Shown here: positions 1 to 64,000 of the stretch, one piece after another
How positions within the stretch are numbered: position 1 is the first letter of the stretch
Layout: every line of letters begins with the position of its first letter
Assembly (NCBI GenBank): GCA_938743325.2
Contig: OW568865.1
Span: forward strand, 620,001 to 684,000
DNA length: 64,000 nucleotides
Origin: Pycnococcus provasolii
Taxonomy: Eukaryota; Chlorophyta; Pseudoscourfieldiophyceae; Pseudoscourfieldiales; Pycnococcaceae
Direction: 5' to 3'
Notes under the pieces: model-generated
Told to the model about the DNA's origin: nothing
Seen by the model: only the letters and a program-made list of their open reading frames with translations
The model's database searches: none
Position numbers and translations under genes: made by a program

Positions 1-572
1 ACAAGTCCCACGCCGCTCTTGTTGAAGGCGAGTTCCTCCTCGAGTATGATTCCGATGTATCCGATGATGAAGACGATGGTAAGCGACAGTTCCTGGTGAG
101 CGCCGACCCAGTCGTGGTCGAGGATGCCCAGGCTCATGCTGACAAGCGCTCCGACGCCAATCGCCTTGAAGAGAGTAGCCTTCTCCTCCTTGTCTTCCTG
201 CTTCTTTTTCAGTTCCTCGTCCGTCTCCGCGGTGACCACCTCCACCTCCGGTTCCACCGCACGCAAAGGTTGTTTGCTGCGAACAGTGTTCTTCTTCGCC
301 AACGTGGGCAGGCGCGGCAGACGCGGAGTCGCTGCAGCGACTCCACCGTGAACGTTACCGACGTTCGAAAGCGACGCCGACACGCCCCCGAAACGACCAG
401 CACCACCACCAGCATTGAGCGACGAACCGAAGGACGAAGACTGCATACAACAATATTGGCTGGTGCGTGATGAAGCCACAGATAATGTCGACTTCTGACC
501 ACGACGATGAATCACGCGCGCAGGGATACGAGCACCATTACCACTGGAGCGAGCGAAGGTCGAAGAAGCCAT
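1..572 (-). CDS. NHD1: NhaD-type Na+/H+ antiporter, plastid-targeted (5' part only)
   Basis: Reading leftwards from the ATG at 572, the frame stays open for 190 codons and runs off the window. Residues 1 to about 105 are rich in Ser, Arg and Ala with few acids, like a chloroplast transit peptide. Residues 106-131 are strongly charged. The membrane part starts near 135, and residues 171-190 contain GYIGIILEE followed by LAFNKSGVGL, which matches the start of plant and algal NhaD antiporters (Arabidopsis NHD1 type). The family exchanges Na+ for H+ across the plastid envelope. Targeting is inferred. The upstream gap (573-1534) separates it from the OMA1-like gene on the same strand. Only the N-terminus is visible, so the transport core cannot be judged. 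Confidence 0.8.
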   Translation of the reverse strand, partial: MASSTFARSSGNGARIPARVIHRRGQKSTLSVASSRTSQYCCMQSSSFGSSLNAGGGAGRFGGVSASLSNVGNVHGGVAAATPRLPRLPTLAKKNTVRSKQPLRAVEPEVEVVTAETDEELKKKQEDKEEKATLFKAIGVGALVSMSLGILDHDWVGAHQELSLTIVFIIGYIGIILEEELAFNKSGVGL

Positions 573-1534
573 ACTGACCAAACCTTTAAAGGTACGTGAA
601 AGAAATGAAATACGCACAGCACAGCACAGCCCAAACAATGCGGCAAGCGGACTACTATTATCCGACGTGGAAAATGACACCAGAACGAGAAAAAAAGCTG
701 AAAGGGAGAGGGGCAGCTTTTTTTGCCGTGTGGCAGAAAAGATAACTATTGAGATTTTCTGATTTTATTCCTGGGAAGGGAAGGGAAACCCTGCCAAGCT
801 CCAAGAAAATCATAGTTATCTTCACGCACAGCCCCAGGGCGAGATTTCGCACTCCCATCTCAATCGCATCCTTGGGCAAGCGTTCAACGGGGGCACCCCA
901 TCCCTGGTTTCCTTGGGCAAGCGTTCAACGGGGGCACCCCATCCCTCCTTGGGCAAGCGTTCAACGGGGGCACCCCATCCCTCCTTGGGCAAGCGTTCAA
1001 CGGGGGCACCCCATCCCTCCTTTGGGCAAGCGTTCAACGGGGGCACCCCATCCCTCCTTGGGCAAGCGTGCAACGGGGGCACCCCATCCCTCCTTGGGCG
1101 AGCGTTCAACGGGGGCACCCCCATTCATCTGATACCCTAAAACCACTACGAAAGGTCAGACTTCTTTGAGTAGGAGATACCTCTTCAAGAGGAACGTCGG
1201 GTACATCCCCCCCCCCCCCGCCCGTTCCAAACCCCTAATTAGATAATTAGATTAGGGGTTTGGGAGGGAAAGGGGTTTCGGGGTTTCGCCCCCCCCAATA
1301 GCCAATAGGGGAAAAACGAACATTGGCCAACGAATTACGAATAATCTTCGCAACAAGGTATGGCCACCACCTCACCTCGGATGATGGATGACGGTCCATT
1401 TATGTATTTTTTTTATAAGAGAGAGATGTTAGTTACCCTTAAGGGCATGTCTGTTACAAGTACACTTATAAGTATTTATACACAGCTGTCGTAGATCTGT
1501 CTGTGTCAATTCAATGACGCCTGAACTATCGTAA
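573..1534. other. Intergenic region with minisatellite and telomere-like tract
   Basis: This stretch holds the 5' flank of the NhaD gene and the 3' flank of the OMA1-like gene. It contains the 36-bp minisatellite listed separately, a C-rich run near 1208-1220, and an inverted A/T-rich motif at about 1232-1262 whose arms resemble AACCCCTAAT and ATTAGGGGTT. No coding region is convincing here. Open frames over the minisatellite only translate the repeat. Confidence 0.6.
869..1127. repeat. 36-bp minisatellite, about 7 copies
   Basis: Seven head-to-tail copies of a 36-bp unit beginning TCCTTGGGCAAGCG. Copies 1 and 2 are separated by a 5-bp insertion, and later copies differ by single bases. The unit length is a multiple of three, so frames on both strands stay open through it, but no flanking sequence supports a protein. 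Confidence 0.9.
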
Positions 1535-2518
1535 CTAACTGGCGCTTGTTTTTCTCCTTCTCGTCGACATGATTGATGTCCACAGCCTTCTTGTCTTTTG
1601 GGCACACCCACTCTTATCAAAAGCATCCTCGGCGTCTTGTTTTATTGCAGGTGTTTTCAAATGAAACATGCGATCAGAAGTTGACGGATGCGTGCTGAAA
1701 ATACTTAACCCTCCTCCTCCTCCTCCTTCGTCTCCTTGTCTTCGGGCAAGCGCGACATTAAGTGCGTCCAGTGCACCAATGGCTGTCGACGGATGAAAAC
1801 ATGCGCGAGCTGCCACCTTCATCCCGAGAGCGTCCGCCTGCCTCTCGTGATCTCTCGAAACGGGAAGAGACACGCCGAGGGTTGCTGCGAGTGCCATGGC
1901 TCCATACATGAGAGGTTCCGTAAATACGCCCAGCGGGTCGACGAGGCTTAGCAGCGACAACTGCGCAACCGCCGCAAGCCCAACCGCCGTTGTCTTCTCA
2001 CGCCCGTGCTGCAGCAGAGCGTGAGAAAGCTCGTGTCCTAAGATAAAGGCGAGGTGAGCGTCGTCTTCGATAGCCTCCGCCAAGCCTCTCATGACGAAGA
2101 CTTTGTTCGGAACGGCGGGCATGACGAAGGCGTTGAGATCCGGGTGATCAATCACGACGAACTCCCAACCGCGCTTGGCAAGGAACTTTCTGCAAACCTG
2201 CTGAGCATCCGTCTCTGCTGCTTCGCCCTCAGCTTTCGCATCCGCCGTCGCGTCTTTCAGTTCTTCGCTGGCCATAAGCCGCATCGCGTGCAACACCCTC
2301 GCGCCAACGCTTTCGACGCGCAAACGCGTCGGTGAACCGTGAGAAAGTACGTCCGGCGGCTTTGTCCCTCCCAACGCCGCCGCGAGTGCGTTCCTCTGGA
2401 ATTCGAACGGGTCGTCTAAGGCTTCCATGGCCCCGTTGGCGTGTCCCGCCGCGAACGCGGTTGCGCCCAACGAAACGGTTCGCGCGAGGCGCGCGAGGCG
2501 CGCAAGCGCCGAGGACAT
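1535..2518 (-). CDS. OMA1: OMA1-like M48 zinc metalloprotease
   Basis: A 327-residue protein from the ATG at 2518; a longer frame exists but opens with TTG. The zinc-protease motif HELSH is at residues 162-166, and a third metal ligand is likely Glu225 in RDHERQADALGM. A hydrophobic segment lies between them (about 180-215), and the STHPSTSDRM motif typical of the family follows near the C-terminus. This order is that of mitochondrial OMA1, an inner-membrane quality-control protease. The short basic N-terminus would suit a mitochondrial presequence. The last 45 residues are Lys/Arg-rich and not recognisable. Location is inferred; the peptidase family assignment is firm. Confidence 0.88.
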   Translation of the reverse strand: MSSALARLARLARTVSLGATAFAAGHANGAMEALDDPFEFQRNALAAALGGTKPPDVLSHGSPTRLRVESVGARVLHAMRLMASEELKDATADAKAEGEAAETDAQQVCRKFLAKRGWEFVVIDHPDLNAFVMPAVPNKVFVMRGLAEAIEDDAHLAFILGHELSHALLQHGREKTTAVGLAAVAQLSLLSLVDPLGVFTEPLMYGAMALAATLGVSLPVSRDHERQADALGMKVAARACFHPSTAIGALDALNVALARRQGDEGGGGGGLSIFSTHPSTSDRMFHLKTPAIKQDAEDAFDKSGCAQKTRRLWTSIMSTRRRKTSAS

Positions 2519-3087
2519 GTTCAGGTGATGGGCCCCTGAAAGATGTCGGAGCTGCAAGGCGCACCAACTTCATGGAAAGTGCAAGTTGCCCACGACGACT
2601 ACGACGTCGTGTTCTGACCAGTGACCACGACCACGAGCCTGGTCATCCGTGATCAGTGATGGTGGATCGGACGGAGGACGAACGATGCAATAAATAAAGG
2701 TTTACCTTTATGAGCTGCCGAGCCCTCCATGGATCACTACAGCACAGTTCTGTAGTGCCACTGTGAAAGGTGGTACAACTTTCAACTCTCAACGAACCGA
2801 CCGTCTGTTTGGTCCGTTGAGGAACTCGTCGTCTTTGCGCCCGCCATCTTTGGTACCTCATTTCACCTCCGCCATCGCGCCAGTCACCTCCGGCCGCGAC
2901 ACAGCACTGGACGGTTAAGTAACACACGCCGCTCCGTTTTCTATCTCATCAGGCAAGTACTGTAAGCTCGTGCTGGCCGGCTGCTCGTTCTGCTCTTTTT
3001 TGAAAAACAAAACATCGCATTTGCGAGACTGGCCACCGCTGTGCTGTCGTCTTAAGAACGTCGTCGTCTTACTGAAGTGAGCTCACG
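2519..3087. other. Divergent promoter region between OMA1-like and glycosyltransferase genes
   Basis: A 569-bp gap between divergently transcribed genes. I see no coding frame with family similarity, no tRNA-like fold and no long repeat. A short inverted A/T-rich motif (AAAGGTTTACCTTT) lies at about 2697-2710. Confidence 0.4.
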
Positions 3088-4233
3088 ATGCTCCCGACGC
3101 ACCATGGCAAGGGTGGCAAGTTGGCCAAACACAACGCGCAGAAAGGATCATTCGTTGCACGCATAGGCACGGGTGCCATAGTCGCTTTCCTGCTGCTCGC
3201 GGGTGCGCTGTCATACGCCGTGCACCACCTCGTCGTCGCGCCGGCGTTCAGCGACGATGCTGGAACGCCAGCACCGGTGTCGAGCTGGCTCGGTGCCGTG
3301 ACGGGGATACCACGAGGCGCCGCAGCCGTTCAGCGAATGGGCGCAAGACCAGGAGTGCAGGGATCGGAGCACCGCGAGCCCGTGAACCGCATCGAGCGAT
3401 TCTTACAGCAGACCAGCTGCAGCCTGAATTTCTTCCTCGCGTGGACCACGCCGCCGAACACCTTCACGCTGCGATATCGGCGCACTGTCGAGTCCACGCT
3501 CAAGTTTCACCCCACAGCGTGTATGGTCGTCTACAGCCCGACGCTTCCGGTTGACTACTTCGACGACTTCTGGAACATGGGGTACAACGTGATCGTCGAG
3601 CGCCCGGACGTGCCGCACCTTCTCAAGAACACGCCCGCGGAGGCGTGGTACCGCAACATAGAGCGGTGGAGGGTGGGCGTGCACTTCTTCAGCCACATCA
3701 CGGAGATCATACGCCTCAGCACGCTGTACAAATATGGAGGCGTTTACCTGGACACCGACGTGATTGTGATGCGCGACATGAGCAGCCTGCGCAACTGCGT
3801 CGGCACCGAGCTCAGCGGCGCGCACGGCGAGGCGAAGGTGCTCAACGGCGCGGTGCTCGTCTTCGACAAGGGGAGCCGCTTCATGTGGGAAGCCATGGTC
3901 GAGTACAACACCACGTATCGCATCGACAGCTGGGGTTGGAACGGCCCTGAGCTCGTCACGCGCGTGGCTCGGCGATTCCCGCAGGGCGACGAGCTGCGGA
4001 TCCTGCCTACCATCGCCTTCTACCCCATCCACTGGGCGCGCGTGCGAAAGTTCTTCACCACCGACGACCTCCCCGAGCAGCACGCTGTGTGGGAGAAGAT
4101 GGAGCGTGAGACGTTCCTCTTCCACTACTGGAACAAGATCACCAAAAAGCTGGTGCCGTCACCCGGTAGCTTGATGTATAAGGTACTCAATAACTACTGT
4201 CTGAAGTGCGACGATACAGGTGTGGATGGATAA
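3088..4233 (+). CDS. Golgi-type DXD glycosyltransferase (GT32, A4GALT/Gb3-synthase-like)
   Basis: The 381-residue protein is a predicted type II membrane protein: a short basic cytosolic tail, one hydrophobic anchor at about residues 27-48, then a luminal catalytic region. The signature YGGVYLDTDVIV places the metal- and nucleotide-sugar-binding Asp222-x-Asp224. Downstream, the stretch around MWEAMVEYNTTYR and WGWNGPELVTRV matches the C-terminal half of Gb3 synthase/alpha-1,4-glycosyltransferases. The role would be transfer of a hexose or GlcNAc onto a glycan in the Golgi; donor and acceptor cannot be read from sequence. It converges on the rhodanese gene with 129 bp between stop codons. Confidence 0.87.
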   Translation: MLPTHHGKGGKLAKHNAQKGSFVARIGTGAIVAFLLLAGALSYAVHHLVVAPAFSDDAGTPAPVSSWLGAVTGIPRGAAAVQRMGARPGVQGSEHREPVNRIERFLQQTSCSLNFFLAWTTPPNTFTLRYRRTVESTLKFHPTACMVVYSPTLPVDYFDDFWNMGYNVIVERPDVPHLLKNTPAEAWYRNIERWRVGVHFFSHITEIIRLSTLYKYGGVYLDTDVIVMRDMSSLRNCVGTELSGAHGEAKVLNGAVLVFDKGSRFMWEAMVEYNTTYRIDSWGWNGPELVTRVARRFPQGDELRILPTIAFYPIHWARVRKFFTTDDLPEQHAVWEKMERETFLFHYWNKITKKLVPSPGSLMYKVLNNYCLKCDDTGVDG

Positions 4234-4362
4234 GAATCCACAGAAGGCCCACACACAACAATTCCATGTAAATGATTTCACGCTTAAAAAATAATGTTTT
4301 GATTACAACGAACGTTAAATGTAATGTTTCATTACGGCTTATGCACGATGCGTGCTTGTTCT

Positions 4363-5658
4363 TCACGAGCCACCGGTGAAGCTCTGCTTGGAGTAGTCCC
4401 ACCAGCTTCCGTCGTAGTTGCTAACGATGCCAGGCCATGGCATCCATGTCAGAGTTGCAAAGAGAAACGCGCTGCGCACTCCGCCTGTGCAGTATGACAC
4501 TGCGATGTACCTTGTTGTTCGCGCAGCCTGTGTCAAGTTGGCGAACGTCGGCGGAAGGTTGGAGGGGGCGCCTGGGCTTGAGCGGATCGCAGTCCAAATC
4601 GCCTCCGGCGACGCAATGTTGCCGCTGCCATCGCTGTCAAACACGCTTTTCCACGGGAAGCTTAGTGCGCGTGGAATGTGCCCTCCATACGTGCTTCCAT
4701 AAGGCGTCGCGCCGTCGTACTCGTTGCCGTTGCGCGCATCCATGATGACTGCGCGCGTGTCATTACTTTGCATTTCGTCGAGCCAGACCACGTCGTTGAA
4801 GCTCACGCGCAGCGTGTTATTGGCCTTGGCGACGAATTTGCCCGCGGGATCAGCGATCTTTTTCTTCTCGTCCGTCGACGACGCGAAGCGTCCGCAGTCC
4901 CCACCGTGGTTCCCGCAGTGCTTGTTCCACGCGTAGATGCCTCCGTAGAGGATAGACACGTTGACGTGTCCAAGATATGCAAGCTGCCAGTACACGCGTC
5001 CTTCCTCGCCCCAGCCTTCCGTCCAAGCGCCGTACACGACGACAGGCCGTCCTGGCGACACGCCCCGTTGTTCGAAGAGCGTCGCGAGTTGTTCGTCAGA
5101 CTTCAGAATACCTCCGTTCGCCGCGAAGTCCGTCCAGTATGCCCGCGCGCTTCCGTGTACTGACGTCCCTGCAGGTCCGAAGCGCGTGAAAGCGTTCGGC
5201 TTTGGACGCGCGTCCAGTACTGTTACCCCCAGTGGAAATTCTTCCGCTTCTTGCATTTCGATGAGTTTCCTCGCGGTGACAAATACAGGCCAATTATATT
5301 GTGTCGTCGCATTGTTGTTCCCTTTAATAGCTTCCGGGTCACTTACGAGGTTATAGTTCGGCGACTGTCTGATGATGAGGTGTAGGATAATGAACCACGC
5401 AATCATCACGAGCAGTCCAAGAGTGAAAACAAGCGTACACGACCTAGATAGAACGCACATGTACGATATTCGACAACAAAAAGGACGACGAGTACCACCA
5501 CAACATGAACGACGAGCACGAGCACGAGGTGAGAAAGCTTCCACGTCATCATCTTCCACATCACCATTCATTGAATTCTTACCAACTGCCAAGGATAATT
5601 CACCTTCACCTTCATCATCACCATGTCCAGGTGGTGGCTGAGGCTTGGATGACGCCAT
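4363..5658 (-). CDS. Membrane-anchored tandem rhodanese (thiosulfate sulfurtransferase-like)
   Basis: A 431-residue protein starting at the ATG at 5658. After an acidic, Cys-containing tail there is one strong transmembrane helix (about 75-95), then two rhodanese-like domains. The first (about 125-240) ends in LYGGIYAW and has no Cys in its expected active loop (VVYGAWTEGWGEEGR), so it is probably inactive. The second (about 285-425) has Cys390 in the loop SYCTGGVRS and the typical ending NYDGSWWDYS. Sulfur transfer to cyanide or another thiophile is the family activity; the substrate here is unknown. A single anchor with the domains on one side of the membrane is unusual for two-domain TSTs, which are commonly soluble. 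Confidence 0.85.
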   Translation of the reverse strand: MASSKPQPPPGHGDDEGEGELSLAVGKNSMNGDVEDDDVEAFSPRARARRSCCGGTRRPFCCRISYMCVLSRSCTLVFTLGLLVMIAWFIILHLIIRQSPNYNLVSDPEAIKGNNNATTQYNWPVFVTARKLIEMQEAEEFPLGVTVLDARPKPNAFTRFGPAGTSVHGSARAYWTDFAANGGILKSDEQLATLFEQRGVSPGRPVVVYGAWTEGWGEEGRVYWQLAYLGHVNVSILYGGIYAWNKHCGNHGGDCGRFASSTDEKKKIADPAGKFVAKANNTLRVSFNDVVWLDEMQSNDTRAVIMDARNGNEYDGATPYGSTYGGHIPRALSFPWKSVFDSDGSGNIASPEAIWTAIRSSPGAPSNLPPTFANLTQAARTTRYIAVSYCTGGVRSAFLFATLTWMPWPGIVSNYDGSWWDYSKQSFTGGS

Positions 5659-5973
5659 ACCCGTAGCTGTTCAGGATCCTGTCAGCCACAGATTAAGATT
5701 CTTTTGACAGATGTAGACTTGCGAAAATCCAACAGGGAAAGGAAGTAGTTCGGGGTTTGGGGAGGTCGGGGTTAGGGTTTACAGTTAGGGTTTACAGTTA
5801 GGGTTAGGGTTAGGGTTATGTTAAGGTGAGGTGGAACTCTTCTCTCTTGATCTTTGCGCGCATACCTTAAAAACAACTCTTTGCGATTCAACATGACGAA
5901 GAAGAAGGTGTGTTGATGCTGCCTGTTGAATATTTACAATAAGACACATGTCTGTGTCTGTGTCTGTGTAAAT
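5659..5973. other. Divergent promoter region with telomere-like tract
   Basis: A 315-bp gap between divergent genes. It contains the TTAGGG-like tract listed at 5770-5818 and a short TGTGTC microsatellite just before the downstream start. Confidence 0.5.
5770..5818 (+). promoter_or_regulatory. Telomere-like TTAGGG tract in divergent promoter
   Basis: Five GTTAGGGTT-type units, some separated by TACA, lie about midway between two divergent start codons. Similar tracts recur in other upstream gaps of this window. Promoter function by analogy with plant telo-boxes is inference. Confidence 0.5.
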
Positions 5974-7917
5974 ATGGCTCTGCTTGCACACTCCTCTCCT
6001 CCAGGAGGGACTTCCTCTCCCTCTAGCTCTTCGGACGTTCTGTTAATTTCATCTTTAGTAAGAAACCTCGCACACCACTGCTTCGGACCGTACGGACAGC
6101 ACGTCCTCGTCTCCGCGAACTTTCACGTCGGATTCAACGCAACTCTGAAAGCATCAAGCCTTGCAGTTAATCGGGCGAGACTCGACCACCCGCTCGCCAA
6201 GCTATTCGCATCCGCATCTCTGGCCGCTCACAAATACGGAGACGGCGGGTGGCTAGCACTGCTTCTTGCTTGCAGCGTCGCGCACGACGCCGTCGCTGAA
6301 GGCGAACGAGCGGCGCCGTTGACAACACTGCACTACGCCAGGGGCGTGCAAGAGGCGATAGGCTGGTGTCTTGCCGCGCTGGACAGGGACCCAAACTCAA
6401 ACGTGGTGGACGGCGAAGAAGAAGAGGAAGAGGAAGAGGAAGAAGACGGATTCCTCCCAGGATGGATGCGTGCGAATTGCGATAAAACACCACAAACAAC
6501 GATCAAACCAGCCACTCCGGTGCCGCCGCCGCCGCCGCCGCCGCCGCCGCTGAAGCTGCGAGTTTCTTTCCAAAATGTGCAGGGAATGCTCGCGCTCGCG
6601 AGGGGTGTGCTGTGGCCGCGCCAATCTGCGTGCAACCTCTCGCACGAAGACGTCGAGCAGGCATGTGTCGCGCTATGCAAGGCGGTTGTGATGGCTGCTG
6701 ATGCAAGAGGAGGCACCGGCGTCGTGCGAGTGTCGCGTGCACCGGGAAACCATGCGGGTAACACTCGTGCGATTTTCGGCACGATCCTCGACGGCGCCGT
6801 GGCACCGGGAACTACATACGCGCTGCGCCGACGCCTGCTGCCGGTGCGGACGAATGCGCGATGCGTGCTCATCACGTCGAGCATTGACTTCGTGCGCAGT
6901 GAAGAAAAGGATGCCGAGCATGGTGACGCTGTGCTCGCGGATGCGCAAGCGGTTGCCATGAATGGCTCGGAGGTGCATGTACGCGCCACCAAGCGGCGGG
7001 CTATGCTTGCAGACGCCGCGGCGTGCTTCGGGCTCGGAAGTGGCGAGACGAATCGCACCGTCGACGTCGTGTTCTGCCAGAAGATTGTGCACCCGTCAAT
7101 CCAGGCGTACCTCGCTCGTCACGGAATTCTCGTCGTCGAGCGCCTAGGAACCAATGGCGCGGCTCTCGTCTCGAGGCTGACACGCGCGCGAAGCGTGCCA
7201 GATCTGACGCGCCTTCGAATTGCGGCGGAGTCATGCGACGGCCTGGATCCCGTCGTGGGCACGATTGGTTCGTTGGACGCGGTGACGTTGTCCGTCGGCA
7301 CCGCGAATTTACACCTCACGGCAGCTGACGATGGAGGTGGCGTTGCAACCGTGCTTGCGTGTGCCCCAACGGAGGCGGCGTGTGACGAGCTTGCGCATGC
7401 AATCACACAGGCACGCGACGTTCTGCAGAGTTGCACGGGATCGCCGTACGCAGTTCCCGGCGGTGGGTGCACGGAGGCTTTGCTAGCATGCCACGTGCGA
7501 AAGCGAGCCGCGGCGTTGATGAGGGCACCATGTCGAGAGACGAGCGACTCTTTCGCACGTTCGGCCAAGAGGGCGGTTGAGCGCGGTCGTCACGCCGTCG
7601 CCACAGCGCTTGAGCTTGCTGTGACGCGTCTTGCGCCGCCCGTCCTTGGCGATGGAAGTGGCGGCACTTCGCATGCGGCTAGGATTGCGCGAGCGAATGA
7701 CAGCGCCCATGCGTCTTGCAAGCCGGGTGTGCGTCGCTATGTTGGGTTCGACGCATCTGCCGGTGGTGAATTGAGCGAGGTGGCACTAAGCGTGAACGGC
7801 GAGCTTCAACGCGGCTCTGTGGTGGACTACGCGCCTGCAAAGCGCGCAGCCCTAAGTGCCGCGCGAGAGATCATCATGCAGGCAGTTCGCATGCACGCGG
7901 TTGTGAGCGAGGTGTAG
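5974..7917 (+). CDS. Divergent group II chaperonin, BBS6/BBS10/BBS12-like
   Basis: I start the protein at the ATG at 5974 (647 residues); the frame upstream has no ATG. Chaperonin landmarks appear in order: an N-terminal GPYGQHVLVS segment, a helix ending KYGDGGWLALLLACSV, an apical-domain block VDVVFCQKIVHPSIQAYLARH, and the C-terminal VPGGGCTEALL. In CCT subunits the second motif reads GDGTTS; loss of the Thr pair here argues against normal ATP hydrolysis. Poly-Glu and poly-Pro insertions lie at about residues 149-157 and 185-194. This pattern fits Bardet-Biedl chaperonin-like proteins, which help assemble the BBSome for ciliary traffic. The exact orthologue is uncertain, and a fast-evolving CCT paralogue is the alternative. 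Confidence 0.68.
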   Translation: MALLAHSSPPGGTSSPSSSSDVLLISSLVRNLAHHCFGPYGQHVLVSANFHVGFNATLKASSLAVNRARLDHPLAKLFASASLAAHKYGDGGWLALLLACSVAHDAVAEGERAAPLTTLHYARGVQEAIGWCLAALDRDPNSNVVDGEEEEEEEEEEDGFLPGWMRANCDKTPQTTIKPATPVPPPPPPPPPLKLRVSFQNVQGMLALARGVLWPRQSACNLSHEDVEQACVALCKAVVMAADARGGTGVVRVSRAPGNHAGNTRAIFGTILDGAVAPGTTYALRRRLLPVRTNARCVLITSSIDFVRSEEKDAEHGDAVLADAQAVAMNGSEVHVRATKRRAMLADAAACFGLGSGETNRTVDVVFCQKIVHPSIQAYLARHGILVVERLGTNGAALVSRLTRARSVPDLTRLRIAAESCDGLDPVVGTIGSLDAVTLSVGTANLHLTAADDGGGVATVLACAPTEAACDELAHAITQARDVLQSCTGSPYAVPGGGCTEALLACHVRKRAAALMRAPCRETSDSFARSAKRAVERGRHAVATALELAVTRLAPPVLGDGSGGTSHAARIARANDSAHASCKPGVRRYVGFDASAGGELSEVALSVNGELQRGSVVDYAPAKRAALSAAREIIMQAVRMHAVVSEV

Positions 7918-7970
7918 TAATGTACCATGCCGACGATGACATTTTGGAAACTATATTTGAAGAAGTTTGT

Positions 7971-8011
7971 GTACAGTGTGTGTACAGTGTGTGTACAGTG
8001 TGTGTAAAGTA
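7971..8011. repeat. 13-bp tandem repeat in a convergent gap
   Basis: About three copies of GTGTGTACAGTGT-type units lie between two convergent genes, in the shared 3' flank. Confidence 0.7.
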
Positions 8012-8109
8012 TGTGATTTGATTGATTTGATTCATTTACTGCTCCATCTCCTCGCCTTCTTCCTCCCCCCTCCTTTCCACAACACTTCCTCATCACGCAT
8101 CAGCGACAA

Positions 8110-9042
8110 TCAGCTATCGTTGAAGTGGATCGCGCCGCTGTTCCACACGACCTGAAACGTTGCGAACATGAGTCCGATAGACGCGGCGAAAGACAGCACG
8201 ATGACCACCTGCGTTATGGTGATTCGCTGCCACCACGGCACGTCGGCAGCGAAGTCCAGGTCCTCCTCACGTAGACGCGCGCGAATGCTGTCGTCCATCG
8301 ACAGTCCATCTCGCAGCGGCTGGCCGAGCTCTCGCTTGCCGCCTGCTGCTGGCGGTGCCTCTCCAAATGGACTGGATGTGGTTGGCGTTGTTGGCGCGGC
8401 GCCGAACGGGCTCGCGGGCGGCGCGGCGCCGAATGGGCTCGCGGGCGGTGCCGCGCCGAACGGGCTTGCGGGCGGTGCGGCGCCGAACGGGCTCGCGGGC
8501 GTCGTCGTCGACGACGACGACGACGACGTGGTTTCTGTTTCTGCACCGAACGGCTTGCTGAATGCGTCTTCGGATGTCGCTTTGTCGAGTGAAGCGGCGT
8601 CGAGCGAGTCTAGGTCTGGTGCCGCTGAGCTTTGCAGTTTCGCTTTTGCCTGTTCTATGTCTTTTGATTCTGGCGAAGGTTCATCCGCCGACGACGTATC
8701 TTCGGCGTCTCTCTGCGCCTCGCCCAGGTCCGACGCGAGCTGGTTGGATCTGCCCAGGTCCGTTTTCCCGAGAAGTTCTTCGCGGTCTCTGTTGAGTAAA
8801 CGCGCGACGTTGGAAGCAGTTTCCCGGTACTTTCCTTGCGGTCCTGCCTGCGATCCACCCACCTGAGAAGGGGAAGCCCCCTCCCCCTTTTTGGATGATG
8901 ATGATGCCGCAAACGTACGTAATTCACGTGACCTCCTCACATGAGCACGAATATGTCTCCTACAAGGCATCAAGGAAGGCGTCTGACAAGGTGTGCTACT
9001 ACTACGTAAGGTTCTCATCCTGAAAGGCGTTGAGACGGACAT
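8110..9042 (-). CDS. Plastid membrane protein with ASPFGAAP repeats and a C-terminal helix (function unknown)
   Basis: I use the ATG at 9042 (310 residues) because it opens a Ser/Arg/Pro-rich leader (to about residue 50) typical of chloroplast transit peptides; another frame start lies 81 bp upstream. The middle is acidic and low-complexity, with four near-perfect ASPFGAAP repeats and related degenerate units at about 180-235. The only conserved-looking part is the C-terminus: PWWQR, one transmembrane helix of about 22 residues, then a short tail VWNSGAIHFND. This looks like a tail-anchored thylakoid or envelope protein, but I do not recognise the family. Confidence 0.72.
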   Translation of the reverse strand: MSVSTPFRMRTLRSSSTPCQTPSLMPCRRHIRAHVRRSRELRTFAASSSSKKGEGASPSQVGGSQAGPQGKYRETASNVARLLNRDREELLGKTDLGRSNQLASDLGEAQRDAEDTSSADEPSPESKDIEQAKAKLQSSAAPDLDSLDAASLDKATSEDAFSKPFGAETETTSSSSSSTTTPASPFGAAPPASPFGAAPPASPFGAAPPASPFGAAPTTPTTSSPFGEAPPAAGGKRELGQPLRDGLSMDDSIRARLREEDLDFAADVPWWQRITITQVVIVLSFAASIGLMFATFQVVWNSGAIHFNDS

Positions 9043-9383
9043 GGTCAAGTATGGTGCAGGCCTCGAGGGATGTTGGCTGATGAAGAGCTGTTCTCCCGGA
9101 ATAAATCGGAGAGGAGGCGTCACCCGAATAAACTTTAAGGGGAGGGTCCCGGGAGGTCAGGTGCCGGCGACGACGTACACAAACTATCCGATCCGAATGC
9201 GATCTTCACAATTCACAAGAGGAGGATCGGGTTTCCCACCAAACAAATTAGGTGGGGGTGAGTTCGGGGTTAGCGGTTAGGGGTTAGGGCTCTGTTGCAC
9301 CGTTTGAGCTCGTCTTGTTTGTTTGTTTTTTCCATCTCGAGCACTGGAATCATTCTTCATTCTTCATTCTTATTTCAGGTGCG
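9043..9383. other. Divergent promoter region with TTAGGG-like motif
   Basis: A 341-bp gap between divergent genes. Near 9260-9286 are GTTAGCGGTTAGGGGTTAGGG-like units. A pyrimidine-rich tract ending TTTCAG at 9373-9378 could be a splice acceptor for a leader intron of the downstream gene; no donor was identified. Confidence 0.4.
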
Positions 9384-10523
9384 ATGTCTCCTCCTGCTGC
9401 TGGTGATGGTTCAGCTGATGGTTCTAAGCAGGAGTCGCGTTTAGCGGCGAAGATGGCGTTATTAAAACAAAAAAAATTAGAGAAAAAACAGGCAACCTTG
9501 AAAAAGGAGCATGTTCCTTCCCATCTTTTACGTGGTGATAAGGCTGCTCTTTTGGGGGGGATTAATGATCCAACTTCCATGCCGCCTTCTTCACAGAATT
9601 TGTCGCCTGCTCATGATGGGCTCACTTCTTCTTTCCAAGACAAAAAAAGGAAAATCAACGTGGCGGAGAATTCTCAAGGCAACTTGAAACCTGCACATGC
9701 GAAACCATCATCTGCACCTGCAAAACAAAGTTCAGGGCCGGCATCCGCAAACCACACTCTCGCAGGGTCACTCTCGCAGGCGGCACAACCGGCGGAAAAA
9801 CGCGCGAAAATCACACTGAAGACCACGACGACGGACAAGACGACAGGCGTAACGACCGAGAACCTTGTCAGACTGCCAAGCACGACCATCAAGGTACCTG
9901 CAGGCAACCACGCAACCACCACCACAGCCGCCGCCGCCGCCGCCGCAAATCCTGCAGCAGCTGCTGCGAAGAAAGCTGCTGAGGAAGGAACCGGAAAGTT
10001 ACAGACAACCACGACCAAGCCTGGCGCGCAAGCCGCGGAAGCCGCCGCGCCTCTGCCAACTGCGAAACAACTCGCGGATGCCAAGGCACGTGCTGCCGCA
10101 CTTTTCGCCAAGACCAAGGTTGTGCAGCAGCAGAAACCCGCAACCGCGTTCGCCCCGCCAGCTTCCAACGTAGTCAGACCAACGACCAATCCTACCACCA
10201 GGACGGCTCAGCCAACACCCGTGGAATACGCTCCTTCGACATCATTCCTTGATCCGACAAAGGCGCAACCGTCCAGGCCAGGGAACGTTATCGCGCGCAA
10301 GGGACCTGGAGCGAGGAGACCAGGGGTACGGCGGGTGCAGCCAGAGGTGAGTGCCAACGTCACCACAGAGACGACGGCGGTTAGTACGTATGGCTCATTG
10401 GATGTGCCATATGGCCAAGTAGATCACGGCGGCGGCGGCGGCGGCGGCAGTGGCGCAGGTGCTGGCGGTGGAGGTGTCGATCCCGCGGGAGGTCGCGTGG
10501 CTGTTGTGTACGATGACATATAA
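9384..10523 (+). CDS. Low-complexity Ala/Thr/Gly-rich protein, function unknown
   Basis: A 379-residue frame from the ATG at 9384; codons upstream are open but begin with TTG. The N-terminus has a basic amphipathic helix (Lys/Gln/Leu-rich, about 20-45) and the phrase HVPSHLLRGDKAALL. The middle is dominated by Ala, Thr and Lys, including poly-Ala runs. The C-terminus is Arg/Gly-rich (GPGARRPGVRR), then a Gly/Ala run and the ending VVYDDI. This resembles nuclear RNA-binding or splicing accessory proteins in composition only; no domain is identifiable. It converges on the methyltransferase gene with about 50 bp between stop codons, so 3' UTRs must overlap. Confidence 0.6.
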   Translation: MSPPAAGDGSADGSKQESRLAAKMALLKQKKLEKKQATLKKEHVPSHLLRGDKAALLGGINDPTSMPPSSQNLSPAHDGLTSSFQDKKRKINVAENSQGNLKPAHAKPSSAPAKQSSGPASANHTLAGSLSQAAQPAEKRAKITLKTTTTDKTTGVTTENLVRLPSTTIKVPAGNHATTTTAAAAAAANPAAAAAKKAAEEGTGKLQTTTTKPGAQAAEAAAPLPTAKQLADAKARAAALFAKTKVVQQQKPATAFAPPASNVVRPTTNPTTRTAQPTPVEYAPSTSFLDPTKAQPSRPGNVIARKGPGARRPGVRRVQPEVSANVTTETTAVSTYGSLDVPYGQVDHGGGGGGGSGAGAGGGGVDPAGGRVAVVYDDI

Positions 10524-10574
10524 ATGACATGTAAAACAAAAATTGTCTCTCACTACATGATTGCCGTGGTTCTC

Positions 10575-11848
10575 TCATGCTCGCCTCAACACCGTGAGAA
10601 GCCTGTAGTCTTCCGCCGGATCTGGATTCGATTCCGGCGCGGAAAGCTCGAAGTTGCTGTGCATCGCACAAACGCGCAAGCCGGACAGTCTAGCGAGAAG
10701 GTCGATTTCCTGCGCGGTGTGCTGGCGCATGGGAACGCACTCTTCAATTCTCTTAAGAGGTGGCGGCGTGTTGTCGTCATTTGTGAGCGTAAGCGAGACA
10801 GTTCGGTTGAGCACCTGAGCGACAGGGTCGAACATGTCACCCGGCTGCCCATACTCGATGAAAAGCATGAGCTTCTTGTCTGCGTCAACGTCGATGTCAT
10901 CCTTCCCGTATCCAAGCTCAGCCGCGTTCGTTTCCACGTCCCACGCCTCCTGCGCCTCCGGCCCGACGGCTGCGCCGTCAAAGACGCTTGACGGGTGGTT
11001 CGTCTCGATGACGAGCACACCGTTCGGCGAGAGGAGTGCCTCGACTCGGCTGAAGAAGGCGATGCACGCGTCGTTTGTGATCAGGTGAGCGATCGTACCG
11101 AGCATGCAGACGGCGAGGTCGACGGATCCTTCCTTCAGGTTGAGTTCGTTCGCGTCGAACGACGCCATGTCCCCTTCGAGGACGTTGAGGTTGACGCCGG
11201 TTTGTTGTGCTCGCTGCTTGGCATGTGCGCGCATGGCTGCGCACGTGTCCATGGCGTGTGCGTCCAGTCCTTGTTTGCTGAGCTGTACGCTGTGCGCCGC
11301 CGGTCCACATCCGAACTCGATTGAAGTTTTTGGCTCTTCGTTATTTCCTCCGTAGTGTTTCGCGGCGTTGATGAGGAATGCGCACTCGAGCGGTATGTCC
11401 CTGTAGTCGAACGCCGCCTCGTACAGGTTGGGATACTCGTAGATGGACGATTCCTCTGAAGAGAACGTCCTGCTTGTACTGCTTTCGGAGGAGTCTGAAG
11501 AGGAGGAGTGTGGTACCTCTGATGATGCTGAAGCTGAGGGTGATACTGCTCTAGTGAGAGTGCTCCTAGAACGTGTCGTAAAACCGCAAGCGTGTGAAAT
11601 GGAATACAAGGATGACCTTTTAAGGCCATGTTCATCATCATGTCCATCATCATCATGCGGTGACAAGGAGACTGCACCACTGGACATGGCCATCATCATG
11701 GATGACACTGCAACTGATCCGCCTGTACCGTGAGAGTGATCATAAGTTGACGAATGTGTATTCCATGAACGCATAAAGGAATGTGAGCGAGGACGATGAA
11801 CAACAAGGGACATCCTGCGACTGCGAGTGAAATGTCCTTTTCGAGTCG

Positions 11849-11885
<37 letters not shown>

Positions 11886-11909
11886 CGTCGTCACCATTAC
11901 CATTGGCAT
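10575..11909 (-). CDS. Class I SAM-dependent methyltransferase
   Basis: A 444-residue protein. The first about 150 residues are Ser/Thr/His/Met-rich and start with a poly-Ser run encoded by a CTG/CAG repeat. The catalytic region (about 155-440) has the SAM-binding motif I as TSIEFGCGPAAHS, an acidic residue at the end of the next strand (AHAMD), a motif II-like LEGDMASF, and VDLAVCMLGTIAHL as motif III, followed by FFSRVEALLSPNGVLVIE. This order is that of Methyltransf_25/11-type enzymes. The acceptor is unknown. The poly-Ser leader may be a targeting or disordered region. Confidence 0.82.
11849..11883. repeat. CTG/CAG trinucleotide run inside methyltransferase CDS
   Basis: About eleven consecutive CTG triplets on the + strand, read as a Ser (AGC) run in the methyltransferase reading frame. 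This kind of tract is prone to length change. Confidence 0.85.
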
Positions 11910-12837
11910 GTTGGGAAAACAAGAAAAGCCCCCCCCCCTCTACGGGTCGGGTCCCCCGTGGCCCGTACCGGGGAGAGGGTGCGTCGGCGGCGGCCTCTAG
12001 AAGAACACCTGTGAGGTGTGGGGAAGAACACCTACCTGCGAAGAAAGGTTGCGAAGAACTTCCCCGAAGAAACCCCCAACCGGAATCAAAAAGGGGAATC
12101 CGAACCCCCAACTGCAACGCAGACCAGCAGGAACACACACACGTCGTACACAGGTGTCGTACACACATGCAAAAGCAAAGGAGGTATTTTGAAACCCTAA
12201 CCCTAACCCTAACCCGAACCCTTGTGGCCCACTTGTGGTTTCCTTCCCAAGAAACAGACAGCTACCTTAGCTCACCAAAAGGCCACTTGGAGGACGAAAA
12301 AGGTACGGGTAGTTCCTAGGAGGTGCCACATCATCTCGAGTGAGTTCTCGACCAGTTGCATTTTTTGTCCTGTTTTTTTCCCGATGCCCGAGGAATTTCC
12401 GGAAGTTACGCCACGGACGAAAAACACAACTTCTAACCTTAATAAGAACAACCTTTTATGGGCCGATATCCGCCCGGGTTCCCAACTGGCCAACTGCAAC
12501 GGTGGGCCCCCCTCCCAGTCCATAGACTATTATCGCATCGCACTCGCAACTCGTTAATGTGTTTTTAGTAATCATTAGGCGGCACTCATTCTTATTATTC
12601 CGCGCTCGCAATCGCAATCGCAATCGACTTCTTTGGGCGCTCGCAATCATCTTCGCAGTTGTACGAGTGGTTGCTCTATCTTCAGTCGAAGAGTCCTGAA
12701 GATATTATTTGACGGATAAGTTTTTTCGTTTCTTTCTTTCAGCATCAGCATCAGCATCATCAGCATCAGCATCAGCATCATCAGCATCACACTTCTTCTT
12801 TTCTCTCTCTTTGACTTCGACTTGACTTGGCTTGAAT
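11910..12837. other. Large divergent promoter region
   Basis: A 928-bp gap between divergent genes. It holds a CCCTAA tract (12193-12218), a G/C-rich stretch at 11930-12010 and an imperfect CAGCAT microsatellite at about 12741-12790 just upstream of the BTB gene. Several short frames are open but have no recognisable content. No RNA gene was seen. Confidence 0.45.
12193..12218 (-). promoter_or_regulatory. Telomere-like CCCTAA tract (telo-box-like)
   Basis: Three perfect CCCTAA units preceded by AAA give the AAACCCTAA core of the plant telo-box. It lies between two divergent genes. Function is inferred. Confidence 0.5.
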
Positions 12838-13884
12838 ATGAATTATATGCAGCAAGCAGCCTCGTCAGCGTCGGGGTCGACATCCGTCTACAGCATCGAT
12901 AGCGCACTCACGGCGACGCAATCTCTTTTGAACCAAGCCGTTCGAGAACTCGCTCACATCCAGAACCAACAGTGCACGTGCCGCTCAGTCAATAACATCA
13001 CATCTCAGTCGTCGTCGTCCATATCAAACAAACTGTCGTCGAGCGTTTCTATACTGACGTCGTGGATTCTACCACCGGCACTGCACAACCACATCTTCTC
13101 AACGTCCTCTTCAAACTCTTCAAAGCTTGGAGGTGTCGTACTCCTCGTCGTCATAACCACCATTCTCACGCTCACTCTGTTCGCGATTCTGTTTCCCAAG
13201 ACGTACAGCTCGATGTATGCAGCACTTGTGGGAAACGGCGACGACAGCGAAACAAGAGAGGCTCTGAGAAACTTCGAAAAGTACAGGCAAAGGAAAATTG
13301 CTGAGCAAGAAGAAAGAGAAGCGAGTCTCGAAGCACGCGCAAAAGCACTCGACGCGAAGGAAAAGGAACTCGAGGCGAGAGAAGCAAGACTCAGCGCGGA
13401 GGAACGCGTCTGTCGGGACCAAGAACTAAGGGCGAGCACCGCCGTTCGACTCAACGTCGGAGGTACGCGTGTCATGACGAGCTTGACGACGCTCACTGCT
13501 GTGCCCGGTTCCGTCCTGCATGCCATGTTCAGTGGACGACACGTTCTCGCAAGAGACGAGGATGGTGCTGTCTTCTTGGACCATGAGCCAGATACGTTCG
13601 TGGCAATCCTGAACTTCTTGCGATACGGTAAACCGCCGGCAACGCCCGACGCGCTCTTCGACGTGCTCATGGACTACTTTGGCTTGCGCAATGCAGCGCA
13701 GATTGACGAGATTGACGAGGAAGAAGGGAAAGAAGAGTCGAGTGACGACAAAAACAACAACGCCACCTTGGAAGAAAAGACAACAACAAGTGCCACGACT
13801 ATGGTAGCTCAGCCTGCAGCTGACATAGACGACACGTCGTCGTCGTCGTCGTCACCTCTTCTGAATCATCCGGGTACAGGCTAG
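12838..13884 (+). CDS. Membrane-anchored BTB/T1 (KCTD-like) protein
   Basis: The first ATG is at 12838, giving 348 residues. Residues 1-95 are Ser-rich, one transmembrane helix follows (about 98-121, GGVVLLVVITTILTLTLFA), then a charged coiled coil (about 138-195, many EREAS/EAREARL units). A T1/BTB domain occupies about 200-281: VRLNVGGTRVMTSL, then FLDHEPDTFVAILNFLRYG. The tail is acidic and low-complexity. KCTD proteins oligomerise through this domain and often act as Cullin-3 adaptors; voltage-gated K+ channels use it for tetramerisation, but only one helix is present here, so this is not a channel. A membrane anchor ahead of a KCTD domain is unusual. Confidence 0.82.
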   Translation: MNYMQQAASSASGSTSVYSIDSALTATQSLLNQAVRELAHIQNQQCTCRSVNNITSQSSSSISNKLSSSVSILTSWILPPALHNHIFSTSSSNSSKLGGVVLLVVITTILTLTLFAILFPKTYSSMYAALVGNGDDSETREALRNFEKYRQRKIAEQEEREASLEARAKALDAKEKELEAREARLSAEERVCRDQELRASTAVRLNVGGTRVMTSLTTLTAVPGSVLHAMFSGRHVLARDEDGAVFLDHEPDTFVAILNFLRYGKPPATPDALFDVLMDYFGLRNAAQIDEIDEEEGKEESSDDKNNNATLEEKTTTSATTMVAQPAADIDDTSSSSSSPLLNHPGTG

Positions 13885-13956
13885 TTTGTCCCTCCTTTTT
13901 TTTTGTGGTAAAATGTTACAGATGACATACATAAAACACAAAATTACACAATAGCT

Positions 13957-16125
13957 TCACTCGCCAAGCTCCAAAATTCGTATGCGCCCACGCGAATTCG
14001 CCGCAAGAAGCGTGGTCGTTTTAGGACGCCAAGCAACTGCGGAGACGAAACGATACCCGCTATGGCTCGTGTCGCTGCTTCCGGAGAACGAGTGCGTGGC
14101 AACAGGCTTCGACAGCGAGCGGTGGTACGTGAACACCGCGTTCGTCTCGCTACCACACGCAAGGAATGACGACGCGTCGCCCGTGCCGGCAGCCAAGCCG
14201 ACAAAGTTGCGCTCATTCACGTGACCGGCGAAGCTGCGCACGCACCGACCCGCGGCACCGTCCAAACCCTCCCAGAGCTTAAGGGCACCGTCGATGCTCG
14301 CAGAAACGAGCGCACCACCGCGCGGCGTGTCCTCGCCGGTAAGCCAGCGCACGTACGATACGGCACGCGTGTGACCCCACAGCTCCACGAGTGGACGGTT
14401 GGCGTGCGCAGCGCGAAGGTCGAAGAGTCGAACGCGGTGGTCAGCGGAGCCCACCGCAAGCACGTTCGGGTCGTTCGGCTGGAATTCGACGGCGCAGACA
14501 TTTGCGCGGAGCTCGAGCGTCATTGTGGAGCACGGCTTTCTCACGCTCCACAGCTTGACACGCCCGTCGTCTCCGCCTGTGGCGAACGACTCCAGACGTC
14601 CCTCGCCAGCAAATGCCACGGACCAGAGGCGGCGCACGTGCTCGCATGTGTCACGCAGCAGCACGCCCGTTGACGGGTCGTACAGGCTCACGACGCCCTC
14701 GTAGTCAGCCGATGCCAGTGGCGCGGACTGCGATTCCATACGACACCACGATAGGCAGCTCAGCTTATTCTTCACGTCAATGCAGAGCTTAGGCTGCGCG
14801 CTGTACTCTGCTGCTCCGGCGGAGGCGGCGGCGGCGGAATCGGGCGCCTCGGCGTTGCTGCGCCGTAATCGCTTCGGTTCGCGTTCCTTGTCGGCTTCGC
14901 GGATGCTAGCCAGCTTCGCCGCCTTGGCGGAATCGTGGAAGCGATAGATTCGGATGCAGCGAGCCACGCCAGCGGCTGCGACGTGATCACCAGCAGCGTC
15001 AAACTCGAGGCTGGCGACAATTCGCGCATTGGACGAATCGCGACTATTCGTTGCCAAGCTCGTCGTAACTGAGTCCACAGAAGGCACGTCTGCGATGAAG
15101 CGCAGCTGTCCCCTGGATGAGAGCGCCTCCACGGCACGCCGAACGACGCCCAGAGCTTCCCCCGGCGCTGGCACATTGGCGTCGACGTCTGCGGCAGGTG
15201 GCGTCGTCGTCTTCAGACCACCTTCAGGACGGTCGCCGTCGGCGCCCACATCAGGCACGGCGACACCAAGATAGGCGATAGCAAGCTCGTCGACGTGGTC
15301 GAGCGCGCGCTGCGCCGCTGCAGCTTCTTCTTCTTCTTCTTCGTCTTCGTTCATGTTATTCTCGTCGTCGTCGTCGTTGTCGTCGTCGTTTCCCCCTTTC
15401 TCCTTCCACTCCTTTTCGACGTTGACGATGTCCGCGTCTAGAATGGCGAGTTGCTTTGTCGCCCGCTCCATCGCTCGTTCGTGCGCGGCGTGTCCATTGT
15501 TGAGGATGGTCAAAAGCACTTGCGCCCCTCCAGCTCGTTCCTTGCGTGCGAGGTCGTCCGCTGTTTTCGCGAGCGAGCGAGCGAGCGCTCGGCACTGCGC
15601 GGCGTTCATTTTGGGTTTTATGTGTCCGCGTGCAGCGTCGTCAATAATTTGCTTCAAGTTTGCGTAGGAAGCTTCTGGCGTGTCAACGTTGTTATGCTTA
15701 TTTTTGCCTGGAATGTGCGGTAGAGTCCGAGCGTGTTCATCGAGCAGAGCCCCGAGCGCGGCGTTGGGCGGCAGGATGGCGTCGGGCGGTATGAACGACC
15801 CGCAGAGCGCGCAGTTGTATGCTCGCGCACGCACCGAAGGGGAAGGAGCAGGAGCCGACGAAGTATGAGCAAAATCACCAGCACCACCGTCCAAATCGCC
15901 CCTATGAGCAAAATCACCACCAGCAGGAGAAGCACCAAGAGCACCAGAATCAAGTGACCCCCTCTGTCCTCCAAGTTGCTGTGAGAGACAAGGTGCACAG
16001 AACGTGTGCCCACACGGCACAAGGAGAAGAGGCACGTTTCTCCTGTGCAGATTACTAAAGGAGTCATGGCACAACGAACAAACAGTACTACCTGCAGCAG
16101 AGAGAGGAGAGATGGACGACGCCAT
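13957..16125 (-). CDS. COP1: COP1-type RING/WD40 E3 ubiquitin ligase
   Basis: From the ATG at 16125 the product has 722 residues. The RING begins CSLCHDSF (Cys16, Cys19), continues PCGHTFCAPC (38-46), and closes with CALC after a Gly/Asp/Ala-rich insertion of more than 50 residues. A helical middle region follows, with an acidic run (about 275-300). WD40 repeats fill about 375-722; blocks such as KLSCLSWCR, ASADYEGVVSLYD, AVGSADHRVRLFDLR, HVNERNFVGL and CGSETNAVFTYH match plant and animal COP1 closely. COP1 ubiquitinates light-signalling and other transcription factors in the nucleus with SPA and CUL4-DDB1. The 3' end is only 72 bp from that of the BTB gene. Confidence 0.93.
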   Translation of the reverse strand: MASSISPLSAAGSTVCSLCHDSFSNLHRRNVPLLLVPCGHTFCAPCLSQQLGGQRGSLDSGALGASPAGGDFAHRGDLDGGAGDFAHTSSAPAPSPSVRARAYNCALCGSFIPPDAILPPNAALGALLDEHARTLPHIPGKNKHNNVDTPEASYANLKQIIDDAARGHIKPKMNAAQCRALARSLAKTADDLARKERAGGAQVLLTILNNGHAAHERAMERATKQLAILDADIVNVEKEWKEKGGNDDDNDDDDENNMNEDEEEEEEAAAAQRALDHVDELAIAYLGVAVPDVGADGDRPEGGLKTTTPPAADVDANVPAPGEALGVVRRAVEALSSRGQLRFIADVPSVDSVTTSLATNSRDSSNARIVASLEFDAAGDHVAAAGVARCIRIYRFHDSAKAAKLASIREADKEREPKRLRRSNAEAPDSAAAASAGAAEYSAQPKLCIDVKNKLSCLSWCRMESQSAPLASADYEGVVSLYDPSTGVLLRDTCEHVRRLWSVAFAGEGRLESFATGGDDGRVKLWSVRKPCSTMTLELRANVCAVEFQPNDPNVLAVGSADHRVRLFDLRAAHANRPLVELWGHTRAVSYVRWLTGEDTPRGGALVSASIDGALKLWEGLDGAAGRCVRSFAGHVNERNFVGLAAGTGDASSFLACGSETNAVFTYHRSLSKPVATHSFSGSSDTSHSGYRFVSAVAWRPKTTTLLAANSRGRIRILELGE

Positions 16126-16964
16126 GGCCACGTGGATACAATGCCTTGAAGGCGGCGGAAATGAATTAAAATGAAGTCCCCGTCATCCAACCCCGAAAAC
16201 GGTTTCCCCAGGATTTTAGAATAGGATTTTGGGATAGGGGTTTGCTGCGAGCCTGAGAGGGAGTCACACACACACACACCTTGACCTTGCCAGTTCCCAG
16301 TTAAAGGCCAAGTGATGAAGTGATGATGAAGTGCACACGGTAACATAACAGAAGTAGTTATTTTTATGTTACTTAAGGTACTGTACCTGCGTGCCCTTGC
16401 ATCAGTCACTCTCCGATCCTCATCATGAGGCTCATCTCTTTCACTCTCACTCTCGAACACACATACCTTAACTTTAATGCCGGCCACTTCACTTGACCAA
16501 TGGGCCAGTCTCTTCTCCGGACGTGAACTCATTTCATACCCGTGGCAGACGCACACACACACGCAAGAAGCAAGAAGCAAGAAGCAAGTCGAAGGCGATT
16601 GTTGGTTAATCATGGCTCTTAAGCTGAGGGCTTGCCTGACCGTGTATTCGTGGCGGTGCTTCTCAGTACAACCTTCTCGTGCTTTGGGGGACTCGGACCG
16701 CTGGCGGTGCATGCAGACGCGGTGAGCCCGTGCGCCGACGACGGCACGTTTGACGTCACACCCTTGTATGGAGCGGGGAGCGTGCAACCGCTGCTCGACC
16801 AGCCGTACTTCGACGGCGCGACCGAGTTCCATGGTATTAGTAATAAGAAGCCCAATGATTCGTTACTGAGAATATTTTCTTGTAATGTGACTGATGACAC
16901 CCCCCTCCCCCCCGTTCTCTCTCTCTCTCTCTCTCTCCGCTTCTTCTTGTTTGTTGTGTGCAGT
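16126..16964. other. Gap between two - strand genes, with a possible gene fragment
   Basis: This 839-bp stretch carries the COP1 upstream region (CACA and AAGCAAG microsatellites, TAAAGG motifs) and, on the + strand, the orphan signal-peptide-like frame listed at 16632. A CT-rich run lies at 16915-16940. Confidence 0.45.
16632..16832 (+). pseudogene. Orphan signal-peptide-like fragment
   Basis: The + frame from 16632 has no ATG; a TAA lies just upstream at 16620. It encodes a hydrophobic segment of signal-peptide type (VFVAVLLSTTFS to AVHADA) followed by a compact, codon-like stretch (SPCADDGTFDVTPLYG and on to DGATEFHG). An ATG at 16612 is one base out of register with it. This suggests a broken 5' end of a secreted-protein gene, or an exon ended by a GTATTAG donor at 16833. 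It may equally be chance. I know no matching family. Confidence 0.25.
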
Positions 16965-19187
16965 CTAGTTGGAAAGGTCAACCATATTGTCGAGATCGTA
17001 AGACATTGAGTTCGCCGTGAAGGTTATGCTTCCGTTCAGATCGATCACAGTGCCATCCGGCTTCGTGTACTTGAACGTGATTCCTGGGACGTAGTTGCTG
17101 TCATTATAGATCATGAACAAGAAGAAGCCTTCGGGTATACCCGGAATGGGAGGCAGCGGCCTGCCTATAGCTGTGCGATATTCCGGATTAGAAGGTCGCG
17201 CGATGACGCCAACAATTTGGTTTCCATTGTAAGCAGTCAGCTTTCCTGTCGTCACGTAGCTACCATCGATCTTCACCTTCGCATACAGCGACATGCTAAA
17301 GTCGTATGTCTCTGTGCTGAAGTTTGGATCCGATGAACTCATCAGTGGGAGCGGTGCACTCGCCTTCCCGTACTCACCATTCGGTGTAAATGTAGAACTC
17401 CCTTGCATGATAGGGAGCTTGACTGCGATGCATTCTGTGCAAGACTCGGGATTGCCCCAGAAGTAAAACGTGATTTTCTTGCCGACGGTGCTATCATGTC
17501 CGCCAATGCTGACAAGCGCGACGTGCCCTCCGAAAGGATCTTTCCTGATATTGTCAGATCCGCCAAGCGGCGTCGTGCCATCATACGCCACGATGGTTCC
17601 ATCAATCATATCCATCCCGTCGATTTTGATCGTCAGCACAGCCGTCGCGCTGTTCTTAAACGGCGCCTGGTTGATCGGAAGGGTCGGCTTAGGCACCGCC
17701 GGCGCGATGTCGGCCGGTGGCGGGAGAATCACGGTCGGGCTTGTCACCGCGCGCCACATCGGATTCACGGGATTGAGCGTGCCCATCATCGTGTCGGGGC
17801 GGAAAATCTCCCTCTCGTTCAAAATCCATGTGCCATCCGCATTCTCAAACCTGAGCTCGATCATCTCGCGATCGGTGTTTCCGTGGATCTCAATGGACCA
17901 AATAGGATAGAAGCCGAACCACATGGTCTTCGGCTCGGTCGACTCGCCGCGCAGGGTGCCGTCCTCCAAGCTGTAGGCGCTGAACTTTCCTTCCATGATG
18001 CGATAGTCGACGGGAAGGCCCAGCGCGAGGAAAGCGACGAGCGTCATCTTCTTAGAGTACTGGTCAAACGGGGCCGGAGGCTTGCTCTTCAGGACCAGTG
18101 GCTTGACGATGTTTCCAGTGCTGTCGTTCGCCTTGAACTTGCCATCCCAGGCGACGCCGTCCGAGGAAATCTCGAGGTCGTGCTCAGTGCCCGATTCTTC
18201 GATGAACTTGAATGACAACGTCTCGCCGCCCGTGTCCGCGTAGATCGTCATCAGGGCCAAGTAGGGATGGGCCGCAAACGGCGGAACCGCCTGGATCGAC
18301 CTGTAGCCACGAATTTCGGTACCAGCCATTGCGACGAGAGTTCCCGACGTCTGCAGCACGCCGTTCACGAACACGGCGGATATGCTCGTATGGGTATCTT
18401 GAAAATTTGAAGGGTTGAAGAGCTTGAGAGCAGCTGCGGTGGATCCGCCCGTGGAGACGCCCGTTGTCACTGTATTTCCTCCTCCCCCAGCCAGCAGCGA
18501 CCTGCGTCGTCGCGAGGTCGCCTTGGTGACGGTGGCAAGTGTCGAACCATTCGAGTTGACGATGGTGTACTCGTTCGGTGTCACGACAACCTTGTGTCCA
18601 GTGGCGGTGAAGAAGGAAAGTTCGCCAATCTTCTTCTCGTGGCCGGTGATGGTATACTGGCGCGTCGTCGTGCCCGTCACGAGCGTGAGCGATTTGACAG
18701 CTGCAAGGTCCACAGGCTCATTCTTGGTGACGAAGTCGAAAATGTCCTCCGTCTTCTCCGCCACGCCAGTCGTCGCGACGACGTCCGGCTTGTTCGCGAC
18801 GTGCAGTTCGCCGTTGCCTGAGACCTTGGTTTCCTTCGCGCCGTCCACAATCGCGTACGTGCACCCTGCTATCACACCGGTGAGCACGGCGATGATCGCG
18901 AGGAGCATGGCTACGAGCTGCATGAGTCGCTTCGAGGTGTTCTTCGACTCGCTGTACAACTCCGCCGCGCGCTCGAGCTCGTACATCTCGACGTACCCGT
19001 CGCCGTTGGCATCGAATGCCTTCATCTTCTCGCGCGACGATTCCGGGTACGCGAGCACGGGCATGCCCTTGTCGGTGCACACGGGCAGCTTCTTGAGGTC
19101 AATTTCGGCGTCATCGTGGTCACCGAGCGCATACGGCCGGAAGCTCTTTTTCATGTCGGCCGGCAGGTCGCCCAGCTTCATGCTCAT
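16965..19187 (-). CDS. EF-hand membrane protein with repeated beta-rich ectodomains
   Basis: A 740-residue product from the ATG at 19187. The N-terminal part is cytosolic and contains one EF-hand with loop DANGDGYVEMYE (59-70). One transmembrane helix follows (about 88-111). The large outer part has a basic RRRR stretch near residue 230 that could be cleaved. After it come four diverged repeats of about 100-120 residues, each with a phrase like GTLVAMAGTEIRG, GTIVAYDGTTPLGG or GKLTAYNGNQIVG followed by aromatic beta-strands. Similar phrases occur in surface repeats of bacterial and algal adhesin-like proteins. A calcium-sensing, single-pass surface protein is the best description; the ligand is unknown. 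Confidence 0.65.
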   Translation of the reverse strand: MSMKLGDLPADMKKSFRPYALGDHDDAEIDLKKLPVCTDKGMPVLAYPESSREKMKAFDANGDGYVEMYELERAAELYSESKNTSKRLMQLVAMLLAIIAVLTGVIAGCTYAIVDGAKETKVSGNGELHVANKPDVVATTGVAEKTEDIFDFVTKNEPVDLAAVKSLTLVTGTTTRQYTITGHEKKIGELSFFTATGHKVVVTPNEYTIVNSNGSTLATVTKATSRRRRSLLAGGGGNTVTTGVSTGGSTAAALKLFNPSNFQDTHTSISAVFVNGVLQTSGTLVAMAGTEIRGYRSIQAVPPFAAHPYLALMTIYADTGGETLSFKFIEESGTEHDLEISSDGVAWDGKFKANDSTGNIVKPLVLKSKPPAPFDQYSKKMTLVAFLALGLPVDYRIMEGKFSAYSLEDGTLRGESTEPKTMWFGFYPIWSIEIHGNTDREMIELRFENADGTWILNEREIFRPDTMMGTLNPVNPMWRAVTSPTVILPPPADIAPAVPKPTLPINQAPFKNSATAVLTIKIDGMDMIDGTIVAYDGTTPLGGSDNIRKDPFGGHVALVSIGGHDSTVGKKITFYFWGNPESCTECIAVKLPIMQGSSTFTPNGEYGKASAPLPLMSSSDPNFSTETYDFSMSLYAKVKIDGSYVTTGKLTAYNGNQIVGVIARPSNPEYRTAIGRPLPPIPGIPEGFFLFMIYNDSNYVPGITFKYTKPDGTVIDLNGSITFTANSMSYDLDNMVDLSN

Positions 19188-19556
19188 GGTTGCACCTTCA
19201 ACTCTCCCTTGTTCTTTCGACTTGAGCACCACAATACGAGGCGAAGCACGACCGTTCTCCTCCGAAGAAGTTGAAGAAGGCGTCGTCGTGGCTTAACCTT
19301 ATGTTGGTTGCAAGAAGAATGACGAACGAAGGGGCCGCCGCGTGGGGCACTCTCGCTTTCGCTCACTTTCGTGGACCAAAAGTCCCGTTCAAAAGTCACG
19401 TGACTCACCAGATAAAATCTGATCACGTGACTCGAGCCGCGGGAAGATGCCGCGAGAACACGTGGAGCGACAGGAGTAAAATGTACTTCTACCTTACTGG
19501 ACAACGATGAACTGGCCAAATGGACACCAATGACCAATGACCACTGGTCAGTTGTC

Positions 19557-19590
19557 TCAACTCAACTCAACTCAACTCAACTCAACTCAA
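19557..19590. repeat. CTCAA microsatellite
   Basis: About six head-to-tail CTCAA units in the non-coding gap upstream of the EF-hand membrane protein gene. Confidence 0.85.
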
Positions 19591-19919
19591 CAACCACCTT
19601 GATCCACGTTCCACGGACTCCTGGTGAGTGGTGAGTGGTGACGACGGACTCCTCGACGGACTCCTCTCAGCTCTCACGGAGAGGAGAACGTGCAAGCTGC
19701 AACTCCTTCATCAAGCTTCCTCATCGCCTTTATTTTACACATCGAATCGCCATGTGCACGGGAAATAAGGAATGGGCTGGCTTCCCCAGATAAATGCCTG
19801 ATGCCTGATGAAATTCCGGCCGGCGTTCATGAGCGCGAGGCCGAGTGGCCGCTAAACCCCCCCGGTTCGCGGACATTTTGGCAAAAAAGGGGCCAAAATT
19901 CCCTTCCCCCAAGTCGGGG

Positions 19920-20626
19920 AATAGACCCCTTTCTCCAAAATTTTATAAGGGGATTCTAGGGGATTCGGGGTTGGGGACGGATAAGGGTCCCCCGATGGAC
20001 AGATTTCCCCGTTGTGGGGAAAGGGAATACCGGGGGGGTTGCCGATGGGTTTCCCCGACCAAACTAAAAATACCGGGGTTTCTCAACGGTGATCCCCGTT
20101 ATAAATTGATGGCCTTGAGGCAAACACTGTGCGTGCATTCTATCAACGCAGTTTATGGGCCAATGAAGAGCACACATTGGGCAACCACCAGCGAGAAACC
20201 TCGTCTTTATGCGACCTGAAACGGAGAAGTTCTCGTTGATCTCCGTATAACGGGAAATTTGGTCGAGATCTGATTGGGGTTTTCTTTTCCCGACCAAATT
20301 TCCCGTTATACGGAGATCAACGAGAACTTCTCCGTTTCAGGTCGCATAAAGACGAGGTTTCTCGCTGGTGGTTGCCCAATGTGTGCTCTTCATTGGCCCA
20401 TAAACTGCGTTGATAGAATGCACGCACAGTGTTTGCCTCGAGGCCATCAATTTATAACGGGGATCACCGTTGAGAAACCCCGGTATTTTTAGTTTGGTCG
20501 GGGAAACCCATCGGCAACCCCCCCGGTATTCCCTTTCCCCACAACGGGGAAATCTGTCCATCGGGGGACCCTTATCCGTCCCCAACCCCGAATCCCCTTA
20601 TAAAATTTTGGAGAAAGGGGTCTATT
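19920..20626. repeat. Nearly perfect 0.7-kb palindrome
   Basis: The left arm 19920-20265 and right arm 20291-20626 are reverse complements around a 25-bp spacer. By eye the only differences are a 10-bp duplication (GGGGATTCTAGGGGATTC versus a single GGGGATTC) in the left arm and one base in GGCCTTGAGG/GGCCTCGAGG. Transcription across it would give a long RNA hairpin. Confidence 0.93.
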
Positions 20627-20743
20627 AGGTCGGGGGGAGGAAAGTTAGATTTTTTATACCACCCCCCTAGTCGGAGATGTAAGTCGGTATCGACCTAAAT
20701 TCCCGTTGAAGGGTGGTAATTCTTAAATAACATCTTATTTTTT

Positions 20744-20827
20744 CATCGGAAAACGAATCCGACTTGACCATGCGATCGGGGGGCAGCCCCCCGATCGTTT
20801 GCCGCAGTCTTTTTCGTTTTCCGATGG
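20744..20827. repeat. Nested GC-rich hairpin
   Basis: The outer arms CATCGGAAAACGA and TCGTTTTCCGATG enclose an inner perfect stem CGATCGGGGGG/CCCCCCGATCG (20773-20797) with a 3-base loop. It is a candidate structured RNA or element terminus. Confidence 0.75.
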
Positions 20828-21208
20828 GCCAATAAGGAGGAAAGTGGGATTTTGGGTTTTGCCGCAAAGATTAGGGGTTTAGCGGCCACCCGGCCAGGAG
20901 TGGCGAGTGGCGAATGACGAGCGCGATTGGCGAAGGAATGACGAAGGACGAGCGTGCACTTGGCTGCTTGGAGTAAAGGTTTAGGACGAGGGGAAGGATG
21001 AGCGAGCACTCCTTCTCTGACATCTGAGACTGAAATGGAACTGAAAGACGGAAAAGACGGTCCAGGGTTACGATAGGGTTTTTGGGTACCATCTACTTAG
21101 GGTTACAGGATTAGGGTATTAGCGACGCAAACACGCCTTTTTTCCTTCTCCCGGGTCTTTCAATCTTTCCCCAAACGAACATGTACATGTCAGCAGTGGC
21201 GCCGTGAC

Positions 21209-22465
21209 ATGAAGAAGCTGCCCATGTTCACGTTCATGTTCACGTCCCGCCTCTTCATGTTCCAGCGATGTCGATGTGTTGTTTGTTTTGGTTTTGTTGT
21301 TTACTTCCTTGTTTCCTCCTCCACGTGTGTGGCATCACTTCCTCCTCCTCCTCGTCCTTCGTGCCCTTGCACCAACCTCTCAGCGTGTCATCGCCTTCGC
21401 CTTGGCGACGGACTTGAGTCACTCTTCCAATCGCGCGATGATGACTGGGAAGTGTTCGCGTTCACGCCGACAGGTGGTCAACTCTACCCCTCGTACGACT
21501 GGTCTATACTCACCACACTCGCGTGGGTCAACAACAATACCGCGATGTGCGTCGCACACGAACACGGACGAAGGGCAGTCAGCCTCGCGAAAGTTGACGC
21601 CAACAAATTAGCAAGTGCAGACGAACAGGAACTTGACGAAATGGCAACGGGCATCGCGACGGACGCATACGTGCGGTTCCTCGACGGTGTGAACTTCGAC
21701 GTGGAAACTCCCACCCCAAGTGCCACGAGCGCACTGTCGACGAACTACGTGCGACTCATCGAGAAAACGTCGCGCCTGCTCAAGTCGTGGTCGCCTGACG
21801 GAGACGCGCAAATTTCTGTCGACGTCGCGTGGTCGCCAGGAGGAATTGACGGACGCTGGTACGCAAACTCCAAGCTGGTGGAGGTTGCTGACGTGGTTTT
21901 CATCATGGCATACGACATGCAAAGTCAAAATATGCAGAGCCGATGCGTTGCAGGCGCAAACAGTCCATACGAGCTCGTTCGACATGGACTGGCGCAGTGG
22001 ATTGCGTTGACTGGCAATGAAACGGCTCGCAACAAGCTCGTGCTTGGTCTCCCGTGGTACGGTTACAAATATCCCTGCGTTTGGCTCGGAGGAACGACGT
22101 ACGATCCAAGTTCTCCTCCGCTTTGCTCGTTGAAGAGCGTTCCGTTCCGCGGCGCGTCGTGCAGCGATGCCGCTGGCGCGCAGCTCGGGCTTGCAGAAGT
22201 CGTATCGTTATCGCAGATGTCGAATGCCTCGAAGATCCGCGTCGATGCCTCGTCACGCAGTCCTGCGTTCGAGGTTCAAAACACCCAGATTTGGTTCGAC
22301 TCCGCGACAAGCCTTGCGCTAAAGGTGCAGCTCGCACGTGCGTTCGGTTTACGAGGCGTAGGCATGTGGCACGTCGACGCGCTGCAGGGTCTGTCGGACA
22401 AGGAGATGGCGGCGATGTGGAATGCTCTTGCTGCAGACTCAAATGATGTACAAGTAAAAAAGTAA
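21209..22465 (+). CDS. Secreted GH18 glycosidase, di-N-acetylchitobiase-like
   Basis: A 418-residue protein with a hydrophobic, Cys/Phe/Val-rich signal segment (about 12-43). The GH18 active-site block reads FLDGVNFDVE, putting the acid/base at Glu166. Around it are the chitobiase-like phrases WEVFAFTPTG and YDWSILTTLAWV, and later VVFIMAYDMQ and LGLPWYGYKYPC, which are beta-barrel strands of the family. Mammalian CTBS removes reducing-end GlcNAc from chitooligosaccharide cores of N-glycans in lysosomes. Here the enzyme would act in the vacuole or be exported. The GH20 hexosaminidase gene nearby (23154-24857) would complete GlcNAc release, which supports a joint role. Confidence 0.88.
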   Translation: MKKLPMFTFMFTSRLFMFQRCRCVVCFGFVVYFLVSSSTCVASLPPPPRPSCPCTNLSACHRLRLGDGLESLFQSRDDDWEVFAFTPTGGQLYPSYDWSILTTLAWVNNNTAMCVAHEHGRRAVSLAKVDANKLASADEQELDEMATGIATDAYVRFLDGVNFDVETPTPSATSALSTNYVRLIEKTSRLLKSWSPDGDAQISVDVAWSPGGIDGRWYANSKLVEVADVVFIMAYDMQSQNMQSRCVAGANSPYELVRHGLAQWIALTGNETARNKLVLGLPWYGYKYPCVWLGGTTYDPSSPPLCSLKSVPFRGASCSDAAGAQLGLAEVVSLSQMSNASKIRVDASSRSPAFEVQNTQIWFDSATSLALKVQLARAFGLRGVGMWHVDALQGLSDKEMAAMWNALAADSNDVQVKK

Positions 22466-22535
22466 AATCGAGAAGAAAAAGTTTTCGACGATCCCACAAA
22501 TTCATTCATCAGAGTTTCATTAATTCCCAATTCTC

Positions 22536-22814
22536 ATGGCGGTCCTCGACACGGAGGACGACGAGCTTCACCTTGTCTTCACGCAGCGCGAGCGCGCCAT
22601 TCTCTCCCAGCATTTTCCACAGGCATTCCTTCACGGGTTGGAGCGAGTTGACTGGTCGTTGCAGGAATCATTCGCACACCTGAATGATGCGTACCTGAAT
22701 TCATTCGCCGGGATGGCTCACGCTCGGACCGACATCGAGCGTCATCACGCGTTTTCTGAAGTTCTCGCGAACATTGGCATTGAGCGAGAACAACAGCAGC
22801 AGGTGTCGCAGTGA
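22536..22814 (+). CDS. Small protein of 92 residues, function unknown
   Basis: The ATG at 22536 lies 70 bp after the GH18 stop. The product is acidic at the N-terminus (DTEDDELHL) and looks helical throughout, with many Glu, His, Arg and Leu, ending in a Gln run from a CAG repeat. No membrane segment and no recognised domain. The codon choice resembles its neighbours, which favours a real gene. It could also be the first exon of a longer protein. Confidence 0.5.
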   Translation: MAVLDTEDDELHLVFTQRERAILSQHFPQAFLHGLERVDWSLQESFAHLNDAYLNSFAGMAHARTDIERHHAFSEVLANIGIEREQQQQVSQ

Positions 22815-22914
22815 GTAGCAGCGGCAGTGGCAACAACAACAACAACGACAACAACAACGACGACATGTGATGATGATGATTTGTAACTTCAGGAAAAATT
22901 GTGCTTTTACCTAA

Positions 22915-23085
22915 CTACGACCGTTTCTTCGCCATCTCAGTCGTTTGACTCGCGTTGACGTGAATTTTACCGTCAGCAATCTCAGAACCTCCTCCGCCGC
23001 CGAATGCCGCGCGTCCCATCGCGTAAAACGAATACCCGACGCCCGCCACGACAGCAAGAACTACCAACATTTCCAGCGGCTCCAT
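22915..23085 (-). CDS. Small single-pass membrane protein (56 residues), function unknown
   Basis: Starting from the ATG at 23085, the product has a transmembrane helix at about residues 6-27 (LVVLAVVAGVGYSFYAMG), a Gly-rich linker, and a hydrophilic tail ending AKKRS. It lies only 68 bp beyond the stop of the GH20 gene on the same strand. Short single-helix proteins of this type are often subunits of organelle membrane complexes. I do not recognise the family, and it may be a chance frame. Confidence 0.42.
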   Translation of the reverse strand: MEPLEMLVVLAVVAGVGYSFYAMGRAAFGGGGGSEIADGKIHVNASQTTEMAKKRS

Positions 23086-23153
23086 TGTTGCAATCAACAA
23101 AATACTGAAAATGAGAAAATGCGTTTTACAAACGAACGGATTTTTTTCGGGTT

Positions 23154-24857
23154 CTACCTATAGCTCTCCGCTCTCATGTCCAGTCCAGCCCTGCGAATGC
23201 TCGCGCGAACAGTTTCCGCCTCAGCGTCGCCTGGCCACTCAGTCAAGCAGAAGGACGGGTGGATGGGCTCCGCGCGTATGCCTCGCAGAATCATTTTGCA
23301 CCTTAGCTCGTTCAGACGAGGCGACGCCGCGTCAACGTCATTCACGTTCTTCGGACTCCACGCACGCTCGGCGAGCGTCCCCGTGCGAGGCCAAGTTCTC
23401 GATATGAAATTCGTCGCATCGACGTATTCACTCCACATGCACGCCTCCACGCCGAACAGCTCGCAGTTGTCGCACAGGTTATCCGGCTCCACGAGGTAGT
23501 ATTTCTTCCAGTCTTCGCCGTAGGAGATGTAATCCAAATACCACGGCGCAGACAATACCGCACGATACCCAGCACCGGTCACAGCCTGCAGTTCCTTCTT
23601 CAAAGCTGTGTCATCTGAGCCACCTTTCCACACGTTCACGATTGTATCGGGAAGAATCTGCACGCCGTTGTCAAATATCTCCTGCCAGCACATGTAGCTG
23701 AATCCTAGTCTCTTGAGAATGTCGAGCAGGCGAAGCTCGTAGTACTGCTCCAGCTTCGCGGCGTCCGTCACGTTCGGATGAGCCGCCATCCACTTCGCGA
23801 TTGATGGGTTGCTCTCCCAGCACCCGAAGGGCACCTCATCGCCTCCCACGTGCACGTACTTGTCAGGAAACACTGCTTTGATTTCCGTGTACAACTTCTC
23901 GAGGAAGTCGTACGTGCTTTCATTCGTCGGGTCGAGCGGTCCCGTAGTGCCGTCAGGCTGTCCCGTTGTTTTGTCGTAGCACTGCGTGAGAATTCCAGGA
24001 ATTGCGGCGTATCCCGCGTCGACATGCCCGGGCGTGTCGAATTCCACCATGACGCGAATGCCACGCGCTTTGGCATATTCGATTACGGTTGCGACATCTT
24101 CGTGGCTGTAGACGTGGTGCGGTGCCCACGCACCTTGTTTGCTCATTTCAGGGAACGTCGAGCTGACGTAGGGGAAAGAGTTGCTGTCGACGATATGCCA
24201 GTGCATTATGTTCATTTTTGTCATAGCCATGGCGTCCAGGTTGGTGAGCAGCGTCTCCACGGGATAAAAGTGCCGAGATGTGTCGACAAGCAGCGCGCGG
24301 AATGCGTAGCGCGGCTTATCCTTGAAGCTGGTTGCGTTGATGGTCATGGTGTACGTATCAACGAGTTGGACGAACGACTCGAGTGCGTGCACTGCTCCGA
24401 CGTACGTTTCTCCGACGATGCTGCACGAGAGTGTCTTTGCGTCGACGTCGAGCGTGTACTGTTCCGACGTTTGCTGCGTGAGTTCCGTGGATGCGTCTTG
24501 AATGCGTACGGAGCACGACGCGAGCTCACCCTCGCTTGCACGTTTCAGCACGTGCGTGTGCCTACTTGACTGCGTATGCGTGATAATTTTGAGCGCACGA
24601 CGCGCTGCGGCCTGTACGTATACGTTCGTTGGTCCCTCGGTGTAGAACTGAAACGAGGGTGAGACACTCACTGTGCTTGAAAGTAGTGTGTTTGCAAGCT
24701 GGTTTGACGACAAATCAAGCATGGCAGGCATGGGCCAGACGGTGTTAGCGTGTACGAGAGTACAAGGAGCACAAAGTAGAAAAAGAACATAGTAAGAACA
24801 AGAAGTAAGTGAAGTAAGTGAAGTAAGTGTGGTGGTGGCCGCCGTCGCCATCGCCAT
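23154..24857 (-). CDS. Beta-N-acetylhexosaminidase, GH20
   Basis: A 567-residue protein from the ATG at 24857, with a signal peptide (hydrophobic SYYVLFLLCAPCTLVHA). A small N-terminal alpha/beta domain (about 25-165) precedes the TIM barrel. The barrel contains RYAFRALLVDTSRHFYP, MNIMHWHIVDSNSFPY, and HVGGDEVPFGCW with the catalytic pair Asp340-Glu341; NVWKGG and a late Trp-rich GTLAERAWSP follow. This is the eukaryotic HEXA/HEXB layout. It removes terminal GlcNAc or GalNAc from glycans and chitooligosaccharides in vacuole or outside. It is divergent from the GxGYxYP gene, and the short gap of about 140 bp suggests a shared promoter. Confidence 0.94.
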   Translation of the reverse strand: MAMATAATTTLTSLTSLTSCSYYVLFLLCAPCTLVHANTVWPMPAMLDLSSNQLANTLLSSTVSVSPSFQFYTEGPTNVYVQAAARRALKIITHTQSSRHTHVLKRASEGELASCSVRIQDASTELTQQTSEQYTLDVDAKTLSCSIVGETYVGAVHALESFVQLVDTYTMTINATSFKDKPRYAFRALLVDTSRHFYPVETLLTNLDAMAMTKMNIMHWHIVDSNSFPYVSSTFPEMSKQGAWAPHHVYSHEDVATVIEYAKARGIRVMVEFDTPGHVDAGYAAIPGILTQCYDKTTGQPDGTTGPLDPTNESTYDFLEKLYTEIKAVFPDKYVHVGGDEVPFGCWESNPSIAKWMAAHPNVTDAAKLEQYYELRLLDILKRLGFSYMCWQEIFDNGVQILPDTIVNVWKGGSDDTALKKELQAVTGAGYRAVLSAPWYLDYISYGEDWKKYYLVEPDNLCDNCELFGVEACMWSEYVDATNFISRTWPRTGTLAERAWSPKNVNDVDAASPRLNELRCKMILRGIRAEPIHPSFCLTEWPGDAEAETVRASIRRAGLDMRAESYR

Positions 24858-24996
24858 CAGCAGCACGTGAGCAGCATTGCTGAAGGGGGAGCCGTTACCA
24901 CTACAACGACAAGTCACATGGAAGTATTCGGGGTTTCATTTAGGCTGTTCCCGTTGATTTTTTTGGTTGATTTGTTTGCTTGCCATCAGTAGTGTG

Positions 24997-26823
24997 ATGA
25001 CGGTGTGTTATTCTGTCAATATGGCTTTTCATTATGGCTCTGAGCAAACACTCGTCATGTGTCGTGCACTTCGTCTGCACGGCACAGGCCGCGCAGTCCC
25101 CAGTACCCCAGTACCACGTCTTATTACGTACCTCATTCTTATGATTTCACTCCTTGCTCAGCATCCTTTGGCTATCCATAGTCAAATCAACGAAAACATA
25201 CTTGCCGATGGGACCTTTCCGTACTTCCGCTCGCCACGACCAACTGGCTCTGAGCCCGTATGGGTCTACCGACGCGATAACCTCACGCAACCGCTGCAGC
25301 TTGCACTCTCAACCGCAGGCGCCGCACTCGCAAGACGAGGTCCGCCCATACTCTACAGAATCGAAGGGGGAGGGGACGAGCTGTGGCTTCGCGCGTCAGG
25401 CGTGCAGACGCGCAGCGCCACAGACGCGTACGAGCTGCTAGAAGCGCTGGTGCTCGAGCTCGCGAAGGCTGAGGGCGTGTACGCCAGAATCGTGCTGTAC
25501 GCACCAAAGGCGAACCCGCAAAGCACGAACGCCGCCATCACGTACTGCGCCGGAAGTGCTCGGGCGCTCATCGCCGCATCCACGGAAGACTCGGCGACGA
25601 TGGAGGCACTGCGACGCGCAGGTGTCACAGAGGTTGAGGCGGACGTATCCGACTCCACCGCGTGGGACGTCGTGAAGACTTTGGGCGACAGTGCATTTGC
25701 ATGGCGTCTAGCGGCATTTCAGCCGCCGGAGAAGGCGCCTGACCTCGCGGAGTACGCCGTGGCTGCAGGTGCGCCGGTGCTGGAATTCAACTCGGGAGAG
25801 ACAGCGGGCGGGGCGGGAGCAGCCTTGTCGGTGGCGCGCCTAGCAGTGCAGGCGGCGAAGATGGGAGAGGCTGGCATCTGCGCTGCTTTAGGGTGGAGTG
25901 GCGACGAGCCGATGTACGTGAGCCAGATGTCTGTCGCCGGTTGTGCCGTGCACGCCTCCGACTGGGCGCACTCGCTCGTCGCGCTGTCCAACATGCCGGC
26001 GGACGGACGCATTCCCCCTGAGCCTGAACCCGAGCCTAAGTCGGATGCCATCAAGGGCAAGCACACGGTGGCATTTTTGACGAGTGACGGCGATAACGTG
26101 CAATGGCTCGAGAATGCTTTCGCGACGAATGAAGACTGGTGGGCGGCTCCCGAGCGCGGTTCCGTGCCGATTGGATGGACGGTGAGTCCAGCCTTGTCCG
26201 CTCTCGTGCCCATTGCGGCGGAGTACCTTCGCAAGACTGCCACGGTCAACGACAGCTTCGTCGCCGCACCGTCCGGAGTTGGCTACAATTATCTCGAGAT
26301 GATGCCACCAGCCGCGAGACGCGCGCATGCAGCCGCCACACGCAAGCTGTGGGGACCTCATCGGGTGGTGAATGTCATTGGTCTGCCTGGCTTACAGGAG
26401 CCGGAGCTTGATGTTTTGCAGGACTACGCGAAAGAGTCGATGTGCTCCGGCTTCGTTTGGTACACATTTGGGGAAGGTTACGCTGGATGGGTTGGACCGA
26501 CGTGGCTGGAGGATGGCACGCCTGTCGTGGGTGCCAAAGTGTCGCTGTGGGGAAATGGCAGCAAGCCACCTACGGTTGGTGTGGATGGCTTAGTGCATTA
26601 CTTCGTGAACGATACGCATTTGCCGGTGGATCCTGAGGATCCGAGAAGCTATTCCGTCGTTCCGGTTGGTGTGTGGTCGCATACCGTGGCGAACATTGTG
26701 CGTGCGACGAAAAGGTTGGAGGAGAGTGGCAAGGTAAGGGTTGTGCACGTGTCCGAGATTTTGGAAAGATTGCGAGAGCTCGGTCGCACAAGGCAAGCCA
26801 GGCGCATGCCAAAATCAAATTGA
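24997..26823 (+). CDS. Secreted GxGYxYP-family protein (putative glycoside hydrolase)
   Basis: The frame opens at 24967 with TTG; the first ATG is at 24997 and others follow at 25021 and 25057. A hydrophobic stretch (LITYLILMISLLAQHPLAIHS) serves as signal peptide or anchor. The hallmark is VAFLTSDGDNVQW followed by APSGVGYNYLE, fitting the GxGYxYP domain, and RGSVPIGWTVSPAL just before it. These proteins are linked to polysaccharide breakdown in bacteria but their reaction is not established. Its position beside GH18 and GH20 genes is consistent with glycan breakdown. The start codon is uncertain by about 50 residues. Confidence 0.75.
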   Translation: MTVCYSVNMAFHYGSEQTLVMCRALRLHGTGRAVPSTPVPRLITYLILMISLLAQHPLAIHSQINENILADGTFPYFRSPRPTGSEPVWVYRRDNLTQPLQLALSTAGAALARRGPPILYRIEGGGDELWLRASGVQTRSATDAYELLEALVLELAKAEGVYARIVLYAPKANPQSTNAAITYCAGSARALIAASTEDSATMEALRRAGVTEVEADVSDSTAWDVVKTLGDSAFAWRLAAFQPPEKAPDLAEYAVAAGAPVLEFNSGETAGGAGAALSVARLAVQAAKMGEAGICAALGWSGDEPMYVSQMSVAGCAVHASDWAHSLVALSNMPADGRIPPEPEPEPKSDAIKGKHTVAFLTSDGDNVQWLENAFATNEDWWAAPERGSVPIGWTVSPALSALVPIAAEYLRKTATVNDSFVAAPSGVGYNYLEMMPPAARRAHAAATRKLWGPHRVVNVIGLPGLQEPELDVLQDYAKESMCSGFVWYTFGEGYAGWVGPTWLEDGTPVVGAKVSLWGNGSKPPTVGVDGLVHYFVNDTHLPVDPEDPRSYSVVPVGVWSHTVANIVRATKRLEESGKVRVVHVSEILERLRELGRTRQARRMPKSN

Positions 26824-27520
26824 ATGATCAATGATCAGATAGAGGATGTGGTGGGCACCGTATGTATGTACAGTATGTATTATAATTCTAAAAATATATA
26901 TATATGTGTAAATCAGTAGTTCCGTTGTTCTTACTTAAGGTTATTACACGAGCTTAAATAAAAAAATAAAACATAAAAAAACGATACACAGGGTATACAG
27001 GCCGGCCGTCACAGAAGGCTTCTCCGGACGAACCTGTTCATCACCCACCCATGCTGCCATGGATGTGGTAGAACGTGAACGAGAACGAGAACGAGAACCG
27101 AATTTCAGCATCAGCAGCAAGGGGGATGGGAGGAGGACCAGAGACGGATCCCCGGGTAACACAGAAAAGACTCCAGCTGTCAATTCTCGATTTCCTCGTG
27201 GGAGGGGGGGGCCCTCGGGGTGGGGGTTTTGCATTTTTTTCCACCTCGTCAGGGGCGCCTCTCGTAGACTCCGACAGGTCCAATCGTAACATGGGCGATG
27301 ATGCTCCCCTGGCCCATGTCTTTGCTACCACTACGTGCGATGCTGCCCTGTGTTTGGTTCTCTCGTGTTCTCTGGCAGTCTGGTGGGTGACCAGGCAGTG
27401 TCGTTCGTCGTGCGTGGTCCTTCGTTCGTCGTGGTCCTCCTTCGTGTTGTGTGTTGAGTCATCATCATTGGTTGAGTGGGTTTACATAGTAAAGTCACTC
27501 ACCGCCATTCTTCGGTCGTG
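26824..27520. other. Intergenic region, no gene recognised
   Basis: A 697-bp gap between two + strand genes. It contains a short TA-rich run (about 26893-26903), a GAACGA microsatellite (27073-27098), and G-rich runs at 27205-27230. Several short frames are open on both strands, but none carries a recognisable motif. Confidence 0.4.
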
Positions 27521-30500
27521 ATGGAGAGACTCGTCGTTATATTCCTCGCCTCTCTCTGCGCGAATGCAGGTGCGGAGGCGGTCGTGTTTGCACGACCTCA
27601 CGCTTCAGCCATGGCAAAAGCCAACTTGGCACCCATACACTATGCAGCTATGCCGCCGTCGGCAAAAGATGACACCAACAAGACGCCGAAAAATTGGATC
27701 ATCAAGTTCCGTCAACCAGACTTGACACCAGTCAACTCAATGATGAAGTCGGCGATAGACGCCACTAACGCACAAGTGCAAACATTGTCAGCAGAGCAAG
27801 ATGCTGCCGCCATTGCCGCTGCCGCTGTGGAAGCGGAGCGCGTCGCCGCGCAACAGGCGGCGAGGGAAGAGGCGGTGCTTCTTGAGCGCATCGAGGCGTT
27901 CTGCGCCGCTGCCGAGGCGAACTTGAATCTTACGACAAACGACCCGATAGACGAGAGCATGTACGCAGGACGCTGCGATCCAGCAACCACCTCTCTGCGC
28001 CGCTGGGGTCTCGTTCCCTTTGAGACGGCACGACCGGGGACGACTGACGTGGAGGCTGTGCGACGCTTGCACGGCCACATCGCCGTGGACGAAGACACGA
28101 ATAAGCAGCATGACATCGAGGCTTCGCATCGGCTCGACGACCTGCCCGGCGGCGGAGTCGACCTTTCGCCAACGCCAGGTCACCTTATGGAAAGGGTCGG
28201 TCCAGATTCAGTTGAGTTTGTTGAGCGCGACCTGATCAGTCACGCGATGGGAGTGGCGAAAGACATACCTGATGACGTTGCCTCAATGCTCTCTTTCTCG
28301 CAGCCAACTTCTGTGAACAGTTCTTCTTCCACAGCAGTACCGTCGCTTGATTTGAATACAACATCAACATCAACGTCAACATCAACAACAACAACGTCAA
28401 CATCAACAGCTGCTGCTGCTGCTGCTAAACCTGAAATCCAGCGAGAAACGCCACAGCTCATCAACCAAGAAAGCGATCTCGGACGCATCGTCACGGATTC
28501 GACATATGGTGGACGGCTCAACCTTCCCGTGTCCTCGCGACGAGGAGCACCAGCACGAGAAGAAAACGGAGAACCGCCAGCTGACCTGTGGGAAGATCCA
28601 GGACTCGTTCCGATCAACGCCACCATGCCGACCGTCGTGTACACGGACTCGAGCGCGCGCGACACTTACGAGGCTGCCGCATCCGATCCCTCGTGGTACT
28701 TCCAGCGCGAGTCTCGTCCCATCAGCCGCCGCGCACCTACCAGCCCGGCGCAAGTGGTGAGCGGCGATGGCGTTGAGGCGATGGCGGCGGCACACCCGAA
28801 CCTGCGCGTTGTCGCCGTGCGTCAGAGTCTCAGCGACGACCTCTGGAGCCTTGACCGCATCGATCAGGACACGCCACATCCGCATCTCGACGGCGTTTAC
28901 GCCTCCCCCGCCACGGGATCTGGCGTTCACCTGTACATTCTCGATACCGGTGTGCGCCGCACGCACACAGACCTCAAGGGACGTATCGGCCGTGGCGTCG
29001 ACTTCATCGACGGCGACAGCAATCCATGGGACAACTATGGCCATGGCACGCACCTCGCGGGAACGTGCGCGGGAACAAAGTTCGGCGTGGCGAAAGGAGC
29101 GACCGTGCACGCCGTTCGCGTTCTCGGCGACGACGGTTCCGGTTCGTGGAGCACCGTACTTCAGGGACTCGAGTGGGTGCACCGCTCGGGCGAGCTGCCA
29201 GGCGTCATCATGCTCAGCCTTGGCGGTGTGCGTTCGTACTCCGTGAATCTTGCCGTGCAGAGCCTGATTGACAAAGGTTTCACGGTCGTGGTCGCAGCTG
29301 GAAACAGTGGGCAGAACAGCTGCGCGTACTCCCCCGCGTCGGTGGCGGAGGCGATCACCGTGGGCAGCATCGGAATGCGAGATGAGCTGAGCTCGTTCTC
29401 CAATTGGGGTCCCTGCGTGGACGTGTTCGCGCCCGGCGAGGATGTTCTCAGCTCGTGGAATCGCGGCGACGCGGATACCAGCCACTCGTCGGGAACGTCG
29501 ATGGCAGCGCCGCACGTGGTCGGTGCCGCGGCACTTTACCTGCAAGATCACCCCAAGGCAACGCCGAGCGAGGTGCACGACGCGGTCGTTGGGAGTGCCA
29601 TCGTCGAGGGAACGATGATTCCAATCCCGCGCGATGAGGAGAGCGCCACACGCCTTGCGATGTCACGCAACGCCGTGCTGAATGTCGCGAAGCTTCCTTG
29701 CGCGACGCGCACGGACTGCATCGTCTCGCCGTGGAGCGACTGGAGCGACACGTGCAAGCCGCATGCAGCCTCCAGCAGTCTTCTGAGCCGCGAGCTCGTG
29801 CCAACGTGCGGTGCGCGCATGCAACGCCGCGATCGGGAAGTACTCGCACCACCACGCTGCGGCGGTGACGTGTGTCCCGCCGCGATGAAGGAGAAGCGAC
29901 GGTGCATGCGTCAAGCGGACCCGTCGTGCCCGCGCACTGGTCGCCTTGCCGCCTTCAACTACCGCAGCGGGCGCTCGTTCGATCTACAGGGCAAGATGGT
30001 TTACTTCATGCCGTACACGAAGGACGCGATGAGCGCATGCGTGACAGATGCGGCGCGCGACCCAACGAGCACCAACGGGCGCGCCTTCGCCGCGCCAGAT
30101 CCGATGGAGTCTGGCATGAAGCTGGACTTCCACTCGGGGCGTGACGAGGTGTCGGTGAACATCACCTCCGCGACGAATGGTGCCGGCATTCCGTTCCTTG
30201 GTAAGAACTATGACGTCCTTCGCGTGGGATTTCGAGGCTACGTCGCATTTGGGAGTGCTGCTGCTGCGACGAGCGACGACGGCGATGGAGACGCTGCCGT
30301 ATTCTCTGGCGACGATGTTTTCTGGCAGGAGAAGGGCGACGGTTGGGAGCGATACAAGCCGCTGTTCACGGGAAGTGCGAAAGTTGCGGCACTCATGTAT
30401 CCGGAGACGCAGGGACCGCAGCCACCTCAGTACGCCGCTTCGTCTAGGGCTGCGCAGACAGGATCTTCCGACGAGAGTGGTTCTGTGTACTTTTCAACGC

Positions 30501-30988
30501 ACCACGATCGCTTCACAATCACGTGGCGAGGTCTGAAGCAGCCGTGCCTCTTCGCCTGGAGTGTTCTCTGCTCTCGTAGCGACGACGGAATCACGGTGCA
30601 GATGCAAATCTTCTACAGCGACAAGGGCACCGGTCGACTCGGCGAGATTCGCACCACGTACGTAAACATTGGCGGTGGCGCCGACGCGCACGGCGTGTTC
30701 CCAGATGCACTCGTTGGCATTGGTCCAGGTGCTGGTGGTAGTGCTGATACGCTTGAATTTCTTCCACGTCGTCGTGGGATGGCGAGCTTGCCCTCTTCCT
30801 GCCCTGCAGGCCACTACTTCGACACAGCGGGAGGAGCTGTTTCACGGTCCGCGCCAGAGCAGACACCACCGGCAAAGGACACGACGACGTCGACGGAAGC
30901 AGGTTCTGCTTCATCCTCCATCCGAACTCGGATGTTCGCTCAGCCACGGTCAGCTACTGCGAGTCAACGAGGATTCTGGCGAGGATGA
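27521..30988 (+). CDS. Secreted subtilisin-like serine protease (S8, proteinase K type) with TSP1-like and C-terminal beta domains
   Basis: I use the ATG at 27521 (1155 residues), which opens a signal peptide (MERLVVIFLASLCANAGAEA). A long, Ala/Ser/Thr-rich pro-region (about 30-440) precedes the protease. The triad is Asp475 (LYILDTGV), His508 (YGHGTHLAGT) and Ser660 (SSGTSMAAPH), with the oxyanion Asn in VAAGNSGQ. Spacing and GVAKGA/VHAVRVL fit the proteinase K branch. After about residue 735 is a TSP1-like segment (SPWSDWSDTC, Cys-rich). The rest (about 800-1100) is beta-rich and recalls NIDO-type extracellular domains: YDVLRVGFRGYVAFG and FTITWRGLKQP. It is probably a matrix or defence protease. 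Confidence 0.88.
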   Translation: MERLVVIFLASLCANAGAEAVVFARPHASAMAKANLAPIHYAAMPPSAKDDTNKTPKNWIIKFRQPDLTPVNSMMKSAIDATNAQVQTLSAEQDAAAIAAAAVEAERVAAQQAAREEAVLLERIEAFCAAAEANLNLTTNDPIDESMYAGRCDPATTSLRRWGLVPFETARPGTTDVEAVRRLHGHIAVDEDTNKQHDIEASHRLDDLPGGGVDLSPTPGHLMERVGPDSVEFVERDLISHAMGVAKDIPDDVASMLSFSQPTSVNSSSSTAVPSLDLNTTSTSTSTSTTTTSTSTAAAAAAKPEIQRETPQLINQESDLGRIVTDSTYGGRLNLPVSSRRGAPAREENGEPPADLWEDPGLVPINATMPTVVYTDSSARDTYEAAASDPSWYFQRESRPISRRAPTSPAQVVSGDGVEAMAAAHPNLRVVAVRQSLSDDLWSLDRIDQDTPHPHLDGVYASPATGSGVHLYILDTGVRRTHTDLKGRIGRGVDFIDGDSNPWDNYGHGTHLAGTCAGTKFGVAKGATVHAVRVLGDDGSGSWSTVLQGLEWVHRSGELPGVIMLSLGGVRSYSVNLAVQSLIDKGFTVVVAAGNSGQNSCAYSPASVAEAITVGSIGMRDELSSFSNWGPCVDVFAPGEDVLSSWNRGDADTSHSSGTSMAAPHVVGAAALYLQDHPKATPSEVHDAVVGSAIVEGTMIPIPRDEESATRLAMSRNAVLNVAKLPCATRTDCIVSPWSDWSDTCKPHAASSSLLSRELVPTCGARMQRRDREVLAPPRCGGDVCPAAMKEKRRCMRQADPSCPRTGRLAAFNYRSGRSFDLQGKMVYFMPYTKDAMSACVTDAARDPTSTNGRAFAAPDPMESGMKLDFHSGRDEVSVNITSATNGAGIPFLGKNYDVLRVGFRGYVAFGSAAAATSDDGDGDAAVFSGDDVFWQEKGDGWERYKPLFTGSAKVAALMYPETQGPQPPQYAASSRAAQTGSSDESGSVYFSTHHDRFTITWRGLKQPCLFAWSVLCSRSDDGITVQMQIFYSDKGTGRLGEIRTTYVNIGGGADAHGVFPDALVGIGPGAGGSADTLEFLPRRRGMASLPSSCPAGHYFDTAGGAVSRSAPEQTPPAKDTTTSTEAGSASSSIRTRMFAQPRSATASQRGFWRG

Positions 30989-31127
30989 GGTTTCAACGCA
31001 ATTTTTTTTTCCCTTTGCTTCGTTATGTTTGTTGTGTGGTTCTTGTAATAGACAGGCGAAGTAAAATCATCTTGGAATCCAAAAACAATCTTTACTCATT
31101 TTGGAAATATTTGAAACAATAACTTAA

Positions 31128-32261
31128 TCACCTCCATACAATGCTGGAGTTTGTGGCGTTCGAGTTGATTAAGCCACCAGCATTTCCCTTCCCTGTACGC
31201 ACGCGAGCACTTGCTGTGGTCGTGGTGGTGGTCGTGGAGGTGATGTGACGGTGATCGTCGTCGAGCTTGGTCTTTCGCGTCGGGCGGGACAGCAGCGTGA
31301 CGTTCTCCTTGTTGTGTGCCGACGCCGGTCGCAGCGGGCTGACGACGGACACGGCGTCGTCGCGCGACTGCGGTGCCAATTTCCCCTCTGCTTCCGTCGT
31401 CGGCGAGATGCGTCTCTTTAAACGAGCGTACCGCACGTACAGTGGTCTCAGCGCCTCCTTTTCCGCCTTCTGCGCGCGTCTTCCGTACGCCTCCTCGAAC
31501 GCGTTGTCGAGCGCCTTGAGCCACCTCTTCATTGCGCGTTTTTCCGTCGACGCCGTCTGCGCGTCGAGTTGCGCGACGGGAACGCGGCTGGTAAGAGATC
31601 TCAGCTCAGCGGCAGCCGCGTGGGCGTAGAAGTCGTTCGCACCGACGGCGACCGTGGCGGGACCAGATCCTGTTACGATGGTCGTGGTACTCTTTATAGT
31701 TTGCTGCTGCTGCTGCTGCTGCTGATATGTTGTGTTGTATGAATTGTCGTCGTCGCCGTCGTTCGAGGCGAGGAAGGGCTGCTGCTGCTGATAATGAACT
31801 TCCGACGGGTCGACGGCGTCGTAGAACGCCTCAACCTCGTGTTGCTCCGAGTCTCTCTGTGCTTCAGGGAACTCCTCCTCCTTCCCTTCTTCTTCTTCTT
31901 CTCCTGCTCCTCCTCCTCCTGTGTGATATGCTGAAGAATATGCACCACCACCTGCCCCCTGTGTTTGCAGTTGCGGTTGCAAAACGCCACCCAAAGGAAC
32001 GGCAGCAGATGAAGCACTTCGTAAGAACGCGGACACGACATCCCTCAACAGTACATCCGCGATAACTTCCACATCATCATTCCCTAAAGGTAAAGGTAAT
32101 CCTACCCCCACACCTCCAGGGGTGGCACCACCATGAGAATGACCATGAGCACCACCACCAGACCACAAGCTGCCACCACCACACTGCTCCAAGGGCTGTG
32201 ACTCCATGTCTAAGAACGACATTAGGAACGCGGATGAAGACGATGAGGATGAAGACGCCAT
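31128..32261 (-). CDS. FAM13-like domain protein, low-complexity N-terminus
   Basis: A 377-residue protein. The first about 230 residues are disordered: Gly/His-rich, Glu runs, and Gln runs coded by CAG repeats. The only conserved part is about 240-285: a Lys/Arg-rich helix KRWLKALDNAFEEAYGR followed by EKEALRPLYVRYARLKRRI. This matches the FAM13A-type helical motif (acidic pair before a LYxRYxxLK core) found in FAM13 and some centrosome or Rho-regulating proteins. No RhoGAP domain is present. Function is open. It is convergent with the subtilase gene (139 bp between stops). Confidence 0.6.
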   Translation of the reverse strand: MASSSSSSSSAFLMSFLDMESQPLEQCGGGSLWSGGGAHGHSHGGATPGGVGVGLPLPLGNDDVEVIADVLLRDVVSAFLRSASSAAVPLGGVLQPQLQTQGAGGGAYSSAYHTGGGGAGEEEEEGKEEEFPEAQRDSEQHEVEAFYDAVDPSEVHYQQQQPFLASNDGDDDNSYNTTYQQQQQQQQTIKSTTTIVTGSGPATVAVGANDFYAHAAAAELRSLTSRVPVAQLDAQTASTEKRAMKRWLKALDNAFEEAYGRRAQKAEKEALRPLYVRYARLKRRISPTTEAEGKLAPQSRDDAVSVVSPLRPASAHNKENVTLLSRPTRKTKLDDDHRHITSTTTTTTTASARVRTGKGNAGGLINSNATNSSIVWR

Positions 32262-32673
32262 GGATTTTCAGAGAAAAATAAACTAAAATATAAAATAAAA
32301 TGGGAAAGTTTAGGTGGAATGAAACTACCGGGTAAGGACGAAGCAGGTCCCGAGGTCCCTCGGGGTCCGGGGAAGTATATTTTGAAAACTTCCCCGGAGG
32401 AACTTCCAACGGTCACATCCACCTGTCAGGGGCCCCCTCGGTCAACCATTTTGCATTGGCATTGCATTTAGGGGTTTTGGGATCAGTACCAGTTTCATTT
32501 ATTTTAGGGGTTGGGGGAAACTACCTTAAAGGGGAAGGTGCCAACAGTACGGGAATGTTTCCGCCCGTACCATCGATGCTCGCGACCAATTCAGTTCACC
32601 TGTCAATTAATTACACACATGAAAGTGCTATCATTCTTTCTTTGCCCTATCAAAGCAAGCAAGTAAGTACACC
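32262..32673. other. Divergent promoter region with TTAGGGG-like motifs
   Basis: A 412-bp gap between divergent genes. TTTAGGGGTTTTGG-like motifs lie at about 32467-32480 and 32503-32518. A short inverted-repeat pair (ACTTCCCCGGAGGAACTTCC) is near 32388-32410. Nothing coding is recognised. Confidence 0.4.
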
Positions 32674-33990
32674 ATGCCCGTCACCACCATCACGCTGCCT
32701 CCCGCGTACTCCATGCCGGCTCCCGAAATCAACACGCCTCAAAGCGACAACAACAATGGCAGTGATCCTCACATGCGCCCTCGGCGTCAAACATCGACCA
32801 TCAGGCGTGTGATCCCTACGGCGGATGCGAATGCGAAGGTCGTCATCGTCGAGGAGGCGAAGGGCGTGAAGACGGTGGACCTGTCGCCATTCTTCGTCGT
32901 CGATGAGAGTGAGGACAACGAGAAAGACAAGGCTCGCGTGGCGGCTGAGCTCGCCGAGTCGTGGGAAGCTTCGGGCACGTTCCTCGTGAAGGTGAGTGAT
33001 GAAGACAAGGCGATTCTGCAGAATGCCATCAAGGTGGGTCACGACTTCTTCTCGCTTCCTCTTGACGAGAAACTCAAGATCAACCAGCTGCATGTACCTT
33101 TGGAAGATCTTGCTACAGTCGTTCGCGGCTACGTCCCGAACAACAAGGAAAGTGCCGCGGCGATCTGTGGCAGACCCAAAGCCAGCCCAGATCAAGCGGA
33201 GAAATTCTCCTGGATGAACCCGGCGACGCTAGATCTGCTCGCGCACGTGATGGATCATACGAAGGGTGACGAGGATGCCCTCAAGCTCGAACGTGCGATC
33301 CTCCGTCCGAATCGATTCTACGACACACAGATGGAGAAGGTGCTGCTCGAGTACACGCGTCTGATGGGCAAGCTATCGAATGCGACGATGCGTGCAGTCT
33401 CGCTGGCAATGAATCTCGGCGAGTACAAGCTGCTCGACATCGTAAGCCCTGCATCGCGTACGCCGAACGTCAACAGCCGCCTTCTCGAGTATCCCGCGAC
33501 ATCCTCCGCCGCCTCGTCAACGAGCACAGCACGCTTACAAGGACACTCGGACGGATCGATCGTCACGCTCAATTACCGCCCTCATGACGACCCAGCTCTC
33601 GGCGGTGGCCTGCAGATCCTTCAAGACGGCGCATGGCGTGCAGTACCGGCGACGGGCGACGACGCGATTGTGGTGCATCCCGGAGACGTGCTCGAGTGGA
33701 TGAGCGATGGTCAGTTCCCGGGGCTCTTCCACCGTGTCGGACAGATGTCGGAAGGTGCGCCGCATCGCAATTCCATTTCGACGTTTGTGTTTCCGTCGAT
33801 GGACTTCGATGTGAAGATCCTCAATGGCGACGAAAACAACGGCGGGCAAACGTACAAGAGCATGCGCTTCAGCAAGTGGGCGAAGGACAAGTTTGATGCG
33901 ATTGCCGGTGGTCAGCAGCTCGACCGTCTTGAATCGTTTGACGACCACTATACCATTTTCGGAATGGAACTGGTCCCTGCCCCTAAATAG
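32674..33990 (+). CDS. 2-oxoglutarate/Fe(II) dioxygenase, isopenicillin-N-synthase-like
   Basis: A 438-residue protein with both parts of the family: an N-terminal DIOX_N-like region (about 65-130; LAESWEASGTFLVKV and HDFFSLPLDEKLKIN) and the C-terminal double-stranded beta-helix. The Fe(II) ligands are His291 and Asp293 (QGHSDGS) and His353 (LFHRVG). The 2-oxoglutarate contact is Arg365-x-Ser367. All catalytic residues are intact. Plant relatives modify flavonoids, gibberellins and other small molecules; the substrate here is unknown. The first about 40 residues are Pro/Thr-rich and may be disordered. Confidence 0.87.
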   Translation: MPVTTITLPPAYSMPAPEINTPQSDNNNGSDPHMRPRRQTSTIRRVIPTADANAKVVIVEEAKGVKTVDLSPFFVVDESEDNEKDKARVAAELAESWEASGTFLVKVSDEDKAILQNAIKVGHDFFSLPLDEKLKINQLHVPLEDLATVVRGYVPNNKESAAAICGRPKASPDQAEKFSWMNPATLDLLAHVMDHTKGDEDALKLERAILRPNRFYDTQMEKVLLEYTRLMGKLSNATMRAVSLAMNLGEYKLLDIVSPASRTPNVNSRLLEYPATSSAASSTSTARLQGHSDGSIVTLNYRPHDDPALGGGLQILQDGAWRAVPATGDDAIVVHPGDVLEWMSDGQFPGLFHRVGQMSEGAPHRNSISTFVFPSMDFDVKILNGDENNGGQTYKSMRFSKWAKDKFDAIAGGQQLDRLESFDDHYTIFGMELVPAPK

Positions 33991-34191
33991 TGCCTGCTTT
34001 TAGGAATTATTACTATGAGTATAAAATTGGTGAAAAAACACACACACAAAAAAACAAATTTCGGGCTTGGGGTTCGGAGGTTTCAAGCAAGTGCTGCCCT
34101 CCGATCTCCACGTCAGCACATGTATTTGATATTTCTGTTCGATCATTTTTCTTTTTTTTTTTTTAGTTTTTTTTTGCTTCAAAAAAGAATC

Positions 34192-36027
34192 ATGTCCTCT
34201 TCCGGTCTTTCTTCGTTTGGACTAGCGGGACTGCGACGTGGTGGTGGTGGTGGTGGTGGTGGTAGTGGTGGTGGTGACAATGCCGCCACCCCAAGTAGTG
34301 CTGCAACTCCTCCTCCTTCTACTACGTCGCAGCAACAGCAGTCGTCGTCGATGATGATGATGTCGGGAGGAGGAGGAGATGCGACGCAGTCGAAGTGGCG
34401 ATTTCGCATGATGTCACCAACAGCTTCACGCAAAAACTCCAAAGAAGAAGAAGACAAAAAGAAAAAGCTAGGCGATGATGCTGCTACTACTCTCTTGAAG
34501 AGCGATTCGCTCGGCCTGCCGAATCCTGACGACCACACGTGCCTCGGTCCCGAGTGCTTTGGCAACGTTGTGATTGACGATGACATCGTCGAAGACGTGA
34601 TCAAGAAGAAGGACGGCGCGCAGGTAATGTACAGGAAGCTGCGCGCCGCGGTGCGCGCGCGCGATGCAGAACAAACGGAATATCTTCAAGCGTTTGACGA
34701 AATCACTCGCGACCTGCTTCCCGTGTTCGAGAAAGAACCTCACTACGCGGCTGTACTAGAGACGATCGCGGAGCCGGAACAGTGCCACATATTTCGCGTG
34801 TCGTGGCTTGACGACAACGGGAGGCAGCAGGTGAATCGCGGATACCGCGTGCAGTTCTCATCCGCACTTGGGCCATACAAAGGCGGATTGCGTTTCCATC
34901 CCACGGTCAATCTCAGCATCTGCAAGTTCCTCGGCTTCGAGCAAATCTTTAAGAACGCGCTGACAGGCTTGCCGATTGGCGGTGGCAAGGGAGGGAGCGA
35001 CTTCGATCCAAAGGGACGGAGCGACGCCGAGATCCTTCGATTCTGTCAGTCAATGGCAATCGCCCTTACCCACCACATTGGACCAAATGTGGATGTGCCA
35101 GCTGGCGATATCGGCGTCGGCGCGAGGGAGATTGGTTACATGTATGGACAATACAAGCGCATCACACGTTCGTTCGAAGGTGCTTTCACTGGCAAAGATC
35201 CGAAGTGGGGAGGTAGCCTCCTCCGCCCCGAAGCGACAGGCTACGGTGTCGTGTACTTTGCAAAGTGCATGCTGGCAAAAAAGTCTATGACTATGCAAGA
35301 CATGCGCTGCGTCGTCTCAGGATCTGGAAACGTCGCCATCTACTGCGTCGAGAAGCTCCTTGAGCTAGGAGCTCACGTTCTCACTATGTCGGACAGCACT
35401 GGTTTCCTTTACGTGCCCGATGGATTCACGAAGGAGCTTGTGGACATCGTGCGAGCCATCAAAATGACGCGAGGCCGTAGCTTGCGGGAGGTGTTGGACT
35501 GCGGGTGTGTCGGATTCCAAAGCGTCGAGTTTCACGACGACGATACAAACATCAACGAGTCCACCCATCATCATCCGCATCGAAAACGACCATGGGGGTT
35601 CGTGCAGGATGTCGACCTCGTGTTCCCGTGCGCGACACAAAACGAGATCGACGCTGAGGATGCTTCTGCAATCATTAGTAGCATGAGAATGCACGGTGCT
35701 CGCTGCGTGGTCGAAGGGGCGAACATGCCTAGCACGATTGCCGCGGTGGAGGAGTTCGAACGAGCAAATGTCGCGTTCGGGCCGAGCAAGGCTGCAAACG
35801 CCGGCGGAGTTGCGGTTAGCGCGCTGGAGATGGCTCAAAACTCCATGCGTATGCAGTGGACGAGGGAGGAGGTGGACGAGAAGCTCGTCGGGATTATGAA
35901 TCGCATTTTCGCGACGTGCGACGACACGGCAAGGGAGTGGGGTATGCCTGGCTTGTATCGCGTCGGCGCGAACATCGCGGCATTTTTGAAGGTGGCGAAC
36001 AGCGTCGTCGAGCAAGGCGTTGTGTGA
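34192..36027 (+). CDS. GDH: NADP-type glutamate dehydrogenase
   Basis: The same frame is open from 34015, but I choose the ATG at 34192 because the codons before it are a T-rich, pyrimidine-type leader. The product is 611 residues. A Gly/Ser/poly-Gln leader (about 1-85) may hold a targeting signal. The catalytic core starts near 140. KGGLRFHPTVNLS and GLPIGGGKGGSDFDPKG carry the substrate lysines, VPAGDIGVGAREIGYM follows, and the cofactor domain has VVSGSGNVAIY. The C-terminal GANMPS is typical of the hexameric, bacterial/fungal/algal NADP enzymes that make glutamate from ammonium and 2-oxoglutarate. A His-rich insert (about 515-528) is unusual. Confidence 0.93.
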   Translation: MSSSGLSSFGLAGLRRGGGGGGGGSGGGDNAATPSSAATPPPSTTSQQQQSSSMMMMSGGGGDATQSKWRFRMMSPTASRKNSKEEEDKKKKLGDDAATTLLKSDSLGLPNPDDHTCLGPECFGNVVIDDDIVEDVIKKKDGAQVMYRKLRAAVRARDAEQTEYLQAFDEITRDLLPVFEKEPHYAAVLETIAEPEQCHIFRVSWLDDNGRQQVNRGYRVQFSSALGPYKGGLRFHPTVNLSICKFLGFEQIFKNALTGLPIGGGKGGSDFDPKGRSDAEILRFCQSMAIALTHHIGPNVDVPAGDIGVGAREIGYMYGQYKRITRSFEGAFTGKDPKWGGSLLRPEATGYGVVYFAKCMLAKKSMTMQDMRCVVSGSGNVAIYCVEKLLELGAHVLTMSDSTGFLYVPDGFTKELVDIVRAIKMTRGRSLREVLDCGCVGFQSVEFHDDDTNINESTHHHPHRKRPWGFVQDVDLVFPCATQNEIDAEDASAIISSMRMHGARCVVEGANMPSTIAAVEEFERANVAFGPSKAANAGGVAVSALEMAQNSMRMQWTREEVDEKLVGIMNRIFATCDDTAREWGMPGLYRVGANIAAFLKVANSVVEQGVV

Positions 36028-36128
36028 CCAGTCAGTGAAGCAATCTTGAATGAAGAGTATGTACACGTGACCCAGTGCGTCTGTCTGTGCGTGTAAGGAA
36101 TAAACTGAACCAAGCAAGAGGCAAGAGC

Positions 36129-36358
36129 CATGTGTAGCGGCCACCTAAGGTAGGTGGCCCCAGGCCGGTCTGGCTGGCCTGGGGCCGTTCCTGCATGCCC
36201 CAGACCCTCTCTCCACCCAGGCAAAGCCCCAGACCCTCTCTCCACCCAGGCACGGCCCCAGACCTTATCTCCACCCAGGCACGGCCCCACAGCGTCGCCA
36301 TTCTCAGGCGCGGACTCACGCGGACTCACAGCGACGGCGGTTCAGGGCGCAGCCTCAC
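36129..36358 (+). repeat. Left terminal inverted repeat of the 1.8-kb element
   Basis: This arm pairs with 37699-37928. It includes the palindromic motif CAGGCCGGTCTGGCTGGCCTG and three tandem CCCAGACC... units. Confidence 0.85.
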
Positions 36359-36447
36359 AACGACGGCGGTTCAGGGCGCAGCCTCACAGCGACGGCGGTT
36401 CAGGGCGCAGCCTCACAGCGACGGCGGTTCAGGGCGCAGCCTCAGCA
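36332..36447. repeat. 29-bp tandem repeat, four copies
   Basis: Units beginning CGACGGCGGTTCAGGGCGC recur every 29 bp from 36332. The right terminal repeat has only one copy, so the left arm has expanded. Confidence 0.88.
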
Positions 36448-36539
36448 GTTGGCGGCGCGCAAGAAGGTGTGGAAACGCTGCAATGGAGGGGAGAGGAAGA
36501 GACATCATTAGTGTAGACAAACACGTTTTTTCCACACTA

Positions 36540-37479
36540 ATGATGGCGGGCGCCAACCTTCCCTTACTGCCAGAAACTCTGAGCGACGTTGTCGCCGCCG
36601 AGCTCCCGTCGGGTGATGATGCCGGAGCATCAAGTGCTCCGGCTCATCACACGGCGCCGGAGTGGTTCGGAGCTTACAGGGATGGTGGATGCGACAAGCA
36701 CTACATGCCTACTGATGGAGCTTTGGGGAAACACTATGTCGCCATGGTGAAACACGACGCGATGAAGCAAAGAACGAAAGGGGCGGGTGGATACATACCT
36801 AACGACCTATGTATACGCTTTCGAGAAGTTGATGGGAGGCGCCGCGGGCGCGGGCACAACGGCTGCAATCACCGTGGAGGAATACAAGAAACGAGAAAAG
36901 TGGGACAAGAAAACAAAGTGTTGGGCGTTGCAAACACTGCAAACGACAACCGCCCACTACGTCACTGGAGATGACGACGACGAAGAACAAGACAACAACG
37001 CTAGTGGTGGCGACGCCGCCATTGCTGGACAGCTGCTGCTTGGGAATGGGCAGACTCCTGAGGGAGGGCGGACTCCTGAGGGAGGGCAGACTCCTGAGGG
37101 AGGGCAGCTAGCACGGGCGAGCACTGGGAAAGCTCTTTGCCAGACAGTAGTAGGAGTTCACACAGTGATGGTTGAAAAAACATCGGAGAAAATCATCGTG
37201 CCACTAGCGGAGCTAGAGGCGGTGGTGTACCACATACACCAACGCCGTGTCTCCCATAGGGGACGTGGGAAAATGGAGGATATTGTATTCGGAGGAAAAG
37301 GAAAAAAACACGATCACCATCACGACGTCGTGCTGCCGCGCAATCGAGCTGCGGTTGACACCCTCCTCGACGAGCCTGAGCAGGGCGAGGTCACCCACCT
37401 CAAGCGCGTTGATGCTAGCGAGCGCACGCTGCGCGCGCCTCTCCACGCCCGCGATGTATGCAAGTTGGTTCACTCTTGA
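36540..37479 (+). pseudogene. Frameshifted element-internal ORF
   Basis: Two overlapping + frames look like one coding sequence with a register change near 36780-36790. The first starts at the ATG at 36540 and gives a plausible N-terminal half (PETLSDVVAAELPSGDDAG). The second takes over with YVYAFEKLMGG and EEYKKREKWDKKTKCWALQ, a helical stretch loosely reminiscent of gag-like proteins of copia elements. The second half is low-complexity and has TPEGG repeats. A frameshift mutation or a very short intron could explain the break. No enzyme motif was found. Confidence 0.4.
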
Positions 37480-37572
37480 CTCCTCCCTGAAAATGCGGAA
37501 GTGCTCCGGTGTAACCTCGCCTACGTGCAATGTTGGCAGAGGCGGTGGCGGCGGCGGAACGTCGGGTGCCAT
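37213..37572 (-). CDS. Element-internal - strand ORF, 119 residues
   Basis: From the ATG at 37572: a Pro-rich start, then a helical segment (VGEVTPEHFRIFREESRVN and ERRAQRALASINALEVGDL) with codon use more gene-like than the opposing frame. No family recognised. The frame overlaps the end of the + strand ORF of the same element, so at most one of the two is functional over 37213-37479. Confidence 0.35.
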   Translation of the reverse strand: MAPDVPPPPPPLPTLHVGEVTPEHFRIFREESRVNQLAYIAGVERRAQRALASINALEVGDLALLRLVEEGVNRSSIARQHDVVMVIVFFSFSSEYNILHFPTSPMGDTALVYVVHHRL

Positions 37573-37698
37573 GGCCAGTAGAGTGTGGGTGGTGTGATTC
37601 GACCACCCACAAGGCGGGAAACTCTGCACTCGACGACGGTATGAGGCATAGCCTCAGCTCCAATATACGCCAAGGCTGTGCCCCGTTAGCAGAAGAAC

Positions 37699-37928
37699 CT
37701 GAGGCTGCGCCCTGAACCGCCGTCGCTGTGAGTCCGCGTGAGTCCGCGCCTGAGAATGGCGACGCTGTGGGGCCGTGCCTGGGTGGAGATAAGGTCTGGG
37801 GCCGTGCCTGGGTGGAGAGAGGGTCTGGGGCTTTGCCTGGGTGGAGAGAGGGTCTGGGGCATGCAGGAACGGCCCCAGGCCAGCCAGACCGGCCTGGGGC
37901 CACCTACCTTAGGTGGCCGCTACACATG
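37699..37928 (-). repeat. Right terminal inverted repeat of the 1.8-kb element
   Basis: Inverted copy of 36129-36358 with no difference noticed by eye over about 230 bp. Confidence 0.85.
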
Positions 37929-37945
37929 CATGATCCCTACTACGA

Positions 37946-37973
37946 TAACCCTAACCCTAAAACCCTAACCCTG
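37946..37973 (-). promoter_or_regulatory. Telomere-like CCCTAA tract
   Basis: AACCCTAACCCTAAAACCCTAACCC-type units lie immediately right of the element and 46 bp upstream of the Dus start codon. Confidence 0.5.
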
Positions 37974-38018
37974 ACCTTGAATTTCTGAGGGGAGGAAGAA
38001 GTCTTTTTTTTATCCGGA

Positions 38019-39578
38019 ATGCGTGGCTTAAAAGTACCGAAGATGTCCGTCGCCGCCGCCACCACCGACGCAGCCCCTATGAAGAAGAGGCCTTCTGGTG
38101 CTGGTGCTTATGGTCGTGTTCGTCTCACAGAACACCTCCAGCTGCGCCGACGACTCGGTGGCTCGGCATCACCCTCCTTATCTCTTCCCCCTCCGCTCCT
38201 CCTTGCACCCATGGAACGACTCGGTGACGCGCACTTTCGAGGCGCGATCCAACACGCCATCACGCACATCAGAGGACCAGACGGTAAGAAGTCTGCCTCT
38301 TACTTTCCAAGGCGGATAAACAACAGTTCGTTCACTAACATTCTAACCCACGAACTAAAAACGACAGAAATGTGTACCGAATTTATGCGCGTTCCAGAAA
38401 AAAGCTCAAACTTCGAATCCGCCGCACTCGCACTCGCAAGGTCGTACGACGCACTCGAACTCGCGAAACGAGACGACGACGACCGAGCCACAGACGCTGC
38501 AACGGGAACGCCACTGGCGTTTCAAATCATGGGAGGAGACGCAGAAAAATTGGCGCACGTCGCAAGACTTCTCGCTTCGCCGAAAAAACTTGCCGCCGCT
38601 GCGCGCATCGACGAAGCGGAGGCAAGCCCACCTCCGCCGCGCATCGACCTCAACTGCGGTTGTCCCGCAAACCTCGTGACGGGAAAAGGCGCTGGAAGCT
38701 CGCTTCTCCGTACGCCAGACGTGCTGCACGATATCGTGCGCGCCATGGTGAACGCCGCGACCGAGTCTGCGAACGAGGACTATGACAGCGACGATGCGTG
38801 GGCGGCTTGCGCAGCCTCGTTCGCGCCGCGCGTGTCGACGTCTGAAGGCATATTCGACGATGCGGCGATCGCCGAGGCTGTGAGAAGCCTTCCTCCTCCG
38901 CCGCGTGTGCCGGTGAGCGTGAAGATGCGGAGCGGGTTCGACGACACGTCGTTGTTTGTGGACAACCTACTCGCAGCCCAGGAGGCTGGCGCCAGCTTCG
39001 TCACCATCCATCCACGCACGAAGAGAGAGGGATACAAGCCGGAAGCGGACTGGTCGTTAATTGCGAAAGCCAGAGATGTGCTTCACATTCCAGTCGTTGG
39101 GAATGGCGATGTGACCAGCCTCGAAGATGCACGACGTCTGCTCGCGGAGACGGGAGCAGATGGCATTATGATTGGCCGTGGCGCTGCCATTGATCCGTTC
39201 GTCTTCCAGCGCGTTAGATCCGGCCTTTGCGGTTCCGACGACATCCAAACGGACGCAGAGGAAGCGGAGATGCTCGTGCAGATGTTGCGGTGGCATGTCG
39301 ACAGCATCGCGCGTGCGCAAAAGAACCCAGATGCGCGCAAGGCGCAGATTGCGCGCATTGACCGCATGAAGCTGCTGGGGAAGTTTTTGCTGCACGACAA
39401 CGCGAATTTCCGCGACAACCTTCTACGCCAGCCATCGAGCGAGCAGCCCTCCGCCGACGCGTTTGAGCAGGCGCTCGTGGCTCTGCTGCGCTCAGAGTGG
39501 CGATCACACCGGCGCACGCGTCAGCGCCGTGCGCGCGTGAACACTTTCAGCGGCGACCGTGGTCGTGGCAAAGCTTGA
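38019..39578 (+). CDS. tRNA-dihydrouridine synthase
   Basis: A 519-residue protein; the ATG at 38043 is an alternative start. The FMN-barrel opens with LLLAPMERLGDAHFR (about 60-75). The signature is IDLNCGCPANLVTGKGAGSSLL, with the likely catalytic Cys215 in the NxGCP-type motif. Later are VSVKMRSGFDD, SFVTIHPRTKREGY, VVGNGDVTSLEDA and GIMIGRGAAIDPF, which line the FMN phosphate and tRNA sites. It reduces uridines in the D-loop of tRNA using NADPH. The barrel is interrupted by Ala/Asp-rich insertions (about 125-190 and 245-285), and the C-terminus ends in Arg-rich RRTRQRRARVN, likely to help tRNA binding. The first 40 residues may be a targeting peptide. Confidence 0.92.
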   Translation: MRGLKVPKMSVAAATTDAAPMKKRPSGAGAYGRVRLTEHLQLRRRLGGSASPSLSLPPPLLLAPMERLGDAHFRGAIQHAITHIRGPDGKKSASYFPRRINNSSFTNILTHELKTTEMCTEFMRVPEKSSNFESAALALARSYDALELAKRDDDDRATDAATGTPLAFQIMGGDAEKLAHVARLLASPKKLAAAARIDEAEASPPPPRIDLNCGCPANLVTGKGAGSSLLRTPDVLHDIVRAMVNAATESANEDYDSDDAWAACAASFAPRVSTSEGIFDDAAIAEAVRSLPPPPRVPVSVKMRSGFDDTSLFVDNLLAAQEAGASFVTIHPRTKREGYKPEADWSLIAKARDVLHIPVVGNGDVTSLEDARRLLAETGADGIMIGRGAAIDPFVFQRVRSGLCGSDDIQTDAEEAEMLVQMLRWHVDSIARAQKNPDARKAQIARIDRMKLLGKFLLHDNANFRDNLLRQPSSEQPSADAFEQALVALLRSEWRSHRRTRQRRARVNTFSGDRGRGKA

Positions 39579-39719
39579 GATCCCTCATTCAGTAATGAAG
39601 TGTACTTTACTCTGTCCAGCGGTCGTCCATTCACACCATTCACTTTCACCGTTCAGCCCATTCACCGGTGCCATTCACTGCGCGTTATTGTACATTGCGC
39701 AGGTGATTTCGAAGGTTGT
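39576..39719. repeat. Dispersed 3'-flank repeat, copy 1
   Basis: About 145 bp beginning at the Dus stop codon. It recurs inverted at 54051-54195, immediately after the stop of the BSD gene. The two share GATCCCTCATTCAGTAATGA and several CCATTCAC units; similarity by eye is about 85-90%. Confidence 0.85.
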
Positions 39720-39815
39720 ACTACATTCTATCAAGGCGCTTTCGTTGGCGTAGTGGTGAGGTCTCCGGTTGCGACTTGTTTCGTTTTGTTTTTCATTATT
39801 GTTACATATTTTGGA

Positions 39816-41294
39816 CTATACCTCTGCCGCTTCGTTGTCGTCGTCGTCATCGTCGTCGCCCTCGCACCCGCATGCACCAAGCCTACGCTCCAGCTTAGCG
39901 ATGCGAGCTTTCAACGCGCCTACGTGATCTTCGAGCTCAGCACGCGTCATCGTACCCACGTGAACACTCCCGACGCCATCGCCGTAAGGCACAGCAAGAG
40001 ACATGCAAGCCTGTGTTGCCGAACTGTCCGCGACAGCAGTCGCGGCTCCAGCTCGAATGGCGAGCGTTACGTCGTCCACTCCAAGCGGCTGCACCTCGAA
40101 CATGAACACGCTCTCCTCCAGCCCATCGCCGCCGTCCACCCCCCGCGCCTTACCTTCCTGCACGCCGGCGAGCAGGCCGCCGGTAATGACGAGCTTCTCG
40201 CGGTCAAATGATTTCACCGCGCCGCCGACGTACCGCGCCGCAAAGCGAACGGCGGTGCCGTCGCGCCCGGTATGGGTGGCATCCACGCCGTCGACGCGCG
40301 TCAGCTCACATCGCACCTTTCCTGCCGCCGCGGGGCGCACGACGGAGACGTCATCGATTGCCCAGTAACTTACGTTCGTCTCCCCGTCTCCATCCGCAGT
40401 GCCGGCGCCGTCGTTCACGCCCACGTCGGCAAGCTGACGCCACCTTAGCTTCGCCACCGCGGAACGCAGGCTTTCTGGCAGCTCCACGTCCTGTGCAACG
40501 AACTCGGCACCGCTCTCTCCTGGGCTTGGGAGATGGCGTTTCAGTTCAACCCAGTCGCCGTCTCCTGTTGAAGCCTCAAGCACGACGGCACCATCTCCTG
40601 CACCCACCGCCTTGACGTCGTAGCTGATGAGAGCACCAGATCGGAGGTCCATGGGCGTTGTGGAGGCGAAGCGCATTCCACTGCCCGTGAAGCACAGCGC
40701 CTCGCCGGACACGGCTCCGCACGCCTCGCTGACGGCGCCACCTGCGACGCGTTCCCATCGTTCGGGCTGTCCTGGGTCGAACGATTCGTCCAGCACGACT
40801 CCCAAAGCACTGGCCGCCGCCGCGGCATCCGCCGCGGCGTTTGCTCTTGCGCGCGCCATATCCGACCGCGAGCCCTTCCTTGGTTTCCCGCCTGGATTCG
40901 CTCCGTCGCGACCTTTGAGTCCCAGGTCGCGCGCCACCTCGCGTGGCAGCATGGGGTCGTTTCTGCCGAGTCCTGCGTACTCCTTCCTCTTGTCCGGATC
41001 GTCGTGTATGTGCGCGGCAAGGTGAACGATATTGCTCATGACGTCCGGCACGTCGCGCACGTCTTTTGCGTTCTCGATTGGTGCGAAGAAGATGCGCTCC
41101 GCCTCGTCGCGGTACTCCACCGCGGCCGCCGTCGACGACATCTTAAGTAGGAGCACCAAGCAGAGGAACTTAAGCAGAAACAAGCAGGGGAGCGCGGCCC
41201 TACACGTACTCCTACTCGTAGAGTGAACAACGTGGCGATCGTGGCCACGTTCGCGAGGACCTGGAACGTCGTGAAGTGAAGTCATCCACGCCAT
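39816..41294 (-). CDS. Secreted or anchored protein with a reelin-repeat-like domain
   Basis: The first suitable ATG for a membrane-targeted product is at 41294 (492 residues); the frame is open further upstream with another ATG at 41372. A hydrophobic segment (LPCLFLLKFLCLVLLL) lies at about 34-50. Residues about 160-330 read DESFDPGQPERWERVAGG, then GEALCFTGSGMRFASTTPMDL and GALISYDV; this is the pattern of reelin/BNR-like jelly-roll repeats that start with a damaged-Asp strand and show a Cys-x-Phe/Leu core. A second beta domain follows, then a coiled coil (RAELEDHVGALKARIAKLERR) and an acidic tail. Function unknown; cell-surface or endomembrane role inferred. Confidence 0.6.
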   Translation of the reverse strand: MAWMTSLHDVPGPRERGHDRHVVHSTSRSTCRAALPCLFLLKFLCLVLLLKMSSTAAAVEYRDEAERIFFAPIENAKDVRDVPDVMSNIVHLAAHIHDDPDKRKEYAGLGRNDPMLPREVARDLGLKGRDGANPGGKPRKGSRSDMARARANAAADAAAAASALGVVLDESFDPGQPERWERVAGGAVSEACGAVSGEALCFTGSGMRFASTTPMDLRSGALISYDVKAVGAGDGAVVLEASTGDGDWVELKRHLPSPGESGAEFVAQDVELPESLRSAVAKLRWRQLADVGVNDGAGTADGDGETNVSYWAIDDVSVVRPAAAGKVRCELTRVDGVDATHTGRDGTAVRFAARYVGGAVKSFDREKLVITGGLLAGVQEGKARGVDGGDGLEESVFMFEVQPLGVDDVTLAIRAGAATAVADSSATQACMSLAVPYGDGVGSVHVGTMTRAELEDHVGALKARIAKLERRLGACGCEGDDDDDDDNEAAEV

Positions 41295-41467
41295 CGCCGC
41301 CGATCCGACTGAGTTTGGTTTTTCGATGCGCGCGGCCGAGAAACGAGAACGATGGGTCCCATGCAATTCCATGGTTTCGTGGTGGATCCCCAAGTCACAA
41401 CACAACACGCGGCTGATTCTTCGCCTGAGAATCGTGCCAGACCTTTTTCACAGCAGCGCACAGCACG

Positions 41468-42110
41468 ATGCCGTTGATGTCGCACGATGCCATGTTGCGT
41501 GTGTTGGCCTTGCAACGCAGTACCACCTCCGCTCTGCGCCCCCCTGCGGCCAAGAACTTGAGCTTGGGGAGAACTGGCAGGCACAACACGCCTTCTCTGA
41601 TGAACTCGTACCGTCACCACACCAACGGCAAACTTGGCCTGGAGATCAAACGACAACAACAAGCAAGGAAGGTGGCTTGTCAGTCAGCGACCGACAGCGG
41701 CGTAGCACGGGTAACGGACACGAGTGGTGGCATATGCAACGACACGTACGTCGTGCCGGAGCACCTGGTGGAGGCGTTCCACCGAGACGGATACGTTCAC
41801 CTGCCAGCTGTGCTGTCGGAAGAGGAGTTGGCCACGACCCTAGAAGAGCCGCACTACGCCGCGTTCATGCGAGGCGACGTGCTACCTGAGGGAAAAGACC
41901 TCTGCGATATGAGCGGCGTTGTTGGAAGAACGCGTGACGAGTTCACCGTCTACAATGCTATGCTTCCCAGGAGATACAAACATAGTCGAGCAGCTGTACA
42001 AAGGCAAGAAGTTCGCCATCGACTACGACCGGGGGACGTCGTCGTCGCTGTCATCGTCCCCGTCGTCGCCCCAACATGCACTAGTCCATGGAGCGGCGTC
42101 AGCGTCGTAG
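41468..42110 (+). pseudogene. Truncated phytanoyl-CoA dioxygenase-like gene with frameshift
   Basis: The frame from the ATG at 41468 has an Arg/Ser-rich leader and a PhyH start: VEAFHRDGYVHLPAVLSEEEL, then RTRDEFTVYNAMLPR. Straight after this the family-like sequence continues in another register (NIVEQLYKGKKFAIDYD, about 41973-42032). It then degenerates into repeats and stops at 42110. The Fe(II)-binding HxD...H core of PhyH enzymes is absent. A one-base indel plus a lost 3' half is the simplest reading; an unusual intron is less likely since no matching downstream exon is seen. The unbroken first frame runs to 42199 but is not family-like after about 41970. Confidence 0.6.
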
Positions 42111-42301
42111 GACGCCATGGAACCTCCTTGCGCTTTGAAACCGCGCTTGCGCTTGCGGCGAATGTTGTCGGCGGTGTTGCGCACGGTCATTTCATCTAGG
42201 ACCACATCGATGCGGCAAACCACCCCGCTCCAGCTCGGCATCCCGACGGAGACGCTGCTCCCAAGCCCGCCGGGCTGGAACAAGTCCTGGAGAAAGGCCA
42301 T
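42023..42301 (-). CDS. Doubtful small - strand ORF (92 residues)
   Basis: Between the broken PhyH and SWEET lies a - strand frame with ATG at 42301. It has a basic RRKRKRGFKAQ segment like a nuclear signal and an Asp-rich ending (GDDDSDDDVP). No family match; its end overlaps the PhyH remnant. It may be part of the same degenerate region. Confidence 0.2.
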   Translation of the reverse strand: MAFLQDLFQPGGLGSSVSVGMPSWSGVVCRIDVVLDEMTVRNTADNIRRKRKRGFKAQGGSMASYDADAAPWTSACWGDDGDDDSDDDVPRS

Positions 42302-42451
42302 AATTCCCCGGTGAGTTTCCCCAGGACGGGAGTGGAGAACGGGGGTTCAAGTAAAAAGTAGGGGTTCAAGTTGTTCCCGCGCGAGGCGGGTCCCCGGGTA
42401 GTCCAGTCCGCGAGGTAATCCATCATCCTCATAATCAATCATCCAGCTAAG

Positions 42452-43330
42452 ATGTCCAGCAGTATCCTCACGCAGCACGTCGCCCCTGCGCTGGGCACTC
42501 TTGTGGCGCTCCTGTTATTTCTCGCGCCGCTCAAAACGCTCAAGGCGGCCATGCAAGGAAAGCGCCTGCTCGGGGACATCAACCCCGTGCCGTTCCCGCT
42601 GCTCGCGACGAACTGCGCGGGGTGGGTCGCGTATGGATACCTGCTGAGAGACTACTACATCGTCGTCGCGAACATCACCGGGCTCGTTCTCGCCATGCAC
42701 TACACACTGCAGGCGTACTGCCTATGCTCGATGGGAGGAGAAAGGACGGAGGGGAAGCGAAAGCTACTGCACGGTACCGTCGTCGGTGCGAGCTTAATGA
42801 TGGCGTACGTCGGACTCGTCGTCGCCTTGCCGCTCGGGGATAAGGAGGAGGCGAGAAAACTTGTGCTGGGATTGGTGTGCAATGCCGTGATCGTGTGCTT
42901 TTATGCAAGCCCGCTTGCTGAGGTAAAGACGGTCATCGCCTCAAAGTCGAGCGACGCGCTCGTCTTTCCTATGTGCCTGTAAGTCGTACTTCCGGACGAA
43001 AAACGTGGATGGACGCTTTCAAGAACGAACCACTAACACACTGTCCATATCACACGACACGAAATTCAATCAAACCAAAACCAAAACAAACAAAACCTAA
43101 ATAGAATGAACGTTATTAACGGCACCTTGTGGGCGGTGTACGGGTTCGCGCTGTCAGACTATTTGATCGCCGCTCCGAATGCTCTTGGAGCATTGTTTGG
43201 CGTCTTACAGTGCACGTTGTGCGCCATCTACCCTCGAAGGCGTGGAGAAAGCAACGCCATACCAGTCAACCCCAGCACCGAGAAGCTGGACGCGCTTGTG
43301 AGCGCGGACCCTCTATCAGAGGCGACGTGA
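42452..43330 (+). CDS. SWEET: SWEET-family sugar transporter (two exons)
   Basis: Exon 1 is 42452-42978 and exon 2 is 43105-43330, joined by a GT-AG intron (42979-43104; donor GTAAGT, acceptor ATAG). The spliced frame gives 250 residues without a break. Two MtN3/saliva triple-helix bundles are seen: the first around LGTLVALLLFLAPLKTL, FPLLATNCAGWVAYGYLL and YYIVVANITGLVLAMHY, and the second from GASLMMAYVGLVVA to FPMCL/MNVINGTLWAVYGFAL and IAAPNALGALFGVLQ. The Asn in both third helices fits the sugar-binding asparagines of the family. SWEETs passively move mono- or disaccharides across plasma or vacuolar membranes. Confidence 0.93.
42979..43104 (+). other. GT-AG intron in SWEET gene
   Basis: 126 bp, donor GTAAGT, acceptor AAATAG, A/C-rich interior. 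It splits a Leu codon (CT/A). Confidence 0.9.
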
Positions 43331-43755
43331 CGGTCCACAATGAGCTTGTCGTTCACGGCAGCGGTCCGAACAACAGTGATGGGTGGAGGCGCGCGTATGT
43401 ACTCGCCTTCCGCACGGAGAAGTGCGTGGCTGAGGAGCGTTCGCACGGCTTCACGCACTCGCACAACGATACATTCAATTGGGACTCGTTTCACAAGTGG
43501 CAAGACCAGCAGTAGCGACGCAACAACGATGAGATCATTAAGGTTAGTAGTACTGTACCTAGTACAAGGCAACCTTCTCTCTGCGTTGCCGCGCATGTGC
43601 GCAACTAGTCTATCGTAGTAGTGTAATCAACAACAACAAAAAAGTATTTTAATCCCGTTACGCGGTTTTCCAATCATTTGGTTATTCCATTCCGATTTCG
43701 CATTTGCTTATTCCAATTACGCTGGTTTGTTTTTTATTCCGGAACAAGCCGTCCT
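43331..43755. other. Convergent gap between SWEET and kinase genes
   Basis: 425 bp of shared 3' flanks. Short frames are open but without recognisable content; an AT-rich part (about 43625-43760) probably holds the polyadenylation signals. Confidence 0.45.
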
Positions 43756-46728
43756 TCAAAAAAGTCGTTCTGGTGTGATGCCGAGAAGCGACGAAAGCAT
43801 CGGACCATCCGTACACGATCGTTGTTGTGGTTGATCCAGAGCACACTCCACCTTCGGGACGACGACGGCAGGCGGCTCCAATTCCCTCACGGCGGCCGGT
43901 GGCAAATGTTGTTGTCTCGGACTGCCCGGAAGGATGTGTTGCGTTTCGCGCACTAGAGGTGACGCCATGCGCGCTTCGTACTTGCCAAGATCTGCTAAAC
44001 TCGCGATGCGCAGTACCTTTGCAATCCGTCGGCTGCGATAAGTTGATCCCTCACTTGTATTCGTGCCGTCGATGTCAAACATAAGGCGTCGCATCGTTGA
44101 ATGATCATGGCCCGAAGAATCACTGTCACCATTTGTTGCTGTGGGAAGACGCGCGATCTGATCCTGAAACGTTTCCTTGGGCTGATCGAAAGAACTGGCG
44201 GATGACCGTATGGATGGGAGCGGACGAGCTCGATCGTTGTCGATGTCTGGCACACCGAAGTGTTGCGCACCGCGCTGCTGCACGTCATCCGAGAGCAAGC
44301 CGACATCCCTCGGGCTACCTGGCGAATCGAGCAAAGACCAGCGACCTCGCCCAGGAGGTGAGTCTTCGCTGTGACCGGACAAAGATCCAGCGCTTCTCCG
44401 CTTCTCCGCTCCTCCAACGCTTCCGCCGATTCGACCTCGAATTGAGTGTTCGCTAATCTGCTGACCACGAACTTCTCCCGCGATAGCACCAGGGATGGCA
44501 ATCGCTGTAGCCAATGTTCCCTGCCTTGCCGTACCTTCGGCAATGGCTGCCGACTGGTGCAAGGCAGGAAGCAAGTCCATCGGCGCGACACAAGCACGCA
44601 GCGTCGATATGACTTCGGAAGCTTCCTTCTCCTTCACGGGCTCCAGGGAGGCCACATTCTCTTCCAGTTTCTTCCCCGTTGTTGTGGCACTTTGCTTCTT
44701 GGAAAAGACCTTCGTCGCGATCCCGATCCACTCCTTACTTGCTGCAATCGCCGACCAATCAAGGAGCGCAGCCATGAGCCGAGGTCTGGAGACGAAGTCG
44801 TAGTCGTCATCATGCACGAATGTGCTCCAAGGCATGAAGTCCGAGCGTGGACTCGGTGGCTGGTTCAAACGATCCTGATCATCATCATGCATGCCGTGCG
44901 TATGTCGTTCTAGAAGAGTGCGCATACTCGAACACCCTTGTGCACCACCGCCGCCGCCATCGAGTTCAGAAGAAGAAACTGTGTCATTGGCCTGGGGACC
45001 CACAAGCGGCGGTTGTTGTTCATCCCGTTCCTGCTGCTGCTTGGGTTTTGCACCGCGAATCAGCTTCCACAGCTGTACCATTTCGTCTTCGGTGATGTCG
45101 TATCCGCTCTCACGAAGTGCGGACTCCACAACACTTCGCTCTACAAAGTCCGTTCGATCAGCTGGTAATCCCATGACGAAATCATACGTAGCACGAGGAA
45201 GCGGGTAGCGATGTTGCAATGGCAATGACGTAGAAGAGTCGGGACTACTGCGCTCAGCAACACGTTGTTGTTGTCCATCGTCATCATTGTCAGCATCGGC
45301 GTCGGCCTCCGACTCAATGCGCATCATCACCTCCTCTGCAATCGCTTGCAGGGCGCGCTGCCGTCTCTCCGGAGTGGCAGAGAACGCTTGCAGACGCTGG
45401 ATAGCCTCGCCATTCAGTGGCATTGCTCTCCTCCTCGTGTCAGACGAGGCTAGCGCCGTCGTCGATCCATCGTCTCTCAGCCAAGGGTGTTGAAGCGCTT
45501 CTGCTGCCGTGGGACGCGCGTAGACGTCACGACGCAGGAGCATACGAACGAAGTCGACGGCTTGTTCTGAGACGCCAAGGCGCGTCAGCCTTTCCATCTT
45601 GGGCTCTTCGAAGAGAACAGATCGCCAAACGCGGCTGATGCATGGCGCATCGGGATGATCGCGGTCATTGAATGGCAGATCGCCACAGAGGAGCTGGTAG
45701 GCCATGACCCCGGCACTCCACACGTCGCTGCGAGGCGACGGTTCGCCGCGGAGCAGTTCGGGAGCCTGATACCAGGGGGACCCGTCGAGACCGACATCGG
45801 AGAGTGTGAGCGGACTCGGTGACCCGATCTCGCTTGCAGTCTTGCCACTCGCGCGCAGTTCCTCGTATGCCGCCATCGCCTTCGCGTCGTAGAACACGGC
45901 AAGGCCGAAGTCCACAGCCTTGAGTGGGCTGCCTGGTGCGGAAGTGAGGTAGAGGAAGTTCGATGGCTTGATGTCTCGATGATGGATGCCTCGCGCGTGG
46001 CACTGCATGCACGTAAGCAGCACCGTGCGCATGACTCGTGCAACGCTCTCCTCCGAATGCACGTATTCCTGATGCTGGCTTCGAAGACGTTTCACCACCT
46101 CGCCACCGCTGCACATCTCCATGAGCAGGTACACGCTCTCCTCGTCCTCGTACGCTTGGTAGAGGTGCACGACATTCAAGCATTCCTGGAGCCGTTGCAT
46201 CGCCTCCACCTCTGAGAGGATTCGCTGTCTTCTCGCGGCGGTAAAGACGTCATTCGCCCCCGCCTTCGCACCATCCTCTGATGCCCAGAAGACGGCTGGT
46301 GTCGCTGCGAATTTGCTGATTCGTTTCAGTGCGAATCGGTGTCCGGTTTCGCGATGCTCGACCAAACGCACTTCTCCGAACCCGCCTGTCCCAAGAATGC
46401 GTCCGATGCGGTAGGTTGATGCGAACGCCGCGTCGAGTGGTACAAAAGCCGCCGATGAAGAAGAGGTGGTTCCAATGATCGACGACAGCAGCTTTGACGA
46501 CGACGACGCACGCGTGGCGGCTGACGCGGTAGTAGCGCCGGTAGCGTCATCATCATCATTATTGCTGTTGCTCTTGTTGTTGTGCACGACAGCCGTGACG
46601 TATCTCGGATGCGTATGCGCATGTGGAAGCACTTCTTCTTCACCACAGGCACCACCACGACGTGCGACGACGGGACAGCCACCACCTTCCTCATCGGCAT
46701 ACTCATCGTGCGACACCGATAACTTCAT
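43756..46728 (-). CDS. CDPK-like Ser/Thr protein kinase with long, EF-hand-poor C-terminus
   Basis: I use the ATG at 46728 (990 residues); the longer frame opens with GTG. The kinase domain (about 104-385) has the P-loop GTGGFGEV, Lys in FALKRIS, catalytic HRDIKPSN, VDFGLA in place of DFG plus metal loop, and YQAPELL; all essential residues are present. Overall pattern and the position of the following helix (ERRQRALQAIAEEVM) fit the CDPK/CRK group. In CDPKs four EF-hands would follow; here only a diverged helix pair (FVERSVVESALRESG) resembles one and lacks the Asp-rich loops. The rest (about 540-990) is disordered. Calcium control is therefore doubtful. Confidence 0.88.
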   Translation of the reverse strand: MKLSVSHDEYADEEGGGCPVVARRGGACGEEEVLPHAHTHPRYVTAVVHNNKSNSNNDDDDATGATTASAATRASSSSKLLSSIIGTTSSSSAAFVPLDAAFASTYRIGRILGTGGFGEVRLVEHRETGHRFALKRISKFAATPAVFWASEDGAKAGANDVFTAARRQRILSEVEAMQRLQECLNVVHLYQAYEDEESVYLLMEMCSGGEVVKRLRSQHQEYVHSEESVARVMRTVLLTCMQCHARGIHHRDIKPSNFLYLTSAPGSPLKAVDFGLAVFYDAKAMAAYEELRASGKTASEIGSPSPLTLSDVGLDGSPWYQAPELLRGEPSPRSDVWSAGVMAYQLLCGDLPFNDRDHPDAPCISRVWRSVLFEEPKMERLTRLGVSEQAVDFVRMLLRRDVYARPTAAEALQHPWLRDDGSTTALASSDTRRRAMPLNGEAIQRLQAFSATPERRQRALQAIAEEVMMRIESEADADADNDDDGQQQRVAERSSPDSSTSLPLQHRYPLPRATYDFVMGLPADRTDFVERSVVESALRESGYDITEDEMVQLWKLIRGAKPKQQQERDEQQPPLVGPQANDTVSSSELDGGGGGAQGCSSMRTLLERHTHGMHDDDQDRLNQPPSPRSDFMPWSTFVHDDDYDFVSRPRLMAALLDWSAIAASKEWIGIATKVFSKKQSATTTGKKLEENVASLEPVKEKEASEVISTLRACVAPMDLLPALHQSAAIAEGTARQGTLATAIAIPGAIAGEVRGQQISEHSIRGRIGGSVGGAEKRRSAGSLSGHSEDSPPGRGRWSLLDSPGSPRDVGLLSDDVQQRGAQHFGVPDIDNDRARPLPSIRSSASSFDQPKETFQDQIARLPTATNGDSDSSGHDHSTMRRLMFDIDGTNTSEGSTYRSRRIAKVLRIASLADLGKYEARMASPLVRETQHILPGSPRQQHLPPAAVRELEPPAVVVPKVECALDQPQQRSCTDGPMLSSLLGITPERLF

Positions 46729-47231
46729 GGAATTCTCAGGACTGCTTTTTCTTTCTTTCAGTGAGTGAGTGAGGGGAAAAAAGATCGGAATAACTGAGAA
46801 ATTGCCCCACACCCTGGCAGAGAGAGAGCCGCAGAGTGCGATAAAAATCGAGATATTTCGGTTCGAGACGTGATATCAACTACACCGGTAACCGATTGTT
46901 TGGTTTGCTCAAGGCGGTGTGACTGTTGTCTACCACTATATGAATGATGGGAGGAGTGAGGAGGCGAGGCAAATCAATACCCGGTACTACGTGATGAGAT
47001 ATTTTACCTAACCCTAACCCTAACTAACCCTTACAACCCTAATAATAACCTATTAATCTCGGGTTAACAACTCGGGTTTGGACTTTCTTTGCCGCGTTGG
47101 AGGGAGTGCGTCTTGACTCTCCTCGAGGGAGGGGGGATCCATCTGTTGAACCTGTTTTCATGGTCCTGAAGAAGAAGGATTCGGTTGCCCTCCATTTCTC
47201 CGTCTTTTAATAAGAATCCCTGCTGGAATCC
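46729..47231. other. Divergent promoter region with CCCTAA tract
   Basis: A 503-bp gap between divergent genes. It contains the CCCTAA tract listed at 47007-47045 and a 47100-47140 G-rich stretch. No coding region recognised. Confidence 0.5.
47007..47045 (-). promoter_or_regulatory. Telomere-like CCCTAA tract
   Basis: CTAACCCTAACCCTAACTAACCC and a further ACCCTAATAA unit, between the divergent kinase and phosphate-translocator genes. Confidence 0.5.
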
Positions 47232-49067
47232 ATGGCGGCGCCGCCTTCCTCTTCCTCGCGTGGTGGCAGTGTTCTTTTCTCCTCCTCAACGAAGAATAAT
47301 AAGCCGAGACGAATAACGCATTTACCGCAGACACGTCACCACCACCACCGTTTCGGTCGTTACTACTACGATGGCGGGGATGACCTCGTCGTACGTGGTC
47401 GTCGTCGTGCAGTCTTGCTCCTGCCTCCCAGTCGTGCATCTACGCGAGGAGGAGGATTCATAGAAACGGGACGACGGTGGATTCAGCGGCAGAAGAATGG
47501 TGAGGAGGAGGAGGAGGAGCACGAGCAGCAGCAGCAGGAGAAGAAAGATGTCGTCGACGACGACGAGATGGAGATGGAGATGGAGATGGAGATGGAGATG
47601 GACATGGAGATGATCAGCAAGAATGGTGACAACGACGAGGAAGGCAAAAATGGCGACAACAACACTACTAATAATTCCGCCGCCGCAGCAGCAGCAACAA
47701 GAATAGCAGGTCCTCCACCACCTTCGCGGCAGCCGTCGTTTGAGGAAGTGTACTTGCGTCGCATGCGTCGTCAACGATTCATGCGATCCGTGGTCCCTGT
47801 CCTGACTCTCGGTGTGCTGCTTGCTCTGTGGTACGCATCCAATATACTTTTCAACATCGTCAACAAGCAGGTGCTGACCCAATTTCCGCACGCCGCGACG
47901 ATTACGGCTATCCACGTGTCGGTTGCCTCGATCATCTGCTCTACCGCCTGGGCTGTGCGAGCATTTCCATACCCAAAAGGAGCGATGCGCTGCCCTGCTC
48001 TCTTACGCATCATCGCACCTCTCTCCTTCTTGCATGCATGTGGCTTCCTCGCCACGAATGCAAGCCTAGGATCAGTGCAAGTTTCCTTCACGCACACGAT
48101 CAAGGCTCTTGAGCCTTTCTTCGCGGTTGTCCTCAGCGCCGTGCTGGCTTCGAAGAGACCACCTAACGTCGCATCGGTGCTTGCACTCATTCCGATTGTC
48201 GCGGGTGTCGTGATTGCCTCAGTGACGGAAGTGAGCTTTGCCTGGCGAGGATTTCTATTCGCGATGCTATCAAATGTATGCTTTCAGTCTCGCAACGTAC
48301 TGTCAAAGGAGTTCATGGCACGTGAGTCGTACGATTCCTTCGAGGGTGTACCCAATTACGACTACAACGGTGGTGGTGGTGGTGGTGGTGGTGGTCAACA
48401 GCAATCATCATCACCACCATCCTCATCCGAGGGGATGGAGGAGTCGAGCAGAAAAAAGAGTAGTAGTAGCAGCAAGCCTTCTTCTTCTTCTGCGGAGATG
48501 AGTGCATACGACTCGTTCGAGGGAATCGATTCGTCGTCAACAACGAAACCACCACCGCAACAGCCACAAGCAGTAGGGACAAAATTACAAGAGAACAAAA
48601 AAAGAAGCATTCCTCTCACGGATGTACAGGTGGACGAATTCGCCCTGTTCGCGCTCATCTCCATGGGTGCATCGATCGTAATGCTTCCGCTTGCCGTCGT
48701 CATCGACGGTACTGATCCTTTCGTTTCCATGATCGCATCCCTACCTGCCCATCCTCGCGATGCATACTTTGGCAATCCATCGGAGGCGAGCTACGCGCTG
48801 ATGCGCTCCATCGTCGCCGGCGTGTGGCGTACGTGTGATGTCCTGGTAAGCTACTCGATTCTCAGCCGTGTCACTCCTGTCACGCACTCGGTGGCAAATT
48901 GCGTCAAGCGAGTTGCCGTGATCGTCGCTTCCATGCTGTTTTTCCAAAATCCCACGAGCCTGACCAACCGACTTGGTACTGGGCTCGCGCTCTTCGGCGT
49001 CATGCTATATTCGCTTGCGCTCTCATCAAGCAAAGCTCGTACGTCACGTTCTACTCGGAAAAGTTGA
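47232..49067 (+). CDS. Triose-phosphate-translocator family protein (DMT/NST-TPT), with insertions
   Basis: A 611-residue protein. The first about 175 residues are hydrophilic: Ser/Arg/His-rich and then a MEMEMEM run and Asn/Ala tracts; a transit peptide is possible. The translocator starts with LWYASNILFNIVNKQVL, then FPHAATITAIHVSVAS, GSVQVSFTHTIKALEPFF and IPIVAGVVIASVTEVSF, all landmarks of plastidic phosphate translocators. The loop after FQSRNVLSKEFM contains an insert of about 100 residues of poly-Gly, Ser and Lys/Pro. The last helices include VTPVTHSVANCVKRVAVIV with the typical Lys-Arg pair. Such proteins exchange phosphorylated sugars for phosphate across plastid or Golgi membranes. 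Which sugar is unclear. Confidence 0.88.
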   Translation: MAAPPSSSSRGGSVLFSSSTKNNKPRRITHLPQTRHHHHRFGRYYYDGGDDLVVRGRRRAVLLLPPSRASTRGGGFIETGRRWIQRQKNGEEEEEEHEQQQQEKKDVVDDDEMEMEMEMEMEMDMEMISKNGDNDEEGKNGDNNTTNNSAAAAAATRIAGPPPPSRQPSFEEVYLRRMRRQRFMRSVVPVLTLGVLLALWYASNILFNIVNKQVLTQFPHAATITAIHVSVASIICSTAWAVRAFPYPKGAMRCPALLRIIAPLSFLHACGFLATNASLGSVQVSFTHTIKALEPFFAVVLSAVLASKRPPNVASVLALIPIVAGVVIASVTEVSFAWRGFLFAMLSNVCFQSRNVLSKEFMARESYDSFEGVPNYDYNGGGGGGGGGQQQSSSPPSSSEGMEESSRKKSSSSSKPSSSSAEMSAYDSFEGIDSSSTTKPPPQQPQAVGTKLQENKKRSIPLTDVQVDEFALFALISMGASIVMLPLAVVIDGTDPFVSMIASLPAHPRDAYFGNPSEASYALMRSIVAGVWRTCDVLVSYSILSRVTPVTHSVANCVKRVAVIVASMLFFQNPTSLTNRLGTGLALFGVMLYSLALSSSKARTSRSTRKS

Positions 49068-49234
49068 ACAATGGTGGTAGTGATAGATTGTTGCACACAT
49101 TTAAATAAACACGACCTTGCATGTTGGACTTTTGCCGTGACCCCGATCATCCCTCCTACGACATTTTGCTTCATTTCTATCCGTCCCGAAATCATCAATT
49201 TACACATTTGAAAGAAGGGTAAAAAAAGGGTGGC

Positions 49235-51601
49235 TCACAGCAAGCTCACGTACCCCAATGCAACGGGCGTGTACAGGATGCAGAACACCACGTAGGCTCC
49301 AATTAGTGTGTAGCCCACCCAACGTGGGAGACGCCACTTGAGCGCTGTTGGCACAAGTATCGCGAGCAGCACACAAACGAATATGGCGAAGACAAGCAAC
49401 AAGAGTAGCGGCGAGGTCAACTGCACATTCACGGGCTTCGACGTCACGAACGCCTCGTAAGCGAAGCTCACGCCGACACCGATGAGAAGATTGAAGAGAG
49501 GGCCGGCAAAACATGCTGTAATTGCCATGACTGGGCGACCTAATCTGGCAATGGCCACGCATGCGAAGAAGTCGCCCGCAGATGCTCCCCACGCAAGAGC
49601 GGTTGCACCCAAAAGTGCCGCGGGAATGTGGCACACCGCGCCCATAGCCTCCGCAACACCAACGAGCGCGTTTGCGCCCAGGCGCATCCACACCAGCGCC
49701 TGGGCGAATGCGATCATCGAACATGCTACCGCGGCATTTGTGCTCATCGCACTGTTTGCCTGATGACTGGCGCGAGTCATGGCCACATACGACGCGCCGA
49801 TCACACCGCCAATCAACATCACTCCCGCCGGGATGTAAAACCAGGCTGGGCCAGGCAGAGGCAGAGGCAAATTCGCCACCGCACCGGTGGCGACGAGGGT
49901 GAATGCAGGCCCGACTGCCGAAAGTGCCACGAGGAGAGGGCCATGCGGCATCTCCGGAGCATCGGGGATCGGGCAGGTCAATGCGATCGCCGCACGCACC
50001 AAAGCTGGGTAGCCGAGGTAGCGCTGCCAACGCGGCATCTCCGCCCATTTGACAACGCCGCGAAGCCAAACCATAAGGTTCTCCATCGCCACGGTCCCCT
50101 GAGACGCATTCTTGAGTCGCATCGCACGAATTCTGGCAGACGCACCACCCTGACCTGGCGTTGGCATCGCGGAGCCCTTGTTGTCATCGACGCCACCCTT
50201 CATGCTGGGCAAGTCGAAGAGAGGCGCAGATTCCGTGGTCGTGTTGTCGAGGGTGGCGATCGGGTCCGCCTTTTTCCCGCCGAAGAGCACCTGGCAGAGG
50301 TACACCGCGTACATGAGACTGAGCAGCGTCGCCTCCCAAAGCTCCACCTTTCCGTCCACCGAGATGGCAAGCACCAAAAGGAGCGCCACGAGATAGCTCA
50401 GCGAGTCGCGCATGAAGCTGTACCTGTCGACGATGAGCTCCGAGTTGGCGGCGGCAATCACCGTGCCGAGCACAGGACCGAGAGCGAAAACGCCGGCACC
50501 GGCCACCTCGCTCACCGCAAGTTCGACGTCCGGACGAGCGCCGACAGTGAGAGCTGAAATTTGGGTGAACACATCTGGCGCGCCATTCCCGAACGCGAGA
50601 AGCGTCGCGCCTGCAACGTCCGCGGGAATCTTCCAGTACGTCGCGAGAATCTCCAGCGCAGGCGAGAAGTACGAGTCCGCGGCGGTGCTGAGAATTTCGA
50701 ATAGCACGAGCGAAAGAAGCACGAGCGGGACGAGTGCGAGAAACGTCGGCAGAAAGTGAAGCTTGCAGTACACGAAGCGCAGGTACGACCTCGCACCTTC
50801 ACACGACTCGGAGTCCGTCACATATGCGCATGCAGGTGGTACCGGGCGTTGGCCGAAGGCGTCGGCGCCGCCACCCGACGCCGGTGGCGTGTACGACTTG
50901 ACAGGATGGCACTCGCCACGCTCGCCTGTCATCACGCCTTTGATCGTTGGCGGCGGTGGACGTGCGTTCGTGTACGACGTCGCGTCCCGAACGCCCGCTG
51001 GGCGCGTCTTTTTTGGCCAGCGATACGGCGAGTCTGGCGGCATTCCATTTTCGTCGGAGGTTGAAGGTTCAGCTGGCTCAACCTCCTCCTGCTGCGTCTC
51101 TTCTTCTGTCTGCTCCGCAAGGTTGCCGTCAGCTTCCTCAAGCACGCTCTCGTGAGGCGGTGCGGGATTCTCCTTCTCACGTTCTTCGCGCAGCTTCTTC
51201 GCCTCCTCGAGCTTTGCTTCGCGCTCCTCGCGCTCCCGTTCTAGCTCCTGTTCCAGTTCCTCCTTTCTTTTCTTCTCAGCCTCCTCGTCGCGCACGTACT
51301 GGTTCTCGTCGCTGGCAAGGATTGGAGCCCGTTCCTCCTCGAGTTCTTCCTTGAGTTCCTTTTCCTCCTTGCGGTGGTCTGTCACTTCCTCGGTAGGCGG
51401 CAGTGGCGGCAGTGGCGGCATGGTTGCATTTTCCGTCTCTTCGTCACGCTTGAGTCTCTCCGCAGCCTTTCCCAAGTTCTTCTTGAAGAAGCGCAGTGCT
51501 GATACGTCGTCGAGGAGGCACAGTAGAAGCAGCGCCGAGATTATTAGAGCATAGTAAGACATAAAGCCAGGACGCCGAGAGGACGCCATAAAGGTAGCCA
51601 T
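49235..51601 (-). CDS. Cation/Ca2+ exchanger, CCX/NCLX type
   Basis: A 788-residue protein with a signal-anchor at about 13-35 and a Glu/Lys-rich extracytosolic coiled segment (about 70-190). The exchanger core has two halves. The first carries ATLLAFGNGAPDVFTQISA, the alpha-1 repeat with its Asn and Asp ion ligands, and the second has ATALAWGASAGDFFACVAIA and CFAGPLFNLLIGVG as alpha-2. These are the CCX/NCLX forms rather than classical NCX. A Gln/Gly-rich cytosolic loop lies between them. The family moves Na+ or K+ against Ca2+ in endomembranes, mitochondria or plasma membrane. The long acidic N-terminus is unusual. Confidence 0.88.
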   Translation of the reverse strand: MATFMASSRRPGFMSYYALIISALLLLCLLDDVSALRFFKKNLGKAAERLKRDEETENATMPPLPPLPPTEEVTDHRKEEKELKEELEEERAPILASDENQYVRDEEAEKKRKEELEQELEREREEREAKLEEAKKLREEREKENPAPPHESVLEEADGNLAEQTEEETQQEEVEPAEPSTSDENGMPPDSPYRWPKKTRPAGVRDATSYTNARPPPPTIKGVMTGERGECHPVKSYTPPASGGGADAFGQRPVPPACAYVTDSESCEGARSYLRFVYCKLHFLPTFLALVPLVLLSLVLFEILSTAADSYFSPALEILATYWKIPADVAGATLLAFGNGAPDVFTQISALTVGARPDVELAVSEVAGAGVFALGPVLGTVIAAANSELIVDRYSFMRDSLSYLVALLLVLAISVDGKVELWEATLLSLMYAVYLCQVLFGGKKADPIATLDNTTTESAPLFDLPSMKGGVDDNKGSAMPTPGQGGASARIRAMRLKNASQGTVAMENLMVWLRGVVKWAEMPRWQRYLGYPALVRAAIALTCPIPDAPEMPHGPLLVALSAVGPAFTLVATGAVANLPLPLPGPAWFYIPAGVMLIGGVIGASYVAMTRASHQANSAMSTNAAVACSMIAFAQALVWMRLGANALVGVAEAMGAVCHIPAALLGATALAWGASAGDFFACVAIARLGRPVMAITACFAGPLFNLLIGVGVSFAYEAFVTSKPVNVQLTSPLLLLLVFAIFVCVLLAILVPTALKWRLPRWVGYTLIGAYVVFCILYTPVALGYVSLL

Positions 51602-51618
51602 ATATACTGTATATATGG
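51598..51618. promoter_or_regulatory. TATA-rich perfect palindrome at the exchanger start
   Basis: CCATATATAC and GTATATATGG are inverted around a single T and overlap the start codon of the exchanger. It could be a TATA-type promoter element or RNA hairpin in the 5' leader. Confidence 0.4.
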
Positions 51619-52550
51619 ACTCTCACAAAAGGGAAGAGGCCAATGACGGCCAATGATCGCGATTGGAAATCGGGTGTGTTAACAGAGCAAGAGCTTGAGC
51701 AAGAGCAAGAGAGCAAGAGCAACGCGCGCGTTGGCCCAAAATAAAAAAAGGAAGAAAACTAAAAAAGAGAAACCTTCTCTGCGACGATCACGAGCAATCA
51801 CGCAACGCACTCTTGAAGTTCTTTCTTGACGTCGTTCCTGAACTCGTTCAAGACGTCGTTGATGAACTCATTCAAGATGTGAATTGTGATGGTAGAAACA
51901 ACGCTCCCGCCTTCTTCATCCTTCATTTCCTGATCCGTCTGCTGTCGTCGATGAGTCGATGAGTCGATGGATGACCAGTGTCAAGTGTCACTGTGTGAAG
52001 TGTGGTCAAGGGAGTTGCTGTGGTGGAGTATGTACTTCCTAGTGCCTGCTTTGTTGTCTGTCTGCTTTGTAAAGTGTCGTCTGCTTTGTAAAGTGTCGTC
52101 TGCTTTGTGTTGTCGAAGACGTATTGTATTGTTTCTTGTTGTGTGTGTCATCCTGATTTGCAAATTGCTGTGTATCTTCATGTACATGTGTGTGTTGCTG
52201 CTGATGCTGGTGCTGCTGGTGTTGTTGTTGTTGTCGACCGGTCGTGTCCATACCGTACTGTACCGTACCATCCTGTGTTGTTGTACTGTAAGAACTATGT
52301 TCACGTGTTGGTCTTGCATCGCCGTTAGCAACCTGGTCAACCTCGTCGTCGTCGTCCGGTCGTCGTCGCCAACCTTTGTTCTCGGCGGTGCGCCTCCTTG
52401 TGTGGTACTTCCTACGGCACAACGGGTTGCAGTCCTCAGTACAGTAGTGAACAGACTGGTCGACGGGTGCTCCGTTCAACGAGTTGTCGTCGTTCCCCTC
52501 ACTCACTATCACTATTACGGGTTGCTACCACAGTCGGCAAAGACACAGCC
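51602..52550. other. Large divergent promoter region
   Basis: A 949-bp gap between divergent genes. It contains short GAGCAAGA repeats (51684-51722), a duplicated AAGACGTCGTT segment (about 51820-51875) and a 19-bp tandem repeat (TCTGCTTTGTAAAGTGTCG, 52061-52110). A long + frame through this part encodes Val/Leu/Cys-rich sequence without protein-like organisation, so I treat it as non-coding. Confidence 0.5.
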
Positions 52551-53876
52551 ATGGCGGAAGACGACGCGAGTGCGAGTGCGAGTGCGAGTGCGAATGCGAA
52601 TGCGAACGAATCTCCAAACAGTGAAACGTTGTCTCGGCCAACGTCCAGGCGACTCGCCAAACAAAGCGCGAAAACTAAAAAAGCCATTCGAAGCAGCTTT
52701 GCAACCTCACCGTACCTCAAGGCGCCGTACCGAGCGCCGAAAATAAGACAACCAACCTCGGCAGAGTACAACAAGCAATACGACGCAGTCGTCCTCTTAG
52801 GGACGATGTCCACCAACGACAAACTCGACAGCACGCAGAGAAGCTCGGAGTACCAGGTCGCGGATAACATGCCCAAGTTTGACACAGAGACGTTCGACAC
52901 GTACAGCTTCCTCGTCTCGTCGGCGATTCGCACCAAACAGGCGAGAGGTCTCCTCAAGGAGCAGCACGCCTTCGAAAGCTGGCAGCTCAGGAAAGCCGAG
53001 GAGGATGCTAAGTTGGCACGCTGGGAGAAAAAGATACGCGCCAAGCACATAAAGGAAGCCGAGAAACAACTCGAGGAGAAAAGAAGGCTGCGCGAGGCTG
53101 AGCAAGCTCAGGCTGCAGCTGAGGAAGCGGCACACAAGGAATTCAGAGCGAAGGAACGAGCAGACTGGCTCGCCACCGCGAAGGCGCGCAAAGAGGAGTT
53201 CCTGGCAAGCTGGTATGCGCGCAAGGAGGCGATGGATAACGCGCCAGTAGCGGAGAGCCCGGGGCAGCGGCCCATCACGCCCGTCGAGTACGACTCGCTC
53301 TGTCGCGGATTCGTGAAACCTGTCGACGTGGGACCGTATGGCGTCAACTCCGCCTCGCCTCACATCCTCCCGCCTCCAGGACTGCGGCTACCGATGGCAA
53401 GGCGCGAGACTTGCCAACGTCCGCGCCAAGACGTCATGGCCGTCTCCTCGGTGGCGAAGAAGGGGCCGGGCGGCTGGGACAAGGCGCCGGACAAGTCGCC
53501 CATCTGGCTCGACGTCAAGTACAAGGGCGGCAAGAAGGGCACTCCGCACACCGCGTACGGCATGCGCAACAAGTCCTTCCTCTTCCCCAAGGACGCAGCC
53601 CGGGCCGCAGCTCGGGCAGGCGCCGCGAAGGGGCCGCAGCTCGGGCGCGTGCTTACGCGGCGTGGAATGGTACCTGCAACTGAACAGATTCATGCCGCTG
53701 CGCCGAGTAGCCTTGCGGCACCGGCAGCCGTGATGCCCGTTCACCTAACAAGACGCGTACTCAGCAACGAAGAGGCGTTCCCGCTACATGGCGGCACTGT
53801 TACGGACCCTAAGCCGTCGCCGCGAGTGACGCATTCGGGCGAGGTGAAGCACGAGGTCGGACCATCTGTGGGCTGA
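52551..53876 (+). CDS. Coiled-coil protein, function unknown
   Basis: From the ATG at 52551 the product has 441 residues. A Ser/Ala/Asn repeat (GAGTGC-coded) opens it. Residues about 110-240 form a long charged coiled coil (KEAEKQLEEKRRLREAEQAQ), with several Trp (SWQLRK, DWLATAKARK, ASWYARKEAM). A Pro/Gly/Lys-rich tail follows (TPVEYDSLC, DVKYKGGKKGTP). Trp-dotted coiled coils of this kind occur in axonemal and CCDC34-like proteins, but I see no firm match. If real, a cytoskeletal role is the best guess. Confidence 0.6.
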   Translation: MAEDDASASASASANANANESPNSETLSRPTSRRLAKQSAKTKKAIRSSFATSPYLKAPYRAPKIRQPTSAEYNKQYDAVVLLGTMSTNDKLDSTQRSSEYQVADNMPKFDTETFDTYSFLVSSAIRTKQARGLLKEQHAFESWQLRKAEEDAKLARWEKKIRAKHIKEAEKQLEEKRRLREAEQAQAAAEEAAHKEFRAKERADWLATAKARKEEFLASWYARKEAMDNAPVAESPGQRPITPVEYDSLCRGFVKPVDVGPYGVNSASPHILPPPGLRLPMARRETCQRPRQDVMAVSSVAKKGPGGWDKAPDKSPIWLDVKYKGGKKGTPHTAYGMRNKSFLFPKDAARAAARAGAAKGPQLGRVLTRRGMVPATEQIHAAAPSSLAAPAAVMPVHLTRRVLSNEEAFPLHGGTVTDPKPSPRVTHSGEVKHEVGPSVG

Positions 53877-54197
53877 GTAATCACTTTTCTTTTCTTGTTT
53901 TGTCTTTGTGATGGTTACAAGGACACTTTTAAGAGACCAAGGCACCAACGTCCACAGATCCTCGACGATTGGCGCGCGATGGGCGATCGCAGACGTCACC
54001 TTGACTACGCCCAAGTGATACCTTCGTGTCACTTGGTGGTACTTCGTGATACCTTCGAAATCACCTGCGCCAATGAACGAAAACGCGCAGTGAATGGCAC
54101 CGGTGAATGGGCTGAGTGGTGAAAGTGAATGATGTGAATGGACGACCGTTGGACAAACTAAAGTGCAACTTCATTACTGAATGAGGGATCTCAGCTT
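53877..54197. other. Convergent gap with repeat copy 2
   Basis: A 318-bp gap, of which 54051-54195 is the dispersed repeat shared with the Dus 3' flank. It also contains CCTTCGTGTCACTTGG-like short direct repeats (54019-54055). Confidence 0.6.
54051..54195. repeat. Dispersed 3'-flank repeat, copy 2 (inverted)
   Basis: Reverse-complement copy of 39576-39719, ending 3 bp from the stop codon of the BSD-domain gene. It thus occupies the same place, directly after the coding region, in both genes. Confidence 0.85.
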
Positions 54198-55976
54198 TTA
54201 AGGTTCGCTGAAACCCCAGTCTAGGTCTTCGTCATCGTCGTCGTCGTCATCCTCCGCATCCTCCGCATTCACCAGAACTCCACTGCCCTCGGAACCGTCC
54301 GATGGTGATGGCTCATGCTTCGTACTTGGCTGCTCAGGTGCCGCCTTTGGCTCTGGCTCCGGATCAGCAGCCTTCTGCGCGGGCTCTGGCTCAGGCTCCG
54401 GTTTGGGTTCTGGCTCCGGATCAGCAGCCTTCTGCGCGAGTTCAGGCTCCGGCTCCGGCTCCGGCTCTGGCTCCGGATCAGCAGCCTTCTGCGCGGGCTC
54501 TGGCTCAGGCTCCGGTTTGGGTTCTGGCTCCGGATCAGCAGCCTTCTGCGCGAGTTCAGGCTCCGGCTCCGGTTTGGGTTCTGGCTCCGGATCAGCAGCC
54601 TTCTGCGCGGGCTCTGGTCCTGGCTCTGGCTTGGACTCTGGCTCCGGATCGGCAGCCTTCTGCGCGAGTTCAGGCTCCGGCACCGGCTCCGGCTCTGGTT
54701 CTGGCTCTGGCTTGGACTCTGGCTCCGGATCGGCAGCCTTCTGCGCGGGTTCCGGCACCGGCTCCGGCTCTGGTTCTGGCTCTGGCTTGGACTCTGGCTC
54801 CGGATCGGCAGCCTTCTGCGCGGGTTCCGGCACCGGCTCCGGCTCCGGCTCTGGTTCTGGCTCTGGCTTGGACTCTGGCTCAGGCACTTGCTTAGGAGCA
54901 TCTGTCACCGGCTCCTTCTTCGGCACAGCTGCTGCAATCACCACCGTCGCAGCTGCTGCTTCCGCTGCCACTTCCTCGTCCCCCCAGCTCAGGTCCTCGT
55001 CTTCATCGGCAATTCGACTCTCCGCCATCGCTGTCACTCGCTCGCGCTGTAGTCGTTGCTGCTCGAGCACGTGCATTCGGTAAAAGTATCGGCTCCAGAA
55101 CTCTTCACGCTCGACAACTCCAGGAACGAGGCTTGTTTCGAGCTGCTTAACGAATGGGTCCGACTCCGACGCGGCTGCTTCGTTGAGGTTGAACGTATTC
55201 ATGAACGTCGCGAACGCCTCCGCATCCTCCGGCTCGTCGCAATACGTCGCAGGTTCTCGCCTGAGGCTTGCAAGTTCCGACGCGAATCTCAAGGACGCCG
55301 CGTCGCCTGTGGAGTTTGCCAAAGCGGCGTTTGTCGTCGCTGCAGCGGGAGCGTTCACCGCGTCGTCGTTTTCGAGCGCGACCACTTCCTTGACCTGCTT
55401 GAAAATATCCAGAGACCCTGCTATGAGGCTCCTTCCAAGATCCTCGACGCGCTCCCCCATCTGCTCCCACTTGTCTTGCACAGCCCCGCCGATCGCGTCC
55501 AAGTCTGCCGCCGACGCCGCTGACGACGACGCCTTTGTTTCCTGTGCTGTTCTCTGTTCCGTCGTCTCTTGCGCGTCGTCACTTTCACTCGCGGACGGCG
55601 CGATGACGGTTTCCAGGTTGGAGATCACTTTCTGACCGTCTTGTATGGTTTCTACCGCGAACGCCTTGAGGTCAGCGGCCATCGCCCCGAGGATCGACCC
55701 TTGTTGGAACACGTTTGTCAAACTTCCCAAACCGGCAGAGAATCCGACACTTAAGGAATCCCCTCCTCCTTGATGAGATGTCCCATCCGAATCTTCTGCT
55801 GACAACGACGCTGAACCGTTGGAATTCGAATTATTCGTATTCGTATTCTTATTCGCAGCATCCCCGAGATGTTTCTGATTCCGCGGCGCCGAAGAATCAC
55901 CACCTGTCACACCAAAGTTGGTAGAATCCGGTTGACCAGAGTTGTCATCAGACAACAACGACGAGAAGAAGTCCAT
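54198..55976 (-). CDS. BSD-domain protein with long Pro-Glu repeat tail
   Basis: The ATG at 55976 gives 592 residues. The N-terminal 90 residues are Ser/Asn-rich. A helical middle (about 85-210) has [19 protein letters not shown] and [23 protein letters not shown] domain follows (about 245-310): [16 protein letters not shown], then [15 protein letters not shown] and [20 protein letters not shown] domains appear in TFIIH p62 and in membrane-trafficking synapse-associated proteins; this one, with an amphipathic helix before it, resembles the plant and animal SYAP1-type. From about 370 to 550 an imperfect repeat of [17 protein letters not shown] recurs about eight times. The end is acidic ([14 protein letters not shown]). 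Confidence 0.85.
54345..54890. repeat. Tandem repeat coding for the Pro-Glu tail
   Basis: Units of variable length built from GGCTCCGG and CAGCAGCCTTCTGCGC segments within the BSD gene. The repeat stays in frame with the protein and leaves other frames open, giving false ORFs on both strands. Confidence 0.85.
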
Positions 55977-56299
55977 CTTGATAATAAAAAACAGATAACA
56001 GATAGATGACAGATATGCCACAAGCAGATGACCAAACGTTTGTATGTGAAAATGATAATGAAAATGAATCCCCGTGAGGCGGGTGAATGGCTCGAGCGAG
56101 GGACACAGATGAAGATGAGGTCAACGCGCTCGGTCCCTAAAAACCTCTCTGTAGAGTGTGGGCAGGTTCTGCAAGCAACAATTGGGAAAGGCACCTGGGA
56201 AAGGCCTTCCCCCAGGGGTATGATTTAGGGTGCAAGGAGGGATCCCCATACACTAGACTATTGCTATAGGATAGTGGTACTTCCCCGGGTTTTTTAGGG
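55977..56299. other. Upstream region of the BSD gene
   Basis: 323 bp between the BSD gene and the tyrosine-recombinase element. GGGCCAGTATTGCC-type sequence begins at its right end. No coding region recognised. Confidence 0.4.
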
Positions 56300-56416
56300 T
56301 TTTAGGGGGGGCCAGTATTGCCAATGAAGGTCATCTTTTACACAAACCGAAATTAAAACCAAAAGTAGGTCTCCTGCTCCAGTAACCAACTATAGTCAAC
56401 AGGGAGGGAGGGTGGG

Positions 56417-56594
56417 AGGTTGTTTGCGAAGCAAGCAACCAACAGCAAGAGTGGATACGCGCGCGCAGCCCTAAGGGAGAGGCCACCGAGGGTCTCGAGA
56501 GGGGCCGTGACCCTCCTGGCGGCCGCCCAGAACCAGCAGCGCGAGCGACTCCCCCCAATCAAAAACCCCAATTAAACAAGTAGAACTGAAGATT
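56417..56594. repeat. Split-direct-repeat copy A2 (178 bp)
   Basis: Direct copy of 57858-58035, starting AGGTTGTTTGCGAAGC. It contains a small hairpin (GGTTG...CAACC). Confidence 0.9.
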
Positions 56595-56616
56595 TTAGGG
56601 GGGGCCAGTATTGCCA
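56593..56616. repeat. Split-direct-repeat copy B1 (24 bp)
   Basis: TTTTAGGGGGGGCCAGTATT and four further bases, identical to 56300-56323 (copy B2). Confidence 0.85.
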
Positions 56617-56622
56617 TCATAG

Positions 56623-57369
56623 TCACGTATCTCCACGAAGAGGAGAGACGAGTGTCACCAATCGTGACGCCAAATTGGCCAGCGGCGAGCTCCAAGGCGC
56701 GACAGGCGCGACAGGCACCTCCACAGGAGGCGGCGGCAAGCCGATGAGGTGGCCAAAAAGGAAGCGGGCGGCGTCGTCAACGACGACACTGTTGTCGACG
56801 TAGTGAGTGCCGACCGCATGCGAGTTTGCAGCCCAGCCCGCGATGTAGTTCCGTCTATCTGGTGAGACGTTCATCGCGGTCACCGCGGACGCGAACCCAG
56901 AGCGGAAGCTCTTGGGCGCGTAGTGTCCGTTGGGCGGGGCTGCAGCTCCTACAGCTCGCAGCGCTACCGGCAGCCTGCGCGCAAACGCGTCGCCACGCGC
57001 CTTCTCCCCAAGGTTGAAGAAGTACGTCGCCCGCGAGCACACCCGCCGGCGCATCCGGTCGTAGCGCATGAGCATTCGGCCCAGCGTCTGCCACGTGGCG
57101 GTCACTGGCCAGCTGACCGTTCTGCGGCCGGGAACGTCGAAGTCGCAAGCATCCGGAGCAGTCTTGACGTAAGAGCGCTGGATGCCAAGCTCCGAGCCCA
57201 GTGCGAACGCGACACCCGTCAGCGGCAGCAACGCAATGGAACTCGGGCGCGACCCGGTAATTCGACGTAAGTCGCTAAATCCTCCACTCGGTCGTCTGTC
57301 TCCTGTTGCAGACTCAGCACCCCGAGTTCCAGGTATGCGCTGACACTCACAATCGATCGGAAAATCCAC
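56623..57369 (-). CDS. Tyrosine recombinase (integrase), C-terminal part
   Basis: The open frame is at most 249 residues from 57369 but opens with GTG and no ATG occurs until GRMLMRYD, so the true 5' end is missing or spliced. The catalytic C-terminus is recognisable: APKSFRSGFASAVTAM supplies the box-II Arg, and GWAANSHAVGTHYVD gives the late His/Trp position and the Tyr nucleophile. This arrangement fits DIRS/Crypton-type eukaryotic recombinases. An upstream GRMLMRYDRMRRR may hold the first Arg region. It would cut and join element circles into the genome. It lies just inside repeat B1. Confidence 0.7.
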   Translation of the reverse strand: MDFPIDCECQRIPGTRGAESATGDRRPSGGFSDLRRITGSRPSSIALLPLTGVAFALGSELGIQRSYVKTAPDACDFDVPGRRTVSWPVTATWQTLGRMLMRYDRMRRRVCSRATYFFNLGEKARGDAFARRLPVALRAVGAAAPPNGHYAPKSFRSGFASAVTAMNVSPDRRNYIAGWAANSHAVGTHYVDNSVVVDDAARFLFGHLIGLPPPPVEVPVAPVAPWSSPLANLASRLVTLVSPLRGDT

Positions 57370-57405
57370 GCGTTGTGGGACGACGCGTGTCCCTGTTTAA
57401 CCGAT

Positions 57406-57693
57406 TCAGCCTCTAGGTAGGTGCTGAAGAACAGGGTTCGACGGCAAGGAAAGCAGAGTTGGCTTGCCGCGACGCAGAATCCCAGCCGTAGGTAGCGACT
57501 CCGCGTGGCGAGCGTCCGGGTAGATGGCAGGCACCACGTAATCTAACGTGGGCTCGCCTCCTTCGTCGGCAGCCTTCTTGCCTTTCTGCTCAGCTTCTGC
57601 AGCTGCGCGGCGCTCCTGCGCGAGCGCAATCTCCAGCTGCAATATTTCGCGACGAGCTTCCAGAACCTCGAGTTCGTTCGGCGCGTCAGCCAT
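57406..57693 (-). CDS. Short gag-like ORF of the tyrosine-recombinase element
   Basis: A 95-residue frame with ATG at 57693. The N-terminal half is a charged helix (LEVLEARREILQLEIALAQE), followed by DYVVPAIYPDAR and a Pro/Leu tail. No zinc knuckle. It ends 36 bp before the recombinase frame and is likely the remains of the gag gene, or an exon of the recombinase. Confidence 0.45.
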   Translation of the reverse strand: MADAPNELEVLEARREILQLEIALAQERRAAAEAEQKGKKAADEGGEPTLDYVVPAIYPDARHAESLPTAGILRRGKPTLLSLPSNPVLQHLPRG

Positions 57694-57857
57694 TAATCAA
57701 TCGATTAAGGATCTACACAGTCAACTTCCAATCGAAGATTGCTGATGTCTAGATCTAAGCGTAGATACTTAGACCGTTTCGGTGTACAAACTACGTCCCT
57801 CGAAGACGCGTCCGACGTGTGTTCGACCTCCCACTACTCGTGTGTAGTGCGGCTGTT

Positions 57858-58035
57858 AGGTTGTTTGCGAAGCAAGCAACCAACAGCAAGAGTGGATACG
57901 CGCGCGCAGCCCTAAGGGAGAGGCCACCGAGGGTCTCGAGAGGGGCCGTGACCCTCCTGGCGGCCGCCCAGAACCAGCAGCGCGAGCGACTCCCCCCAAT
58001 CAAAAACCCCAATTAAACAAGTAGAACTGAAGATT
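57858..58035. repeat. Split-direct-repeat copy A1 (178 bp)
   Basis: Direct copy of 56417-56594. Right of it are TTAGGGTT-type units (58034-58066). Confidence 0.9.
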
Positions 58036-58066
58036 AGGGTTACCTGTTAGGGTTCGGGTTCGGGTT
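58034..58066 (+). promoter_or_regulatory. Telomere-like TTAGGG tract
   Basis: TTAGGGTTACCTGTTAGGGTTCGGGTTCGGG lies between the element and the PAN/cyclophilin gene, about 150 bp upstream of its ATG. Confidence 0.45.
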
Positions 58067-58213
58067 CGAGGTCACCCCAGCCCCAGGGGGTTAGTGGGGT
58101 GGGATCCTCATGTGCTTGTTTCAGGATTTATTTTTTTAGTCTATGGAAAAAATACCTTAAGGTTAAGGTTAAGGTAGTACCGTGTTGCTAGCAATCAATA
58201 GCAACATTGGAAC

Positions 58214-59554
58214 ATGCGGCCAAGCTCCTATCGTTCCCATGGGCATGGGATTCATCTTAATCGTGGCATACCAGGTCGCAGTCGGTCCACTTCGCGATCT
58301 CTCCTGCACCTCGTTCGCGCCACTTTGCCCTTCATCGCTGTCACAGTTCTCATCGGGCTCGTCATACGCGTATCCCTACCAACTGGCACGTCAGCCACAA
58401 TGTCCACGAGTGGGGACACGGAACACGCACACGCGCATTCGTCTGACGTACAGCACGGCCAGATCGAAATGATGGATGATTTGGATACGTCGATCACACG
58501 TTCAGACGAAGCACCGCTCGAGGAGGCGCAGCAAGCACAGAGCACTGTGCCCAGTCCGCCGCCCGTGCCGACGACGACGACAAAAGCCTCGCCGCCGCCC
58601 CCGCCACCACCGCGAGAACGGCCGGCACAGTTCGGCGCCGAGAGAAACTGCCACGCGCTCGAAAATACAGAGCTGTGGGGCGCCGTCGTGCGCGCGGGAA
58701 CGGACGTGATTGCGCACACGTCGCAGGAGTGCTGCGCGGCGTGCCGTCGCGTTGCCGTGCTCGACGACGGAAGTCCCGGGTGTGACACGTGGGTGTGGTG
58801 CGGAAACGCGACGACGTGCCGAGAAATGTACCGACAGTGCTGGCTGAAGCGTGCCGACAAACCGATGCAGCCGGAGGTGCGTGCACGAGGCGCCGACACG
58901 CCGTGGACGAGTGGAACGCTGTTCGCGCCTCTGCCGGTGGATGCCGACGACATTCGCAGCTTCCTCATCAAAGGTGTGGGCGTGCCTGCTTCGGACGTGC
59001 GCGTTGCCGACGTCTCGCGCGTTCAGGCGAGCGCCGTGCGCTTCACAACCTCGCTCGGCTCGTTCGTTGCCATCCTTCGCCCGGATCTATCCCCACGCGC
59101 CGCGGAGGCATTTACGAATGCGACGGAAGGTGGTTCGTGCGACGGCGGTGCGTGCAACTTCTACCGCTCGGAGGCTGTGCCAGCTGGTTGGGATGAGAAG
59201 GGTTTTTACGGCCCACCGTACGCGCTGTTTCAGGGCACGCTCGGCCGATCGCGCGGGTCGCCTTCGCCGCTTCCGATGGAAGCGCATCCCGTCGTACGAC
59301 GTGGGCACCTGTGCGTGATTGGCACTGGGCCTGACTTTTTCGTCGCGTTGGCGGACCACCCGGAGTGGGGCAAGGCTCACAGCGTCGTCGGTTTCGTGCC
59401 AACGGAGGGCATGCGCGTGTTGGATGGAATTGTCGCCGCGAGTCCAACACGCGAGGACGTCTGGGGAACCACGCACGTGACTCCGTTGATTCATCCGATC
59501 TCGTTTCAAGTATCTCGCGTGGATGCGCTTGAGACTCTGGCGACGTTCGCGTGA
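58214..59554 (+). CDS. Type II membrane protein with PAN-like and cyclophilin-like domains
   Basis: A 446-residue protein. A basic tail and one helix (about 33-53, LPFIAVTVLIGLVIRVSL) anchor it, with a Pro/Thr-rich stem (105-135). Residues about 140-215 have six Cys (HTSQECCAACR, CDTWVWCG, CREMYRQCWL) as in algal PAN/apple-type domains. Residues about 255-440 are cyclophilin-like: VRFTTSLGSFVAILRPD, CNFYRSEAVP, GPPYALFQGTLGR, DFFVALADHPEWGKAHSVVGFV and GMRVLDGIV. Several of the Arg/Phe/Gln catalytic positions of true peptidyl-prolyl isomerases are changed, so activity is doubtful. Such PAN plus cyclophilin-like proteins are known in green algae and are probably Golgi or surface proteins. Confidence 0.82.
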   Translation: MRPSSYRSHGHGIHLNRGIPGRSRSTSRSLLHLVRATLPFIAVTVLIGLVIRVSLPTGTSATMSTSGDTEHAHAHSSDVQHGQIEMMDDLDTSITRSDEAPLEEAQQAQSTVPSPPPVPTTTTKASPPPPPPPRERPAQFGAERNCHALENTELWGAVVRAGTDVIAHTSQECCAACRRVAVLDDGSPGCDTWVWCGNATTCREMYRQCWLKRADKPMQPEVRARGADTPWTSGTLFAPLPVDADDIRSFLIKGVGVPASDVRVADVSRVQASAVRFTTSLGSFVAILRPDLSPRAAEAFTNATEGGSCDGGACNFYRSEAVPAGWDEKGFYGPPYALFQGTLGRSRGSPSPLPMEAHPVVRRGHLCVIGTGPDFFVALADHPEWGKAHSVVGFVPTEGMRVLDGIVAASPTREDVWGTTHVTPLIHPISFQVSRVDALETLATFA

Positions 59555-59592
59555 AGTAAATGTGTATTTAATTGTATACATAAAAATAACTT

Positions 59593-60063
59593 TTACAGTT
59601 CTTCTTTTTTTAGACTTCCCTTCTCAGGCACCACGTCTGAATGCTTCGCACTCTTTGTATCGTTGGCGCCGTCACTGAATTTTGCTGTTGGGAGTTTGAG
59701 TCGAATAGGTCCTTTGAAGTTGTCGACGTCTTTGACAGGCACGCCCTTTTGTGTGATGACAATTAAGCCTTGCTTTGCGAGTCGCCGCGCAACACTTCGC
59801 GTCAGTTCCATGAGCGGTCTCCATTTTTGCGGATTGTTGTTTCCATGAATCGCCCGCGGCACTTCCGACGGTCAGCACGACGACGTTGGCGCACGCGCGG
59901 CTAGTAGGGAAAACAGCGTGGACTCTAATAGGAGCTCCGAGGAGGAGAAGGAGTCATCACCGTTGTCATTTGCTCGCTTCCTCTTCTCTCCAAGTTTATT
60001 CCTATGAGAAGGAGGAGGAGGATTCAGAAGTGTTGTTGTCGTCTTGGGAGCAGGAGGCGACAT
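59593..60063 (-). CDS. DUF3253 protein with in-frame TGA, candidate selenoprotein
   Basis: From the ATG at 60063 one continuous frame runs to the TAA at 59593 and is broken only by a TGA at 59874-59872 (codon 64). Before it is ESTLFSLLAARAPTSSC; after it are PSEVPRAIHG, WRPLMELTRSVARRLAKQG and ITQKGVPV...FKGPIRLKL. Both sides together form a complete DUF3253 winged-helix-like domain, whose bacterial members read, from memory, xxCPSEVARA at this point. The TGA therefore replaces the conserved Cys, as expected for selenocysteine. With Sec the product is 156 residues. DUF3253 has no established function. Alternatives are a nonsense mutation, sequence error or ordinary readthrough. I found no convincing SECIS downstream. 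The gene is 38 bp from the converging PAN/cyclophilin stop. Confidence 0.75.
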
Positions 60064-60930
60064 AGATGATAGAATCGGAATCTGGGACTTGGAAGTTGGA
60101 AAGGAAAAAGGAATGGGAAAACCCTAACCCTCTAACCCTAACCCTAACCCGGACTCTAACCCTAACCCTAACCCTCTAACCCTACCCGATAACCCTAACC
60201 CTCTAATCCTAACCCTAACCCTAACCAGGACCCCCCAGATGACGGGTCCTGACTGAAGTTCAACGACAGAAACCTCCCTCTCAGGCTCTCACAGGTCTCC
60301 CTCACTGACCCTCAGTCCCTCTCCCAACCGGTACAACCCCACCGGCACAACCCCACCGGCCCCAGCTCTCTGAGGGGAGTCTTCCCCCGGGCCCGGGCAA
60401 AGCTTTCCCTCTTGGCATTTTGGCAGAGAGCCTCGAGGTCAAGAGACATGCAGAGAGAATAGTCAAGTGGACGGGACCCTGTTCTCTCCAGGAGGAAGGT
60501 GGGGCCGTGGCGAAGCTGAGCAAACTCCCTTTGAGCCGCCACGTTGTGACCTCACTGGGATGAATTTCGCACCGCAGATGGAGAATTTAACAACACCTCG
60601 AGGCTCAACCAACCCCGTCCCTTCCCAGCTTCCTTGGGTCCCTCGGTGCCATCGACGTCCTTAGGTTCATTACCGTAGTGAGGTGAGGATTCGCTTCCCC
60701 CTTCGTCACTCTCCGTGCCGTGGTGTCATTCTACCGACATTTATTTATTAGTGCTCCACTGGAAAAACGCGCGTGTAGGGTACTGTTTGTTCGAACTACT
60801 GTAGTGAATATAACTTTAGTACAGGATACCCTACAGTACAGTAAGAGCACGGCTTGGCTCTATCGTACTGTAGATATTATTTCGTTGATATCAATAAGTT
60901 GTAGGATTTCCGGAGCCGCCCGTAGGAATC
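60064..60930. other. Divergent promoter region with the longest CCCTAA tract
   Basis: An 867-bp gap between divergent genes. It starts with the telomere-like tract (60118-60224), then has a region of short inverted and direct repeats (CACCGGCACAACCCC, 60332-60362), and A/T-rich sequence before the ArfGAP start. Some frames are open at 60300-60660, with no recognisable content. Confidence 0.5.
60118..60224 (-). promoter_or_regulatory. Interstitial telomere-like repeat (CCCTAA)n, about 107 bp
   Basis: About fifteen AACCCTAA-type units with variants (CCCTCTAA, CCCGGACT, CCCGATAA). It lies 55 bp upstream of the DUF3253 ATG and is the longest of the telomere-like tracts in the window. Confidence 0.7.
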
Positions 60931-61923
60931 ATGATGGCACAGACAACAGCGGCACCAGGCGGCTACTACTTCTCGCACGCCAGCGTCGCAGCGTTCGCTG
61001 GCCTACCCAAGGCGCACAGCATGCCCGCAGTCAACGTCAACCAACAAGACCCGCTCTCGCCGCGCTCCGCGCAGTGCACGGAGATCGAACAGCTCACGGC
61101 GGAACCGGCGAACCGAAGGTGCGCAGACTGCACAGCCGCGACGTCGCCGCCGTGGGCATCCGTCAGCTTCGGCGTGTTCCTGTGCATCGGGTGCGCGGGA
61201 ATACACAGGTCGCTCGGTGTGCACGTCAGCAAGGTGAGGAGCCTGACGCTCGACCACCTCACCGAGGGTGAGCTAAGCGCACTGCGAAGGGGGGGCAACG
61301 AAAAAGGAAACGCCTTCTTCGAAGCGTGCCTGCCAGAAGACTTCCAGAGGCCTGTGCCAACGGACCGCACGCGACTCGTCACCTTCATACGCGCGAAGTA
61401 CGTCAGCAAGGCGTTCGTCACGCGCAACACCAGGACGCTCACTCCAGGCCACGCGAGACGGTCGGAACGCGTCGGCGACGGCGACAACAGCAGCACGGAA
61501 GGTGGAAGCGGGAGGGTGTCAGCACGCGATTCCAAAATCACGCCGTTCGCCTTCTCGTGGGACGGAGACGAGACTGCGTCGTCCGCCTCCAACGACGACG
61601 ACGCGTCAGCCACAGACAAAAAGATGGCGGCGCCGTCCGCACACCGAACGCCGCAGCGTACCAGCACGCCGTTTGCGGAGAGCGGAGGCGTGCTGCTAAC
61701 AATGCTCGCGAGCGACGGCGCAACGCTCGAACCACCTCGCGGCGAGCCGTCGCCAAGCTGGTCTCGAGGGCAGTGCGGCGAGACGAAGTACCCGTACTTG
61801 TTTGGTGGCGGTGCGAAGCCTCCCGACGTGCTGTTCTCTCGTCAGGGCCTCTGCGGCGTCGACGTGCTGTCGACACTCTACCACTGCATCGGCATGGAGG
61901 TGGAGTCGCACCCGAAAGCGTAA
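60931..61923 (+). CDS. ArfGAP-domain protein
   Basis: A 330-residue protein. The zinc finger is at about 68-100: CADC, 17 residues, then CIGC, with IHRSLGVHVSKVRSL carrying the catalytic Arg. The spacing is one residue longer than the common C-x2-C-x16-C-x2-C. The domain continues NEKGNAFFEACLPEDF and FIRAKYVSKAFV. The remainder is Ser/Asp/Thr-rich and disordered, without ANK, PH or C2 domains, so the type is closest to AGD/SMAP-like small ArfGAPs. The protein would stimulate GTP hydrolysis on Arf in vesicle traffic. It converges on the PP2A gene with 143 bp between. Confidence 0.92.
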   Translation: MMAQTTAAPGGYYFSHASVAAFAGLPKAHSMPAVNVNQQDPLSPRSAQCTEIEQLTAEPANRRCADCTAATSPPWASVSFGVFLCIGCAGIHRSLGVHVSKVRSLTLDHLTEGELSALRRGGNEKGNAFFEACLPEDFQRPVPTDRTRLVTFIRAKYVSKAFVTRNTRTLTPGHARRSERVGDGDNSSTEGGSGRVSARDSKITPFAFSWDGDETASSASNDDDASATDKKMAAPSAHRTPQRTSTPFAESGGVLLTMLASDGATLEPPRGEPSPSWSRGQCGETKYPYLFGGGAKPPDVLFSRQGLCGVDVLSTLYHCIGMEVESHPKA

Positions 61924-62066
61924 AGCCTTGTATAAAGCTTTGTAAGTTTTTGTTCTCTTCAGAAACAACGACCAAAGGGTAGTTACAAGGGGGTGGGTGG
62001 GTGGGTGGGTGGTTATGTCCACCGAATGTCCTGCATTTTTTCCCGGTCCGTCATTCCGCAAGAAAA

Positions 62067-63174
62067 TCACACAAAGTAATCTGGCGGCGAGCGCTTCACC
62101 TTGTTCGCTCCTGCCGCATCAGCACCACCCCGTGGCGGCGCGTGGTCAAACTGCTGAACGGCATGTCCGCAGCTCTCGTCCACCTCGACGATCGCCGCGA
62201 GGTTCCCGCAGCGGTAGCAGTAGTTCGGTGCAGAGAACACTGTCACGACACGGTTGTCGTGCATCCAGTTGAATCCCTCCATGACCAGCTGGTGCGCCCT
62301 TGCGATGAACTGCAGACCATTTGCGTGGTTGAACTGCTCCGTGATGTCCTGCCCAAACGTGTACCCTGCACCTCGCGGCGAGATTCCCCAACCACACCTG
62401 TCCTCTGGGTCACTCCACAAAAGGTCGCAGATAGGACCTTCGTGAGGAACTTCCGTGAAGCGGTCAAGTGCGTTGATGTGGTCGATGGTGTCGAGGCTCG
62501 GGCTAAGCCCAGCGTGTGGCGTGAAGATCTGGCCCTCCACGCACGCGGCGAGTGGCAGGTAGTCGAAAAGGTTGGTGATGAACGTCCAAACGCGCGCGGT
62601 TCCATATTTCCGCAGGCACTCGTCGTAGAAGCCATAAACCTGTTTTTTTTTTTTGGTGGTGGTGGTGGTGGTGGTGGGCGGGGAAGTTAGCGTGTTTGTT
62701 TTGTTTTTATTTTTTGCCTGGAGAGAAACATATGTCAAGTGCGCGCGCGCGTGTGTGCGTGCAACAACGCACCTGCGTGATTTGCCTGGACTCGTGGTTT
62801 CCACGGATGATAGTGACGCGGTTTGGCCACCTCACTTTCATGGCGATCACCATGAGCACCGTCTCAACGCTGTAGTACCCGCGATCGACGTAGTCACCCA
62901 AGAAGAGGAAGTTGGTTTCCGGCGCCTTTCCTGCGACGTTGAAGAGTTCGAGCAGGTCGTGGAACTGTCCGTGCACGTCTCCGACAATGGTGACAGGGCA
63001 CGACACGGGTTGTACGTTTTTCTCCCTTTCGAGGATTTCCTTGCATTTTTCGCACAGCTCCTTCACTTCCTGCTCCGGGAGTGGCTTGATCTCCGTGAGC
63101 GTATCGATTTGCCTCGTGAGCGATTCGATGTCAGACGCGGACAGCTCCAGGGATGCACCTCGTGCGCCGCCCAT
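62067..63174 (-). CDS. PP2A-C: Protein phosphatase 2A catalytic subunit (two exons)
   Basis: Exon 1 is 63174-62773 and exon 2 is 62639-62067, joined by a GT-AG intron in phase 0 between Gln and Val of [16 protein letters not shown]. The spliced protein is 324 residues. All PPP-family metal motifs are intact: [27 protein letters not shown], and in exon 2 [22 protein letters not shown] and [16 protein letters not shown]. The N-terminus is about 13 residues longer than usual. The C-terminus ends DYFV, where PP2A catalytic subunits usually end DYFL with a methylated Leu. It acts in the PP2A holoenzyme with A and B subunits. Confidence 0.95.
62640..62772 (-). other. GT-AG intron in PP2A gene
   Basis: 133 bp, donor GTGCGT, acceptor with A-rich then CAG on the coding strand. 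The interior holds a GGT/ACC microsatellite (62653-62680). It falls exactly in the conserved ITQ/VYG junction. Confidence 0.92.
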
Positions 63175-64000
63175 TTTGATTTGATTTTATATAAAAAAAA
63201 ATAGAGAGAAGAGAGAGAAGAAGAAGAGGGAAGTCAAGGGAAGATTGACTTGAACGACTCAGGACCTCTCTTTTCAAATGACGACTTAAGCCACAAGAAA
63301 GAAACCAAAGAAGACGGTGTAGACTAAGACTTATAGCCTACTATCGTAGTAAGGACCGAAAGAAGCAAACAAACCAAAAGCACCAGAGAGCAGAGATTCC
63401 GGTACACCTGTATTCAAAGAGCTCCGGAGAGTGTCTTCGAGCCAGTACTGACTGCGTGGGAAGAGAGCTGAGGGGTGGAAATGGAAATGGAAATGGCGCT
63501 ATTCTGACGTCTCCCGAGCCCGGGGGGGAGAAGTCTCCCCCGCGGGGGAGGGGCCCCCGGAAGAGAAGAGAAGAGCGCGCCAAGTAGCCCTGGGAGACCT
63601 TTAAAGAGGCTCAAAACCTCCCCAAAGAGGACCAAAACGCCAAGAGGTCTGGGAGCAACCCCCTAGGGGTCCCTCATTATTCTTTAAAGCCTCCGGAAAA
63701 GTTTACCGTTGAAAGTCACAGGGGTCGGGTCGGGGGCGTGACCAGTGCGGGGCGCTGGTTGGGAGAAAACCCGAAACCCTAATAACCCACCCTGGGGGAA
63801 CGATGGGACCCCTCCCTAACCCGCTCATCGAGGGGATACCTCATTGGTCGCAATACCTTCTTCCACCCTCTTCCCTTCTTCCCCCTCCCTCTTCCCCCTC
63901 TTCCCTCGCTGTACCCGTACAAGAAAGAAACCAACTCTCCCCTCCCCTCACAGTACTGTGGGGCATACGCACACACAGATTCGGTTAGATGGCGGGGGCA
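63175..64000. other. Upstream region of PP2A, no gene recognised
   Basis: 826 bp to the window end. It has GA-rich sequence at 63205-63240, G/C-rich palindromic pieces (CCCGGGGGGG, 63515-63560), and a GAAACCCTAATAACCC motif at 63772-63788, similar to other telomere-like promoter motifs. Short frames are open but low-complexity; the right end is pyrimidine-rich. Confidence 0.4.

Follow-up and report, generated by a model that had tools for sequence, protein, structure and literature searches.

The DUF3253 gene described here, from the single-celled green alga Pycnococcus provasolii and of a family otherwise encountered in bacteria, most likely represents a new selenoprotein family whose SECIS lies within the coding region. 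It is located in a 64,000-nt stretch of contig OW568865.1 (positions 620,001 to 684,000), analyzed in full and termed the window below. The open reading frame (ORF) contains one in-frame TGA at the position of a conserved Cys and a SECIS-like hairpin close to its 3' end, in a genome that carries parts of the selenocysteine (Sec) machinery. A second copy of this hairpin, with unchanged helix arms, follows another UGA-containing ORF at C2. We consider it very probable that UGA64 is decoded as Sec through the in-ORF SECIS and that the 3' end of the gene was copied to C2, providing a putative SECIS there.

The features of the gene and its copy are summarized in Table 1. Translation of the minus-strand frame gave a single internal TGA, at codon 64, as the first-pass annotation of this DNA had reported. 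The 92 codons 3' of this TGA are open and conserved, and DUF3253 was matched on both of its flanks. The same annotation had held that the two halves jointly cover the full domain, and a Pfam profile search bears this out: the PF11625 match extends from profile position 4 to 81 of 81, with an E of 3.6e-24 and a score of 85.2 bits, the family cut-off being 22.1. This was the single DUF3253 match reported in a profile search of the 32.3 Mb genome (46 contigs), and one TGA falls within it. Codon-usage scores are neutral or negative for the first 63 codons and the C-terminal tail of the ORF. The stop of the convergent neighbour is only 38 bp from that of the DUF3253 gene, which leaves little space for a distinct 3' UTR. 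The window contains nine matches to TTAGGGTTAGGG, where 0 would be expected, and three of these lie shortly before the DUF3253 start; the sites are 60136-60224 on the minus strand and 5798, 12195, 37949, and 47012. They are dispersed telomere-like repeats near genes, and similar hexamer-like tracts flank several other selenoprotein loci, as seen by eye in translated flanks.

Table 1. Features of the DUF3253 gene, its neighbour, and its partial copy at C2. Positions are those of the window unless a C2 or L117 prefix is given.
Feature	Position	Strand	Details
DUF3253 selenoprotein candidate CDS	59593..60063	-	156 residues when UGA is read as Sec64; terminates at TAA 59595-59593
In-frame TGA, candidate Sec64	59872..59874	-	Sits at the conserved Cys of C-P-S-E
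Cys63 codon adjoining Sec64	59875..59877	-	Aligned residue in the 121 homologues: I, L, V, M or R
DUF3253 (PF11625) domain	59689..59928	-	Residues 46-125
C-terminal tail, 31 codons, overlapping the SECIS-like hairpin	59596..59688	-	Translation and homologue comparison
SECIS-like hairpin inside the ORF	59623..59675	-	GTGAC quartet, helix II, apical AAA, mini-stem, TGAG quartet
Segment with a second genomic copy	59614..59724	-	Copy at C2:1070900-1071001 = L117:1501-1602
C2 ORF and copied hairpin	L117:673-1592 = C2:1070072-1070991		Translation and DNA search
Convergent neighbour gene	58202..59554	+	PAN-like and cyclophilin-like domains, each scoring slightly under the Pfam cut-off; ends in TGA

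In the alignment, the residue opposite codon 64 is Cys in all 121 DUF3253 homologues examined (four from a first search and 117 more among the 120 matches listed of 2148 passing), a set that leans towards Cys because the queries carried Cys. This agrees with the earlier proposal that the TGA takes the Cys position of CPSEV, and the homologue alignment suggested as a check on that proposal thus returned the conserved Cys. Cys is also present in the two later matches that reach this position (P0124 and P0125) and, by sequence match only, in the solved relative 2ns0. At the DNA level, Cys was encoded at 71 of 71 readable prokaryotic loci (TGC 50, TGT 21), nine of the 80 fetched being unread by the pattern; these loci were found partly with a CPSE pattern, which favours Cys. 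The CPSEV residues align without a gap between the alga and its homologues. The residue aligned to Cys63 is Ile in 108 of the 121 homologues, Leu in six, Val in four, Met in two, Arg in one, and Cys in none. Five homologues (P0002, P0003, P0004, P0124, P0125) end no more than about 12 residues after the domain, and the C-terminal extension of P0005 differs from the algal tail.

A metagenomic relative, P0123, is represented by a cluster of 10 sequences on 9 contigs. It comprises 72 residues, is 96% identical to the algal protein with three differences, begins at Met85, and shares the same stop. A full-length call would be expected were codon 64 Cys in those sequences; the call from Met85 is therefore indirectly suggestive of another codon there. 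No near-identical full-length Cys form was listed in the two protein searches whose length limits admit one, and no DUF3253 relative was present on the viral contigs searched. The neighbourhoods of 80 bacterial DUF3253 loci revealed no constant partner; a DASH-like photolyase, named from sequence, was a neighbour at five loci and an SDR-like gene at 12, mostly from one genus.

In comparison with bacterial DUF3253 (PF11625; solved 2ns0), the algal protein shares a near-full-length domain and the common motif C-P-S-E...WRPLM...R...R.L...I.I.Q.G...GPIR. It differs in having UGA for Cys, a Cys one residue earlier, and a 31-codon tail with the SECIS-like hairpin, and it is without the DUF2256 part (PF10013) to which the bacterial domain is often fused. 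Replacement of the conserved Cys of CPSE by TGA is a departure from the family motif; it is the difference claimed for a Sec form and no failure of the fold.

The genome decodes Sec. A tRNA-Sec was identified at 69.5 bits against a cut-off of 47, with the anticodon tca assigned by ARAGORN; this family also scores above its cut-off in five of 14 control genomes, and all 14 yield weak matches. A second tRNA-Sec match in the alga scored 35.2 bits, below the cut-off. SepSecS was matched at 249 bits, by a profile that also matches in Bacillus subtilis, and a weaker match on C10 was left uncounted. TGA occurs in frame at the expected Sec position of two Rdx-family genes, called SelT and SelW, of four of the five GPx matches, and of SelM. 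Two of the four AhpC-TSA_2 genes, called SelU-like, likewise contain an in-frame TGA, in the contexts RHFG-U-VFCW and RSFG-U-FFCW. The names SelT, SelW, and SelU follow family and motif as we understand them. A genome search with AhpC-TSA yielded no new UGA gene beyond one GPx. The organism is photosynthetic, given 51 LHC-domain matches in the genome. On contig C31, two groups of six LHC-domain matches (133072-142609 and 360395-366434) are identical throughout in score and profile span.

SECIS candidates were sought with a custom scanner, whose pattern consists of [AG]TGAN, an inner hairpin with a closing stem, unpaired AA, and NGAN; only A or G is admitted before TGA, and only AA, not CC. Over the 922 nt that follow the TGA, the hairpin at 59675-59623 was the only SECIS-like candidate. 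It is situated wholly within the ORF, in its last fifth, starting 14 nt after the last base of the DUF3253 domain and 80 nt before the TAA. Helix II contains nine pairs and one bulged A. The predicted structure has the type II layout, with an NTGA/GA quartet, helix II, unpaired AA, and a mini-stem above. From the DUF3253 stop to 58950 the scan found no SECIS, in agreement with the first-pass annotation, to which none had been visible downstream of the stop. That annotation had also used absence of a SECIS from the 3' UTR as a check on Sec decoding. The absence holds down to 58950; the premise that the element must be in the 3' UTR fails, given the candidate inside the ORF and its copy, which follows a second ORF with an in-frame UGA. 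The selenoprotein reading itself is thus supported by the TGA at the conserved Cys and by the SECIS candidate within the ORF, and what falls away is the expectation of a SECIS in the 3' UTR. The 38 bp between the convergent stops fit a SECIS upstream of the DUF3253 stop.

The hairpin was compared with nine control hairpins from the same genome (SelT, SelW, SelM, four GPx, and SelU-like L113 and L115), with which it shares the GTGA..AA..GA layout. The control quartets are GTGA in eight cases and ATGA in one, and all nine hairpins follow the stop codon, starting 49-103 nt from its first base. A second, farther candidate was listed for SelT, SelW, and GPx L013, for which the one nearest to the stop was taken; those of GPx L011 and L013, which include a long bulge or an additional arm, are less certain. 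The quartet-to-AA spacing is 12-15 nt in the controls and 15 nt in the DUF3253 hairpin, a value shared by four of the nine controls and outside the 10-13 nt of the SECISearch pattern as given in the part of PMC2375036 available to us. For SelU-like L114, which has a UGA, scanning of the 700 nt beyond the stop gave no SECIS. No UGA was read in SelU-like L115, whose SECIS-like hairpin is 68 nt after the stop; its frame reads LRHLGW followed by GTAAGT, so an intron may interrupt a Sec codon there. The Rfam SECIS model did not report the hairpin in the DUF3253 region even at E 10. Over the whole genome, SECIS_1 produced two weak matches only, the better being the SECIS of SelM at 24.6 bits; with its best match below the cut-off of 35, this model was rejected as too insensitive a detector here.

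To describe how unusual the hairpin is, we defined a tier of scanner matches with a helix count of at least 10, an energy not above -15, and AA at 10-16; these thresholds were set after the hairpin had been seen, and the statistics are hence supportive rather than strict. The helix count of the DUF3253 hairpin is 10, and the lowest among the controls is 11. Both strands of the window (128 kb) contain three tier matches, including this hairpin. A further 19 occur in 31 of the 35 loci of the genome considered (205.8 kb, both strands), the DUF3253 gene and three overlapping loci being left out. Ten of these are at control genes, SelM counting twice through overlapping loci, and nine are elsewhere, two of the latter farther down at SelT and GPx L013. 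The background is accordingly 11 in about 334 kb, or about 0.01 expected in 380 nt. Of 200 dinucleotide shuffles at each length, 1 reached the tier at 380 nt and 8 did so at 922 nt; without the energy limit these counts rose to 17 and 33, respectively. With the protein held fixed, permutation of synonymous codons reached it in 14 of 1000 trials, and synonymous resampling, based on codon usage in three ORFs of the window, did so in 4 of 1000. The minimum free energy of a wider 86-nt stretch is unremarkable, with a z of -1.2 and 23 of 200 shuffles folding as well. The 44-nt core, chosen as the hairpin, does stand out, its z being -3.5; the cores of three controls have z values between -1.9 and -2.5.

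Used as a DNA query against the genome, the DUF3253 gene returned itself and one other segment, at C2, which is 77% identical; as the search scores only the best candidates, more diverged copies may be missed. The C2 copy matches window positions 59724-59614 alone, and the reverse search returned the same pair. It begins with codons for DNFK..PIRLKLPT, in which a 4-base deletion breaks the frame, and continues after a 9-base deletion with the whole hairpin, which has a 3-base insertion in its apical part. The hairpin arms have been retained: with gaps left out and blocks drawn by hand, none of the 31 quartet and helix-arm positions differs between the two copies, compared with 6 of 21 apical positions and 2 of 36 positions of the coding remnant (Fisher p 0.003 for arms against apical part; 0.046 for arms against all other aligned positions). 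The mini-stem is changed and still able to pair. At -12.4 kcal/mol the C2 hairpin misses the -15 limit, and its helix count is 11.

The copied hairpin follows an unrelated membrane-protein ORF at a distance of 78 nt, counted from the first base of its stop, which is the usual place of SECISs in this genome. This ORF (L117:673-1461) encodes 262 residues and has in-frame TGAs at codons 33 and 100, one of which interrupts a hydrophobic segment midway, MSVLTILFSIPALLGS-U-CWPLLVASLFSIA. The codon score after this TGA is +24.2 in the C2 frame and -0.5 to -98.6 in the other five. Before the first TGA and between the two, the C2 frame scores +9.4 and +0.4, respectively, each the best of six; the 16 codons before the second TGA score +1.7, as against +5.4 for an antisense frame. 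A laxer scan between the C2 ORF and the next ORF gave no other SECIS candidate. A Pfam search with the C2 protein found no family over the cut-off, and the viral contigs searched contained no relative of it. It may be the algal membrane selenoprotein MSP. Most likely, the copy serves the membrane-protein gene as a putative SECIS. Copying probably went from DUF3253 to C2, since the remnant is DUF3253 coding sequence. Residue 140 is Lys in the algal DUF3253 and Gln in P0123, and the C2 copy reads CAA at the corresponding site, which suggests that Gln is older and that the copy is not very recent.

Several alternatives to Sec decoding through the in-ORF hairpin were weighed. One is that the gene is a pseudogene, its Cys codon mutated to TGA, its protein cut at 63 residues, and its hairpin a product of chance. 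One substitution would be enough to produce it, codon scores at the N-terminal end are negative, and no second DUF3253 domain was reported in the genome for comparison. Nevertheless, decay is unlikely: the TGA falls on a Cys conserved in 121 of 121 homologues examined, the codons beyond it are open and conserved, and P0123 keeps the downstream frame at 96% identity. Parts of the Sec machinery are also present, the hairpin is rare under synonymous recoding, and its copy has intact arms 3' of another UGA-containing ORF. We consider it very unlikely that UGA64 is decoded as Sec by a SECIS elsewhere, in a long antisense 3' UTR or a spliced 3' exon, with the in-ORF hairpin incidental. No other candidate exists down to 58950, the stops of the two convergent genes are 38 bp apart, and the hairpin recurs at the usual place behind another UGA-containing ORF; this has to be set against the position of all nine control hairpins after the stop codon and the ability of the scanner to overlook an element, as in the UGA gene L114. 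An assembly or sequencing error, codon 64 being really TGC or TGT in an ordinary Cys protein, is highly improbable. Although the sequence rests on one assembly, an error would leave the hairpin and its second copy unexplained, and P0123 is called from Met85 rather than in full length. Finally, it is scarcely credible that this genome reads TGA as sense or that an intron removes the triplet, as TGA also serves as a normal stop in the convergent gene, internal TGAs stand at the Sec positions of GPx, SelT, SelW, SelM, and SelU-like genes with tRNA-Sec present, and an intron would delete the conserved CPSEV residues.

The favoured reading remains a DUF3253 selenoprotein with a coding-region SECIS. 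In the mechanism proposed, the standard eukaryotic machinery would insert Sec at UGA64 in place of the conserved Cys, directed by the GTGA-type, type II-like hairpin acting as the SECIS. Ribosomes would translate through the hairpin to the TAA, such that the hairpin itself would encode the C-terminal tail. The last codons of the domain and the hairpin would have been copied behind the C2 ORF, where SECIS activity is likewise inferred. DUF3253-type domains presumably adopt a winged-helix fold. Judging from the residues alone, Sec64 would be placed just before a helix-like PSEVPR segment and may form a redox- or metal-reactive pair with Cys63. Thioredoxin reductase has a C-terminal Cys-Sec pair, to which Cys63-Sec64 can be likened. 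On this basis, the product may be a small redox- or metal-sensing protein that uses the vicinal Cys63-Sec64 pair.

The alga resembles described eukaryotic and algal selenoprotein systems in its UGA at a Cys position, its Sec machinery, and its GTGA-type SECIS. Those systems comprise 42 families according to the available portion of PMC7539508, and the available portion of PMC2375036 describes the SECISs of Ostreococcus as GTGA-type. The string DUF is absent from the main text of PMC7539508 and PMC6627142, so far as that text was available to us, and a full-text literature search that covered few subscription papers found no paper on DUF3253. In the part of PMC6627142 available, 6 kb downstream of putative stops were searched for SECISs, and some selenoproteins, especially in Mamiellophyceae, are without a predicted SECIS. 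Coding-region SECISs would be missed by the filtering stated in the available part of PMC2375036.

A SECIS inside an ORF has a viral precedent. As cited in the accessible part of PMC6769590 from Mix et al. 2007, fowlpox virus GPX4 carries its SECIS within the ORF; the same review reports that in-frame SECISs of viral and mammalian origin function in mammalian cells. On that description, fowlpox GPX4 and DUF3253 are alike in combining UGA decoding with a coding-region SECIS; they differ in that the former is a viral gene, whereas the latter is on an algal contig and a second copy of its hairpin stands behind another gene. Genes with multiple SECISs, such as Sepp1 (PMC5133445), and Cys-form genes that retain a SECIS (PMC7539508, PMC6769590) are also on record in the sections available. 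In these cases, as described there, the SECIS is repeated within one selenoprotein gene or outlasts the loss of Sec from it; the DUF3253 element, in contrast, lies with a coding remnant 3' of an unrelated UGA-containing ORF. Searches of the literature on SECIS origin, duplication, sharing, and coding-region location gave no SECIS copied to an unrelated gene among the titles and abstract beginnings of the matches listed.

If correct, these assignments add a family that is undescribed as Sec-containing in the literature searched, and a non-viral case of a SECIS within coding sequence, where the usual searches do not look. The evolution of new SECIS elements is called difficult in the part of PMC2375036 available to us, and the C2 copy suggests a simple origin for one, namely duplication of an existing element. 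We lean towards the view that SECISs can spread between unrelated genes by 3'-end copying, the DUF3253 SECIS and a piece of its coding sequence having been duplicated 3' of the membrane-protein gene, where it permitted UGA decoding or replaced an earlier means of it. Such spread, if true, would offer a concrete way for new selenoproteins to arise. The finding also raises the question of whether bacterial-type DUF3253 proteins use their Cys for redox or metal chemistry.
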